Position numbers and translations under genes: made by a program
Shown: positions 1-55,117 of the stretch, in pieces
Layout: each line of letters starts with the position of its first letter
Position numbering within the stretch: position 1 is the stretch's first letter
DNA from: Candidatus Pacearchaeota archaeon
Lineage (GTDB): Archaea; Nanobdellota; Nanobdellia; Pacearchaeales; GW2011-AR1
NCBI GenBank assembly: GCA_017609285.1
Contig: JAFCEE010000001.1
Location: 82,475-137,591 of the forward strand
Direction of reading: 5' to 3'
DNA: 55,117 nt
Notes under the pieces: model-generated
Told to the model about the DNA's origin: nothing
Databases searched by the model: none
What the model saw: only the letters and a program-made list of their open reading frames with translations

Positions 1-263
1 TTAAAGTGTTAAAAGATTTAGCTGCAAACTCTATTGTTGGTGGGTTAGAAGAACCATATATTTATATTGCAAAGGCAGACAAGGCTTCAAGACCATATAG
101 AAGGTTTGGTTCTAGGAGATTTAAAAGAACTCATGTTTTGTTAGTTGCAAGAGACAGAAAATTTAAAGAAAAAAAGGCAAAAGAAAATAAGGAAAAAAAT
201 GAAGAAGTGAAAGAAAAAAAAGAAAAGAAAATGGGAAAAAAGGAAGAGGAGGAGAAAAAGTAA
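1..263 (+). CDS. rpl22: 50S ribosomal protein uL22, C-terminal part (5' truncated by window)
   Basis: Translation ...SRRFKRTHVLLVARDRKFK followed by a Lys/Glu-rich tail; lies just before uS3 as in archaeal S10 operons; open to the window edge. Confidence 0.85.
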   Translation, partial: KVLKDLAANSIVGGLEEPYIYIAKADKASRPYRRFGSRRFKRTHVLLVARDRKFKEKKAKENKEKNEEVKEKKEKKMGKKEEEEKK

Positions 264-264
264 A

Positions 265-933
265 ATGGAAGAAAAAAAGTTTGTTCAGTTAAAGAAGGAT
301 GAGTATGGTGTAAAGGAGTTTATAAAAAAGGAGTTGGGAAAAGGAAAGATGTCAAGCATAAAAATAGAATACACACCAATAGGAGAAAAGATTATTATAA
401 CTACAAACAAACCAGGTTTTGTTATAGGAAGGAAAGGCGAGAGGATTACTGAATTAACAACAGTTTTGAAAAAAAAGTTTAATTTGGAAAATCCTCATAT
501 AGAGATACAAGAAATAGAAAAGCCGGAATTTGATGCGCAAAGTATGGCAGATGAAATAGCTATGGCATTAGAAAGGTTTGGAAGTTTGAGATTTAAGGTT
601 ATTGCTTATAGAACTTTAGAAAGAATTGTAAAAGCAGGTGCATTGGGAGTTGAGATAAGGTTAAGTGGAAAATTACCCGGTGAGAGAGCAAGAGTTTGGA
701 GATTTGCTTACGGTTACTTGAAAAAAGCGGGAGATGCTGCAAGGATAGTGAGTAGAGCTGAAGCAAAGGCAAATCTTATATCGGGAACAGTTGGGATTAA
801 AGTTGCTATCTTGCCTCCAAATGTAAAGATTCATGATCAAATCCACATTACTCCAGAATTGGTTGGAGAATTAAAAAGAAATAAAGAGGAAATAGAGATT
901 AGTAAGGAAAAGAAAAAGGAAAAAAGAACATAA
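265..933 (+). CDS. rps3: 30S ribosomal protein uS3
   Basis: KH-type GFVIGRKGERI motif, LPGERARVWRFAYGYLKKAGD; operon position. Confidence 0.97.
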   Translation: MEEKKFVQLKKDEYGVKEFIKKELGKGKMSSIKIEYTPIGEKIIITTNKPGFVIGRKGERITELTTVLKKKFNLENPHIEIQEIEKPEFDAQSMADEIAMALERFGSLRFKVIAYRTLERIVKAGALGVEIRLSGKLPGERARVWRFAYGYLKKAGDAARIVSRAEAKANLISGTVGIKVAILPPNVKIHDQIHITPELVGELKRNKEEIEISKEKKKEKRT

Positions 934-942
934 GAGGGAAAA

Positions 943-1119
943 ATGGCTGTAATTAAAATGAGAGATATAGAAAATTTAAGTGAGAAAGAAATAGAGGAAA
1001 AACTGAAAGAGCTGAGAATAGAATTAATAAAGAAAAATCTCGTGGGAAATAAGTCAAGTAAAGTAAAGGCAAAAGAAATTAAAAAAGCTATAGCTAGACT
1101 ACTCACAGTCAAAAAATAA
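943..1119 (+). CDS. rpl29: 50S ribosomal protein uL29 (58 aa, below ORF-track cutoff)
   Basis: ATG at 943, TAA at 1117-1119; [58 protein letters not shown]; between uS3 and SUI1. Confidence 0.93.
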
Positions 1120-1121
1120 AA

Positions 1122-1421
1122 ATGGATATATGTCCAAAATGTGGCCTTCCAAAACAAGCTTGTATTTGTGAGGAGATAGCAAGAGAAGAACAGAGAATAA
1201 CAGTGCAAGTAGAGAAAAGAAGATTTGGTAAATTAATAACAGTAATAAGTGGATTGGATAAAGAAGTCAATGTAAAGGATATAGCAAAAAAACTAAAAAC
1301 TGAATTGGCCTGTGGTGGAACATATAGAGATGGAAAAATAGAATTGCAAGGAGATCACAGGAAAAAGATAAAACAAGCTTTAATGAAATTGGGGTTCAAA
1401 GAAGAACAAATATCTGAATAA
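1122..1421 (+). CDS. sui1: Translation initiation factor aIF1 (SUI1 family)
   Basis: [23 protein letters not shown] and [20 protein letters not shown] motifs. Confidence 0.95.
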
Positions 1422-1435
1422 GAGGAGGTTAAAAA

Positions 1436-1768
1436 ATGAAAAAGAAAGAAAAGAAAATAGTAGCTAAAGATAGCTGTGCTGATCCTACTTGTCCAAAACA
1501 TGGCAAGTTAAAAGTTAGAGGAAGAATTTTCAAAGGTTATGTAATAAGAAAATTTCCAAGAAGAATTGTTATAGAGTTTGAAAGAATAGTTTATATAAGA
1601 AAATATGAAAGGTCTGAGAAAAGAAAAACAAGAATCCATGCTAGATTACCTACTTGTTCAGGAGACAAGATTAATGTTGGCGACTATGTTGTTGTTGGCG
1701 AGTGTAGGCCTTTAAGTAAGCTTATACATTTCGTTTTTTTAAAAAAAGTTAAGGAGACAGAAAAATGA
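1436..1768 (+). CDS. rps17: 30S ribosomal protein uS17
   Basis: CADPTCPKHGKLKVRGRIFKG and GDYVVVGECRPLSK. Confidence 0.95.
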   Translation: MKKKEKKIVAKDSCADPTCPKHGKLKVRGRIFKGYVIRKFPRRIVIEFERIVYIRKYERSEKRKTRIHARLPTCSGDKINVGDYVVVGECRPLSKLIHFVFLKKVKETEK

Positions 1769-2142
1769 GAGAAGAGTTATCTGGATGTTTAATAATTAAT
1801 GATGAAGGAAAGATTTTGTTGGTTAAAGAAGCGAAAGATTGGTACTGGAAAATTCCAGCTGGAAAGGTAGATGTGGGAGAAAGTTTGGAAGAAACAGCAG
1901 TTAGGGAGGCAAAAGAAGAGACTGGGTTAGGGGTGGAGATTGATGGGCATTTTACTACTTATGATTTTGAATTTAAAAGAAGATGTTTTAGGCTTCATGT
2001 TTATAGGGCTAGAATAATTAGAGGAACACCAAAAGTACAAGAAGGAGATACTATAGCAGAAGTTGGCTGGTTTCCGACTAGCTTTTTAAATCAAGAAAAT
2101 ACAACTCCATCAAATAAATTAATTTATCAAGATTTAAAATGA
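1765..2142 (+). CDS. NUDIX hydrolase
   Basis: Complete Nudix box GKVDVGESLEETAVREAKEETGL; overlaps uS17 stop and uL14 start by ATGA-type junctions. Confidence 0.95.
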   Translation: MREELSGCLIINDEGKILLVKEAKDWYWKIPAGKVDVGESLEETAVREAKEETGLGVEIDGHFTTYDFEFKRRCFRLHVYRARIIRGTPKVQEGDTIAEVGWFPTSFLNQENTTPSNKLIYQDLK

Positions 2143-2540
2143 AAGCAGTTTCAGCTAAAGTAACAAGGGCATTGAATCTTGGAAGTAAAGTGATAGCTGC
2201 AGATAATTCTGGAGCAAGAATTGTTAAGATTGTAGGTGTTAAGAGAAGTGGAAGTAAGAAAGGGAGACAGGTTCCAGCTAAAATAGCAGACTGGGTTAAA
2301 GTTTCAGTAAAAGAAGGAAGGCCAGATGTAAAAGGAAAAGTTTTTGATGCTGTTGTTGTCAGAGTTAAAAAACCATATAGGAGGTTGACAGGAGAGAGAA
2401 TATGCTTTACAGACAATGCTGTTGTCTTATTGAAAGACGAAAAAGGAAACCCTAAAGGAACGCAAATTAAAGGCCCTATAGCAAGAGAAGTGCAAGAAAG
2501 ATGGAAGGAGGTAGCTAAAATTGCTAGCATAGTAGTCTAA
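2139..2540 (+). CDS. rpl14: 50S ribosomal protein uL14
   Basis: [17 protein letters not shown]; operon position. Confidence 0.96.
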
Positions 2541-2541
2541 A

Positions 2542-3042
2542 ATGAAGAAAAAATTTAGTAAAAAATGGAAAGCAAGTAAGCAAAAAAGAAAACAAAGGAA
2601 ATATAGAGCTAATGCTCCCCTTCATTTAAGAAAAAAATTTATGTCAACTAATCTAAGCAAAGAGTTAAGAGAAAAATATGGAAGGAGAAATTTTCCTATT
2701 AAGAAAGGTGATGTTGTAAAGGTTATGAGAGGAAAATTTAAAGGGAAAACTGGTAAAGTAAGCGAAGTAAATTTGAAAAGGTTGGGTGTTAGTATAGGGG
2801 GTATACAAAGACAAAAGAAAGATGGCACTAAAATTAATGTTTATTTTAACCCCTCAAACTTACAGATTCAAGAATTAGTATTAGAAGATAAAAAAAGAGA
2901 AAAGGCTTTGAAAAGACTTGGAAGAGAAAATAAACAAAAAGATATAATGGGAAAAATTAAAACAGAATCAGGTAAAAAAGAAGGAAAAAAGCTTATAAAG
3001 GAGGAGAAAGGAACAAAAGGGGAGGTAAAGGAGAAAAAATGA
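2542..3042 (+). CDS. rpl24: 50S ribosomal protein uL24 with Lys-rich C-terminal extension
   Basis: KOW-like [24 protein letters not shown]; operon position. Confidence 0.93.
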
Positions 3043-3061
3043 AAAAATTGAGGAGAGAAAA

Positions 3062-3700
3062 ATGTACCTAAAAAGAAGTAAGATACCAAAAACATGGCCC
3101 TTACCAAGGAAGGGTAAGAAGTATATAGTTAGACCCCTACATAATTTAAGAAATTCTATTCCTTTATTAATAATATTAAGAGATGTTTTAAAATTAGTTG
3201 GAACAAGAAAAGAGGTAAAAAAAATTTTATCATCGGGAAAAATAAAAGTTAACGGCAAGGTAGTTAGGGACGAGAGATTTCCTCTTACTCTTTTTGATAA
3301 TTTAAATTTAGATAATAAAAATTTCAAACTTGTATATAAAAATAAAAAATTTGATATAGTAAAGATTAAAGATAAAGAGGCAGAAGAAAAGATAGCTAAA
3401 GTAATAGGGAAAAAGATTTTAAAAGGTAACAGGATGCAGGTAAATCTTAGCGATGGAAGAAACTATATTTTAAAAGAGAAAGTTAAAGTTGGAGATTCAA
3501 TAATAATAGACTTAAAAGAAAATAAGATATCTAAGATATTGCCATTTAAAGAAGGATGTAAAATTATGTTTATTAGTGGGAAACATGTTGGTGAAGTTGG
3601 TGAGGTTGAGGCGATTGACGAGAAAAGGAAAATTATTATTTTGAAAGTTGGTGATGAAAAAATAAATTCAAAAATAGATAATTTAATGGTTATAAAATGA
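3062..3700 (+). CDS. rps4e: 30S ribosomal protein eS4
   Basis: WPLPRKGKKYIVRPLHN...RNSIPLLIILRDVLKL; GKHVGEVGEV KOW. Confidence 0.94.
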   Translation: MYLKRSKIPKTWPLPRKGKKYIVRPLHNLRNSIPLLIILRDVLKLVGTRKEVKKILSSGKIKVNGKVVRDERFPLTLFDNLNLDNKNFKLVYKNKKFDIVKIKDKEAEEKIAKVIGKKILKGNRMQVNLSDGRNYILKEKVKVGDSIIIDLKENKISKILPFKEGCKIMFISGKHVGEVGEVEAIDEKRKIIILKVGDEKINSKIDNLMVIK

Positions 3701-4191
3701 GCATGCAAGATATTAATATAGAGAAAGTTATTTTGAGTATAAGTTCAGTAGGAGAAGAACTAGAAAAAGGAGTTAAACTACTGGAAAGACTTACTGGAAG
3801 AAAAGTAGCAATAAGAAAGAGTAGGAAAAGGATTCCAAGTTTAGGCGTAAGGCCCGGATTAGAAGTTGGTTGTTTAGTTACTTTAAGAGGCAAAGAAGCT
3901 AAAGAAATGTTGAAGAAGCTACTGCTTGCAGTAGACAATAGGCTAAGGAAAAAACAAATATCTGATAACTCATTTTCCTTTGGAGTTAAAGAGTATATTG
4001 AAATTCCTGGTATGGAGTATCAAAGAGACATAGGAATTTTAGGTTTTGATGTAACTGTTGCTTTTACAAAGAAAGGCAAAAGAATTGTTAGAAAAAAAAT
4101 AAAGAGAGGCAAACTCCCAAAAAAACAACAAGTAAGTAAGGAAGAAATAATTAATTTTTTAGAAAAAAATTTTAGGATTGAGGTAAGATAA
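3697..4191 (+). CDS. rpl5: 50S ribosomal protein uL5
   Basis: LLERLTGRKVAIRKSRKRIPSLGVRPG; EYIEIPGMEYQRDIGILGFDV. Confidence 0.95.
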   Translation: MSMQDINIEKVILSISSVGEELEKGVKLLERLTGRKVAIRKSRKRIPSLGVRPGLEVGCLVTLRGKEAKEMLKKLLLAVDNRLRKKQISDNSFSFGVKEYIEIPGMEYQRDIGILGFDVTVAFTKKGKRIVRKKIKRGKLPKKQQVSKEEIINFLEKNFRIEVR

Positions 4192-4192
4192 A

Positions 4193-4423
4193 ATGACAGT
4201 TAGTGATTGGAAAAAAATTTTGAAACAATTAAGAAATAAACCTGCTAAATTAGCTAAATTTTTGAAACATAATAAGCCAAAAGAAAGAAAATTTGGAATA
4301 GCCAGTAAGAAATGTGAGAGGTGTGGTAGATTTGGCGCTCATATTTCAAATTATAATTTAAATTTGTGTAGGCATTGTTTTAGAGAAATTGCTGAAGAAA
4401 TAGGGTTTAAAAAATATTCATAG
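4193..4423 (+). CDS. rps14: 30S ribosomal protein uS14
   Basis: Zn motif CERCGRFGAHISNYNLNLCRHCFREIA. Confidence 0.93.
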   Translation: MTVSDWKKILKQLRNKPAKLAKFLKHNKPKERKFGIASKKCERCGRFGAHISNYNLNLCRHCFREIAEEIGFKKYS

Positions 4424-4431
4424 GAGGGAAA

Positions 4432-4812
4432 ATGTCACAAGATATAGTTGCTGATGCACTAAACCAAATGATGAATGCTAAGAGAGCAAGAAAGAAAGAA
4501 TTAGAAGTTAGGCGGTACTCTAAGCTTTTACTGAAAGTTTTAGATATCGCTAAAAAACATGGTTATATAGTTGATTATGCTATAGATGAAAAAGAAAAAA
4601 AATTAAAAATAAAAATAGGAGAATTAAATGAGTGTAGGGCAATAAAACCAAGGTTCAATGTTAGCATTGGGGAAATAGAAAAGTATATGAGAAGATTCTT
4701 GCCTTCAAGAAATTTTGGTATAATTATAATTTCTTCAAGTAAGGGATTAGTTACACAAAAAGAAGCTTATGAAAAAAATACAGGAGGGACTTTAATAGCT
4801 TATTTTTATTAA
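4432..4812 (+). CDS. rps8: 30S ribosomal protein uS8
   Basis: DALNQMMNAKRARKKEL...RNFGIIIISSSKGLVTQKEA. Confidence 0.95.
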   Translation: MSQDIVADALNQMMNAKRARKKELEVRRYSKLLLKVLDIAKKHGYIVDYAIDEKEKKLKIKIGELNECRAIKPRFNVSIGEIEKYMRRFLPSRNFGIIIISSSKGLVTQKEAYEKNTGGTLIAYFY

Positions 4813-4813
4813 A

Positions 4814-5353
4814 ATGGTAAGGAAAAAAATTTTGGAAATAATAGAAGTTCCTGGAGACATTAAAGTAGAAATAGACGGAAAGACAATAAGGGCAAGCAAA
4901 GATTCTGAAAAACTGGAAAGAAAAATCGAGTGTGATGTAAGAAAAGAGAATAATAAATTAATCCTAGAATGTGAAAATGCAACTAAACGGGAGAAAAAAT
5001 TAATAAAGACAACAGTTGCACATATAAGAAACCTTATCAAAGGATTAGGAAAAAAATTTGTTTATAAATTACAAATTTGTTCAGTACATTTTCCAATGAA
5101 TGTTTCTGTTTCAGGAAATGAGTTAGTTATCAAGAATTTTTTAGGAGAGACAAAAGAAAGAAAAGCGAAAATTTTGAATGGTGTTGAGGTAAAAATTGAA
5201 GGCGATATTATTTATGTAGAGAGTAGCGATAAAGAAAAAGCAGGACAGACAGCTGCTAACATAGAACAAGCTACAAAGGTAAAAAATAGAGACAGAAGAA
5301 TTTTCCAAGACGGGATATTTATAATTGAAAAAGAAAAAGGAAGAAGAAAATGA
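4814..5353 (+). CDS. rpl6: 50S ribosomal protein uL6
   Basis: Operon position; NLIKGLGKKFVYKLQICSVHFPM...QAT.V.NRDRRIFQDGIFI. Confidence 0.94.
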   Translation: MVRKKILEIIEVPGDIKVEIDGKTIRASKDSEKLERKIECDVRKENNKLILECENATKREKKLIKTTVAHIRNLIKGLGKKFVYKLQICSVHFPMNVSVSGNELVIKNFLGETKERKAKILNGVEVKIEGDIIYVESSDKEKAGQTAANIEQATKVKNRDRRIFQDGIFIIEKEKGRRK

Positions 5354-5721
5354 CTAGAAAATTTTTAAGAACCGGGACAAAAAAGTATAAGAAATTGGGA
5401 AAAAAGAAAAAGGAGAAATGGAGAAGGGCAAGAGGAAGGGACAACAAGATAAGAGAAAAAAGGAAATCGAGGCCTAGAAAAGTTGAAATTGGTTTCAGAA
5501 CAAATAAAAAGGGGAGAGGAAAGATAAAGGGAAAAGACCCTATATTTATAGAAAATTTAAAGCAGGCCGAGAAAGTTAGAAAAGGGGATTTGATTATTAT
5601 TAGAAGAGTTGGTAAGAAAAAAAGACAAGAAATAGAAAAGAAAATTAAGGAAAAAGGCGGTAAAATAATAAATCTTTCAAGAAAAAATGAATCTAAAAAA
5701 GAAAAAGAAGCTAGTAGCTAG
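5350..5721 (+). CDS. rpl32e: 50S ribosomal protein eL32
   Basis: FLRTGTKKYKKLGKKKKEKWRRARGRDNKIREKRKSRPRKVEIGFRT. Confidence 0.92.
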   Translation: MTRKFLRTGTKKYKKLGKKKKEKWRRARGRDNKIREKRKSRPRKVEIGFRTNKKGRGKIKGKDPIFIENLKQAEKVRKGDLIIIRRVGKKKRQEIEKKIKEKGGKIINLSRKNESKKEKEASS

Positions 5722-6094
5722 AGTATTAAAAGTAGGAAAGAGGAGGATTATCTTAAATAGCAGTATGAAAGATGAAATTAAAGAAGCAATTACCCGACAA
5801 GATATAAAGGATTTAAAACAAGCTGGTGTCATTAGGATAAAAGAGAAGAAAGGTAGGAAAAAGAAAGACAAAAGGAAAACAAAAAAGAGGGAAGGAAAGA
5901 AAAAGAAAAAAATTAAAAGAGGAAAGCAAGAATATGTTAAGTTAACTAGAAAATTAAGAACTTATGTTAAAAATTTAAGGGATAAAGAAAAGATAGGTAA
6001 AGAAGATTATAGGAAATTTAGAAAAAAAATAAGGGCAAGGGTGTTCAGAGATTTGGCTCATTTGAAAGAAGCTGTGAAGGAGAAATTAAAATGA
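5687..6094 (+). CDS. rpl19e: 50S ribosomal protein eL19
   Basis: MNLKKKKKLVARVLKVGKRRI N-terminus; YVKLTRKLRTYVKNLRDKEKI. Confidence 0.93.
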   Translation: MNLKKKKKLVARVLKVGKRRIILNSSMKDEIKEAITRQDIKDLKQAGVIRIKEKKGRKKKDKRKTKKREGKKKKKIKRGKQEYVKLTRKLRTYVKNLRDKEKIGKEDYRKFRKKIRARVFRDLAHLKEAVKEKLK

Positions 6095-6591
6095 AAGTTA
6101 GGAAAAGAAGGAGAAGAGAGGGAAAAACAGATTATAAAGCAAGAATAAATTTACTTAGAAGCGGGAAAGATAGAATTGTATTCAGAAAGACAAACAGGTA
6201 TGTTATAGGACAGTATATAAAAAGTGAAGAAGCCAAAGATTATGTGCTTGTTGGTTTAACATCAAAACAACTATTAGAATATGGATGGCCTCAATCTTCT
6301 CGAGGAAGTTTAAAATCCTTACCTGCTTGTTATCTTACGGGCTTTTTATTAGGGAAAAAAATTCTTGATAAATACGGCGAAGGAACAGAAAGTATTTTTG
6401 ATATTGGATTATTAAGAAGTATAGTAAAATCCAGGGTTTATTCTTTTTTAAAGGGCGTTGTAGATGCAGGAATTAAAGTAAATTACAAAGAAGATATGTT
6501 TCCAGAAAAAGAAAGACTCGAAGGAAAATACTTAAAATCCAAAATCGAGGTTAATAAAATTAAAGAAAATATAGAAGGAAAGTTTAAGTAA
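6091..6591 (+). CDS. rpl18: 50S ribosomal protein uL18
   Basis: KVRKRRRREGKTDYKARINLLRSGKDRIVFRKTNRY. Confidence 0.95.
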   Translation: MKVRKRRRREGKTDYKARINLLRSGKDRIVFRKTNRYVIGQYIKSEEAKDYVLVGLTSKQLLEYGWPQSSRGSLKSLPACYLTGFLLGKKILDKYGEGTESIFDIGLLRSIVKSRVYSFLKGVVDAGIKVNYKEDMFPEKERLEGKYLKSKIEVNKIKENIEGKFK

Positions 6592-6592
6592 A

Positions 6593-7333
6593 ATGGTAGA
6601 GAAGAAAAAACAAGAAGGAAATGAAGAAGCTAAAGCAGAAGAAATTTTAGAGGAAAAATTAGTTGAAGAAGAAAAAGCTAAAGAGGAAAGAGAAGATGGA
6701 GCAAGATCTTGGAATCCTAAAACTAAAATTGGTAAACAGGTTAAAGAAGGAAAAATTAAGAATGTAGATGAAATTTTAGATAAATATAAAATATTAGAGC
6801 CAGAAATTGTTGATTCTTTATTGAACTTAGATGTTGAATTCCTTAATATTGGGCAAAGCAAGGGAAAATTTGGAGGTGGGAAAAGAAGAATATGGAAACA
6901 AACTCAAAAAAAGACAGCTGAAGGGAATATACCTACTTTCGCTTGTATGGCTGTTGTAGGGGATGAAAATGGGCATGTTGGTATTGGGTTAGGAAAAGCA
7001 AAAGAAACTCTGCCAGCAAGAGAAAAAGCAATAAGAAGAGCAAAATTAGATATCATAAAAGTAGAAAGGGGGTGTGGTAGTTTTGATTGTTCGTGTAATG
7101 AAAAACATAGTTTGCCTTTTATAGTTGAGGGTAAATCTGGAAGCAGTAAAGTAAGATTAATTCCTGCTCCTCAAGGAACTGGTTTAGTTATAGGAGATGA
7201 ATGCAAGAAAATTTTAAGATTGGCTGGAATAAAAGATATTTATAGTGAGACTTTTGGACAAACTAGGACGACTATTAATTTGGCTAAAGCCTGTATAGAT
7301 GCATTGAAAAAAACAGGGAAAAAGAAAAAATGA
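6593..7333 (+). CDS. rps5: 30S ribosomal protein uS5 with acidic/basic N-terminal extension
   Basis: RRIWKQTQKKTAEGNIPTFACMAVVGDENGHVGIGLGKAKE. Confidence 0.95.
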   Translation: MVEKKKQEGNEEAKAEEILEEKLVEEEKAKEEREDGARSWNPKTKIGKQVKEGKIKNVDEILDKYKILEPEIVDSLLNLDVEFLNIGQSKGKFGGGKRRIWKQTQKKTAEGNIPTFACMAVVGDENGHVGIGLGKAKETLPAREKAIRRAKLDIIKVERGCGSFDCSCNEKHSLPFIVEGKSGSSKVRLIPAPQGTGLVIGDECKKILRLAGIKDIYSETFGQTRTTINLAKACIDALKKTGKKKK

Positions 7334-7761
7334 TAGCAATAATAAGAATCAAAGGAAAGGTTGGAATAAGGAAAGATGTAGAGGAAACTTTAAACAGATT
7401 AAGATTGAGAAGAAAATATACCTGTGTTGTTGTTAGAGAGAAGAAAGAAATTTTAGGAATGTTAAAAAAAGTTAAAGATTATGTTGCTTATGGAAAAATT
7501 GACAAAAAAACTTTTGTTGAGTTAGTAAAAAAAAGAGGCTTACCATTAAAAAGGCAAGATAAAGGAAAAATAGATGCAGAAAAAGTTGTAAGAGAGTTTA
7601 TAGAGAGCAAAACTGAAAAAAAGCTGGATAATTTCGGCATTAAAAATTTTTTTAGATTACATCCTCCAAGAGGAGGAATAAAAAGTAAAGAGCATTTTCC
7701 AAAAGGTGTTTTAGGAAATAATAAAGAAAAAATTAATGATCTTATAAAGAGGATGTTATAA
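7330..7761 (+). CDS. rpl30: 50S ribosomal protein uL30
   Basis: IAIIRIKGKVGIRKDVEETLNRLRLRRKYTCVVV. Confidence 0.95.
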   Translation: MIAIIRIKGKVGIRKDVEETLNRLRLRRKYTCVVVREKKEILGMLKKVKDYVAYGKIDKKTFVELVKKRGLPLKRQDKGKIDAEKVVREFIESKTEKKLDNFGIKNFFRLHPPRGGIKSKEHFPKGVLGNNKEKINDLIKRML

Positions 7762-7762
7762 A

Positions 7763-8167
7763 ATGAAACTCAAGAAAAGAAAAAAATCACGAAGAATGAG
7801 GGGCACTAGGTTACATGGACATGCAATGAAAAAACATAAGGGGAAAGGTAATCGAGGGGGGAAAGGCATGTCAGGAACAGGAAAAAGAGCTGATCAGAAA
7901 AAAACTTATATTCTGAAATATAAAAAAAATTATTTTGGTAAAAAGGCGGGAAAAAAGAAAATTAAAAAAACCAAGGGAATAAATATTGGAGATATAGAAA
8001 AAAATTTGAAAAACTTTGTAAATAAAAAAGGGGAAATTGAATTAAAAGATTATAAGATTTTGGGCAATGGAGAGATAAAGCAAGCTATAACAATAAAGGC
8101 AAAATTATTTTCAAAAAAGGCAAAAGAAAAAATAGAAAAAGCTGGTGGAAAAGCTGTGAAAATATAA
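7763..8167 (+). CDS. rpl15: 50S ribosomal protein uL15
   Basis: KSRRMRGTRLHGHAMKKHKGKGNRGGKGMSGTGKRADQKK. Confidence 0.94.
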   Translation: MKLKKRKKSRRMRGTRLHGHAMKKHKGKGNRGGKGMSGTGKRADQKKTYILKYKKNYFGKKAGKKKIKKTKGINIGDIEKNLKNFVNKKGEIELKDYKILGNGEIKQAITIKAKLFSKKAKEKIEKAGGKAVKI

Positions 8168-8170
8168 AAA

Positions 8171-9556
8171 ATGAGGTTTCGAAATATATTGCGGCAGTTA
8201 CCAGAAATTAAAGGGCCCACTGAAAAAAAGTTAGGTTTTAATGTTAAACTTAAATGGACTTTAATTGTTTTAGTTACTTTCTTTGTTCTTGCTAATATTC
8301 CTTTATATGGCTTAGCTAAAAATGCTTTACAGAGATTTCAGTATTTAGCTATTATTCTTGGAACAGATTTTGGTAGCATAATAAGTTTGGGTATAGGCCC
8401 TATTGTTATGGCATCTATTATTTTACAACTTTTAGTTGGAAGTAAAATTATAGATATAGATACAACAAGTGAAGAAGGGAAGAAATATTTTCAAGGTCTG
8501 CAGAAGTTAATGGTTTTTGGTTTTGTAATTTTTGAAGCCTTAGTGTATGTTTTAATGAGGGGTTTAGAAGCAATGCCAGGTTATACTGGTATTGTTGTTT
8601 TCCAATTATGTTTAGGAGGTTTGGCTATAGTTTTTATGGACGAGTTAGTCCAAAAATGGGGTTTTGGCTCTGGTGTAAGTTTGTTTATTGCTGCAGGTGT
8701 TGGTTGGAGATTGTTTACAGGAATGTTTCAGTTTATAAATGAGGCAGGACAAAACTGTTTGTTAGATTTTTCCAGAACAGCTTGTGCAGGCAAGGTTTTA
8801 GTTATGATACAATCTATAATAAATCAGGCCCCTACAGAAGCTTTTAAGGCCTTTGCTATTCTTGCTGTTACTGCAATTATATTTTTGGTTGTAGTATGGG
8901 CCCAATCTTTGAAGGTCGAAGTGCCATTAAGTTTTGATAGGTTGAGGGGTTATGGTATTAGATGGCCTCTTTCATTTTTTTATGCATCTGTTATTCCTGT
9001 TATTTTAACTGCTGCCTTAGCAGCTAACTTACAATTATTTGCAGGTTTACTTGAAAACTGGCTTGGGAGTCCTACTTTCCTTGGAACTTTTATAAATGGG
9101 AGGCCTGTATCAGGTTTAGTTTTTTGGATTTCTCCTGTTAATATTTTAGAAGCTTCTATAACAGGAAGTTTAAGGGCTATTTTTATTGTTAAGGCTATAA
9201 CTCACATTTTATTTTATGTTGTTTTTTCTACCATATTTGCGATTTTTTGGGTTAAGACAAGTGGTATGGATGCTTCTTCACAAGCTAAAAATATTGTTAA
9301 TAGTGGCTTACAAATTCCTGGGTTTAGAAAAGACGAAAGAGTTTTAGAATCGGTGTTAGGAAGATATGTTATGCCATTAACTGTTATGGGTGGCGCCTCT
9401 ATAGGTTTGTTAGCTGCTTCTGCAAATTTATTGGGGGCTCTAACTTCTGGAACAGCCATTTTACTTGCTGTTATGATTATGTATCAATTTTATACTAATA
9501 TAGCTCAACAACATGCTGTAGATATGCATCCTGCCCTGAAAAAAATGATGGGTTAG
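8171..9556 (+). CDS. secY: Preprotein translocase subunit SecY
   Basis: About 10 TM segments; IISLGIGPIVMASIILQLLVG; operon position after uL15. Confidence 0.97.
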   Translation: MRFRNILRQLPEIKGPTEKKLGFNVKLKWTLIVLVTFFVLANIPLYGLAKNALQRFQYLAIILGTDFGSIISLGIGPIVMASIILQLLVGSKIIDIDTTSEEGKKYFQGLQKLMVFGFVIFEALVYVLMRGLEAMPGYTGIVVFQLCLGGLAIVFMDELVQKWGFGSGVSLFIAAGVGWRLFTGMFQFINEAGQNCLLDFSRTACAGKVLVMIQSIINQAPTEAFKAFAILAVTAIIFLVVVWAQSLKVEVPLSFDRLRGYGIRWPLSFFYASVIPVILTAALAANLQLFAGLLENWLGSPTFLGTFINGRPVSGLVFWISPVNILEASITGSLRAIFIVKAITHILFYVVFSTIFAIFWVKTSGMDASSQAKNIVNSGLQIPGFRKDERVLESVLGRYVMPLTVMGGASIGLLAASANLLGALTSGTAILLAVMIMYQFYTNIAQQHAVDMHPALKKMMG

Positions 9557-9590
9557 TTAAGTTTATAAAAGAAAAGAGGTTGAAACAAAA

Positions 9591-10115
9591 ATGAAAGGGA
9601 TAAAAACTTTAATGCTGGTTATGGTAGTAAGTTTTTTAATTGCTAGTTTTTGGAGCAAGGTTCCTGTTATTAAAGAAACAGTGCATTTTGTTTTAGATCC
9701 TACTGCTGGCTCTCTTCTTAATTGGGATAAAACTCTTGGCATGTTTATTATTGTTTTTGTTATATCTATGGTCTTAACTTTTGTACAAAAATATGGAACA
9801 GACCAAGTGACATTAAAGAAAATAAAAGAAGAACAGAAACTATTGCAAGAAGAAATTAAGAAATATAAAGACAGGCCAGAAAAGATTTTAGAATTGAACA
9901 AAAAACAGATGGAGATTATACCAAAAACTTTTGATATTACAATGAAACCTCTTATTTATACATTTATCCCTTTTATCTTATTTTTCAGATGGTTTAATGA
10001 TTATTTTTCTCTTGTCGAATATAAGTTTTTTGGATTTTTGAATTGGTTTTGGTTTTATTTAATTTTCTCTATTGTGATTAGTAGCATTTTGAGGAAAGTT
10101 TTTAAAGTGGCTTAG
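9591..10115 (+). CDS. DUF106 / EMC3-TMCO1-Oxa1 superfamily membrane insertase-like protein
   Basis: Three TM segments with central coiled coil, downstream of SecY as in many archaea. Confidence 0.85.
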   Translation: MKGIKTLMLVMVVSFLIASFWSKVPVIKETVHFVLDPTAGSLLNWDKTLGMFIIVFVISMVLTFVQKYGTDQVTLKKIKEEQKLLQEEIKKYKDRPEKILELNKKQMEIIPKTFDITMKPLIYTFIPFILFFRWFNDYFSLVEYKFFGFLNWFWFYLIFSIVISSILRKVFKVA

Positions 10116-10128
10116 TCTGGATTTGGGA

Positions 10129-10515
10129 ATGGCAAAAGAAGACTATCTATTAAGATTCAGTTTGTTAGAACAAGAATCTAATAAATTACAAGAACAATTA
10201 CAAATAGTGGGCAGGGAGATTTCTGAGCTTGAAAGTTTAAGGCTTAGCATAGAAAAACTTGACAAAACAAAAGAAAAAGAGATTTTAGCTAATCTGGGAA
10301 GAGGTATTTTTATTAAATCTGAAATAAAAGAAAAGGAATTGTTTGTTAATGTTGGTTCTGGTGTCGTTCTGAAAAAGAAACCTCGAGATGCTGTGAAAAT
10401 TATAGATAAGCAGATTGGCCAGTTAGGTAGCTTGAGACAGAATTTAGAAGAAGAGATTGAGAAAATAAATTTAAGGTTGCAGGAATTAGTTGAAGAAGTG
10501 CAAAGAGCTCAATAA
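10129..10515 (+). CDS. pfdA: Prefoldin alpha subunit
   Basis: Two coiled coils flanking beta hairpins; LGRGIFIKSEIKE...VNVGSGVVLKK; ATG at 10129 preferred over TTG at 10123. Confidence 0.88.
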   Translation: MAKEDYLLRFSLLEQESNKLQEQLQIVGREISELESLRLSIEKLDKTKEKEILANLGRGIFIKSEIKEKELFVNVGSGVVLKKKPRDAVKIIDKQIGQLGSLRQNLEEEIEKINLRLQELVEEVQRAQ

Positions 10516-11321
10516 CTTTTCCCAACTTTCTTCACAAATTTTTCTAAACTGAGAATTCCTAGCTCGCTTACAATAGCTTTAATATATTTTCCTGGAATTG
10601 ATTCAAAAGTAGGATTCCTTATTTTTATGTTTCTTGGGGCTTTTTTCCAGACCTCATGAAAATCTCGCTCTTCTAATTCAACTTCTTTTGTGAACTTCCA
10701 TGAGTCAGCAAGAATATATAGAGGAATTTTGTTATTGTAAGCTATTTGAGCAAATAAACCGCTTCCGACTTTATTTATTATTCTGTCTTTCAAAATAGCA
10801 TCTGCTCCAAAGAAAACCATATCTACTTTTTTTGTTTCCTGTTCTCTTGTTAAGGCTATTTTTGCAGCTGAATCAACAAATTGGGTAACAGGAATGCCTG
10901 CCTTTCTTAATTCGCGCGCTGTTTTTCTGCCTTGATATAAAGGTCTTGTCTCAGTATTGTAAACCTCAAATTTCTTTCCTTTTTTCTTAGCATAAATTAA
11001 AGCTTGAACTACAGTAGTAGAATGACAGTGAGTAAATATAACTGAATTTTTTTTTATTAACCTAGAAGTTAATGAGTTAATCTTGTTCTGGGTTTTGGCA
11101 AAATGTTGTAGGATTTTTTTTAAACCTAATTTTTCATACTTGTTTAAGGTATTAATTAGAAGAGGTTCTGTTGGTCTCGCTTTTATCAGTTTTTTTCTAG
11201 TCTCTTTTGTTGGTAAAAGAGAGTAGGCTTTTAATGCAGCTTTAGCAATATCTCTAGCTCCCTGTATTTTAATCTGCTTAATATTTTTTACTATCTTTTC
11301 TACCTGCTCTTTTTTCCTCAT
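10509..11321 (-). CDS. Ribose-1,5-bisphosphate isomerase / eIF2B-alpha-like protein
   Basis: THCHSTTVVQAL, YNTETRPLYQGRKTARELRKAGIPVT, FFGADAI, KVGSGLFA motifs. Confidence 0.88.
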   Translation of the reverse strand: MRKKEQVEKIVKNIKQIKIQGARDIAKAALKAYSLLPTKETRKKLIKARPTEPLLINTLNKYEKLGLKKILQHFAKTQNKINSLTSRLIKKNSVIFTHCHSTTVVQALIYAKKKGKKFEVYNTETRPLYQGRKTARELRKAGIPVTQFVDSAAKIALTREQETKKVDMVFFGADAILKDRIINKVGSGLFAQIAYNNKIPLYILADSWKFTKEVELEERDFHEVWKKAPRNIKIRNPTFESIPGKYIKAIVSELGILSLEKFVKKVGKSY

Positions 11322-11452
11322 TTTAAGAAGAAGAAAAAAGAATATAAAAAACTTGCTAAGGCAGGAAAACTCTATAAAAACTCACATTTTTACTTCATGG
11401 CATCTTTTACAAATTTCGTAGGATTTAAAAATAATCACTTCTTCATGCCCTT

Positions 11453-12310
11453 ATGTTAGAAATGCTTTTGAGTCCTAGAAGAGCAGAAAGAAACCCATGG
11501 GAAATGTTTTTTGTTGGTTTGTTTTATGCCTCCCTCTCCGTATTATTAGTTAATTGGATTTTTTCTTCTGATGCTGTTTTGTCAAAATATTCTGGTATGC
11601 TTGTAGTTACTTTTAGTGTTATGTTCTCTTTACCTTTTATGTTTTATTTAATTAAAAATGAAGAGGAAAAAGATATGGCTTATGAAGGTATGCTCAGAAT
11701 TTTGAGAGAGCATTCAAAAGCTTTAATAGCTTTGTTATGGTTGTTTCTTGGTTTTATTGTTGCTTTTTCTTTTTGGCATATTGTTCTGCCTTCAAACCAG
11801 AGTTTTCAAGTTCAGATTGAAACTTATTGTTTGATAAATAAACCTACTAAGTTTGAAGAATGTGTAAATGAGTATGAAGTAGAGGGTAGAGCTAAAACAA
11901 CTGCTTTTTTAACAGCAAAAGATAGGATATTTATGATTTTCGCAAATAATGTTTATGTTTTAATATTTACCTTAGTTTTCTCGCTAATATTTGGAGCAGG
12001 TGCTATATTTATTCTTGCTTGGAATGCAAGTGTAATAGCTGCAGCCATAGGAATTTTTACAAAATCTAATTTAAATCAGCTTCCCTTAGGTATATTGAGA
12101 TATATGATTCATGGCTTGCCGGAGATAGCGGCTTATTTTATCGCTGCTTTAGCAGGAGGTATAATTTCTGTAGCTGTTATAAAACACGATACCAAGTCTG
12201 AAAAATTCTGGAGTATTTTGCAGGATTCTTTAAATTTAATTATTATAGCCATAGTAATTTTATTTATAGCTGCTTTAGTTGAAGTTTTTATAACTCCTAT
12301 TTTGTTTTAA
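11453..12310 (+). CDS. SpoIIM-like (stage II sporulation protein M family) membrane protein
   Basis: Multi-TM; GAGAIFILAWNASVIAAAIG...HGLPEIAAYFIAALAGG. Confidence 0.85.
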   Translation: MLEMLLSPRRAERNPWEMFFVGLFYASLSVLLVNWIFSSDAVLSKYSGMLVVTFSVMFSLPFMFYLIKNEEEKDMAYEGMLRILREHSKALIALLWLFLGFIVAFSFWHIVLPSNQSFQVQIETYCLINKPTKFEECVNEYEVEGRAKTTAFLTAKDRIFMIFANNVYVLIFTLVFSLIFGAGAIFILAWNASVIAAAIGIFTKSNLNQLPLGILRYMIHGLPEIAAYFIAALAGGIISVAVIKHDTKSEKFWSILQDSLNLIIIAIVILFIAALVEVFITPILF

Positions 12311-12382
12311 AGTTTTATTAAGCGAACAAATAATAAAAGAACTTTTAAATAAATTTAAATAATCTTTTTTCAGTATAATAAA

Positions 12383-12523
12383 ATGGCAAAATTTGTTTGT
12401 ATAAATTGTGGATATAGATTTGAATCTGACACTGGGAAAAAAAGATGTCCATATTGTGGCCGCGAAGATGTAGAAGAAGAAAAATCAGCTGAAGAGCTTG
12501 TTGAAAAAGTTAGGGTTGAATAG
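12383..12523 (+). CDS. Small four-cysteine zinc-ribbon protein (46 aa, below ORF-track cutoff)
   Basis: MAKFVCINCGYRFESDTGKKRCPYCGREDVEEEKSAEELVEKVRVE; CxxC..CxxC; 5 bp upstream of aglB. Confidence 0.8.
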   Translation: MAKFVCINCGYRFESDTGKKRCPYCGREDVEEEKSAEELVEKVRVE

Positions 12524-12528
12524 AAAAA

Positions 12529-15500
12529 ATGCAAGGGGAAGAAGAAAAAATAATAGAGGAGAGAAAGAAACAGGTAATTAATTTTCTTTTCAAGAAAAAG
12601 TTTATTATTATTTTTATTGGCTTAATTATCTTGCTTGGTTTAGCATGGTATATAAGAACAGCTAATGTAGAGAATTTAAAAGATATCACAACTCAAGACT
12701 ATACCTTAGGTCCTGACTTAGACCCTTTTTTGTTTTTAAGATATGCAAAATATATAGTTAATAATGGCAGATTAATGGAACATGATTCTATGAGATATGT
12801 GCCTTTAGGTTATGATACAGCAAAAGAAACAAGATTGTTACCTTATATGATTGCTTACTTCCATAAGATAATAAGTCCTTTCACCCATGAAAGTTTTAAT
12901 TACTCTGCTGCTATGTTTCCTGCTTTCATGTTTCTGCTTACAGTGATAGCTTTCTTCCTTTTTGTCAGAAAGGTTTTTGAGGATAATAAGTATAGGGACT
13001 TGATTAGTTTAGTTTCTACAGCTTTTTTTACAGTTTCGCCTTCATTAGTTTCAAGGACCGTAGCTGGCATACCAGAAAAAGAATCTGCTGGCTTTTTTTT
13101 CATGTTTCTTGCTTTTTATTTTTTCTTATTCTCATGGAAAACTAAAAAATTAAAAAATACTATATTGCTTTCTTTTTTAGCTGGGTTATCGACCGCATTA
13201 ATGGGGTTAATATGGGGTGGTTGGATTTATATTTTTGTTAGTATTGCATTATTTGGTTTAATTAGCTTTGTTTTTGGCAAGATTGATAAAAAAAGATTTC
13301 TCTCTTATACTATCTGGCTTTCTGTTTCTTTTATTGTTGTTATTTTATTTTCAGCTGAATATTCTTTAAAAAGCCTGATAATCTCTACTTCATCTGGATT
13401 AAGTTTTGTTGTATTTTCTTTAATCTTTATAGATTTTTTAATTTTTCAGACAAAAATAAAAAATTTAAATTTTATAAAAAAATTAAGAGAAAAATTTCCT
13501 GACAGGATTATTTCATTGTGTTTTTTAGTAGTTATTGGAGTAATTTTTTCTAGTATATTTTTTGGTATTTCCTTTATCCCAAATTTTATTGGAGATATAT
13601 TATTTCATTTAACTCAGCCTTATGCAGATAGGCTCTCTTTTACAGTAGCAGAAAACAGGCAACCTTATTTTACTGATTGGAAAAATAGTTTTGGTCCTAG
13701 TTTTTTAAGCTTTTTTAATTCTTTATTTTTTAATAAAATAAATATATACTCAAAGTTTATTAATAATTTATTAAGTTCCATTCCTCTTTTCTTTTGGTTG
13801 TTTATAATTGGATCGGTTGTGATGGTAGATAAAACAATCCCCTTTCTTAAACAAAAAGATAGATTAATCTTAATATTGGCTTATGTTTTGTGTTTGTTTG
13901 GATTGGTTTTTAGTAGATATTCTACTCCAATTCCTATAGAGGATCAGATTCATTTGAGAGTCTATCATACCTTTATATTTCTTTGTTTCGGTGTTTCTGT
14001 TTTATTATATATTTTTTTATTTTATACCATAAGAAAAAAGGGTGAAGAAAGTCCTGTTTTAGAGAAGATCTTCTTTCCATTATTTCTTTTTTATCCTTTT
14101 GTGTGGTTTTTGGCAATCCTTGGGAACGATAAAAAACCATATTTCTTTCTAGATGGTACAAATGCTATTAGTAATTTTATTTATTTTGGAGGTGTGATCC
14201 TACTTATAGGTATTCTTGGAATTGTTGGTTACAAAACTCTATCTTTAAATAAAAAGAAATGGTACTCATTATCATTTGGAGCAGTTTTTCCATTACTCCT
14301 ATTTTTTTTATTGCTGTCAAAACCCTTTTCCTATTTAGTTTTCATTTTATTAATAATTAATGGAGTTATTTTGGTATATTTAATTATGGTATCAATATCA
14401 TCATCAACCGAGATAAGAGCAATTAATTTTTCTTATTTATTCTTGCTTGTATTTTTCTTTGTTAGCTTAATCGGAGCAAGAAGCGCTATAAGATTAATTA
14501 TGGTATTGTCAATTCCTGCAGCGGTTCTCGTAGGATTTTTATTTGTAAATATATGTTATTATCTAAAAGAATTTAAAACAAATGCATATTGGCGACGGAT
14601 AATGGCAGTAATTTTTGTATTTATTTTAATCTTGACAGTTTATTCGTTTATGGCAAATCCACTGACAATCTTCAAAGGTGTTTCAGAATGGTCAAAACAA
14701 CCAGGGCAGCTACAAGTTTCTCTGGCAAATGCAAAAGCCATGATTCCTTCAGTTTATACATACCAATGGCAGAAAGCAATGTCTTGGGTTAGGAATAATA
14801 CAGATAAAAATGCTGTTTTTAGTCATTGGTGGGATTATGGTTACTGGTTGCAGAGTATTGGCGAGAGAGCTACTGTTCTTGATGGAGGAAATTCAATTAG
14901 TTATTGGAATCATTTGTTAGGAAGGCATGTTTTGTGTGGGCAAACTGAAAATGAAGCTTTAGAATTTTTATATGTCCATAATGCCACTCATCTTTTGATA
15001 GACTCAACAGATATAGGAAAGTATTCTGCTTATTCTTCTATCGGCTCTGATGAAAATTATGATAGGTATAGTCAGATATCTACTTTTATAGAGGATGAAA
15101 GAAGAATGCAAGAAACAAAAAATGGAACCTTGCATGTTTATTTGGGAAGCATGTTTCTTGATCAAGATTATTCATGGCAAAAAGATAATGAAAAAGAATT
15201 TTTACCAGCTTATAGAACAGGGATTGGTGGAGTTATCTTAAAAATGAATAATGAAAATGTGCCGGAGAAAGCTGATGCAGTATTTGTATATCAGGGCAGA
15301 CAGTTTAACATTCCTCTTAGACATGTATATTTTAAAGGAAAGCTTTATGATTTTGGGGATGGTTATAGTGGTTGTTTGTATATAATTCCAAGAGTTATAA
15401 ATCAAGGGCAGGGTATATCAATAAATAATATTGGTTCTGGTCTATTTTTAACAGAGAAAACAATGAAAGCTTTATGGGTTAAGCTTTATTTATTTAATGA

Positions 15501-15717
15501 AGGCAAAAACTTTAAACTTGTCCATAAAGAACAGGATTTTGTTGTAGAAAATTTGAAAAATCAGGGGGTTGAAATAGAAGATATTATTGTTTACAATGGT
15601 GTAAGAGGACCAATAAAAATCTGGGAAATTAACTATCCAAAAAATATTGAGTATAAGCTAGAATATCTTGAGAAAGCATATCCTGAATCTGTAAGAATAG
15701 CTAAAGATGTTTTTTAG
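12529..15717 (+). CDS. aglB: Oligosaccharyltransferase STT3/AglB
   Basis: SHWWDYGYWLQSIGERATVLDGGNS (WWDYG signature); LGPDLDPFLFLRYAKYI DxD-type loop; N-terminal multi-TM. Confidence 0.97.
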   Translation: MQGEEEKIIEERKKQVINFLFKKKFIIIFIGLIILLGLAWYIRTANVENLKDITTQDYTLGPDLDPFLFLRYAKYIVNNGRLMEHDSMRYVPLGYDTAKETRLLPYMIAYFHKIISPFTHESFNYSAAMFPAFMFLLTVIAFFLFVRKVFEDNKYRDLISLVSTAFFTVSPSLVSRTVAGIPEKESAGFFFMFLAFYFFLFSWKTKKLKNTILLSFLAGLSTALMGLIWGGWIYIFVSIALFGLISFVFGKIDKKRFLSYTIWLSVSFIVVILFSAEYSLKSLIISTSSGLSFVVFSLIFIDFLIFQTKIKNLNFIKKLREKFPDRIISLCFLVVIGVIFSSIFFGISFIPNFIGDILFHLTQPYADRLSFTVAENRQPYFTDWKNSFGPSFLSFFNSLFFNKINIYSKFINNLLSSIPLFFWLFIIGSVVMVDKTIPFLKQKDRLILILAYVLCLFGLVFSRYSTPIPIEDQIHLRVYHTFIFLCFGVSVLLYIFLFYTIRKKGEESPVLEKIFFPLFLFYPFVWFLAILGNDKKPYFFLDGTNAISNFIYFGGVILLIGILGIVGYKTLSLNKKKWYSLSFGAVFPLLLFFLLLSKPFSYLVFILLIINGVILVYLIMVSISSSTEIRAINFSYLFLLVFFFVSLIGARSAIRLIMVLSIPAAVLVGFLFVNICYYLKEFKTNAYWRRIMAVIFVFILILTVYSFMANPLTIFKGVSEWSKQPGQLQVSLANAKAMIPSVYTYQWQKAMSWVRNNTDKNAVFSHWWDYGYWLQSIGERATVLDGGNSISYWNHLLGRHVLCGQTENEALEFLYVHNATHLLIDSTDIGKYSAYSSIGSDENYDRYSQISTFIEDERRMQETKNGTLHVYLGSMFLDQDYSWQKDNEKEFLPAYRTGIGGVILKMNNENVPEKADAVFVYQGRQFNIPLRHVYFKGKLYDFGDGYSGCLYIIPRVINQGQGISINNIGSGLFLTEKTMKALWVKLYLFNEGKNFKLVHKEQDFVVENLKNQGVEIEDIIVYNGVRGPIKIWEINYPKNIEYKLEYLEKAYPESVRIAKDVF

Positions 15718-15857
15718 AATTTAAAACATGATTTGTTTTTAGAGAAACAATTAATTAAATTTTTCGACAAAAATCAGCATTAATTATTAGACACAGATTA
15801 TTAACAATATGGTATAGATAAGATTAAATTTTAAAACCCTTTTTCCCTAAAATTTAA

Positions 15858-16865
15858 ATGAATCCATTATTATTTTTCCCTGTTTTCATAGCTTTTTTTG
15901 TAACTTTTCTAGTTTTGCCTTCATGGATTAAAAGGGCAAAAAAAATAGGGCTTGTCTGGGAAGATATGAATAAATATAAGAAAAGAAAAGTGGCTGGTTC
16001 TGGTGGGATAACTATTGTTTTAGGCTTTATTCTTGCGATTTTATTTTATATAGCATTAAGAACCTTTTATTTTAATTCAAATGAGAAAATAATTGAAATT
16101 TTTGCACTACTAACTTCGATTTTAGTACTTGCTGGACTTGGTTTTGTCGATGACTTGTTAGGATGGAGACATGGAGGCCTTAGAAAAAGACACAGATTAT
16201 TTTTGTGTTTTTTTGCTGCTATTCCCTTAATGGTAATAAATGCAGGCCATAGTACAATTGTCTTACCTTTTTTTGGTTTGGTCAATCTTAAATTAGTTTA
16301 TCCTTTAATCTTAATTCCAATTGGAATTGTTGGCGCAACAACAACATTTAACTTTTTAGCTGGTTACAATGGTTTAGAAGCTGGACAAGGGATATTGTTG
16401 ATCGGAGCATTAAGTTTAGTTGCGTATTTAACTGGTACAAGTTGGCTAGCTTTAATTGGCTTATGTATGGTTTTTTCTTTACTTGCTTTTTGGATTTTTA
16501 ATAAATATCCTGCCAAAGTATTTCCAGGTGATGTTCTTACTTATCCTGTTGGCGGTCTAATTGCAATAATGGCAATACTTGGAAATTTTGAAAGAATAGC
16601 TGTTTTTTTCTTTATTCCTTATATTTTTGAAACTTTTTTAAAATTAAGAGGTAAGCTAATTAAACAATCATTCGGAAAACCGAAAAAAGATAACAGCTTA
16701 GAGCTTGCTTATAAAAAAGTTTATAGTTTAAATCATCTCGCTATTTTATTTTGGAAGAAAGTTAAAGGCAAGGCTTATGAAAAAGATGTTGTTATTTTTG
16801 TTTATATTTTGCAGATAATAATAATCTTATTAGGATTTGTTTTGTTCGGGAGCAGTATTTTTTAA
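15858..16865 (+). CDS. GPT-type UDP-GlcNAc:dolichyl-phosphate GlcNAc-1-phosphotransferase (GT4/MraY superfamily)
   Basis: FNFLAGYNGLEAGQG, GFVDDLLGWRHGGLRKRHR, multi-TM. Confidence 0.93.
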   Translation: MNPLLFFPVFIAFFVTFLVLPSWIKRAKKIGLVWEDMNKYKKRKVAGSGGITIVLGFILAILFYIALRTFYFNSNEKIIEIFALLTSILVLAGLGFVDDLLGWRHGGLRKRHRLFLCFFAAIPLMVINAGHSTIVLPFFGLVNLKLVYPLILIPIGIVGATTTFNFLAGYNGLEAGQGILLIGALSLVAYLTGTSWLALIGLCMVFSLLAFWIFNKYPAKVFPGDVLTYPVGGLIAIMAILGNFERIAVFFFIPYIFETFLKLRGKLIKQSFGKPKKDNSLELAYKKVYSLNHLAILFWKKVKGKAYEKDVVIFVYILQIIIILLGFVLFGSSIF

Positions 16866-16866
16866 A

Positions 16867-18096
16867 ATGTTTAATAAAATAAAAGACTTAAAAAAAGACG
16901 AGTTTATAAGAGGGAGTTTTGTTCTCTTTATTATGGTTAATGCTTTTAATTTTTTAAATTATATTTTCCATTTCAGTATGGCAAGAATGTTGGTCCCTGC
17001 TGACTATGGTATCCTAGCTGTTTTAATGTCTGTAGCTTATATATTTACTGTCCCATCTGAAGCAATTCAAACAATCATAACAAGATACACAGCAAGATTG
17101 AATATTAAAAAGAAATATGGGGAAATAAAAGATTTATTAGGAAGAAGTTTAAAGAAAGGTCTAAAAATAGCAAGTATGATTTTTGTTTTGTTTTTGTTTT
17201 TTTCACCTTTTCTCTCGTTGTTTTTAAAAATAAATTTTTTGTTGTTTGCAGTAACAGGTTCTCTCGTTTTTTGTTTTTTTCTTCTACCAATAGGTAGAGG
17301 TATACTACAAGGACAAAAGAAATTTATTGCTCTTGGAACTAATATGATAATAGAAGGATTTTTAAAAGTATTTCTTGCTATTTTTCTTGTATTTTTAGGA
17401 TTCGGAGTCTTTGGAGCTATAGGTGCTGTTATTTTTGGAGCTTTTACTGCTTTTTTTCTCACTTTTATTCCAATAAAAAAAATTATAAAAAGTAAAAGGA
17501 AAAGGACCTCTGTAAAAGGAATTTTCTCTTATAGTTTTCCTGTTTTTTTAGTGGTTTTAAGTGTAATTTTAATGTATAGTCTTGACATAATTTTTGCAAA
17601 AAGATTTTTTTCTCCTGATATAGCAGGGAAATATGCTGTTGCTTCTATGCTCGGAAGAATGATTTTTTTTGCAACCTTTGCAATAAGTAAAGCTATGTTT
17701 CCTATTACAAGTGAGAGTTTTGATAGGGGTGGAGAAACTAAAAAATTATTCGGAAAAGCATTTTTTTTAGTAACAGGGATCTGTATTATAGTTTTAATTA
17801 TTTATTGGCTTTTTCCAAAATTAATTATCTCTATTTTGTTTGGAAAACAGTATATTGAAATTGCCAATATTTTAATTTTTGTGGGTCTTGCCTTAAGCTT
17901 TGTTTCTTTAACAAATTTATCCTTACTATACGCTATATCTATACACAAAAAAAACACTTCGTTTTTCTTTATTTTTGTCTTTGTAGAAATTTTATTTTTT
18001 ATTTTTTTACATAAAAGTTTACTTGAATTTTCTATTGGATTTATGATAGCAAACTTTATAATGTTCCTTGCTTCTTTAATTTTTATTAAAAGATAA
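16867..18096 (+). CDS. Oligosaccharide flippase (Wzx/MATE-like)
   Basis: Multi-TM, VPADYGILAVLMSVAYI; ATG at 16867 preferred. Confidence 0.88.
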   Translation: MFNKIKDLKKDEFIRGSFVLFIMVNAFNFLNYIFHFSMARMLVPADYGILAVLMSVAYIFTVPSEAIQTIITRYTARLNIKKKYGEIKDLLGRSLKKGLKIASMIFVLFLFFSPFLSLFLKINFLLFAVTGSLVFCFFLLPIGRGILQGQKKFIALGTNMIIEGFLKVFLAIFLVFLGFGVFGAIGAVIFGAFTAFFLTFIPIKKIIKSKRKRTSVKGIFSYSFPVFLVVLSVILMYSLDIIFAKRFFSPDIAGKYAVASMLGRMIFFATFAISKAMFPITSESFDRGGETKKLFGKAFFLVTGICIIVLIIYWLFPKLIISILFGKQYIEIANILIFVGLALSFVSLTNLSLLYAISIHKKNTSFFFIFVFVEILFFIFLHKSLLEFSIGFMIANFIMFLASLIFIKR

Positions 18097-18112
18097 GGGA
18101 AAATAAAGGAGA

Positions 18113-18889
18113 ATGTTAAGTATAATTATTCCTGCGTATAATGAAGAGTCAAGAATAGGCAAGACATTAGAAGCTTATGGGAAATTTTTTGAGGAGTTAA
18201 AGAAAAAAAAGAAAATTAAAGATTTTGAAATTATTGTTGTCTTGAATGCATGTGTTGATGATACTTTAAAAGTTGTTGAAAAGTTAGAAAAAGAATTTAA
18301 AGAAATAAAACATTTAGAATTTAGAAAAGCTGGAAAAGGATTTGCTATAATAGAAGGATTTAAAGAAGCATTGAAAGAAGAAGCAAGTTTGATTGGTTTT
18401 GTTGATGCTGATATGGCCACAAAACCAGAATTTTTTTATAACTTGATTAGGGATATTGAAAATTATGACGGCGTAATTGCCAGTAGGGGATTAAAAGAGA
18501 GCAAGGTAAAAACAAGTTTCACAAGAAAATTGACTAACCGAGGATTTAATTTTGTTGTAAGAAGTCTTCTTTTTTTACCTTTTAAAGATACTCAATGTGG
18601 AGCTAAATTATTTAAACGAGAAGCATTGAATGAAGTAATAAATGAAATAGGAATGACTGAATGGGCTTTTGATGTTGATTTGTTGCATAAGTTAAGAAAG
18701 AAGGGATTTAAAGTCAAAGAAATTCCTACTGTATGGGAAGACAAAAAGAATTCAAAATTAAACTTAACAGTTGTTCCATTCAAGATGTTCTCATCTATAA
18801 TCAGATTAAGGCTCTTAAATTCTCCTTTCAGATTTGTCGTCAGAGCATATGACAAATTGCCTGAAAAAATTAAAATTCATAATTTGTAA
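18113..18889 (+). CDS. GT2 family glycosyltransferase (dolichyl-phosphate sugar synthase-like)
   Basis: LSIIIPAYNEESRIGKTLEAY...GFVDADMAT...DTQCGAKLFKREAL. Confidence 0.9.
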   Translation: MLSIIIPAYNEESRIGKTLEAYGKFFEELKKKKKIKDFEIIVVLNACVDDTLKVVEKLEKEFKEIKHLEFRKAGKGFAIIEGFKEALKEEASLIGFVDADMATKPEFFYNLIRDIENYDGVIASRGLKESKVKTSFTRKLTNRGFNFVVRSLLFLPFKDTQCGAKLFKREALNEVINEIGMTEWAFDVDLLHKLRKKGFKVKEIPTVWEDKKNSKLNLTVVPFKMFSSIIRLRLLNSPFRFVVRAYDKLPEKIKIHNL

Positions 18890-18890
18890 G

Positions 18891-19505
18891 ATGTTAAAAA
18901 AACAAAAAGAAAAATGCTTGAATCTGGGTTGTGGAAAAAGTTATATGAAAAGCAATGAAAAACAAGAATGGATAAATTTAGATTTCATAAAGTTTCCAAA
19001 AGTTGATGTGGTCCATGATCTTGAAAATTTCCCTTATCCTTTTCAAAATAACACTTTTGACAAAATTTTTTGTTCTCATATATTAGAGCATCTTTCTGAT
19101 TTGAGAAGGGTTGTGAAAGAAATTTACAGAATAAGTAAAGACCAAGCGATAATAAAAATAAGAGTTCCTCATTTTAGCAATTTTACTTATTATACAGACC
19201 CAACACACAAGATACCTTTTGCTTATCTAACTTTTGATAATTTATTAGGTAATTTTATTTATGAGACAGAATATAAAGATAAAAAAGCTCCTCTTTTCAA
19301 AATCTTAAAAAGAAAATTGAACTTTACGCGAACAAGAGCTACTTTTCTTAATAAGATAATAAATCCTATCCTAAACATAAATCCTATAATGTATGAAAGA
19401 TTTTTTTGTTGGATTTTCCCCTGTTCTGAAGTTATATTTGATTTAAAGATAATAAAAAATAAAAAACAAAGGAAGAAGATAATCATTGAAGGAGCGGCTA
19501 TCTAA
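18891..19505 (+). CDS. Class I SAM-dependent methyltransferase
   Basis: CLNLGCGKSYM...VDVVHDLENFPYPFQNNTFDKIFCSHILEHL; ATG at 18891. Confidence 0.88.
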   Translation: MLKKQKEKCLNLGCGKSYMKSNEKQEWINLDFIKFPKVDVVHDLENFPYPFQNNTFDKIFCSHILEHLSDLRRVVKEIYRISKDQAIIKIRVPHFSNFTYYTDPTHKIPFAYLTFDNLLGNFIYETEYKDKKAPLFKILKRKLNFTRTRATFLNKIINPILNINPIMYERFFCWIFPCSEVIFDLKIIKNKKQRKKIIIEGAAI

Positions 19506-19507
19506 AA

Positions 19508-20461
19508 ATGAGAAAAAGTATGGATTTGAGTTTCTTGGTTCCAGTTCACAATGAAGAGAAGATTTTAGATAAAACCCTGAATCATTTATCAAAATTACCC
19601 CACAAGAATTATGAGGTCTTGATTGGGCTAGATGGATGTAATGATAATAGCGAGGAAATTGTAAAAAAATATGTTAAGGAGCATCCAAAAATTTTTAGAT
19701 ATTATAGTATGAAAGAAAGACTGGGAAAACCAGCTGTTATAGATAATATAATTAAGAAGGCAAAAGGAGAAATTATAATTATAAATGATGCTGACTGGAT
19801 TTTTAAGATAAAAGGCAAAAGGAGTTTAGAAAGATTTCTGGCAGTATTTAAAGACCCAAAAATTGGTGGTATTGCTGAAAGCTTTCCTCTGGAATGGTCA
19901 AAAAAATTGGAATCTAAATCTGTTGGTTTTCTTGGAGAAATGTGGGCTGATAAATTTTGGTTAGATTACCAAAAGGAGAATTTTACTTTCAAGAAGAATG
20001 GAAAATTATATATTAATAAGAAAAAATTGGAATTTCCTTTTCTTGTTAACATATTTAGAAAAAGCCTTTATAAAAAGAATTATACACTCTGTGATGATTT
20101 TGAAAGATGTTTTGATATAATTAATAAAGGATATAATATCTTGCTTTTTGAAGATGAAAATATGCCAAGGTTTATTGCGACATATAAAAAAACTAGCGTA
20201 AAGGATTTGTTTAAAAAGAAGATAAGGACAGCCTTTGCAAGAAAACAATTAACAAAAAAATATGATTTTAGAATTAAAAAAAATCTTTACATAAAAATTT
20301 TCTTTTATTTTTTGAAGAATATGTATAAAGTAAAAAGTTTAAAGTCAATTATTGGTTTATTTTTATGGGTAATTGCTATGTTAGTAGGAGAATTGAAAAG
20401 TAAATTAGGGTCAAGGAAAATAAAAACAAAAGATGGTTGGAATATGAGGGCAGAAAGATGA
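19508..20461 (+). CDS. GT2 family glycosyltransferase
   Basis: LSFLVPVHNEEKILDKTLNHL; GEIIIINDADWIF. Confidence 0.88.
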   Translation: MRKSMDLSFLVPVHNEEKILDKTLNHLSKLPHKNYEVLIGLDGCNDNSEEIVKKYVKEHPKIFRYYSMKERLGKPAVIDNIIKKAKGEIIIINDADWIFKIKGKRSLERFLAVFKDPKIGGIAESFPLEWSKKLESKSVGFLGEMWADKFWLDYQKENFTFKKNGKLYINKKKLEFPFLVNIFRKSLYKKNYTLCDDFERCFDIINKGYNILLFEDENMPRFIATYKKTSVKDLFKKKIRTAFARKQLTKKYDFRIKKNLYIKIFFYFLKNMYKVKSLKSIIGLFLWVIAMLVGELKSKLGSRKIKTKDGWNMRAER

Positions 20462-21660
20462 CAAGAAAGAAAAGGAAAAGGAAGATATATCTTGTTTATG
20501 ATTTCTTAACAGAGGGGGGTGGTTTAGAAAGATTAATGGCCATGCATGGAAGAGCATTGCAAAAACAAGGTTATGAAGTAAAATTGATTTATGGTTGTGT
20601 AGATCCAAAATTAGCAAGAGAAGATATGTTTTCTAAATTAAAGATAGAAGATTTTTCTTCAGTTAAAGGCAGTGAATTGAAAAAAATTTTAATGAATTTA
20701 CTGGGCTTTAATAAACTAAAAAAATATAGTGATGCTGATTGTTTTATTAGCTATTCCTTCCCCTCAAACTTTTTGTTAAGAAAATTTAAATGCAAGAAGA
20801 TTATGTATATGAATCATTATCCTAATTTCCTTTATCTCCCTTTAAAGAGTAGAATCAAATGGATAACCACTCCAAAAAGAGCGTTAGCTTTCATTTTAGG
20901 AATACTTTTTGGGAATGTACTAAAAAAGATGGATAAGAAGCTTGTTGATGAATTAGATCTTGTTTTTATCAATGGTAAGTTCACAAAAAGAAATGTAGAG
21001 AAGATTTATGATTTTAAGAAATGGATAATAAATTACTCTCCTGCAACAAAAGATTTTAAGAAACTAAACAAAAGAAAGGTAAAATATGTTTTAAGCAAAT
21101 ACAATATCAGAGAAAGATTTGTTCTTAATTCTGGGAGAATAATCCCAGACAAAAGGGTTGATTGGCTAATTAAAAGTTTTGCCATTGTTTCTAAAAAAGA
21201 TCCTGCCGAATTGATTATATGTGGACAGGGAAAAAGAAAAGAAATAATTAGATTAAAAAAACTAATAAAAAAGATTGGACTAGAGAAGAAAGTGAAAATT
21301 CTTGGTTTTATACCAAAAGAAGATTTAATCGCCTTATACAATTTAGCTAAAGTTTTTGCTTTCACTGCACCAAAAGAGGATCTTGGTTGTGTTCCCATAG
21401 AAGCGATGGCTTCAGGAACGCCTTGTGTTGTTTGGGGCGACGGAGCCGGTCCTAGCGAAACTGTAACTAATGGTGTGTCTGGTTTTCATGCTAAACCTTA
21501 TAATTTGAATGACTTTGCCAAAAAAATTCTCCTTCTTTTAAAGGGAAATTTTAAGAAAAAAAATGAAAAAAAAATAATAGAATCTGTAGAGAAATTTACA
21601 GAAAAAGTGCAGGCAAAAGAATTTGTAAAAGAAGTTAATAAAATTATGGAAGATGATTAA
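20458..21660 (+). CDS. GT4 family glycosyltransferase
   Basis: IYLVYDFLTEGGGLERLM...APKEDLGCVPIEAMASGTPCVVWGDGAGPSETV. Confidence 0.9.
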   Translation: MTRKKRKRKIYLVYDFLTEGGGLERLMAMHGRALQKQGYEVKLIYGCVDPKLAREDMFSKLKIEDFSSVKGSELKKILMNLLGFNKLKKYSDADCFISYSFPSNFLLRKFKCKKIMYMNHYPNFLYLPLKSRIKWITTPKRALAFILGILFGNVLKKMDKKLVDELDLVFINGKFTKRNVEKIYDFKKWIINYSPATKDFKKLNKRKVKYVLSKYNIRERFVLNSGRIIPDKRVDWLIKSFAIVSKKDPAELIICGQGKRKEIIRLKKLIKKIGLEKKVKILGFIPKEDLIALYNLAKVFAFTAPKEDLGCVPIEAMASGTPCVVWGDGAGPSETVTNGVSGFHAKPYNLNDFAKKILLLLKGNFKKKNEKKIIESVEKFTEKVQAKEFVKEVNKIMEDD

Positions 21661-23165
21661 TAGGTAAATTTGTAAATTATCAACAAAGCCTGTTTTTTAG
21701 AAGGGTCTGAAAAGTAAGCATTTACTGGAACTAATTTTTCTTGATTTTTATTGACCCATCCATTGATCCAATCCGGATGTGGCTCAAATACTGAAATTAT
21801 CAAAAATGTTGGTTTTGTTTTTTCTACAAATTTGCTGAATTCTGATTCATTAAATTTTTTAAAATCGTAGACTTCTCTCTCAGAATAATAAACTGTCTGT
21901 GGATAAGACCTTGATAAGACTATCGCATTTGAATTTGAATTTTGTTTTATCCACAATCCTGCCTGCTTAACAGGCATATAAGTATTCTTTTTTGTTTTTA
22001 TTATATTATCAGCATGATTCAATTGACTATACAAACCAAAAACTAAAAGTCCAACAACAATCAAAATTGCTATTTGCCTGCTGTATTTTTGAAAGAATTT
22101 ATAAATGAATAGTAAGGCATTTGCAATTAAGAAAAAAATAAAAGGCAACCACAAGAAGACCCATCTGTCTTCTGTGCCTTTTATGTAGAAAATATAAAAA
22201 GCCGAGACAATAATCAGAACCAAAACGCTGAATAGATTTGCATTAAAACACTTGTTTTTGTTTTTTATAAGTATGTCAAAATAAAAAAGAAATTTTAATG
22301 AGAGAAACAAACCAAGAATGAAAAGCACAAACAAAACGTTCTCTGTTAATAAGTAATAAAAATTTAAGTTGTACCATCCAAAAGGCCTTGGAACAGCAAC
22401 TGCTTCAAGATATCCTGATTTAAATGAAAAAGGTGTTCCAAAAGTTAAAAAAGACCAAATAAAGTATGGAATTAAGATAATTAAGAAAGCAAAAGCAAAG
22501 TAGTAATAATTTTTATTTTTTAATGCTGAAAATCTATCTTTAAGAAAAATAAAGATAATGAAAATTAGAGGAATCAGTAATGCTGATACTTTAAACAAAA
22601 ATGAGATCCCAGCAAAAGTTCCTGCTAAAATTATGAATGAAGATTTACCTTGTTTCCAATATTTCCATATAAATAAAATTGATAAAATTTGAAAAGATAA
22701 CGACAAAAAATCTGGTTGAAATCTCTCTGACCAAAAAAGGAATGTCCAGCTTACTGATGTTAACAATGCTGCTATCAATCCTACTTTTTTATTAAACATC
22801 TCTTTTCCTAATAAATAAACAGCAAATATCAAAAATAAAGATGGGAGCAAAACCAGGATAAATTTTATGAACAATTCCTTAAAACCAGCAGAAAAAAATA
22901 AAAAACCTAAAAATTGGAAAAGTGGAGGTCTATGCATATTTAGGATGTAAGGGATATCAAAAGCCCAGTGCTTTGCTGTTGACATATATTCTGCTTCATC
23001 CCACCACAAAGGTTGATTTTTAGTAAGAAAAAAATAGTATAATCTAATTATAAAAGCGAAAATTAAGATTCCAACAATAGCGAGGTTATATGGATTCTTA
23101 ATCCAAAATTTTATTTTTTTCTTTCTTTGCTCAATTTCCTCTTTTTCCTTTTCTAATTGCCCCAT
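21657..23165 (-). CDS. GT-C family (PMT/ArnT-like, GT39/GT83) membrane glycosyltransferase
   Basis: WWDEAEYMSTAKHW acidic loop after TM1; multi-TM. Confidence 0.85.
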   Translation of the reverse strand: MGQLEKEKEEIEQRKKKIKFWIKNPYNLAIVGILIFAFIIRLYYFFLTKNQPLWWDEAEYMSTAKHWAFDIPYILNMHRPPLFQFLGFLFFSAGFKELFIKFILVLLPSLFLIFAVYLLGKEMFNKKVGLIAALLTSVSWTFLFWSERFQPDFLSLSFQILSILFIWKYWKQGKSSFIILAGTFAGISFLFKVSALLIPLIFIIFIFLKDRFSALKNKNYYYFAFAFLIILIPYFIWSFLTFGTPFSFKSGYLEAVAVPRPFGWYNLNFYYLLTENVLFVLFILGLFLSLKFLFYFDILIKNKNKCFNANLFSVLVLIIVSAFYIFYIKGTEDRWVFLWLPFIFFLIANALLFIYKFFQKYSRQIAILIVVGLLVFGLYSQLNHADNIIKTKKNTYMPVKQAGLWIKQNSNSNAIVLSRSYPQTVYYSEREVYDFKKFNESEFSKFVEKTKPTFLIISVFEPHPDWINGWVNKNQEKLVPVNAYFSDPSKKQALLIIYKFTY

Positions 23166-23199
23166 AAATTAGTATTAAAAAAGAAGTTTTTATTTCTTT

Positions 23200-24087
23200 T
23201 CATTTTGTAGATTTTGGCACCTTCCAAATTTGATTTAAAGATTTATTTGTTTTGGCAAGATAAAAACCTTTTATCCAGCTATAAAAATAAATAAGGCCAG
23301 AAACAAAAAACTTTGGCCATTTTTTGAAAGATATTTTTGATAATTCTTTTGGAAAATAAAAGATTTCTTTTTTAATTGTTCTAGGTCCCTTGGGTAAGAA
23401 GCAATATCCGGCACGGACCCTTGCTTTCTGATTAATAAAATCTTTGACATTTAAAGGAGCTTTTACTAAAACTTTTGCCTCTGGTTCATAAATAATTTTA
23501 TATCCGTTCTCTTTTATTATCTTCCCCATCCAAGCATCTACTGCTCCTTTTGCAAAAGGAACTTGCCTAAGAGCTTCTTTTCTAAATGCAAGAAGATATC
23601 CAGAAAGGTGCCAAAAAATTCCTTTTTCAGATTCTTCTTCTCTTAACTCATGAATTTTTCTATAACTCATTATAGTCCAATCATAAAAAAGATTATTCTC
23701 AGGAATAATTGGAACTGGACGACCAGAAACTCCTCCAACTTTTTTATTTTTGAAATGTCTTAGTAAGTTGTTTAGTGCTCCTTTTCCTATGATTACATCC
23801 CCATCTGTTTGTACAATAATGTCATGTTTTGCATTTTTTATTATAAGATTGATTGCTGAAGATTTTCCTTTTCTTTCTTTTTCTATAATAAGTTTAATCC
23901 TTTTATCGCCTCTTTGAATTTTTTTCACTTCTCTCACAGTATTGTCTGTGCATCCAGAAGCAACGACTATCACTTCATCATTATCCTTAATTTGTTTTAA
24001 TATAGAATTAATACTTTTTGTTATGGTTTTTTCTTCATTATACACTGGGATTCCAACTGTTACATCAAGAGTTTTATAAGTGCTCAT
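23200..24087 (-). CDS. GT2 family glycosyltransferase
   Basis: VGIPVYNEEKTITKSINSI...IVQTDGDVIIG. Confidence 0.9.
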   Translation of the reverse strand: MSTYKTLDVTVGIPVYNEEKTITKSINSILKQIKDNDEVIVVASGCTDNTVREVKKIQRGDKRIKLIIEKERKGKSSAINLIIKNAKHDIIVQTDGDVIIGKGALNNLLRHFKNKKVGGVSGRPVPIIPENNLFYDWTIMSYRKIHELREEESEKGIFWHLSGYLLAFRKEALRQVPFAKGAVDAWMGKIIKENGYKIIYEPEAKVLVKAPLNVKDFINQKARVRAGYCFLPKGPRTIKKEIFYFPKELSKISFKKWPKFFVSGLIYFYSWIKGFYLAKTNKSLNQIWKVPKSTK

Positions 24088-25405
24088 ATCTTGCTTTAAA
24101 ATCTTCTTGTTTAAATAAATTTTGTAAATCTACAATTACTTGATGCTCTTTTAAATTTTTAAGAATATCTTTCAAAGATTCTTCCCTATTTGATACCACT
24201 ATAACTTCTTGATTTAAGACATCATTTAAGTTAGAGAATAAACTAGCAATACTTCCTGTTTGCTCTTTCAAATTTTTCTTATTGATTAAATCGAAGATTT
24301 CTTCTCTATAACTCATATCTAAAAGTTTAATATCTGATTCATCAATTAATTTGTCATATATTTTAATTTTGTAATTTTTGTTAAGAAAATGATTGATTAT
24401 CGGCAAAATAGGATTCCCCCTTATATCACCAGTTCCTTCCTTAAAGGTTATTCCTAATATCCCTATATTCTTTTTTTTGAGATTTTCAATAAGGTTGATT
24501 GCTCTTTTAATATGTTCGAAGTTACTTTCTTGAATAGAATTTATCACTGGTGTTTTGAGATTCAGTTTTTTGGCATTAACTTTCAAAACTTCGGTATCTT
24601 TAGGTAAACATGAACCTCCATAAGAAAATCCTGGATTAAGATAATATGGGGAAATATTTAATTGTTTATCTTCACAAAAAAGCCCCATTAATTTTTTGCT
24701 GTCTATATCTAATGCCTTACAAATCGAAGCTATCTCATTTGTAAATGTAACTTTTAAAGCATGCCAAGAATTATTTACGTATTTAATTGCCTGAGCTATT
24801 TTCTCATTCACAATAAATTTTTTTGACTTTATTTTTTTATATATTTTAAAAATTTTTTGGCAGATCTCTTTTTTGTTAGAACCTACAACAATGTAGGGGG
24901 GATTGAAAAAGTCTTTAATTGCAGAACCCTCTCTTAGAAATTCAGGATTGACTGCAAGATCAAAATCTTTTCCTTCTTTTTTTCCTGAAATATCTTCTAG
25001 AACTTTCTTAAGTTTCTCAAAAGTTCCTGGAAAAATTGTACTTCTTATAACAATAATATGGTGTTCTTTTTCTTTTAGTACTTTTCCTATATCATTCATA
25101 GTCCTTTTTAATGGTTCTATATCAATATCTCCATTTTTTTTTGGAGGGGTTCCTACACATACAAAAGATAATTCTGAATTCAAAATCGCTTCTTTTGGAT
25201 TTGTTGTTGCTGATAATCTTCCTTTTAATACACTTTTCTTCACTAATGCTCTTAGACCTCTTTCCTCAACAGGAGGTTCTCCATTATTTAAAAAATCTAC
25301 TTTATATTTAATGATATCAACTCCAATAACTTTATGTCCAAGTTCAGCTAAACACGCTGCTGTAACTGCTCCCACATATCCTAAACCAAAAACCGAAATT
25401 TTCAT
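24074..25405 (-). CDS. UDP-glucose/GDP-mannose 6-dehydrogenase family
   Basis: MKISVFGLGYVGAVTAACLAELGHKVIGVD; NPGFSYGGSCLPKDTEVL catalytic Cys; EFLREGSAI. Confidence 0.95.
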   Translation of the reverse strand: MKISVFGLGYVGAVTAACLAELGHKVIGVDIIKYKVDFLNNGEPPVEERGLRALVKKSVLKGRLSATTNPKEAILNSELSFVCVGTPPKKNGDIDIEPLKRTMNDIGKVLKEKEHHIIVIRSTIFPGTFEKLKKVLEDISGKKEGKDFDLAVNPEFLREGSAIKDFFNPPYIVVGSNKKEICQKIFKIYKKIKSKKFIVNEKIAQAIKYVNNSWHALKVTFTNEIASICKALDIDSKKLMGLFCEDKQLNISPYYLNPGFSYGGSCLPKDTEVLKVNAKKLNLKTPVINSIQESNFEHIKRAINLIENLKKKNIGILGITFKEGTGDIRGNPILPIINHFLNKNYKIKIYDKLIDESDIKLLDMSYREEIFDLINKKNLKEQTGSIASLFSNLNDVLNQEVIVVSNREESLKDILKNLKEHQVIVDLQNLFKQEDFKARYEHL

Positions 25406-25478
25406 TTTCTTTAATTGTTTAAATTGAAAAGTAATATATTTAAAATTTATTGTTCTAAGAGTTCCGAAAAAAAATTCT

Positions 25479-26627
25479 TTACATTTTTCTTAATTTTTTA
25501 TAAACCTTCTCGACATCATTTGAGATTTTTTTCCATTGAAAGTTTTTGGCTAATTTTTTGGCTTCCCTTTCTACTTTTGAAGTATCATTATTAAGGCAAA
25601 AGTCTAATTTTTCTGCTAAATCTTCAACATTTCCAATTTTGAAAATGTATCCTGTTTTTTTATTCTTTATTAATTCTCTGTTACCATCACAATCAGAAAC
25701 AACAATACATTTTCCTAAACTCATTGCCTCAATTAAAGTCTGTGGGAAACCCTCCCATGTGCTTGGAAGAACATAAATTTGAGAAGAATTGATGAGCTTG
25801 ATTTTTTTATTAATATCATAAACTGGTCCTAGAAAAGAAATTTTTCTCCCTAATTTATTTTTTCTGATTATATTCTCTAATTTTTCTTTATAACCTTTGA
25901 TATTTTCTATCGGCCCAACTATTTTTAACCTGGCTTTTGGATTTTTTTGGGTTATTTTTGAAAAAGCTTTAATGAGTGTGTGAACTTGTTTTCTTGGCTC
26001 TATTCTTCCCAAAAATAAAATAGTCTGGTTTCTAACTTTTCTGCTTTTAGTTGTAAAAAATTTTTCTGGAACCCCATTAGGACTATAAATTATTTTTTTA
26101 GGATTTGCTCCTAATTTCAAGAGAAATTTTAATTCCCAGTCAGAGATTCTGAAAATGTAATCATATTTTTTTAAATTTCTTTTTCCAATTAAAAAGTCGT
26201 ATATTCTAGAAAGAGTTGAGAGTTTTTTCCCTCTTACTTCTACTGGTAAAAAAGGAGCATGAGTAGTTAAAATACATGGTATGTTGTTTTTAAGGGCATA
26301 AAATAGTGCAGCTCTTGCTTCAGGATGCCTGTATGTCTGGCAGTCTATAATGTCTGGTTTGATTTTTTCTAGTGTCTTGAAAAAATTTTTATCTGTAAAA
26401 ACTAACTGATATTTACTTAATTTTAATTTAACCGGGAATCTGTGTATATGAATTCCTTTATAATTCTCGTAACTTTTGGTTGTTTTTGAAGTTCCAGCTA
26501 TAATGTTTGAGGTTAAAACATGAATTTCATTCCCATTTAAGATGAGATTTTTAGCTAGATTCTCCACTCTATTCCATACTCCTGAAATAGAGGGGAAAGC
26601 ATAAGAGCATGTGTATACTATTTTCAT
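25479..26627 (-). CDS. GT4 family glycosyltransferase
   Basis: SGVWNRVENLAKNL...LFLGRIEPRKQVHTLIKAF...PSTWEGFPQTLIEAMSLGKCIVVSD. Confidence 0.92.
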   Translation of the reverse strand: MKIVYTCSYAFPSISGVWNRVENLAKNLILNGNEIHVLTSNIIAGTSKTTKSYENYKGIHIHRFPVKLKLSKYQLVFTDKNFFKTLEKIKPDIIDCQTYRHPEARAALFYALKNNIPCILTTHAPFLPVEVRGKKLSTLSRIYDFLIGKRNLKKYDYIFRISDWELKFLLKLGANPKKIIYSPNGVPEKFFTTKSRKVRNQTILFLGRIEPRKQVHTLIKAFSKITQKNPKARLKIVGPIENIKGYKEKLENIIRKNKLGRKISFLGPVYDINKKIKLINSSQIYVLPSTWEGFPQTLIEAMSLGKCIVVSDCDGNRELIKNKKTGYIFKIGNVEDLAEKLDFCLNNDTSKVEREAKKLAKNFQWKKISNDVEKVYKKLRKM

Positions 26628-26773
26628 ATTTAATATGTGAAATAAGGATTTATAAAATTATCCTGATTGTTTAATTTATGAATCAATGTTTGGATATTTT
26701 TAGAGGATGAATAAATTTTATACAAGCAAGCTAACTACAAAAAATTTATATACCTCATTTTTTGTTTGAATTA

Positions 26774-28183
26774 ATGGCGAACAAAAAAAAACTAATAATC
26801 ATTGGAATTGATGGAGGAAATTTTGAAATCCTTAATCCAATGTTAAAAAAAAATTTTTTGCCAAACTTAAAAAATTTTAAGTATAAGACAGTTTTGAAAT
26901 CAGTTATACCTCCTGCTACCTGTGCTGCATGGGCTGGGTTTAGCACTGGAAACCTGCCTGGAAAAACAGAAATATATGATTTTACTATTATTGATGATGA
27001 TTCATGGAAAGTTAATTTCATTGAGAGAAAAAGATTAAAGGGTAAAACATTATGGGAATATCTTGATAAAGCAGGATTAAAGAGCTGTTTTATTAATATT
27101 CCGCTTACTTTCCCACCTGATGAAATTAATGGTGTGATGATTTCTGGTATAGATGCTCCTGGTGAGATGTATAATTATGTTCATCCTTACAAATTTAAAG
27201 AAAAATTAAAAGAAATAGGATATAAGATTGAAATTCCTTCTTCATACAACAAAGAAGAAAAGATTAAAGATGCTTTGGAAATACTCGACAAAAGAATAGA
27301 GGCTGCAAAATATTTTTTAAAAAGAGAATTTGATTTTTTTATAGTCTTATTTAGAGCATCAGATATAGTACAGCATTATGATTGGGATAAAAGGCGTATA
27401 AGGATGGTTTATAAAAAGATTGATGATTTTATTGGAAAAATAAAAAATAAAGATTTAATTGTAATGTCAGACCATGGTTCTGAAAAAATAAAGAAGACGT
27501 TTAATGCAAATAATTGGCTAGAAAAAGAAGGGTATCTAAAAATCAAAGGCAAGAGAAAGAGGATATCTTTTATGGGGATTAATAAAAAAAGAATTTACAA
27601 AATATTAGGGTTGTTAAAATTGACGTTTTTAACAAAAATCATTCCAAGAAGATGGGGAAAGAAAATACCTACAGAAAAGATTGGATTTGAAGAAGCAATT
27701 ACAACAGGACTGATAGACTTAACAAAAACTAAAGCAATTGCAAAAAGAGCTGTAAAATCAGCGCAAATCTTTTTAAATACAAAGAAAAGAAGTGGGATTG
27801 TAGATAAAGATGAAGAAGAGCAACTCAAAAAGGAAATCAAAGAAAAGTTGAAAAGACTTTTTGAAAAAAACCATATAAAATGCGTTATAAAAACAAAGGA
27901 GGAGTTATATGATTCAGGAAGATATGCTCCTGATATAACATTGTATATCGAAGAAAAAGGTTATGATACTAACTGTTCTTTTTTGGAAAACAAAAAAATA
28001 TGGGATAATCCAAGATCACAGCATATAGCAGAACATAATTTAGAAGGGGTTATTTTTACAGACTTAAATCTTAATCTAAATAACGCAAGTATAATCGACC
28101 TTACACCTACAATTTTGGATTATTTTAAGATAAAAAAAGGAGAATTTGATGGAAAAAGTTTAATGCCAGGAAAAAATATATAA
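26774..28183 (+). CDS. Alkaline phosphatase superfamily phosphodiesterase/phosphotransferase (type I PDE/AP-like)
   Basis: IIGIDGGNFEILNPMLKKNFLPNL...PPATCAAWAGFSTG (nucleophile region)...IVMSDHGS; TATA box about 22 bp upstream of ATG. Confidence 0.9.
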   Translation: MANKKKLIIIGIDGGNFEILNPMLKKNFLPNLKNFKYKTVLKSVIPPATCAAWAGFSTGNLPGKTEIYDFTIIDDDSWKVNFIERKRLKGKTLWEYLDKAGLKSCFINIPLTFPPDEINGVMISGIDAPGEMYNYVHPYKFKEKLKEIGYKIEIPSSYNKEEKIKDALEILDKRIEAAKYFLKREFDFFIVLFRASDIVQHYDWDKRRIRMVYKKIDDFIGKIKNKDLIVMSDHGSEKIKKTFNANNWLEKEGYLKIKGKRKRISFMGINKKRIYKILGLLKLTFLTKIIPRRWGKKIPTEKIGFEEAITTGLIDLTKTKAIAKRAVKSAQIFLNTKKRSGIVDKDEEEQLKKEIKEKLKRLFEKNHIKCVIKTKEELYDSGRYAPDITLYIEEKGYDTNCSFLENKKIWDNPRSQHIAEHNLEGVIFTDLNLNLNNASIIDLTPTILDYFKIKKGEFDGKSLMPGKNI

Positions 28184-28205
28184 ACTATCTTGGTCTTATT
28201 TTAAA

Positions 28206-28439
28206 ATGAAAAAGAAAATTACTAAATTAAAAACAGGATATGGAACTGTTTCTCTACCTTTGCCTTTGATAAATAAAGTTAAAGAAAAAATTAAAGGGAC
28301 AGGAATGAATTCGGTTTCTGCTTATGTTTCTTTTATTTTAAGACAAATTCTTTCATCCTCCTCTACAAAAAAAGATTTATTAGCTAAAGAAGAAGAATAT
28401 GAAATAAGAAAAAGGCTGAAAAATTTAGGTTATCTCTAA
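28206..28439 (+). CDS. Small ribbon-helix-helix (CopG-like) protein
   Basis: YGTVSLPLPLINKVKEKIKGTGMNSVSAYVSFILRQIL RHH pattern; C-tail EIRKRLKNLGYL. Confidence 0.65.
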   Translation: MKKKITKLKTGYGTVSLPLPLINKVKEKIKGTGMNSVSAYVSFILRQILSSSSTKKDLLAKEEEYEIRKRLKNLGYL

Positions 28440-28461
28440 TTTTTATGATTCCTTTGTAAGC

Positions 28462-28476
28462 CGAAAGGTTTAAATA
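28462..28476 (+). promoter_or_regulatory. BRE/TATA core promoter of CysH-like gene
   Basis: cgaaaggTTTAAATA, TATA centre about 30 bp before ATG 28502. Confidence 0.75.
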
Positions 28477-28501
28477 CCCTAATTGTATATAATTATATAT
28501 A

Positions 28502-29254
28502 ATGATAAAAGATTTTAGTAAAAAGAGAACAGAAAATTGTGAAGAATTAATGAGGCCTGAAATAAAGGCTCTATTAAATCTTTCTTTAGACGAGAAAATT
28601 AAAAAAACTAAGAAAATAGTAGAAGATGCTGTTAAAAAATATCCTAAAATAGGAATTGGGTTTAGTGGAGGAACAGATAGCTTGGTTATACTACATCTTA
28701 CTCTACCTATAAAACCAGATTTACCTATTATTTTTGTAAATACGTATCATCAATTCCCAGAAACTTATGATTATATTGAAAAGGTTAAAAAAGAGTGGGG
28801 AGTGAAAAATTTTTATGAAGTTAAAGCTGAAAAAGATAGATTCGAAGAATTTAAAAAGAAATTTGGTTTAAAGACATCGGAATTTACTGAAATATGTTGT
28901 GGTTATCATAAAATAAGTCCTTTAAAAAAAGCTATTGCAGATTTGGGTTTAAATGCTTTTATAGCAGGTATAAGAGGGGTAGAGCATGAGGAGAGAGCTA
29001 AAGAAACAATTTTTTCTCCAAGAGAAGATCATATAAGGGTGCATCCATTATTATTCTGGAGACAAAAAGATGTTTTAGATTATGTTAAAAGATATAATCT
29101 TGAATGTAATCCCCTATATGCGGAGGGATATACTTCATTAGGGTGCGTACATTGCACAGAAAAAAATCCTGACCCAAACAAACATGAAAGAGCGGGGAGA
29201 GGAGAAGTAAGAGAAAAGATAATGGAAAGGTTAAGAAATTTAGGATACACTTAA
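28502..29254 (+). CDS. CysH-like (PAPS/APS reductase) ATP-PPi-loop family protein with four-Cys Fe-S-type motif
   Basis: GIGFSGGTDSLVIL PP-loop; EICCGYHKISPLKKAI ... GCVHCTEKNP. Confidence 0.88.
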   Translation: MIKDFSKKRTENCEELMRPEIKALLNLSLDEKIKKTKKIVEDAVKKYPKIGIGFSGGTDSLVILHLTLPIKPDLPIIFVNTYHQFPETYDYIEKVKKEWGVKNFYEVKAEKDRFEEFKKKFGLKTSEFTEICCGYHKISPLKKAIADLGLNAFIAGIRGVEHEERAKETIFSPREDHIRVHPLLFWRQKDVLDYVKRYNLECNPLYAEGYTSLGCVHCTEKNPDPNKHERAGRGEVREKIMERLRNLGYT

Positions 29255-29300
29255 TCAAACTTTTACATATCTCTAGAGTAATCTGTTAAGAAATTTATGG

Positions 29301-29855
29301 CTATATTTTAAATTTCTTGATTTTACGGATAAAGAGTTTTAAAATTTGTGGGAAAGGATTTGAGACTTTTATTATTATTGGCCTGGTTTTGATATCAACA
29401 CCTTTAATTGATCTAAGAATATTAAGAAAAGTTTTATATGCCTCTTTTTTTGGCTGTTTTTTGATAATAGATTTTAAGAAATAAATTCTAATTTCATCTT
29501 CTGGAGAAAGATATTTTAAACTATTCTTAGATATTACTCTTAAATTTTTTCTTTCTATAAAATAATTTTTGGTAAACCTTGATTTTCCAAAAGAAAGTTT
29601 TTTGAAAATATGAAGAAGGTATTTTTTACCTCCTTCAAGAAAATAAACCATTCTTATATGATCAAAACCAGAAATCCTCTCTTCGTGAGGATATTTTTTA
29701 AGGATTTTATTAAAAATTTCTTCGTGTTTGGGATTAAGGTATATATCTAAATCTTTTTCTCCTGAAAAAAATTTTTTTGTGTTTTCTCTACTTTTCCAGA
29801 TAAAATAGTCTACTTTTCTTTTGTTAAGTTCCTGAAAAAAATTTCTAAATTTCAT
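29301..29855 (-). CDS. Putative nucleotidyltransferase-fold protein
   Basis: YFIWKSRENTKKFFSGEKDLDIYLNPKHEEIFNKIL resembles a DxD nucleotidyltransferase core; next to P-loop kinase. Confidence 0.45.
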   Translation of the reverse strand: MKFRNFFQELNKRKVDYFIWKSRENTKKFFSGEKDLDIYLNPKHEEIFNKILKKYPHEERISGFDHIRMVYFLEGGKKYLLHIFKKLSFGKSRFTKNYFIERKNLRVISKNSLKYLSPEDEIRIYFLKSIIKKQPKKEAYKTFLNILRSIKGVDIKTRPIIIKVSNPFPQILKLFIRKIKKFKI

Positions 29856-30450
29856 TTTTAAGATAAAATTTTATTTGGTTATATGCTTTTTTAATTGTAC
29901 CTGAGGTATTTATTTTAGTTATTGGAACTTCTTTGCTTAATTCTTGTATTTTTTTATAATATCTTTTAATATTTTCTTTTGAAACTTCTTTTTTTCTTTT
30001 CCAGATTGTTTCTACAGGAGCTTTTAAAACAAAGCAAAAATCTGGTTTTGGGGTTACTAATTTGAAAAACTTAAATTTCAGTCCCTTCATGAATGCGAGT
30101 CTTTCATAAAAATACCTATCAAAAAGTATATAATCATTTCTACTAAAAAGAGCTTCAATATATCTAAACCATAACTCGAGATAATAAACTATTGAAAAGA
30201 ATAAATTTCTGTCCTTATAAAACTCTTTTGAATATCTGTCAGGATATTTTTCATTTTTAGATTTATAATGTCTCCTCTTAAGATTAACAAAAATTCTTGC
30301 TGCGTATGTCAGGAAAGGAAGATGAAAATTTTTTTTCCATCCCATAATAACAATCTTTGTTTTTTTGTTTTTATTTTCCAAAGATTGTTTTATCTTATTT
30401 ATTAGCGTTGTCTTACCTGAACCATCGATTCCCAAAAAAACTATTTTCAT
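29845..30450 (-). CDS. Thymidylate-kinase-like P-loop kinase
   Basis: MKIVFLGIDGSGKTTLINKIKQSL Walker A; DYILFDRYFYERLAF; ATG at 30450 preferred over longer ORF. Confidence 0.8.
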   Translation of the reverse strand: MKIVFLGIDGSGKTTLINKIKQSLENKNKKTKIVIMGWKKNFHLPFLTYAARIFVNLKRRHYKSKNEKYPDRYSKEFYKDRNLFFSIVYYLELWFRYIEALFSRNDYILFDRYFYERLAFMKGLKFKFFKLVTPKPDFCFVLKAPVETIWKRKKEVSKENIKRYYKKIQELSKEVPITKINTSGTIKKAYNQIKFYLKNEI

Positions 30451-30598
30451 AAGAAGATAATCTCTGAATGATTTAAAAACTTTTAGTTTTAAAATATCAC
30501 AAACTTTTAAAACTCTAGATTGATAAAAATTATGAGAAAAGATGATAATAGAATTTAAAACAAATGGAAAAAACAAGGAAAGATTTTTAGGGAAAAAA

Positions 30599-31192
30599 AT
30601 GAATTCAAAAAAGAATCTATTAATTGAATTTTTTGGTTTATCAAGAACAGGAAAAACCACATATAGAAAGAAATTGGAGGAAAAAGGTTATAAATTTAAT
30701 AGCTCAAGACAATTTAAACGCTATCCAATTATAATAAGATTTTACTATTTTATGAAATATTTTGTTAAATATCCATTAAGAACAATTTACTTTTTTTATA
30801 AGCTTAATTCAAATTATTTGAAATTAGAGAAATTTTCAGTTATTCAATATGTAAAGATTTTTTTAATTAAGAATCTTTATCTCTCAAGAGTTTTAAGCGA
30901 TTCTGAATTAGCAAGACAGATAAAGGGTCCTGTTGTGCTTGAAGATTTTTCTCATCAGGCTATTTTTATGATTCTTCAAAGAAAGGCATTTGAAAAAGAG
31001 ATTAAGATATTATTAAAAATTCTGCCAAAACCAGATGTTTTATATATCTTTGAAACAGATAAAAGAACAAGATATGAAAGATTAAAAAAAACAAGATTCC
31101 CACATTTTAGATTTGGTAAAGATTACCCGGAGAGGTGGATGAGAAATTCAGAATATAATTACAAAATAATTAAAAAAATATATACAGAATGA
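30599..31192 (+). CDS. P-loop kinase-like protein
   Basis: NLLIEFFGLSRTGKTTYRKKLEEKGYKF Walker A; GPVVLEDFSHQAIFMI; ATG at 30599. Confidence 0.75.
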   Translation: MNSKKNLLIEFFGLSRTGKTTYRKKLEEKGYKFNSSRQFKRYPIIIRFYYFMKYFVKYPLRTIYFFYKLNSNYLKLEKFSVIQYVKIFLIKNLYLSRVLSDSELARQIKGPVVLEDFSHQAIFMILQRKAFEKEIKILLKILPKPDVLYIFETDKRTRYERLKKTRFPHFRFGKDYPERWMRNSEYNYKIIKKIYTE

Positions 31193-32331
31193 AAAATAAA
31201 AATCCATTAAGAGTGTTGCTTTTTTGTGGTTGGGGGTATACCGGGATTGGAGGAGTAGAAGGATTTACAAAGAACTTAGCTGAATCTTTAGTTAAGGAAG
31301 GGCAGAATGTTTCTGTATTAACTCACAAACTAAAAAACGAGAAAGATGAAGTTGTAAATGGGGTTAAAGTCTATTATGTACCAAAAGTTCCAAGAATAAA
31401 ATATTTTCTGCCTATATATATAATAAGGTTTTTAATTATTTTTTACAAGGCTTTTTTAATTCGTTTGAAAAATAAGATAGAGATTGTTTTAACTAACGAA
31501 CCTGAATCTATTTCCTTTATGCCTTTAAGATTATTTGGCGTAAAAATAATGGTCAGAGGATTTTGGCTTTATAAGCATCTTAGTATTGAAGTAGAATCTT
31601 TAGTTAAAAATAAATTATTAACTTCTTTTTTGAAAAGTGTTTTAAGATTGTATCAAAAAACAGTAATTAAATTAGCTAATGCTGTAATCGGAGTTAAAAA
31701 AGAGGATGTTGTTGGTTTAAAAAAGATTACTAATAAAAAACCTTTTCATCTTCCTGCTGCAATAAACGATAAAATTTTTTATCCTTCTAATAAACAGAAT
31801 AAAGATATTTTAGTTTATCATGGATTTTTAAGAGCCGTGAAAAGAATAGAACTCTTAATAAAATTATTTGACAAAATAAAAGACAGGCATAATAAAGCTA
31901 AATTATACCTTATTGGAGGGTTGAGAGAACCTTATACAAAAGAATATCTATTGAGTTATAGCAGGTATAAAAAAGACATAAAGTTTCTGGGCAAAAAAAA
32001 TAAACAAGAGTTAGGAAAACTTCTAAGAAAATCAGGCATATTTATTCAGACAGCTATTGATTTTGGAAATTCCCCAACAGAGGCTGCTGCTTGTGGACTT
32101 CCTATAGTTGCGTTAGGTAATTTTAATGAAGACATTGGAATTTTTGCTAAAAGTGAAAGAGAATTTGTTAATGAAGTTGTAAGATTATTAAAAGATAAAA
32201 GATATTACAAAAAAGAAAGTGAAAAAAATAAAAAATATATTAAGGATAATAGGAGTTGGAAGGTCATAGTCAAAAAATATATAAAGATTTTTAGATATAT
32301 ATCTAGAACAAATAAAAAACGTCTTTTTTAA
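31189..32331 (+). CDS. GT4 family glycosyltransferase
   Basis: GIGGVEGFTKNLAESLVKEGQNVSVLTHK...GNSPTEAAACGLPIVALG. Confidence 0.9.
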   Translation: MKNKNPLRVLLFCGWGYTGIGGVEGFTKNLAESLVKEGQNVSVLTHKLKNEKDEVVNGVKVYYVPKVPRIKYFLPIYIIRFLIIFYKAFLIRLKNKIEIVLTNEPESISFMPLRLFGVKIMVRGFWLYKHLSIEVESLVKNKLLTSFLKSVLRLYQKTVIKLANAVIGVKKEDVVGLKKITNKKPFHLPAAINDKIFYPSNKQNKDILVYHGFLRAVKRIELLIKLFDKIKDRHNKAKLYLIGGLREPYTKEYLLSYSRYKKDIKFLGKKNKQELGKLLRKSGIFIQTAIDFGNSPTEAAACGLPIVALGNFNEDIGIFAKSEREFVNEVVRLLKDKRYYKKESEKNKKYIKDNRSWKVIVKKYIKIFRYISRTNKKRLF

Positions 32332-33431
32332 CTTAAAAATTGTTTTATTGATTCTACAATATATTCTTGATTTTCTTTTGTTAGATTAAGATGAAGAGGG
32401 ATTGTTAAAATTCTTTTTGAGATTTTTTCGGTAATTGGCAAACTGCACTCTTTATCCCCAAACTTGTTTTTAAAATAAGTATAAAGATGAACTGGATTAT
32501 AAGATATTCTTGTAGGAATTTCCTTGGATTTTAAAAATTCTATACAAGAGTTTCTTGTTTCTTCATCTTCAAAAATAATATTGTAAGTGCAATAAACAGA
32601 CTCATTGTTTTCTTTGTATAATGGAATTTTGATTTTATTGACATCTTTTAATTGTTCATTATAAAAATTAGCTATTTCTCTCCTTTTACTAATTAAAAAA
32701 TCAAGTTTTTTAAATTGTGATAGGCCGAGAGCTGCATTCATTGTAGACATTCTTAGATTAAGTCCAGCAGTTATATAATCCTTATTTTCTGCTCTTCCAT
32801 GAGACCTTATCATCTTAAGTTTTGATGCTACTTCATCAGAATTAGTTATCACCATCCCACCTTCGCCAGTAGTAATAATTTTATTAAAACAAAAGCTTGT
32901 TGCGGAGGAGTGACCAAAACTTCCAGCTTTTTTTCCATCGAGTTTTGCTCCCAAAGATTGTGCATTGTCTTCTATTAAAAGCAAATTATGGTCGTCTGCT
33001 ATTTTTCTTAGATTTTTTATGTCTTTGGTTACAGCCCCTGCAAAATGAATTGGCATTATTGCTTTTGTATTCTCTGTTATTTTTTTTTCTACATCTTTTG
33101 AATCTAATCCTAATGTTTTTTCTTCTATATCTGCAAAAACAGGTTTTGCTCCTGCAAAAATAACTGAATTTATAGTGGCTGGGAAGGTAAATGAAGGAAC
33201 AATCACTTCTCCAGAAGTGATATTATTGGCAAGTAAATTCGCATATAAGGCAGATGTTCCAGAATTAAAAGCTATAGCATTTTTCATCTCAAGAAATTCA
33301 GCAATTTTCTTTTCAAATTCTTCTATTTCGAGGCCATTTGTCCAGTAAGTTCCTCTTTTTATTACATTAGTTACAGCTTCAATATCCTTTTCATCGGCAT
33401 AAGATTCAAATAACATTATTTTTTTGTTCAT
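32328..33431 (-). CDS. DegT/DnrJ/EryC1 family sugar aminotransferase
   Basis: AIAFNSGTSALYANLLA...VIVPSFTFPATIN...NKIITTGEGGM PLP lysine; start 33431 or 33443. Confidence 0.93.
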   Translation of the reverse strand: MNKKIMLFESYADEKDIEAVTNVIKRGTYWTNGLEIEEFEKKIAEFLEMKNAIAFNSGTSALYANLLANNITSGEVIVPSFTFPATINSVIFAGAKPVFADIEEKTLGLDSKDVEKKITENTKAIMPIHFAGAVTKDIKNLRKIADDHNLLLIEDNAQSLGAKLDGKKAGSFGHSSATSFCFNKIITTGEGGMVITNSDEVASKLKMIRSHGRAENKDYITAGLNLRMSTMNAALGLSQFKKLDFLISKRREIANFYNEQLKDVNKIKIPLYKENNESVYCTYNIIFEDEETRNSCIEFLKSKEIPTRISYNPVHLYTYFKNKFGDKECSLPITEKISKRILTIPLHLNLTKENQEYIVESIKQFLS

Positions 33432-33432
33432 T

Positions 33433-34341
33433 TTATCTAACAACTAAATCTTGTCCTATTGAAAATATCTCTTCTGCTTTTCTTTCTTTGTCTCCTTCTT
33501 TTTGCACTAATTTTATCCTTAATCCTCTATTTTTAGCAATAACCACTGCTCCTTCATTATCTACCGCAGCGATTCTTCCAGGAATTCCATGAAAGTTTCT
33601 TTCTTCTAATTGTGACCGCCAAACATAAATTTTATCTCTAGAATAATAAAAAAATGCCCCGGGATAAGGATGAGTTAAAGCTCTAATTTGATTATGAATC
33701 TGCCAGTCAGTCATAGAATCCCAATTAAATATTCCATCTCTTGGATGTCGTTTTGTATAATAACTCCCTTCGTTTGGATTTTGAATTCTTGGATGAATTT
33801 TCCTACTTTCAATTTTGTCACAAACGTCAATAAGCATTCTTGGATAAATTTCTAGTGTTTTGTCTAAAACATCTTTAATAGTCTGTTCTTTTGACACTGC
33901 AATTCTTTCTTGAGCGAGAATTGGACCTGTATCTATTCCTTCGTCAACATTGTATATTGATAAACCAATTGTTTTTTCTCCATTTATCAATGCCCAATTT
34001 AATGGGGCTGCGCCTCTGTAATATGGGAGTAAACTTGCATGCAAATTAATACATCCATAACGTGGAATGTTAAGTAATTCTTTTCCGATAATTTTAGAAT
34101 AGCCACACATAACTATTAAATCTGGTTTAAGATGTCTAATTCTCTTGATATTCCTCTTATTATTTGGTTTTTCTTCTATGCTTGACGGAATCCCTAATTC
34201 TTTGGCTTTTTTGTCTATACTCTCATACCATCCCCCTTCTCCCCTCTGAGCTATTGCATAAACTAATTCATGGTTACTGTTAGCTAATGCTTCTAAACAA
34301 GTAATCCCTCTTTGATTGTTCCCCATATAGACAATTCTCAT
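33433..34341 (-). CDS. Sugar N-formyltransferase-like protein (Met-tRNA formyltransferase fold)
   Basis: GCINLHASLLPYYRGAAPLNWALINGEKTIGLSIYNVDEGIDTGPIL catalytic N/H/D motif. Confidence 0.92.
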   Translation of the reverse strand: MRIVYMGNNQRGITCLEALANSNHELVYAIAQRGEGGWYESIDKKAKELGIPSSIEEKPNNKRNIKRIRHLKPDLIVMCGYSKIIGKELLNIPRYGCINLHASLLPYYRGAAPLNWALINGEKTIGLSIYNVDEGIDTGPILAQERIAVSKEQTIKDVLDKTLEIYPRMLIDVCDKIESRKIHPRIQNPNEGSYYTKRHPRDGIFNWDSMTDWQIHNQIRALTHPYPGAFFYYSRDKIYVWRSQLEERNFHGIPGRIAAVDNEGAVVIAKNRGLRIKLVQKEGDKERKAEEIFSIGQDLVVR

Positions 34342-34349
34342 TTTAGTTG

Positions 34350-35351
34350 TTAAGAAAGATTATTGTTTTTAACAAAATCTAGATATTCTTCCATTCCCTT
34401 TTCTAAATTGTATTCTGGTTTGTAGCCTAACAAATTCTTGGCTTTTGAAATATCTAATGTACCACGATTGGGTCTATATACATCTCTTGTTTTTTCAATA
34501 ATTTTTGTATTTGGTATCAATTTTTTTATTGTTTCAGCAAGTTCTTTTATTGTTCTTCCTTCTCCAAAAGTTATATTAAATGTTTCGTTTAAAGCTTTTT
34601 TTGAATTGGCTACTAATACAAATCCTTTAGCAACATCTTTAATATAACTGAAATCAAGTTTATGTAAACCTCCATTATCTAAAACTAATTCTTTTCCTTT
34701 TAATGCATTTGTCAAAAAAATTTCTGTAACTCTTCTATTACAATCTGTTGGGCCGTAAACAGCAGATGGTCTTATTATTGAATAAGGAAGATTAAATCGT
34801 TTTGAATAGACTTTAACTAAATGTTCTCCAGCTAATTTCATTGCTCCATAAATTCCTATTGGATTACATTGCTGGTTTTCTTTTGCTGGAATTATGTTAT
34901 TTTCATTATCTCTTAAAAAATCCCCATATACCATGCTTGAAGATGTATAAATAAATTTATCAAGATTTAAGTTTAAATTTCTTATAGCTTCTAAAATTGA
35001 AATAGTTGACTCAAATATATTTATTCTTGCTTCATCAGGATAATCATCACAAACTTTCGCTATTGGAAGTGCGGCTAAATGGATAATTATTTCAGGATTA
35101 TATTTTCTGAGAGATTGTTTTAATAATTCTTTATCTGTAACATCTCCCCTCATTCTAACAACTCTCTCCCCATATTTTTTTAATTCCTTTATTCTGTATT
35201 GTTGATATTTAAACCAGGAACTTTCTTCAAGAGGAATATAATGTTTATGGGCATCATAAATCACTACTTTATTGTCCTCGTCTTTTAAAATTTCTTTAGC
35301 CACATGGAACCCAATAAAACCGTCGCCTCCAGTCAAAAAATAAGTTTTCAT
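34350..35351 (-). CDS. NAD-dependent epimerase/dehydratase (extended SDR)
   Basis: TGGDGFIGFHVAKEIL; IYGAMKLAGEHL; YTSSSMVYG. Confidence 0.93.
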   Translation of the reverse strand: MKTYFLTGGDGFIGFHVAKEILKDEDNKVVIYDAHKHYIPLEESSWFKYQQYRIKELKKYGERVVRMRGDVTDKELLKQSLRKYNPEIIIHLAALPIAKVCDDYPDEARINIFESTISILEAIRNLNLNLDKFIYTSSSMVYGDFLRDNENNIIPAKENQQCNPIGIYGAMKLAGEHLVKVYSKRFNLPYSIIRPSAVYGPTDCNRRVTEIFLTNALKGKELVLDNGGLHKLDFSYIKDVAKGFVLVANSKKALNETFNITFGEGRTIKELAETIKKLIPNTKIIEKTRDVYRPNRGTLDISKAKNLLGYKPEYNLEKGMEEYLDFVKNNNLS

Positions 35352-35395
35352 TTTTGAAAAAAAGTGGTCACGTTTATAAATTTTTCTATGGTTTT

Positions 35396-36223
35396 TTATA
35401 ATCTTTTTAACTTATGTTTTATTGCGACTAAACTTTCCCTTATCATTGCAGTTACCAAACTGCCAGTTTGTAATTTTTTAAGGATTTTATTTTTAATTCC
35501 TTCTTTTTTGCTTTTATGTTTAATATAATTCTTAATGGCAAGATTATCAAAGATAGTGTTTGAATTAAATATTACTGCCAATGTCGGGCCATAACTTTCT
35601 GATTTTTCTCCTTTTCTTTTATAGGGAGCTCTTCCTGTATTTCTGACTTGCTCCCATATCGGCTTGTCTAAGTCTTTAAATTTCTGAACAAAATTTTTAT
35701 CATCACTAAAAAATGCGTGTGGAAAAAGAATTTCTGCTAAATTCCTGCTAAAAGTGTTTTTATGTAAATCGTGGATAAAAACAATTTTAACTCTTTTATC
35801 TTTTAAAATTTTTAATGCTAACTGAATTGCTCTCTCACCCTTAGGTCCGTCAATAATGACTATACAATCTTCTTTTATTAATTTTGGAATAAGTTGTATT
35901 GAATCCCCATAAAATAATTTGATATTCCTGTATTTTTTTAGATTTTTTTCTGAAAATTTCACATCTTTTCCAAATCTGTCATAATCAATACTTTGAATAT
36001 ATTTTTCTGAACCTAAAAAAGATCTTGCGAGAATTTTTGTGCTATATCCTCTTGCTCTTCCACTTTCAATAATCTGATTTATGTTTAAATAAGAAGCTAA
36101 GGAAAACACAAGGAGAAGTTCACTATTTAGCATTCCTCTTATCTCAAATTTTGTGTTCCTAATAATTTGTGAAAATTTTTTTTTGTTTTTTTCACATATC
36201 TTTATTATCAATTTTTTTTTCAT
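35396..36223 (-). CDS. Class I SAM methyltransferase-like protein
   Basis: QIIESGRARGYSTKILARSF...IKLFYGDSIQLIPKLI...IVIIDGPKG. Confidence 0.65.
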   Translation of the reverse strand: MKKKLIIKICEKNKKKFSQIIRNTKFEIRGMLNSELLLVFSLASYLNINQIIESGRARGYSTKILARSFLGSEKYIQSIDYDRFGKDVKFSEKNLKKYRNIKLFYGDSIQLIPKLIKEDCIVIIDGPKGERAIQLALKILKDKRVKIVFIHDLHKNTFSRNLAEILFPHAFFSDDKNFVQKFKDLDKPIWEQVRNTGRAPYKRKGEKSESYGPTLAVIFNSNTIFDNLAIKNYIKHKSKKEGIKNKILKKLQTGSLVTAMIRESLVAIKHKLKRL

Positions 36224-36252
36224 ATTTGTTAGATCAAAATTTTTAATAATTC

Positions 36253-37791
36253 TTATGATTTAAATTTTTCTTTAAACTTATTAAAAAATGATTTTATAAT
36301 CATTATATCATTTTTGTCTAAACCTCTGATTAAGAGGATTATAATAATATAAGATAATAGGAAGAATATTAATAGGATGCTCAAATTGATAATACTGATG
36401 GTCACAAATTTTTTAAGATAAAGAAGGATTGCTGCTGAAAGAAATCCTGCTGTTAGTACGGATATCATTTTTCTTCTAATAGGAAGAATAGAAAGATAAT
36501 AATTACATTGAAACATAAAAATTATTGAAAGTAATACAAGTGAAGCTGATGATGCAAATGCTGCTCCAGCAATCCCATATTTAGGAATCAATAAAATATT
36601 CAAAATTATGTTAAATGCTGTTATAAAGATTATATCAAACAAGATTAATTTTGATCTTCCAGACATTGCTAGTAGATTATGTGAAATGCTGAATATAGAA
36701 AAGAATAATACCCCAAAACTCAGAATTCTTAATGCAACTTCTCCTTCAAGATACTGATTTCCAAATAAGATATTAATGAATGCTCCTGGAAATATGACCA
36801 TCAAAATAAAAAGGGGGAGAACAGCTGTAAAAACCCATTTTCCAATTTGCTGGCTTATTTGTTTTACAATTTCTTTGTGTCCTCTAGCATACTCTTTATT
36901 TATAAGTGGGAAAAAAAGTTGAAGAAATAAACTTAATGGGATTGTAAGAAAAAAAGCTGTAGGAACTACTGCATTATATACTCCTACATCCCCTACTGTT
37001 CTAAAAATACCAATTATAAAAGTGTCTGTCCAATGAAATATTTGCCATATAAATGCATAAAAAGCTAAAGGCCAAGAATATGAAAAAACTTTCCTAAATA
37101 TTTTTTCTTTTTTCTTAATCTTCTCTGCCTTTCTAAATATATAAGGAAATTTGTATCTGCATACAAAAAAAGCTGTTAATAAAGTTCCAAATATGCCTAA
37201 AAGATAAGAATAGATTATAGCATTTGATTTAAAACCAAGAAAAATGAATAATATAAGAAAAGTTAATTTAAATGAGCTTAAAAGAATTCTTGTTATAAAT
37301 GTGTGCCATTTAATCTCTTCATGAGCTCTTATTATCGGAAGAAATGTATTCAATAAGATAGTTAATGGAACAGAAATACTAAAAAATTTAAGAAAGATCA
37401 TCAAATCAGGTTCATTAAAAATTGATAAAGAGATTAAATTAGAGAAACAAAAAAGGATTATTCCTCCAACCAAACCAAGAATCAATAAAAATAAAAAAGA
37501 GGACTTAAACAAATACTGAATTTTGTTTTTTTCATTTTTGCCTCTAAAAATGGAGATATATCTTAACAATCCTTCATTTAAGCCTAAAGCAAAAAAAGCA
37601 ATAAACCAACCAGAAATCATTATAGACAAAGAAAACAAACCATAAATCTCTGGGCCAAAATTTCTTGCTATTACAATCCTGTATAGATAGGTAAAAATCT
37701 TTGATATGATTATTCCTGCTAATACAATCATAGAAGATTTTGCTAATAATTTTAGTGAATGATTAAAGAGTTCTTGGTTATCTTGGTCCAT
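36253..37791 (-). CDS. Oligosaccharide flippase (Wzx/MATE-like)
   Basis: About 12-14 TM; ARNFGPEIYGLFSLSIMISGWF; VGVYNAVVPTAFFLTIPLSL. Confidence 0.92.
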   Translation of the reverse strand: MDQDNQELFNHSLKLLAKSSMIVLAGIIISKIFTYLYRIVIARNFGPEIYGLFSLSIMISGWFIAFFALGLNEGLLRYISIFRGKNEKNKIQYLFKSSFLFLLILGLVGGIILFCFSNLISLSIFNEPDLMIFLKFFSISVPLTILLNTFLPIIRAHEEIKWHTFITRILLSSFKLTFLILFIFLGFKSNAIIYSYLLGIFGTLLTAFFVCRYKFPYIFRKAEKIKKKEKIFRKVFSYSWPLAFYAFIWQIFHWTDTFIIGIFRTVGDVGVYNAVVPTAFFLTIPLSLFLQLFFPLINKEYARGHKEIVKQISQQIGKWVFTAVLPLFILMVIFPGAFINILFGNQYLEGEVALRILSFGVLFFSIFSISHNLLAMSGRSKLILFDIIFITAFNIILNILLIPKYGIAGAAFASSASLVLLSIIFMFQCNYYLSILPIRRKMISVLTAGFLSAAILLYLKKFVTISIINLSILLIFFLLSYIIIILLIRGLDKNDIMIIKSFFNKFKEKFKS

Positions 37792-37821
37792 GCATTATAA
37801 TATTAAATAGGTTATTTAAAT

Positions 37822-38493
37822 TTATTTTATAGCAAAGACAGAATAGTTTAGAGTAAAAACAGGATTGTAAAAAAGTTTGTCTGCTAATTTTCCAAACAGA
37901 TTAAAAAGAAGTATAAATGGCTTTGCTATAATTCCTGGGAAAGCATCGGATATCCCCCAGACTACTAGTTGCACTATTGAAAGAGCAGCTCCTCCATTTT
38001 CTTTTATTTCTACATATCTAAATTTTTTGAATATCTCCCTAAGAGAATATTTAGTAAATCTAAAATAATCATATGGCTCTCCATGTAATGGTACTGCCAT
38101 ATTTGTTGTTAATAGACATTTCCCACCGTTTTTCAAAACGCGATAAATTTCATCTACTGCTTTTTTATATCCTATAAGATGCTCTATAACCTGAAAACAA
38201 ACTACACCGTCTACAGAATTATTTTTAATAGGAATTCCTTTTTCTATATCTGCTTTAATATCAACCCCAGGGTAATCAAATTTATCTATCTTAACATAAT
38301 CCTCTGAATTTACAAAAAATTTTTTATAAGGTGACTTGCCAGCTCCAATATCTAATATTTTCCCTCTAAAACGAGGAGCATAAAATTTAACTTTTTTCAA
38401 AATCTCTGAAAAATGTAAGTAAATATCATCTGTTAATTTTGGCCTTTGCCATACTCTCAAAGGCCGCCCTATTTCACCTGTCCATTTTTTCAT
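37822..38493 (-). CDS. Class I SAM-dependent methyltransferase
   Basis: ILDIGAGKSPYKKFF...NNSVDGVVCFQVIEHLIGYKKAVDEIYRVLKNGGKCLLTT. Confidence 0.92.
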   Translation of the reverse strand: MKKWTGEIGRPLRVWQRPKLTDDIYLHFSEILKKVKFYAPRFRGKILDIGAGKSPYKKFFVNSEDYVKIDKFDYPGVDIKADIEKGIPIKNNSVDGVVCFQVIEHLIGYKKAVDEIYRVLKNGGKCLLTTNMAVPLHGEPYDYFRFTKYSLREIFKKFRYVEIKENGGAALSIVQLVVWGISDAFPGIIAKPFILLFNLFGKLADKLFYNPVFTLNYSVFAIK

Positions 38494-38528
38494 GGAAAGT
38501 TAATTAAGAAAGATTATTTAAGAATTAT

Positions 38529-39227
38529 TTAATTGAAAAGTCTATATTTAAGTAGGGTATAAATAGCCACAATCCCATCTTTCCATGTTATCTTTTTTCC
38601 TTCTTTGAAACTTCTACAATCATAGCTAATTGGAATCTCAACAATCTTGATTTTGTTCTTAAGAAGCTTTGCTGTTATTTCTGGTTCTATATCAAATCTA
38701 TAAGATTTCAAATTTAGACTTTCTACCACTTTCTTTGTCATCATTTTATAACAGGTTTCCATATCAGTAATTTTTTTATGATACAAAATAGATGTGAGAA
38801 AAGTAAGAAGTTTGTTCCCATAATAATGCAAGGGAATATTAAACCCGGTCAATTTTCCTAATAATCTTGAGCCAAAAACAACTTCTGTTTTATTTTCTAA
38901 TATTGGTTTAAGCAACTTTTTGAATTCTTCTGGATTGTATTCAAGATCTGCATCCTGAATTACAATAACATCACCAGAAGAATGCTTTAAACCAGTTCTT
39001 ATTGCCGCCCCTTTTCCGAAATTTTTTCGGTGAACAAAGTATTTAATGTTTGGGTATATCTTCTTTAAATTTTTGATTTTTTCTTGTGTATTATCTTCAG
39101 AGGCATCATTTACTATTATTATCTCTTTTTCAAGAGGTAATTGAACTTGGTTAACTTTTTTTATAATTTCCTCAATTGTTTTTTCTTCGTTGTAAACAGG
39201 GACAATTATGCTTATTTTCTTTTTCAT
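38529..39227 (-). CDS. GT2 dolichyl-phosphate sugar synthase-like
   Basis: ISIIVPVYNEEKTIEEIIKKV...VIVIQDADLEYNPEEF...TDMETCYKMM. Confidence 0.92.
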   Translation of the reverse strand: MKKKISIIVPVYNEEKTIEEIIKKVNQVQLPLEKEIIIVNDASEDNTQEKIKNLKKIYPNIKYFVHRKNFGKGAAIRTGLKHSSGDVIVIQDADLEYNPEEFKKLLKPILENKTEVVFGSRLLGKLTGFNIPLHYYGNKLLTFLTSILYHKKITDMETCYKMMTKKVVESLNLKSYRFDIEPEITAKLLKNKIKIVEIPISYDCRSFKEGKKITWKDGIVAIYTLLKYRLFN

Positions 39228-39250
39228 TGGAAGGGTTATATACGAGGGGT

Positions 39251-41071
39251 TTAAGAAGATTTATACAATAAAAAATATATATAAAAAGATAATAAAATTG
39301 CTATAACTATATCTAAGTAGAGGATTAAATGAGCAATTTTGTTAAGTAAAAAATCAAAAGCATTATAGGTAGAATAATCATCAAAATTACTTCCTTTTGG
39401 TTTGTATCCTACTGGATAATAAAACCATACATGTGTTGAATCTGCAAAGCTTATTGTTTGAGGTTTGGCTAAAAAAACTGTCCTATAGATGTTAAAATGT
39501 TTTTCTCCTTTTATCCCATAAATAGTCTTTACTAATTCTGCTTTTTTCTTGAAATAATCTGTTATCTCTTCACATGTTTTGTTAAATTCAGGTTGTTTTG
39601 ACACAGTCCCCCAACCAGAGTCGTCTGTTGCAGCTTCAATGTAATACGTTGTTATTGGTATAGAATTCCCTGACCATGAATTCTGGTTTTTCATTAAAGC
39701 TGAAAAATAATTTGTTTCAATGTAATGTCTATCATAAAACATAAATGCTATCCTCCCCCTATAAATTCTGCTGTCTACTACAACAAGGGAATTTGGCTCG
39801 ATGTTTTCATTTTTGAAATCAATTAATTTTCCTAATTCATTTTTTCCAAAAAATCCATTATTCTGATGATAAACTTTTGCTAAACTAAACAAAATTAATA
39901 AACATAGTAAAGAATAAAGAACTACTTTTTTTGTTTTTTCTTGTTTAAATACCTCTGAAATATTGATTATTGAAATAGAGGCAAGCAAAGAGATAAAAAA
40001 ACTTCCAAAAACAAAATGATTAGCTAAGAGTGATGTTCCAGATAAAAACAAAAAAGGGAACAAGAATGCTAAGATTAAAAACAATAAGAATTTATTTTTG
40101 TTTTTGAAAAGAAAAAACAAGCCTAAAAATGCAAAGAAAAGAACAAAAATAGATTCATTGTGATAGAACATTAAAAGTCCATCTACAATTCCAGAATGTC
40201 TGCCATGATTTGGGAAGATTAAATTATAAAGATTAAATGGAGCAATTGTTGGAGCAATATCCTTGTATTTATCTAAAGAGATTCTTGTAAACCTCGCAAA
40301 TTGTAAATCAACTAATCCCTTATCCTTATAAAGAAGATAATTAAAAGTAAGAATTGGGGTTACTAATAAAAGCATAATCAAACCAGCATAAATAATCTGC
40401 TTAAACTTAAATTTGTGAAAATGCCTTTTGTTGTAATAAATAAGGAAGATAGCAAAAGCCGGAATGACACTTAATGCTATTGACTTAATCATTATAGATA
40501 CTCCTAAAGATACCCATGTTAAAATAAAGAATCTTGATTTTGACTTTTTGAGAAATAGAATCAAAAAATACATTGAGAGAAAAACAAAAAATGCCATTGA
40601 GATATCCATCAATGCCGCCATTTGGGTCAGTTGGAAGGAAGAAAACGTAAGGATTATAGAGGAAATTAAAGCTATTTTTTTATTGAAAATCTCTTTCGCT
40701 ATGAGATATATCAAAATTATAATTGCGCTTCCAAATAAAATTGATGTAAATCTCAATCCAAAAACAGATACTCCAAAAATTTTTGTGAATAAATCTGTAA
40801 GCCAAAACCATACTGCAGATTCATCCATTATCTGTAATTTTCCTGAACTGATAAAACCGAGAGCATGTGTTCCATGAACCATTTCATCAGCACAAAATTT
40901 GTTTCTTAAAGCAGTTAAGGTTCTTAAAATAAATCCAATGATAAAAAGAAAGATAATCCATTTTTTGTTATTTTTAGAAAGTATAAAATCAAGAGTTTTG
41001 TCTAAAAATCTATTTAGGAAAACTTGTTTCATCTCTTCTTTTTGTTTCTTTTCAATTTTCTCTTTTTCCAT
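39251..41071 (-). CDS. GT-C family (PMT/ArnT-like) membrane glycosyltransferase
   Basis: FCADEMVHGTHALGF acidic loop; IYLIAKEIFNKKIALISSIILTFSSFQ. Confidence 0.85.
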   Translation of the reverse strand: MEKEKIEKKQKEEMKQVFLNRFLDKTLDFILSKNNKKWIIFLFIIGFILRTLTALRNKFCADEMVHGTHALGFISSGKLQIMDESAVWFWLTDLFTKIFGVSVFGLRFTSILFGSAIIILIYLIAKEIFNKKIALISSIILTFSSFQLTQMAALMDISMAFFVFLSMYFLILFLKKSKSRFFILTWVSLGVSIMIKSIALSVIPAFAIFLIYYNKRHFHKFKFKQIIYAGLIMLLLVTPILTFNYLLYKDKGLVDLQFARFTRISLDKYKDIAPTIAPFNLYNLIFPNHGRHSGIVDGLLMFYHNESIFVLFFAFLGLFFLFKNKNKFLLFLILAFLFPFLFLSGTSLLANHFVFGSFFISLLASISIINISEVFKQEKTKKVVLYSLLCLLILFSLAKVYHQNNGFFGKNELGKLIDFKNENIEPNSLVVVDSRIYRGRIAFMFYDRHYIETNYFSALMKNQNSWSGNSIPITTYYIEAATDDSGWGTVSKQPEFNKTCEEITDYFKKKAELVKTIYGIKGEKHFNIYRTVFLAKPQTISFADSTHVWFYYPVGYKPKGSNFDDYSTYNAFDFLLNKIAHLILYLDIVIAILLSFYIYFLLYKSS

Positions 41072-41209
41072 TTAAGATCAAAGATTTGTTATTAATTAAT
41101 AATTTTTTTAGTATTTTAAATTATTCTTTTTTGGAATTTTTTGATAGTAATAAGAAATATACTTCCTAACATAATTAAACTTAAAAACAATTTTCTCAAC
41201 GATTAAGGA

Positions 41210-42265
41210 ATGAAAAGAGCATTAATTACAGGTATAACTGGGCAGGACGGGGCTTATCTTGCAGATTTTTTATTAAAAAAAGGATATAGAGTTTTTGGGA
41301 CTTATAGAAGGACTTCTACTCCAAATTTCTGGAGACTCCGAGCTTTGAAAGTTCTTGACAAAATTACATTGATTCCAGCTGATATGGCGGATATGTCTTC
41401 TTTGTTAGAAGCTGTAAATCTAGCTGACCCTAATGAGATTTATAATTTGGCTGCCCAAAGTTATGTAAGCGCAAGTTTTGACCAACCATTATTTACTGCT
41501 CAAGTAGATGGTCTTGGTCCATTAAGAATTCTTGAGATTATTAGGCATTTAAACAAGAAAATTAAATTTTATCAAGCTTCTACTTCAGAATTATATGGAG
41601 AATCTATTGAAGATAAAAAAATGCAACAAAATGAAAACACTAAATTTTTACCAAATTCTCCTTATGCTACAGCTAAGTTATATGGCTTTCACATATGCAG
41701 AATTTACAGAGATGCTTATAAGATTTTTGCTTGTAATGGGATTCTATTTAACCATGAAAGTCCTTTGAGGGGATTAGAATTCGTAACAAGAAAGATTAGC
41801 AATGCTGTAGCCAGAATAAAATTGGGCCTGCAAAAAAAATTATTTTTGGGAAATCTTGACGCCAAAAGAGACTGGGGTTTTGCCCCGGATTATGTCAAAG
41901 CAATGTGGTTAATGCTCCAACAAGATAAACCAGATGATTTTGTTATTGCCACGAATGAAACTCACTCAGTTAGAGAATTTGTTGAAGAAGCTTTTAAAAA
42001 TGTTAGATTAGATTGGAGAAAATATGTTCAGACTAAAGAGGAGCTGATAAGACCAAAAGATGTTTCCATTTTAAATGGTGATTACTCAAAAGCTAAAAGA
42101 ATTTTGGGATGGAAGCCAAAAACAAAATTTAAAGACTTAGTCAGGAAAATGGTTAAATCTGACCTAATGAGGTGGAAAAAATTTTTAAATGGTGATAGGT
42201 TTCCTTGGGATGCTTTTGATTACCATGAGAATATAGATATTCTAAAAAGGGGAAAAACGAAATGA
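41210..42265 (+). CDS. gmd: GDP-mannose 4,6-dehydratase
   Basis: ALITGITGQDGAYLADFLLKKGYRVFGTYRR; NLAAQSYVSASFDQP; FNHESPLRG. Confidence 0.95.
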   Translation: MKRALITGITGQDGAYLADFLLKKGYRVFGTYRRTSTPNFWRLRALKVLDKITLIPADMADMSSLLEAVNLADPNEIYNLAAQSYVSASFDQPLFTAQVDGLGPLRILEIIRHLNKKIKFYQASTSELYGESIEDKKMQQNENTKFLPNSPYATAKLYGFHICRIYRDAYKIFACNGILFNHESPLRGLEFVTRKISNAVARIKLGLQKKLFLGNLDAKRDWGFAPDYVKAMWLMLQQDKPDDFVIATNETHSVREFVEEAFKNVRLDWRKYVQTKEELIRPKDVSILNGDYSKAKRILGWKPKTKFKDLVRKMVKSDLMRWKKFLNGDRFPWDAFDYHENIDILKRGKTK

Positions 42266-43359
42266 TTCCGGTAGCTGAACCTTTTTTAGGAGAAGATGAA
42301 TTGAGATATGTTACTGATTGTATTAAACATGGATGGATTTCTTCTGCTGGAAGCTATGTAAAAAAATTTGAAAAAGAATTTGCTAAGTTTTGTAATGTTA
42401 AATATGGCATTGCTGTTTCTAGTGGAACTGCAGCTTTGCACCTTGCTCTGCTTGCATCAGGTATAGAAAAAGGAGATGAAGTTATTATACCAAACTTGAC
42501 TTTTGTTAGTCCTGCAAGTATGACTAAACTTGTTGGAGCTAGACCTGTTTTAGTTGATTCAGATTCTGAAACATGGAATATTGACCCAAAAAAAATAGAA
42601 GAAAATATAACAGGAAAAACAAAAGCTATAATTCCTGTTCATTTATATGGGCATCCAAGCGACATGGATCAGATAATGAGTATAGCAAAGAAGAACAATT
42701 TAAAAGTAATAGAAGATGCGTGTGAAGCTCATGGGGCAGAATATAAAGGGAGAAAAGTTGGAGGTATTGGAGATATAGGGTGTTTTTCTTTTTACGGAAA
42801 TAAAATCATTACAACCGGAGAAGGTGGAATGTGCGTAACCAACAACGAAAAGTTGTATGAGAAAATGAAGTATCTAAGAGATCACGCTATGAAGCCAGAT
42901 AAAAGATATTGGCATGAGGAAGTTGGATTCAATTACAGACTTACAAACATCCAAGCTGCTGTTGGCATCGCACAACTTGAAAAGATTGAAGAGATAATCA
43001 AAGCAAAAAGAAATAATGCTATGATTTATGATTCTCTATTAAAAGGGATAGAGGGGATAATGCTCCCTCCTAATAAATTTTGGGCTAAAAATGTTTATTG
43101 GATGTATTCTATTCTAGTTAATGATAAATTCAATCTAAGCAGAGATAATTTAATGCAAAAGCTAAGAGAAAAAGGTATTGAAACAAGAGCATTTTTTTAT
43201 CCATTAAATGAGATGCCTCCATACAGAAGTGAAGGAGAATTTGAGGTTTCAAAAAAAATTTCGGAGAGTGGAATAAATTTGCCCTCATCAGCCAAACTTA
43301 CAAAAGAGGAGATTAAAAAAGTTTGTAGCGTAATTAGAGAAGTTGCTGAAGTTAAATAG
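42262..43359 (+). CDS. DegT family aminotransferase, GDP-perosamine-synthase-like
   Basis: IPVAEPFLGEDELRYVTDCIKHGWISSAGSYVKKFEKEFA...GNKIITTGEGGM; overlaps gmd by 4 nt. Confidence 0.9.
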   Translation: MIPVAEPFLGEDELRYVTDCIKHGWISSAGSYVKKFEKEFAKFCNVKYGIAVSSGTAALHLALLASGIEKGDEVIIPNLTFVSPASMTKLVGARPVLVDSDSETWNIDPKKIEENITGKTKAIIPVHLYGHPSDMDQIMSIAKKNNLKVIEDACEAHGAEYKGRKVGGIGDIGCFSFYGNKIITTGEGGMCVTNNEKLYEKMKYLRDHAMKPDKRYWHEEVGFNYRLTNIQAAVGIAQLEKIEEIIKAKRNNAMIYDSLLKGIEGIMLPPNKFWAKNVYWMYSILVNDKFNLSRDNLMQKLREKGIETRAFFYPLNEMPPYRSEGEFEVSKKISESGINLPSSAKLTKEEIKKVCSVIREVAEVK

Positions 43360-43478
43360 GATTTTTTGGTGGTTTGTTAATTTTTGAAAAAAAATTCTGA
43401 CCAAAACAGATATAAAAGAGTTAAAAGAAGAATAGTGTGGGAGTAAGTGACAGAAAGACTAAATGAAATGGAACGTGC

Positions 43479-44936
43479 TCAATTTAGGGTTTTTTCATAT
43501 AAAGACAAAACCTGATATTTCTTAACTAATCTAAAATTCTGTAAAGTTAAATTGTCATTTATGGTTAAAGCGTAATTTATTTTTTCATATTCTGTTTTAT
43601 CACTCTGACTTTTTCTCAGCTCAGCAGAAAAACAAATATCCCTCCTGTTCCATGGTTTAGAGCGAGAACAAAATTTTTTTCCTGCAATAATAGAAGAATT
43701 TTTTAGATAAAGTTCATAATCTTGTATGCTTACAAATTCTTTTATCCCATCCCCCCAATATAAATGAGCAAGATGTTGATAGCTATCTGGATGGTTCCCT
43801 ACAATAAAGGACTGATTTGGATATTGTTCCTGAATTTGTTGTAAGTCTTCCTTGATTAATTCTGTTGTAAAGATAGGATTTAAGTTCAAATTGGGAAAAT
43901 TTTTAACAAACATGACAAAATCTTGGCCTTTGGTTTCGTATTTTATTTGTATCAAGTAGGGGTTAATAACCATGAGAGTTAAAACTAAAAAAATTATGAG
44001 TTGTATTCTGAATTGCTTTTTATTTAAAATCTTCGCTAAAAGCAAGATTATTATAGGAATTAGTATAATAAGAAGCCTTATCTGTGGATTGGTAAGCAAG
44101 AAAGCCAAAGAGAATGTTAAGAAAATAATTAATTTTTTGTATTTAATAAAATTCTTCTTTTTATAGAATAAATAAGAGTAAAAAGGGATAAACAATAAAA
44201 ATGAAACTAATCTAAGAGGATTAAATCTAGGATGGTGATAAATTCCACCATAAAGAAAGAAAACTATACAAGAAAAAATATGTTTAAGGATACTATAAAA
44301 AGCAAAACCAAAAAGAAGCTGATCAGTTATTAAACGCGGTAATAGTCCAATAAGAATAAAAAAAAGAAAAATCAAGGAATTTAAAAATTTTTTATTATAA
44401 AAATAGGAAAGGAGAAGAAAAAAAGAAAAATACAAAGAGGTCGCCCAAAAAGCACCACCAAAACCTGCTAAAAGGCCCGCATAAGCAAGATATTTTGTTT
44501 TATTCTGCTTTTCAAATTTTTCAATAAAATAGTAACTCCATAAAAATAAAAAGCTCAGAAAAATGGCTGGAGTAATCCAAGGAATAATATACCATACTAC
44601 AGGACTCACAAGAAAAAGCCAAAGAGTTTTTTTATTTTTTTTGCTTATAAAATAAACACTAAAAATCAAAAGACAAAGCCAAAATATGGAACTTATCTTC
44701 ATTAAAAAAAAATTTTTCGTTAGTCCAACAAATGGAGACATTACCAGACCATACAAAACAGAATGACTTGCTCTTAATCTGGCTTGATAATTTCCTGAGA
44801 AAAATTTTGCTGTATCTGCATAATCTCCTATGTCTGCTGAGCCCTCATAATTAGTAAGTAAAGAAAGTATCAACATAAGTCCCAATACTATAAAGATTAG
44901 TTTTGCCTCTTTATCTCTCATTTTTTCTACAAACAA
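43479..44936 (-). CDS. Multi-TM GT-C-like membrane protein
   Basis: Multi-TM; GDYADTAKFFSGNYQARLRASHSVLYGLV; glycan-locus context. Confidence 0.6.
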   Translation of the reverse strand: MFVEKMRDKEAKLIFIVLGLMLILSLLTNYEGSADIGDYADTAKFFSGNYQARLRASHSVLYGLVMSPFVGLTKNFFLMKISSIFWLCLLIFSVYFISKKNKKTLWLFLVSPVVWYIIPWITPAIFLSFLFLWSYYFIEKFEKQNKTKYLAYAGLLAGFGGAFWATSLYFSFFLLLSYFYNKKFLNSLIFLFFILIGLLPRLITDQLLFGFAFYSILKHIFSCIVFFLYGGIYHHPRFNPLRLVSFLLFIPFYSYLFYKKKNFIKYKKLIIFLTFSLAFLLTNPQIRLLIILIPIIILLLAKILNKKQFRIQLIIFLVLTLMVINPYLIQIKYETKGQDFVMFVKNFPNLNLNPIFTTELIKEDLQQIQEQYPNQSFIVGNHPDSYQHLAHLYWGDGIKEFVSIQDYELYLKNSSIIAGKKFCSRSKPWNRRDICFSAELRKSQSDKTEYEKINYALTINDNLTLQNFRLVKKYQVLSLYEKTLN

Positions 44937-45579
44937 TGAAGTGGGTTATTGGAAAAAACCAAGGGATTTTTTTTACTTTAACTACATCAAAAAAATTTTT
45001 TAGTTTTGTTAGAATATCTTTGATGTCGTATTCAAATAAAGTTACCTTATCTTCAATTTTTGTATCAATGCCAAATAATTTGACAATCGGATAAACTTTT
45101 TTTCTTAATTTTTCATTTGGGAAAGTAATTATTAATTTTCCATGGTTCCTAAGAACTCTTCTTAACTCTTTAAAACCTTTATCTAATTGGGAGCTATGTT
45201 CTATAACTTCTGTGCATATTATTGCATCAAAAAATTTATCAGAAAATGGGGTTTTTTGCATAGAGGCTTTTTTAATTACTATCTCGCTTGAAAAAGATAG
45301 AGATTTTAATTTTTCCCTGAATTTGTCCAAAGCCTCTTTTACTATGTCTATAGCATACAAAGAAAGTGGTTCTTCATGCAGAACTTGCAAAGAGACATAC
45401 CCTGCTTCACATCCAACATCAAGTATTGTTTTATTTTTTGGTTTTATTTCTCTTATTATTTTTTTAACCCTTAGCCTAGAAGGAAAACCTATAATTAGAT
45501 TATTATAAAAAGAATCCATAGGCTCTTTCTTAAATTCCAATTGGGCTGCCCTAAAAGATTTTTTCATTTCTTCATCCAT
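44911..45579 (-). CDS. Class I SAM-dependent methyltransferase
   Basis: ILDVGCEAGYVSLQVL...FFDAIICTEVIEHSSQLDKGFKELRRVLRNHGKLIITFPNE. Confidence 0.92.
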   Translation of the reverse strand: MDEEMKKSFRAAQLEFKKEPMDSFYNNLIIGFPSRLRVKKIIREIKPKNKTILDVGCEAGYVSLQVLHEEPLSLYAIDIVKEALDKFREKLKSLSFSSEIVIKKASMQKTPFSDKFFDAIICTEVIEHSSQLDKGFKELRRVLRNHGKLIITFPNEKLRKKVYPIVKLFGIDTKIEDKVTLFEYDIKDILTKLKNFFDVVKVKKIPWFFPITHFIVCRKNER

Positions 45580-45660
45580 TTTATTTAATTAAAATTTATT
45601 GTTTTTAAATATATATGTGAAAATAAAAATGTATTTAAATTTAGTTTAAATAAAAAAATT

Positions 45661-46407
45661 ATGAAATATAAAATTAAAGGTAAAGTAAGGAAAAATAAGG
45701 ATTTATCAGTTATTATTCCTACATACAATGAAGCTGAAAATATTAGAGAGTTAGTTAAAAAATTAAAAGAAAATTTAAAAAAAATTGATTTTGAGGTAAT
45801 TATAATTGATGACAATTCAGCAGACGGAACTGCAGAGGCAATAGATAAGTTAGTTGAGCGGTCCAAAGGTGAAATTTTGGCTTTGCATAGATATAACAAA
45901 AGGGGAATATTTTCTGCAATTCAAGACGGCATTAAAGTTGCTAATGGAAAGTATATTGTTATGATGGATTCTGATTTATCACATCCACCTAAGAAAATTA
46001 GAGAAATGTGGAAATTAAGAGAGGATTTTGACATAGTTTCTGGCTCGAGATTTATTAGAGGTGGAAGAATGAGAGCTGGTTTTCTGAGAAAATATGGCTC
46101 TTTTATTTTAAATTTCTTATGTTCTTTGATTGCTAATCTAAAAGTAAAGGATGTTATTGGAGGGTTTCATTTAATGAAAAAAAAGGCTTTTGAGTTTTTA
46201 AAATTCAAATACAACTCCAAATTTGGGGAATTTGATTTAGAACTGCTATATAGAGCAAGACAGAAAGGTTATAGTATTAAGGAAATTCCATTTATATATC
46301 AGTTTAGAAAAAAAGGCAAATCAAAAATGAGTGAAAATATTATTGGTCTATTTTCAATGAGTTTAGTTTATCTGAAGAGAGCTATTCAGCTAAGATTTCT
46401 TGGTTAA
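45661..46407 (+). CDS. GT2 dolichol-phosphate mannosyltransferase-like (DPM1-like)
   Basis: LSVIIPTYNEAENIRELVKKL...VMMDSDLSHPPKKI...GSRFIRGGRM. Confidence 0.92.
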   Translation: MKYKIKGKVRKNKDLSVIIPTYNEAENIRELVKKLKENLKKIDFEVIIIDDNSADGTAEAIDKLVERSKGEILALHRYNKRGIFSAIQDGIKVANGKYIVMMDSDLSHPPKKIREMWKLREDFDIVSGSRFIRGGRMRAGFLRKYGSFILNFLCSLIANLKVKDVIGGFHLMKKKAFEFLKFKYNSKFGEFDLELLYRARQKGYSIKEIPFIYQFRKKGKSKMSENIIGLFSMSLVYLKRAIQLRFLG

Positions 46408-46661
46408 ATTTTTATTTAAAAAGAAAGGCTTTTCTTTTTTCATATTAAAAAAGAATTAATTGTATAAACTAGGGCAGCAACTAAAAGCTTTATTAAATTA
46501 TATATAAAATAATGTATTCTAAGATTTGTAAATAGACTAAAAAATTCTGTTAATAAAAATAAGCATTTGTTCACTATCATCCCTAATAACCTATTTATTT
46601 AAGAGAATTTATAAATATATCTTAGCAATTCATAAGATTTTTTTCTATAGTCTAAGTTTGG

Positions 46662-46961
46662 TTAAGCAAATAAACTAAAAACTCCTTTTTGTAATAAAAA
46701 TAATGAAATGAGAATTATAATAAAAGAAGGTAAAGGAGAGTTGAGAGTGATAAAAATTAGGGAGGCTGAAATTATGTCAAAAAAACTAACTACAGAAAGG
46801 TTAGCTATAGAAATGCTTGTAATTGAAAAGAAAATTCCTTTTATTAGAAGATAAAAAGCAAGGACTAAAATAAACTTAGCTGGAATTATATGAAAAAAAT
46901 GGAAAATCCAGAGTGATAAAGCTGTTAAAATATCAAGTGAGCCTAGAATTTTAATTATCAT
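46662..46961 (-). CDS. Small multi-TM membrane protein
   Basis: Hydrophobic ORF with 3-4 TM; ATGA-type overlap with upstream ORF. Confidence 0.6.
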   Translation of the reverse strand: MIIKILGSLDILTALSLWIFHFFHIIPAKFILVLAFYLLIKGIFFSITSISIANLSVVSFFDIISASLIFITLNSPLPSFIIILISLFLLQKGVFSLFA

Positions 46962-47395
46962 TTTTTCTTAAAATAGTTGTAGATTGAATATGATAAAAAA
47001 AGTTTTCTTTTTGCTGTTTGTAAAGGAATATCTTCTATTAAATCTTCAAACAGGTGTATTAAAAATCCAAGAAAAACAAAAAAAAGAGGTTGATAGAAAA
47101 AAGACAAAACTAAAACAAAAAAAAGAGGTTCTATTCCATGAAAAATCATAAAACTATGTTTATGTTTTTTTCTTTCCTCTGGAGACATTTCAAGCCATTT
47201 ATCTTTTTTCGCAAGAAACCATTTATAAGCTATCTTTAAACTTAAGTCTTTCTTTTTGAAAACATAGTAAAGGTAATGGTCTACATCTATGAGGAAAGAT
47301 GAGAAAAAGAAAATTAAAACATAAATTGGCTTAAGAATAAATAAGAGAGGTAGAGAAATAAAAAGATTAATTATAAGATGAGTTTTAGGCAACAT
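46958..47395 (-). CDS. Membrane-bound metal-dependent hydrolase-like (YdjM-like) protein
   Basis: THLIINLFIS...SSFLIDVDHYLYY...KHKHSFMIFHG...HLFEDLIEDIP. Confidence 0.6.
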   Translation of the reverse strand: MLPKTHLIINLFISLPLLFILKPIYVLIFFFSSFLIDVDHYLYYVFKKKDLSLKIAYKWFLAKKDKWLEMSPEERKKHKHSFMIFHGIEPLFFVLVLSFFYQPLFFVFLGFLIHLFEDLIEDIPLQTAKRKLFLSYSIYNYFKKK

Positions 47396-47396
47396 C

Positions 47397-48935
47397 TTAA
47401 CTTTCTATTCTTTTTAATATTTCAGCAAAAGCTGGTCTTGTTATTAATACTCCTGTTGTTATGCCTATTATTGAGGTTACAGCAAAACCTCTTAATAAGC
47501 CAGCCCCTGCCCAGTATATTGGAAACAGGGAAGCTAAAGAAGTGAAGTAAGCCCCTACTATAATAAAGAGCGCTCTTTTAATTCTCTCTATCATACCTAA
47601 ACTCAAACCTGTTCTTGATTCATCTAGCATTATTATTTGTTGGTCTACACCTGTTCCAATAACTACTAAAATTCCTGCGATACTTGCCAAATCAAGATTC
47701 CATTTAATAAAAGAAGCAAAACCTAAAATTATAATAACTTCAGAAAAGCTTACTAAAAGTAAGGAGAGAGAAGATTTTATTTTCCTGTATCTTATAAAAA
47801 CAATAAAAGCTACAGCTGCTAAGGAAGAAAAGCCAGCAAGAAATAAGTATTTGATAAATTTCTGTCCCAGTAAAGGAGAGATTGTATCTAATTTGACTAT
47901 TTCTAATTTATAGGGTAAGGAACCTGTAATAAGAATTGTTTGTAATTTATTCATATTTTCTTTTGCTGAGTTATAGGCTTCTTCTTGAGTATTTCCAAAA
48001 CCAGAACCTGAAACAGCCACTTGGGTTGTTACCCTACCTTTCAAATCTTCTGAGATAAGTAAAGAATCAACTAGCGTATCATCTAAATAGAGGTCAAGCT
48101 TCTTGTCTAGATAATTGCCTTGTTCAGTTATATTTACTTCAAGTTTATCTGTTATTTCTGCGTGTCTTTCTGCTGCTTCTGCACTTAAATAGATAACAAA
48201 AGTAAATCTGCAGGCATAACCTTCCTGTATTTGAGAACAAGATTCTATTCTTGCACAGGTTGCATCATTTCTACAGACAGAAGTTATATCCTTTTTTCCT
48301 CCAACAAAAACTGTTTCATTTCCAATTTTTGCCTCAAATTTTCCTTGCTTGCCTACTAATTCTTTTAAATCTGTGGGCGTGGCTCCAGCAATTTCTACTA
48401 ACATATAATTATTTCCTTCCAAATCTTTTATTGGCCTTATAGTCACATCAGATAAACCATAAACATTAAATCTCTCACTTGAAACGGAGATTAAGTCAGA
48501 TATTTCCTGCGAGGAAAGAGAAACATTTGATGGCTTAACTAAAGCTCTTGCACCACCACTTAGGTCTAAGCCAGTTTTAATTCTTGTCTTTGGAATTTTG
48601 GACAGGGTAATTTCCGGAGGTTTGTCTGTAAAAAGAATAAACTCTTTTTCTCCTGTTTGGATTATAATTTTTGTATAGTTTTTAGAAAGATTTCCTGAGG
48701 GAAAAATTTCTGAAATAATTTTGGAATAATCTTCTAAAGTTTTAATTGGCCGACCATTAATTTTTTCAATTAACATGCCTGGTCTTAACCCTTGTTCAAA
48801 AGCAGTAGAGTTTTTATCTACACTCTTTATTATGATTCCTGATTTCCATGAGGGAGATATTGCGAGTATAGCAAAAGCTATAAAAGCTATTAGAAGCCAT
48901 AACCTGAATCCTATTTTTACCATTTTAACTTTCAC
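47397..48935 (-). CDS. secD: Protein-export membrane protein SecD
   Basis: KTGLDLSGGARALVKP; GTGVDQQIIMLDE; TM4-6 block. Confidence 0.94.
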   Translation of the reverse strand: MKVKMVKIGFRLWLLIAFIAFAILAISPSWKSGIIIKSVDKNSTAFEQGLRPGMLIEKINGRPIKTLEDYSKIISEIFPSGNLSKNYTKIIIQTGEKEFILFTDKPPEITLSKIPKTRIKTGLDLSGGARALVKPSNVSLSSQEISDLISVSSERFNVYGLSDVTIRPIKDLEGNNYMLVEIAGATPTDLKELVGKQGKFEAKIGNETVFVGGKKDITSVCRNDATCARIESCSQIQEGYACRFTFVIYLSAEAAERHAEITDKLEVNITEQGNYLDKKLDLYLDDTLVDSLLISEDLKGRVTTQVAVSGSGFGNTQEEAYNSAKENMNKLQTILITGSLPYKLEIVKLDTISPLLGQKFIKYLFLAGFSSLAAVAFIVFIRYRKIKSSLSLLLVSFSEVIIILGFASFIKWNLDLASIAGILVVIGTGVDQQIIMLDESRTGLSLGMIERIKRALFIIVGAYFTSLASLFPIYWAGAGLLRGFAVTSIIGITTGVLITRPAFAEILKRIES

Positions 48936-49822
48936 CCTAAACCTTTATTTTCAGCATACCATTTCAATATGCCTAGATTAGTAATCCAAGTATTTATTAA
49001 ATCGAAAGATAAACCAATAATTAAAATTGAAAATATTTGAGTTAGAGTTTTTGATAAAGTAAAAACTATAAGAAGAGAAACTGAAACAGCTGCTAAGGAT
49101 GTTAGGGTCATAGTTAAACCAGTTTTGAAAGCTAATAATATTCTAGTATTAAGAGAGGCTTCTCTTCTTTTTAATATTCTTGTTGTTAATAAAATGTCTG
49201 AATCTACACTATAACCAATTAACATTAAGAAAGCCACTATCCCCGCAGCTGAAACCTTCATACCCAAAAGATTTACTAATGCAAGAGACATTACTATATC
49301 AGCAAAAGCTGATAAAATTACTGCAAAACTTGGCACAAAAGTTCTAAAAATTATAAATACTACAAGAGACATTAAAATAAAAGCTATGATTATTGCTGTT
49401 CTCAATTGTCTATAAAAACCCTGACTTAAAGAAGAACCTGTAAATTCTATGCTTGAATTTTCATCAGTTAAATCAAAACCTAAATAAGATTCAAGTTCGG
49501 ATTTAACTTTTTCCGGTTCTTCTGAAACCTCAATGATAAATGCTTCTTGGTTTCCTGTCCTTAAGTCAGAAATTTCGCGAACACTAAAATCGGTAAAAGT
49601 TTTTTCTAAAAAAATTTTTAATTCATTTAAATCAGTTTGGGCAAAAACAGTTATAGAAGTGCCTCCTTTTAAACTTATATCTCTATTGATTATGTCTCCT
49701 GTTTTTTGATAGAAAGAAAAGAGATAGATAAGAGAAGTCAATAAAAGCAAAGCTGGTATGAATAATAAGAGTTTATAGTATTTATCATGCCAGTTTTTTT
49801 TCTTTTCAGCTTCAGATTCCAT
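48932..49822 (-). CDS. secF: Protein-export membrane protein SecF
   Basis: ISLKGGTSITV; GYSVDSDILLTTRIL. Confidence 0.94.
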   Translation of the reverse strand: MESEAEKKKNWHDKYYKLLLFIPALLLLTSLIYLFSFYQKTGDIINRDISLKGGTSITVFAQTDLNELKIFLEKTFTDFSVREISDLRTGNQEAFIIEVSEEPEKVKSELESYLGFDLTDENSSIEFTGSSLSQGFYRQLRTAIIIAFILMSLVVFIIFRTFVPSFAVILSAFADIVMSLALVNLLGMKVSAAGIVAFLMLIGYSVDSDILLTTRILKRREASLNTRILLAFKTGLTMTLTSLAAVSVSLLIVFTLSKTLTQIFSILIIGLSFDLINTWITNLGILKWYAENKGLG

Positions 49823-49855
49823 AATTAAAAGAAAAAAGGAGTGTTTAAAAAATTA

Positions 49856-49926
49856 TGCGCCGGCCGGGATTCGAACCCGGGTCAACAGCTTGGAAGGCTG
49901 TGGTCCTGCCACTAGACTACCGGCGC
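49856..49926 (-). tRNA. tRNA-Gly(TCC)
   Basis: Cloverleaf GCGCCGG TA GTCTAGTGGCAGGAC C ACAGC CTTCCAA GCTGT TGACC CGGG-TTCGAAT-CCCG GCCGGCGC; anticodon TCC; TTTTAAAA TATA centred about 26 bp upstream. Confidence 0.95.
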
Positions 49927-49967
49927 TAGAGGTATAAAATAGGGGGGATTTTAAAACTTTCTGGAAA

Positions 49968-50065
49968 CGCCCCTGCCAGGATTCGAACCTGGGACACCCA
50001 GCTTTCTTCTTAGATAGGAGGTTCACCATTATTCTGGTGCTCTATCCAGACTGAGCTACAGGGGC
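49968..50065 (-). tRNA. Interrupted tRNA gene, class I arms with about 23 extra nt in the anticodon region; isotype unresolved (Arg suspected)
   Basis: 7-bp acceptor GCCCCTG/CAGGGGC, D arm GCTC-AGTCTGGATA-GAGC, T arm CCAGG-TTCGAAT-CCTGG, G73, anticodon half-stems CCAG/CTGG separated by 32 nt; TATA (TTTTATAA) centred 27 bp upstream. Confidence 0.8.
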
Positions 50066-50096
50066 TCATTTTAAGAAAAAAATAGAAATTATAAAA

Positions 50097-50615
50097 CTAT
50101 CTTTTTAAGAAAGATAGAAAACCTTTCTTTTTTACCTTTTGTGGTTTGTATTTGGGTCTGAGAAAAATAACTTGTAAGCCATAAGCTTGAGCAGATTTTG
50201 CTTGTACAAGATCTGCTGTAATTAGTATTGCTTTATTGTTTTTAGCAATATTTCTTACTAAAGCATCAATTTCACCTGATTTAGCATACCTAATCTGCAT
50301 CTCATTTGGCCGAGTTCCCTGAAAATGGACTTTAATCCCTTGTTCTTTATAGCTGTGTAATTTAGCTACTTCTTCTAAACCAACAAAACCTTCTTCCTTA
50401 CCCTTGTTGGCAAGATTTTCCAATTCAGCCATTACTGCATTAGGAATTATAATTCTTCCTTTTAAACCTTTTTTAATTAGTTTTGGTAAAAATTTATTAA
50501 TTATCGCTGATGTATCAACTACATATTGTTGTTTTTTTATTGGGATTTTTTTCCTTAAAGTTTTTCTTGCTTTTATTTTTATTTGTTGAGTTCTTGTTTT
50601 TTTCTTTCTTTTCAT
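50097..50615 (-). CDS. PIN-domain protein (predicted ribonuclease, resembles PIN module of archaeal PilT-ATPase fusions)
   Basis: YVVDTSAIINKFLPKLI...IIPNAVMAELENLA...GEIDALVRNIAKNNKAILITADLVQAK; ATG at 50615 chosen because the longer ORF runs into tRNA-Leu. Confidence 0.85.
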   Translation of the reverse strand: MKRKKKTRTQQIKIKARKTLRKKIPIKKQQYVVDTSAIINKFLPKLIKKGLKGRIIIPNAVMAELENLANKGKEEGFVGLEEVAKLHSYKEQGIKVHFQGTRPNEMQIRYAKSGEIDALVRNIAKNNKAILITADLVQAKSAQAYGLQVIFLRPKYKPQKVKKKGFLSFLKR

Positions 50616-50623
50616 TTTCAAGA

Positions 50624-50707
50624 TGCGAGGGCTAGGATTCGAACCTAGGAACCCACTAAGGGACGGGATCTTGAGTCCCGCGCGTTTGACCACTTCGCTA
50701 CCCTCGC
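50624..50707 (-). tRNA. tRNA-Leu(CAA), class II
   Basis: GCGAGGG TA GCGAAGTGGTCAAACGC G CGGGA CTCAAGA TCCCG TCCCTTAGTGGGT TCCTAGGTTCGAATCCTAG CCCTCGC; anticodon CAA; long variable arm. Confidence 0.93.
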
Positions 50708-51450
50708 TTATATAATTTATATGGGTTAAGCTTATTTTTAAGTATATCTTTTCTTTGTTTTATCTTTGTATTTGGAGGGCAAAAACCAAATCTTTTCCAT
50801 ATTAAATATTTTGTATTATGTTTTGGATTTGATGGTTTAAGCTCTTGAAACCATCTATGTATGCTATTAATCTCATTTATTTCTAAGATGTGGATATCAC
50901 TACGATTTCTATGACAACTAAACCCTCCTTTTAACATTCTTTTTACACACCTAAAATCATATTTTTTACATAAACTGAAAATTTGCTCTATTAATTTTTG
51001 GGATATACTACAGATCCTTATTCTGATTTTTGAATGATAGTTAGAATTAAAGATGTTAGCATATCTAGTATAATCTTTTTGACAGAATACACAACCATCT
51101 GTATCAAAAATTCCTCGAAGAAACGAAAAAACTATCTGTTTATCTGAGTTGAGTATCCAATCTGGCACAAATGCTGATTTTACTTTTCTCCCTTTAGCTA
51201 AACCAAGACTTAATAATCTTTTGATTACATTTTTTTTATATACTGAAATTCCATATACTCGCCAATATCTGAAATTCTTAGGTTTTATATTGATTTTTAA
51301 GACTTCATTTATTAAATCTGTAAGATGCTTATCATAATAATCTTTATCTTCTTCTGGATCACCAACAATAAAAAAACCTTTCTCCCTTTCCTCTATCCAA
51401 CCATCCCCCATAATGGCTCCACATAATTCTGCTTCTTTAATCCCACCCAT
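50698..51450 (-). CDS. LAGLIDADG homing endonuclease
   Basis: Two LAGLIDADG-type motifs, ELCGAIMGDGWI and FLRGIFDTDGCV; stop codon lies inside tRNA-Leu. Confidence 0.9.
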   Translation of the reverse strand: MGGIKEAELCGAIMGDGWIEEREKGFFIVGDPEEDKDYYDKHLTDLINEVLKINIKPKNFRYWRVYGISVYKKNVIKRLLSLGLAKGRKVKSAFVPDWILNSDKQIVFSFLRGIFDTDGCVFCQKDYTRYANIFNSNYHSKIRIRICSISQKLIEQIFSLCKKYDFRCVKRMLKGGFSCHRNRSDIHILEINEINSIHRWFQELKPSNPKHNTKYLIWKRFGFCPPNTKIKQRKDILKNKLNPYKLYKRG

Positions 51451-51463
51451 TTTAAAATTGGGT
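51445..51463. repeat. Near-perfect palindrome over the homing endonuclease start codon
   Basis: ACCCATTTTAAAATTGGGT; the ATG (minus strand 51450-51448) lies in the left arm. Confidence 0.7.
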
Positions 51464-51539
51464 TTTCCTCATTTAAAAGGTTATCTACGAAGAATTTGTT
51501 ACTCTGGCACTCCCGTCAACTAAAAAAAAGAAAAAGAGG

Positions 51540-51547
51540 TATAAAAA
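51540..51547 (-). promoter_or_regulatory. TATA box (TTTTTATA) upstream of homing endonuclease leader
   Basis: tTTTTATAcc on minus strand, predicted start near 51517. Confidence 0.5.
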
Positions 51548-51617
51548 GTTTGTTAAATATTTATTTTTCTCTTGTGAATATTTTTTGAAACTGAAGTTAT
51601 TTTTGTCATAGAAAAAA

Positions 51618-51682
51618 GGCAGTACAAGTCAGCGTACAGTAGACACCGAAGTGTCGTCCTGTAAAAACTGATTACTCCTGCC
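51618..51682 (-). ncRNA. Unassigned 65-nt structured small RNA
   Basis: Terminal stem GGCAG/CTGCC, inner stems TCAG/CTGA, TACAG/CTGTA, GACAC/GTGTC capped by C(UUCG)G; U6 tract after the 3' end; TATA (TTTAAATA) centred 27 bp upstream of the first G. Confidence 0.7.
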
Positions 51683-51705
51683 TTAAGGGAGTAAGATCAT
51701 TGATA

Positions 51706-51713
51706 TATTTAAA
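51706..51713 (-). promoter_or_regulatory. TATA box of the 65-nt RNA
   Basis: TTTAAATA on minus strand, centre 51709.5. Confidence 0.65.
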
Positions 51714-51837
51714 TCTTTTGATAATATTTGTTGCATAAAGACACTGACAGAATTTAAATTACTTATATTAACTTAAATTACAAAATTTCTAAATAAATTA
51801 TTATGTAACTATAAAGAAGAATAAATAAAGTGTAAAG

Positions 51838-51949
51838 AAGACAGCTTTATGCCTTCCCTTCCTCTCGGAAAGTACAGACATAAACGTAGCCAGCTTAACT
51901 TCTGTGTTCGGAATGGAAACAGGTGTTTCCTGACTACTATGGCTGTCTT
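51838..51949 (-). rRNA. 5S ribosomal RNA (stand-alone)
   Basis: agacagcc...aacacctgtttccattccgaacacagaagttaagctggc...agctgtct with closing helix I; conserved loop A/B/C text. Confidence 0.95.
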
Positions 51950-51971
51950 CATAAGAGCTGAGAAAAGAGGA

Positions 51972-51979
51972 TTTTTAAA
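51972..51979. promoter_or_regulatory. Shared palindromic TATA element between 5S rRNA and rnp4
   Basis: tttTTTAAAg; centre 27 bp from the 5S 5' end and about 25 bp from the rnp4 ATG. Confidence 0.65.
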
Positions 51980-52000
51980 GTTTATTATGCTCATTCTGAA

Positions 52001-52261
52001 ATGGCAAAGAAAAGGCTAAGCAAAAAAGAAGCAGAAGAAAAAATAGAAAAGTTTTTTTCTGATATAAAAAACAAAACTCCAGAAGAGGTAAGGAAAATTA
52101 AAAGGTTAGCTATGCATTATAATATTAAATTAGGCAAGTTTAGGAAGAAATTTTGTAAATACTGCTTTTCTCCGAAATTAAGAGTTGTAAGTATAAAAAA
52201 TGGTATTAAGAGAGTGAGATGTGAAAGCTGCGGGAGAATAAGTAGATGGAAAATTAGTTAG
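52001..52261 (+). CDS. rnp4: RNase P protein component Rpp21/Rpr2 family (Rnp4)
   Basis: KIKRLAMHYNIKLGKFRKKFCKYCFSPKLRVVSIKNGIKRVRCESCGRISRWKI: basic helix plus Zn ribbon. Confidence 0.9.
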   Translation: MAKKRLSKKEAEEKIEKFFSDIKNKTPEEVRKIKRLAMHYNIKLGKFRKKFCKYCFSPKLRVVSIKNGIKRVRCESCGRISRWKIS

Positions 52262-52291
52262 ATTTAAATATCATTGTTCTATAAAATTAAA

Positions 52292-53380
52292 ATGAAAGAA
52301 GATCCGCCAGATCTAGCTGATTTAAATGCTTCAAATAATAAAGATTTGGAAACTATTTTAATGAATAGAGAAGAAATACTTTTAGAGCCTAATGGGGAAG
52401 AGGAAATTGCTGTTTTTAATGCTGCAATATGTCAAGATAGCCAAAATTGGCCACTGCCTTTTATTTATAGAGCTGTAAAAAAAGATAATGTTTCAGTAAT
52501 TAAATATAGAAAACTTATAAGTCCAACTAAATTAAGTAGATACAGTAAGGTTCTTATACAACCAACAGAACCTTATGAAAAAGTAGGGTGTGAAGATCCT
52601 AGAATTACGAGAATAAGAGATGAGTTTTATATAACCTATTCTGCTTTTGATGGGAAAAATGTTAGAATTGCTTTGGCAAGAACAAAAGACTTTAGGGCAA
52701 TAGAGAAATTAGGGGTGATAGGGCCTCAAATAGATATAAAGGAAGCAATAGGTCTCGTAGGTGATAAGAAATATAAAGAAACATGGAAAAGATCTTGGGT
52801 GCTTAATGGTGATGGATGGTTACTTCCTGATAAAGATGCTTCCTTACACTTTAAAGATGGAAAATGGGTTTTAATACATAGATTAGAACCTGATATGCAT
52901 ATAGCTTATGCTGATAGTTTAGAAGAATTTAGAAGTCAGAGATACTGGAGAGACTATATTAGAAATTTAAATAGACATGTTCTTATGAGAGCTGAAGAAA
53001 AGTGGGAAGAAGAAAAGATAGGACTTGGTTGCTTAAACAATATAGATGGAAGGTTCATTGGAACATACCATGGTGTTGATTCTAATCTAAATTATTATGG
53101 AAGTTTTTTTGAGGTCAGATGGGATGATGGAAAAATAGCAGTTAAAAGTAAATTAAGAAACCCTATTCTTAAACCTGATTCTGAAATTTGTTTTTTCAAA
53201 CCTTCAGAAAATGAAAGGCCGAAAAGAGTTGTTTTTCCAACATCATTGTTGGCGGAAAAAAACAATGATATCATTTGGATTACTTATGGGGTTGGCGATA
53301 GAATGATTGGTATAATGCCTACAAATAAAGGGGGGTTATTTGAAAAATTAGATCATCCTTCAAACAGATATTATAACTAA
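52292..53380 (+). CDS. GH130-family-like mannoside phosphorylase/hydrolase
   Basis: VGCEDPRITRIRDEFYITYSA; KDASLHFKDGKWVLIHR; GTYHGVD; VVFPTSLL. Confidence 0.88.
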   Translation: MKEDPPDLADLNASNNKDLETILMNREEILLEPNGEEEIAVFNAAICQDSQNWPLPFIYRAVKKDNVSVIKYRKLISPTKLSRYSKVLIQPTEPYEKVGCEDPRITRIRDEFYITYSAFDGKNVRIALARTKDFRAIEKLGVIGPQIDIKEAIGLVGDKKYKETWKRSWVLNGDGWLLPDKDASLHFKDGKWVLIHRLEPDMHIAYADSLEEFRSQRYWRDYIRNLNRHVLMRAEEKWEEEKIGLGCLNNIDGRFIGTYHGVDSNLNYYGSFFEVRWDDGKIAVKSKLRNPILKPDSEICFFKPSENERPKRVVFPTSLLAEKNNDIIWITYGVGDRMIGIMPTNKGGLFEKLDHPSNRYYN

Positions 53381-53574
53381 AATTTCTTAAATTTGCTTAT
53401 TTCTTCAATCATATCTGTTTGTCCTAAAAACATTGCTCTACAACAATATCTTTCTAATCCTAACTCATCAAGAACTTTTCCTGGCTCTTCTCCTTTTTCT
53501 ACTCTTTCTTTATACTTTTCCCATAAATGAGCTATGGGCTTGCCACATGAAAAACATCTAATTGGAATTATCAT
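53377..53574 (-). CDS. rpoN: DNA-directed RNA polymerase subunit N (Rpb10)
   Basis: MIIPIRCFSCGKPIAHLWEKY...LDELGLERYCCRAMFLGQTDMI. Confidence 0.97.
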   Translation of the reverse strand: MIIPIRCFSCGKPIAHLWEKYKERVEKGEEPGKVLDELGLERYCCRAMFLGQTDMIEEISKFKKF

Positions 53575-53615
53575 CTTCTAAATAAAGAAAGAGAAACCTT
53601 TATAAAGGTTTTTAT

Positions 53616-53900
53616 GTGTATATAAAGGAGGTGATCGGCCTCAGACTGAATTCTGAGAAAATGATGATAGTAAAAAATTTAGCTGATAAAATAAATAAAA
53701 CACTCCTCGTTGGAGCGATTAGTTTAGCTGTGGGTTTAGGAGCAGGATATTATTTGGGCAGGCATTATAATGAACCAGTAAGAGTAGAAAACTTAAATGC
53801 AAATGCTGAGGGGCCATATCTTTTATTAATAGAAAATAGAAAAATTATGAGAGATTTTTATTTTATAGAGCAGGAGGACGGCAGCTTTAAAAAAGAATGA
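53616..53900 (+). CDS. Small single-TM hypothetical protein
   Basis: TLLVGAISLAVGLGAGYYLGRHY TM segment; start may be 53661; overlaps ABC ATPase start. Confidence 0.5.
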   Translation: MYIKEVIGLRLNSEKMMIVKNLADKINKTLLVGAISLAVGLGAGYYLGRHYNEPVRVENLNANAEGPYLLLIENRKIMRDFYFIEQEDGSFKKE

Positions 53901-54583
53901 AGATGAAACAAGAGATAATCAAGCTAAAAAATGTACATAAGAACTATATAATGGGAGATGCAGTTATTCGTGCAGTAGAGGGGGTGGATTTAAGTATAAA
54001 GAAAGGGGATTTCTTAGCCATTGTTGGTCCTTCTGGTAGTGGTAAAAGTACAATGATGAATCTTGTTGGAGCTTTAGATTTAGCTACAAAAGGAGATATT
54101 TTTTTAGATGGACAAAACATAGAACATCTACACGAGAGTGGATTAGCAAGAATAAGAGGTAAAAAAATTGGTTTTATATTTCAGACATTCAACTTAATTC
54201 CTACTTTAACTGCCCTAGAAAATGTAATATTGCCTATGATGTTTCAGAGTTATACAAAAGAGGAAAGATTAGAAAGAGGAAAAGATTTGCTTAAACAAGT
54301 TGGATTGGAAAAAAGAATGAATCATTTGCCTTCTGAACTATCTGGCGGTGAAAGACAAAGAGTAGCTATAGCCAGGGCATTAGCCAATAATCCAGAAGTA
54401 ATTTTAGCTGATGAACCTACTGGAAATCTTGATAGCAAAACAGGAAAACAAGTAATAGAAATACTTAAAAAGCTCAATAAACAAAGCAAGACAATAGTAA
54501 TGGTAACTCATGATTTAGAGATGGCAAAACAAGCTAAAAGAATAATAAGACTAAGGGATGGGAAAATTGAATCCATAAATTAA
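53897..54583 (+). CDS. ABC transporter ATP-binding protein (LolD/MacB-like)
   Basis: GPSGSGKSTMMNLVGALD Walker A, LSGGERQRVAIARALANNPEVILADEPTGNLD. Confidence 0.96.
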   Translation: MKMKQEIIKLKNVHKNYIMGDAVIRAVEGVDLSIKKGDFLAIVGPSGSGKSTMMNLVGALDLATKGDIFLDGQNIEHLHESGLARIRGKKIGFIFQTFNLIPTLTALENVILPMMFQSYTKEERLERGKDLLKQVGLEKRMNHLPSELSGGERQRVAIARALANNPEVILADEPTGNLDSKTGKQVIEILKKLNKQSKTIVMVTHDLEMAKQAKRIIRLRDGKIESIN

Positions 54584-54621
54584 AAATTTCTGGCTCATTA
54601 AATTTCAAAAAATTTAAGAAA

Positions 54622-55117
54622 ATGAAACTTAAAACAACAATATCAATTTTAGTTGTAATTTTAATAATAAATTTAATTGCAAATCTAGCTTCAGCTTTAA
54701 CTATAAGTTCAGTAGAAAGTATGCCTGGGGAGATTAATCCGGGGGAAGAAGTGATATTACAATTGACTGTAGAAAATAATCTGGATCAAGATGCAGAAAA
54801 TGTAGTTGTTACCTTAGATTTAAAAAATGTTCCATTTGCACCTTACCATTCAAGTAACGAAGTTAGTTTTGAAAAAATAAAAGAAGATAAAGAAAAAACA
54901 GCTGAGTTTGATTTGATAGCAGATTCAGATGCAGAATCTATGGCCTATAAAATTCCAGTTAAGATTTCTTATACTATTGGGGGTAATGAAAGTTTAAGTG
55001 AGAGGGTAATAAGTTTAATAATAAATGCTAGGCCTGAAATCCAAGTAAATGTAGAAGATAGCTTATTAATAAAAGGCAGAAATGCTGATTTGAAAATAAA
55101 AGTAATTAATTCTGGTT
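54622..55117 (+). CDS. Secreted COG1361-like (S-layer/NEW3-type beta-sandwich) protein, 3' truncated by window
   Basis: Signal peptide MKLKTTISILVVILIINLIANLASA then SVESMPGEINPGEEVILQLTVENNLDQDAENVVVTLDL. Confidence 0.75.
   Translation, partial: MKLKTTISILVVILIINLIANLASALTISSVESMPGEINPGEEVILQLTVENNLDQDAENVVVTLDLKNVPFAPYHSSNEVSFEKIKEDKEKTAEFDLIADSDAESMAYKIPVKISYTIGGNESLSERVISLIINARPEIQVNVEDSLLIKGRNADLKIKVINSG

Follow-up and report, generated by a model that had tools for sequence, protein, structure and literature searches.

The window, meaning the whole 55,117-nt stretch of DNA analysed here, encodes a stand-alone structured RNA on its minus strand at 51686-51618 (Table 1). Its sequence and coordinates, the TATA box located 25 nt upstream, the stems, the UUCG tetraloop and the U6 tail all match the description given in the original prediction, which had been made from this DNA. 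The 75-nt transcript folds with a free energy of -28.4 kcal/mol and a z-score of -4.4, and none of 200 shuffled sequences folded equally well; for the full 96 nt of 51618-51713 the z-score is -2.6.

Table 1. Features of the RNA locus and its neighbours, in window positions
Feature	Position	Strand	Basis
TATA box TTTAAATA of the RNA gene	51706..51713	-	Sequence; similar spacing in 24/25 homologs
Structured RNA (UUAAGGCAG...CUGCC)	51618..51686	-	Fold z = -4.4; covariation among homologs
Outer helix h, 5′ strand GGCAG (partner 51618-51622)	51678..51682	-	100% paired, 5/5 pairs doubly changed
Central helix H of the bulge-helix-bulge (BHB), 5′ strand GAGU (partner 51626-51629)	51674..51677	-	94.1% paired, 4/4 pairs doubly changed
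5′ bulge AAU	51671..51673	-	AAU in 16/17 rows of A3
Inner helix h′, 5′ strand CAGU (partner 51630-51633)	51667..51670	-	100% paired and covariation
Inner stem, 5′ strand UACAG (partner CUGUA 51635-51639)	51659..51663	-	Fold; conserved in part
UUCG-capped hairpin GACAC-UUCG-GUGUC	51642..51655	-	100% paired and covariation
Inner helix h′, 3′ strand GCUG	51630..51633	-	Alignment pairing
BHB central helix H, 3′ strand ACUU	51626..51629	-	Alignment pairing
3′ bulge GUA	51623..51625	-	3 nt unpaired in RNAalifold consensus
Outer helix h, 3′ strand CUGCC	51618..51622	-	Alignment pairing
U6 tract, probable terminator in this genome	51612..51617	-	Sequence; T4 run in 14/25 homologs only
Predicted excised, possibly circularised 48-nt product	51624..51671	-	Computed from the BHB; inference
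5S rRNA, conserved neighbour	51836..51950	-	Rfam; adjoins most type A homologs
tRNA-Leu(CAA), conserved neighbour downstream; an inserted ORF displaces it here	50624..50707	-	Rfam and ARAGORN; 35-103 nt downstream in 11 homologs

Promoter, 3′ end and genomic neighbourhood

The locus is an RNA gene with a conserved promoter. A TATA-like box (at least 7/8) is found at -22 to -35 upstream of 24 of the 25 homologs, compared to 12 of 25 at the mirrored position, and is mostly placed at -22 to -32 in homologs of type A and at -32 to -35 in those of type B, the two types into which the family divides. The original prediction of an own promoter is thereby upheld, whereas the U6 terminator that was predicted along with it is weaker evidence, since T4 runs occur at the 3′ end of just 14 of the 25 homologs (9 of 25 when mirrored).

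In the window, Rfam 15 detects the 5S rRNA and three tRNAs and nothing at the RNA locus; among the tRNAs is an interrupted one at 49968-50065 (-), which was missed by ARAGORN. Type A genes are usually located between 5S rRNA and tRNA-Leu, with a co-directional tRNA-Leu 35-103 nt downstream in 11 homologs, and several relatives without the RNA have an empty site, in which 5S is immediately next to tRNA-Leu, at a distance of 39-73 nt. The co-directional arrangement would agree with the RNA being derived by processing from the leader or a spacer of the tRNA-Leu transcript instead of an independent gene. This is made very improbable by the TATA-like boxes near -30 before the RNA and, in several genomes, before tRNA-Leu as well, by the ORF that separates RNA and tRNA in the window, and by the type B genes, which lie beside a diphthamide-synthesis-like gene (in several genomes also an IF-2 gene) and have no tRNA next to them. 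On the other side of the RNA, a small zinc-ribbon-like ORF at 51962-52258 (+) adjoins the 5S gene and is, by eye, conserved near most type A loci; it resembles the RNase P subunit Rpp21/Rpr2, with a Pfam match of only E = 0.12.

Conservation and distribution of the RNA family

A DNA-only search of 92 relatives recovered the window itself and four convincing homologs from other genera and one other family, the matches in other genera having E-values of 5e-19 to 9e-8. The DNA matches L006 (G016) and L007 (G042) cover just the AT-rich promoter region of the query and are not RNA homologs. Covariance searches of relatives, suggested in the original prediction, were performed with three models built in turn from alignments A1, A3 and A6 and yielded about 27 copies of the RNA, distributed over about 25 of the 200 genomes searched in the same order, mostly with E-values of 1e-20 to 1e-7 and with type A usually beside the 5S rRNA. 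An RNA on the reverse strand was rejected, as antisense matches score far below sense matches. Outside the order, no convincing match was obtained in a class sample of 378 genomes or a phylum sample of 371 genomes; one class-level match (L042, in another family) appears to be due to chance. A pattern search of genome contigs, made with an incorrect spacing, had a single hit, L008, in a Chromatiales MAG. When 40 genomes, of which 39 had been picked for having no match, were searched with greater sensitivity, nothing convincing was added, so the presence of the RNA is patchy.

One copy per genome is the rule. Two copies in tandem are found in G013 and G041, and G122 has one of each type (L023, L077), indicating that types A and B are paralogs. 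The tandem copies (L043/L044 in G013, about 84 nt apart start to start, and L076 in G041) belong to type B and are possibly transcribed from one promoter. The distribution appears to be fitted best by independent conserved loci that are inherited vertically with loss. A mobile element was rejected because each genome has one or two copies, which occupy orthologous sites, and because phage records contain no match; a pattern search of viral contigs gave no match either.

When 17 homologs are aligned, standard pairs fill 92.8% of the pair cells, and 17 of the 20 pairs have changed on both sides, a result equalled by 0 of 500 shuffles, with slid versions reaching at most 42%. The values for 21 aligned homologs are 95.3% and 22 of 26 pairs. 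Compensatory changes in conserved stems had been proposed as support for a new family, and these alignments provide it. Furthermore, no Rfam 15 family matches the RNA at threshold, the only match at E<=10 being a chance one to the fluoride riboswitch on the opposite strand, and no family is consistently matched at E<=10 across 20 homologs. The small RNA gene is real, belongs to tiny archaea and had not been catalogued before, and the original designation as an unassigned stand-alone structured RNA is borne out by stems that covary strongly in about 25 genomes.

At the outset the RNA was not recognised as tRNA, C/D, canonical H/ACA, SRP or RNase P RNA, which agrees with the Rfam and motif tests. 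The RNA has no match to the tRNA model, and the C box (RUGAUGA) of C/D box RNAs is absent from the window RNA. Neither the SRP nor the RNase P model of Rfam matches, and both RNAs are encoded by separate genes, SRP in 7 and RNase P in 8 of the 10 carriers tested. The length of about 65 nt, the hairpin with an internal loop and the tandem copies in some genomes are reminiscent of an atypical H/ACA guide, with the internal loop as pseudouridylation pocket. Such a guide is extremely unlikely, as no ACA/ANA box follows the stem in the window or in the homologs, whose 3′ ends are U-rich, and as the upper stem contains no K-turn: no tandem G-A/A-G lies by a 3-nt bulge, and GA pairs with UC. In addition, the loop strands pair with each other and vary between families, and Rfam gives no match. 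The conserved loop was likewise rejected as a K-turn or L7Ae site for the absence of tandem GA, and binding of the anti-Shine-Dalgarno sequence through GGAG was rejected because GGAG is not conserved in family f4.

The basal element of the RNA

The archaeal BHB motif consists by definition of two 3-nt bulges around a 4-bp helix and is used by the endonuclease EndA, with subsequent circularisation (PMC7714728, PMC4090602, PMC4731332). Helix H of pre-tRNAs contains the first two nucleotides of the anticodon, and the bulge with the splice site comes after them (PMC4090602). The basal "internal loop" of the original prediction is best read as such a BHB; the stems drawn there stand, whereas the internal loops as drawn miss the conserved BHB arrangement. 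In the conserved loop GAGUAA/CUUGUN, columns 12-15 of A3 pair with columns 100-103, leaving AAU on the 5′ side and three nucleotides on the 3′ side unpaired. The layout h-H-bulge-h′/h′-H-bulge-h fits all 17 aligned homologs, with the flanking helices h and h′ being 100% paired in A3. For helix H, the 94.1% standard pairs and double changes at 4/4 positions compare with at most 56% pairing in slid controls, and its covariation score of 0.76 with at most 0.22 when slid. As the helix precedes the bulge in the 5′ to 3′ direction on each strand, as it does in pre-tRNAs, the handedness is right. A BHB at the base of the RNA, with the same handedness as archaeal pre-tRNA splice sites, is thus supported at the level of aligned sequences.

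Compensatory variants of H include GAGU/ACUU, GGAU/AUCC, GAAU/AUUC and GGGG/ACCU. All four pairs are present in 13 of the 17 homologs and three of four in the rest; the innermost pair is G-A in 4 of 17, and U18 is an equally good partner for its column, which would shorten H to 3 bp. RNAalifold, with the alignment as its only input, returns two opposed 3-nt bulges around a 3-bp H with U18 paired. The double changes in H represent a modest number of independent events, mainly in family f4, G014, f8 and C-G pairs. Distant members also fit the BHB (G062 with GGGC/GCCU, G055 with AAGC/GCUU and G023 with GAGC/GCUC). In the most divergent member (L039, family f8), helix GGGC/GCCU is accompanied by bulges AAA and AUA, and the minimum free energy (MFE) fold is exactly the 4-bp BHB. 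In G064, the BHB of the alignment is GAGT/ACTC. Type B contains an extra nucleotide in H that departs from the strict 4-bp/3-nt layout and is at best a relaxed BHB. Chance look-alikes of a single BHB are frequent in AT-rich DNA (34 in the window vs 12-19 in shuffles), and for this reason it is the alignment that carries the case. With the settings used, no BHB was found within 300 nt in the 16S flanks of five carriers, and simple settings found no canonical BHB in the three interrupted tRNAs, including the one in the window; theirs look relaxed.

The basal element might instead be an internal loop for another RNA-binding protein, within a Y-RNA-like or ribosomal-protein-like RNP. For the 17 homologs, the nearest-neighbour model (ViennaRNA) gives an open loop that is 0-9.5 kcal/mol more favourable than a 4-bp BHB imposed on the sequence, which would agree with this explanation. 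Y RNAs have a conserved basal stem, a variable interior and a U tail, a plan common to both. However, the two strands covary as a BHB helix and not as an opposed loop, the directly opposed pairing being 53.9% paired with zero covariation, and no TROVE/Ro60 protein was detected in the 33 genomes tested (25 of them carriers), with a positive control in Deinobacterium. A mimic of the ribosomal protein S8 site was rejected: the AAUC/GACU core resembles the S8 site of the same 16S, but the bulged UA and the extra G of helix 21, as compared by eye with the 16S of relatives, are missing. A search of 16S loci (R3) gave no significant match. Overall, an element of this kind is considered unlikely. The alternative fold by which an upstream TTACTCC would pair with the internal GGAGTAA does not generalise, as the listed homologs lack such a pairing upstream.

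Predicted processing and relation to known BHB substrates

EndA cuts the bulges of BHB substrates, and the action of a ligase then yields joined exons and a circular interior (PMC7714728, PMC4731332). By analogy, EndA would cut each bulge of the RNA between the second and third nucleotide, at 51672|51671 and 51624|51623, thereby releasing the 48-nt interior with its UUCG hairpin. A ligase such as RtcB could then close the released interior into a circle, so that the mature product would be a small, circular, nuclease-resistant structured RNA; the circles predicted for type A homologs range from about 36 to 87 nt. The splicing machinery is likely functional in these organisms, as intron-containing tRNAs are present in the window (49968-50065) and in relatives (L009, L014). 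Moreover, a 46-nt BHB circle derives from a Haloferax 5′ UTR (PMC7714728), indicating that EndA accepts short non-tRNA substrates. An RNA with a BHB core and an interior that is excised by EndA, possibly followed by ligation to a small circle, is therefore the reading that we hold to be somewhat likelier true than false. On this analogy, the RNA is probably cut out by the cell, and closure into a small circular RNA may follow.

Alternatively, EndA might bind the BHB without productive processing, in which case the RNA would be a decoy or sensor that sets the level of free splicing endonuclease, and the interior would be a spacer. The better conservation of the BHB core and AAU bulge relative to the interior, which comprises one to three hairpins, would be in line with this, as would the patchy presence and dispensability of the RNA. 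Against it, the inner hairpin CAG-NNN-GRCAC-UUCG-GUGYC-NN-CUG, including a small internal loop, recurs in families f1, f4, f5 and f8, favouring a functional interior. We know of no precedent for an EndA-decoy RNA, and such a role appears quite improbable. Returning to excision of the interior, the fuller reading is that of a hitherto undescribed gene family dedicated to making small circular RNAs. Each gene would combine its promoter with a minimal hBHBh′ cassette, out of which the tRNA machinery splices a hairpin as payload. The family, with its two paralogs and occasional tandem copies, would be an ancient one within a single order of tiny archaea and would have been lost repeatedly. The chances that this complete scenario holds are about even.

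Very few BHB substrates are known that are neither tRNA nor rRNA; before the HVO_1309 5′ UTR of Haloferax volcanii, only the cbf5 mRNA intron had been reported (PMC7714728). The HVO_1309 mini-intron likewise has a short (46 nt), BHB-bounded interior unrelated to tRNA or rRNA; EndA cleaves it in vitro, and its circular form occurs in vivo (PMC7714728). It resides in an mRNA leader, whereas the BHB described here forms the core of an RNA gene that stands alone, has a promoter of its own and is conserved across families of one order. The crenarchaeal cbf5 mRNA intron (PMC2738675) is also a non-tRNA BHB substrate, but interrupts a protein gene. With archaeal pre-tRNA introns and pre-rRNA processing stems (hBHBh′) the element shares the 4-bp helix, the two 3-nt bulges, the flanking helices and the handedness; unlike in these, a tRNA or rRNA body is absent and the exon parts would be short flanks only. 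The permuted SRP RNA of Thermoproteus (PMC4731332) is a free-standing non-coding RNA matured by tRNA splicing via a leader/trailer BHB and circularised through it, but is a large known RNA, while SRP RNA is a separate gene in 7 of the 10 carriers tested. No stand-alone BHB small-RNA gene family was found in Rfam or the open-access literature searched; the motif is known, whereas within the scope of these searches the novelty lies in the gene family and in its setting. If the reading is true, these reduced archaea also use their tRNA splicing system to produce dedicated RNAs that are small and possibly circular. The compact natural cassette allows precise prediction of cut sites and junction, and pairs of relatives with and without the gene offer a route to the function of the RNA.

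The ORF between the RNA and tRNA-Leu, at 50701-51468 (-), is LAGLIDADG-like (PF14528, E = 4e-5), and its insertion at this position is seen in the window alone among the loci inspected. Archaeal BHB introns can harbour LAGLIDADG genes, so a mobile origin of this ORF is worth a look. At locus L017, another LAGLIDADG ORF lies on the other side of the 5S gene.
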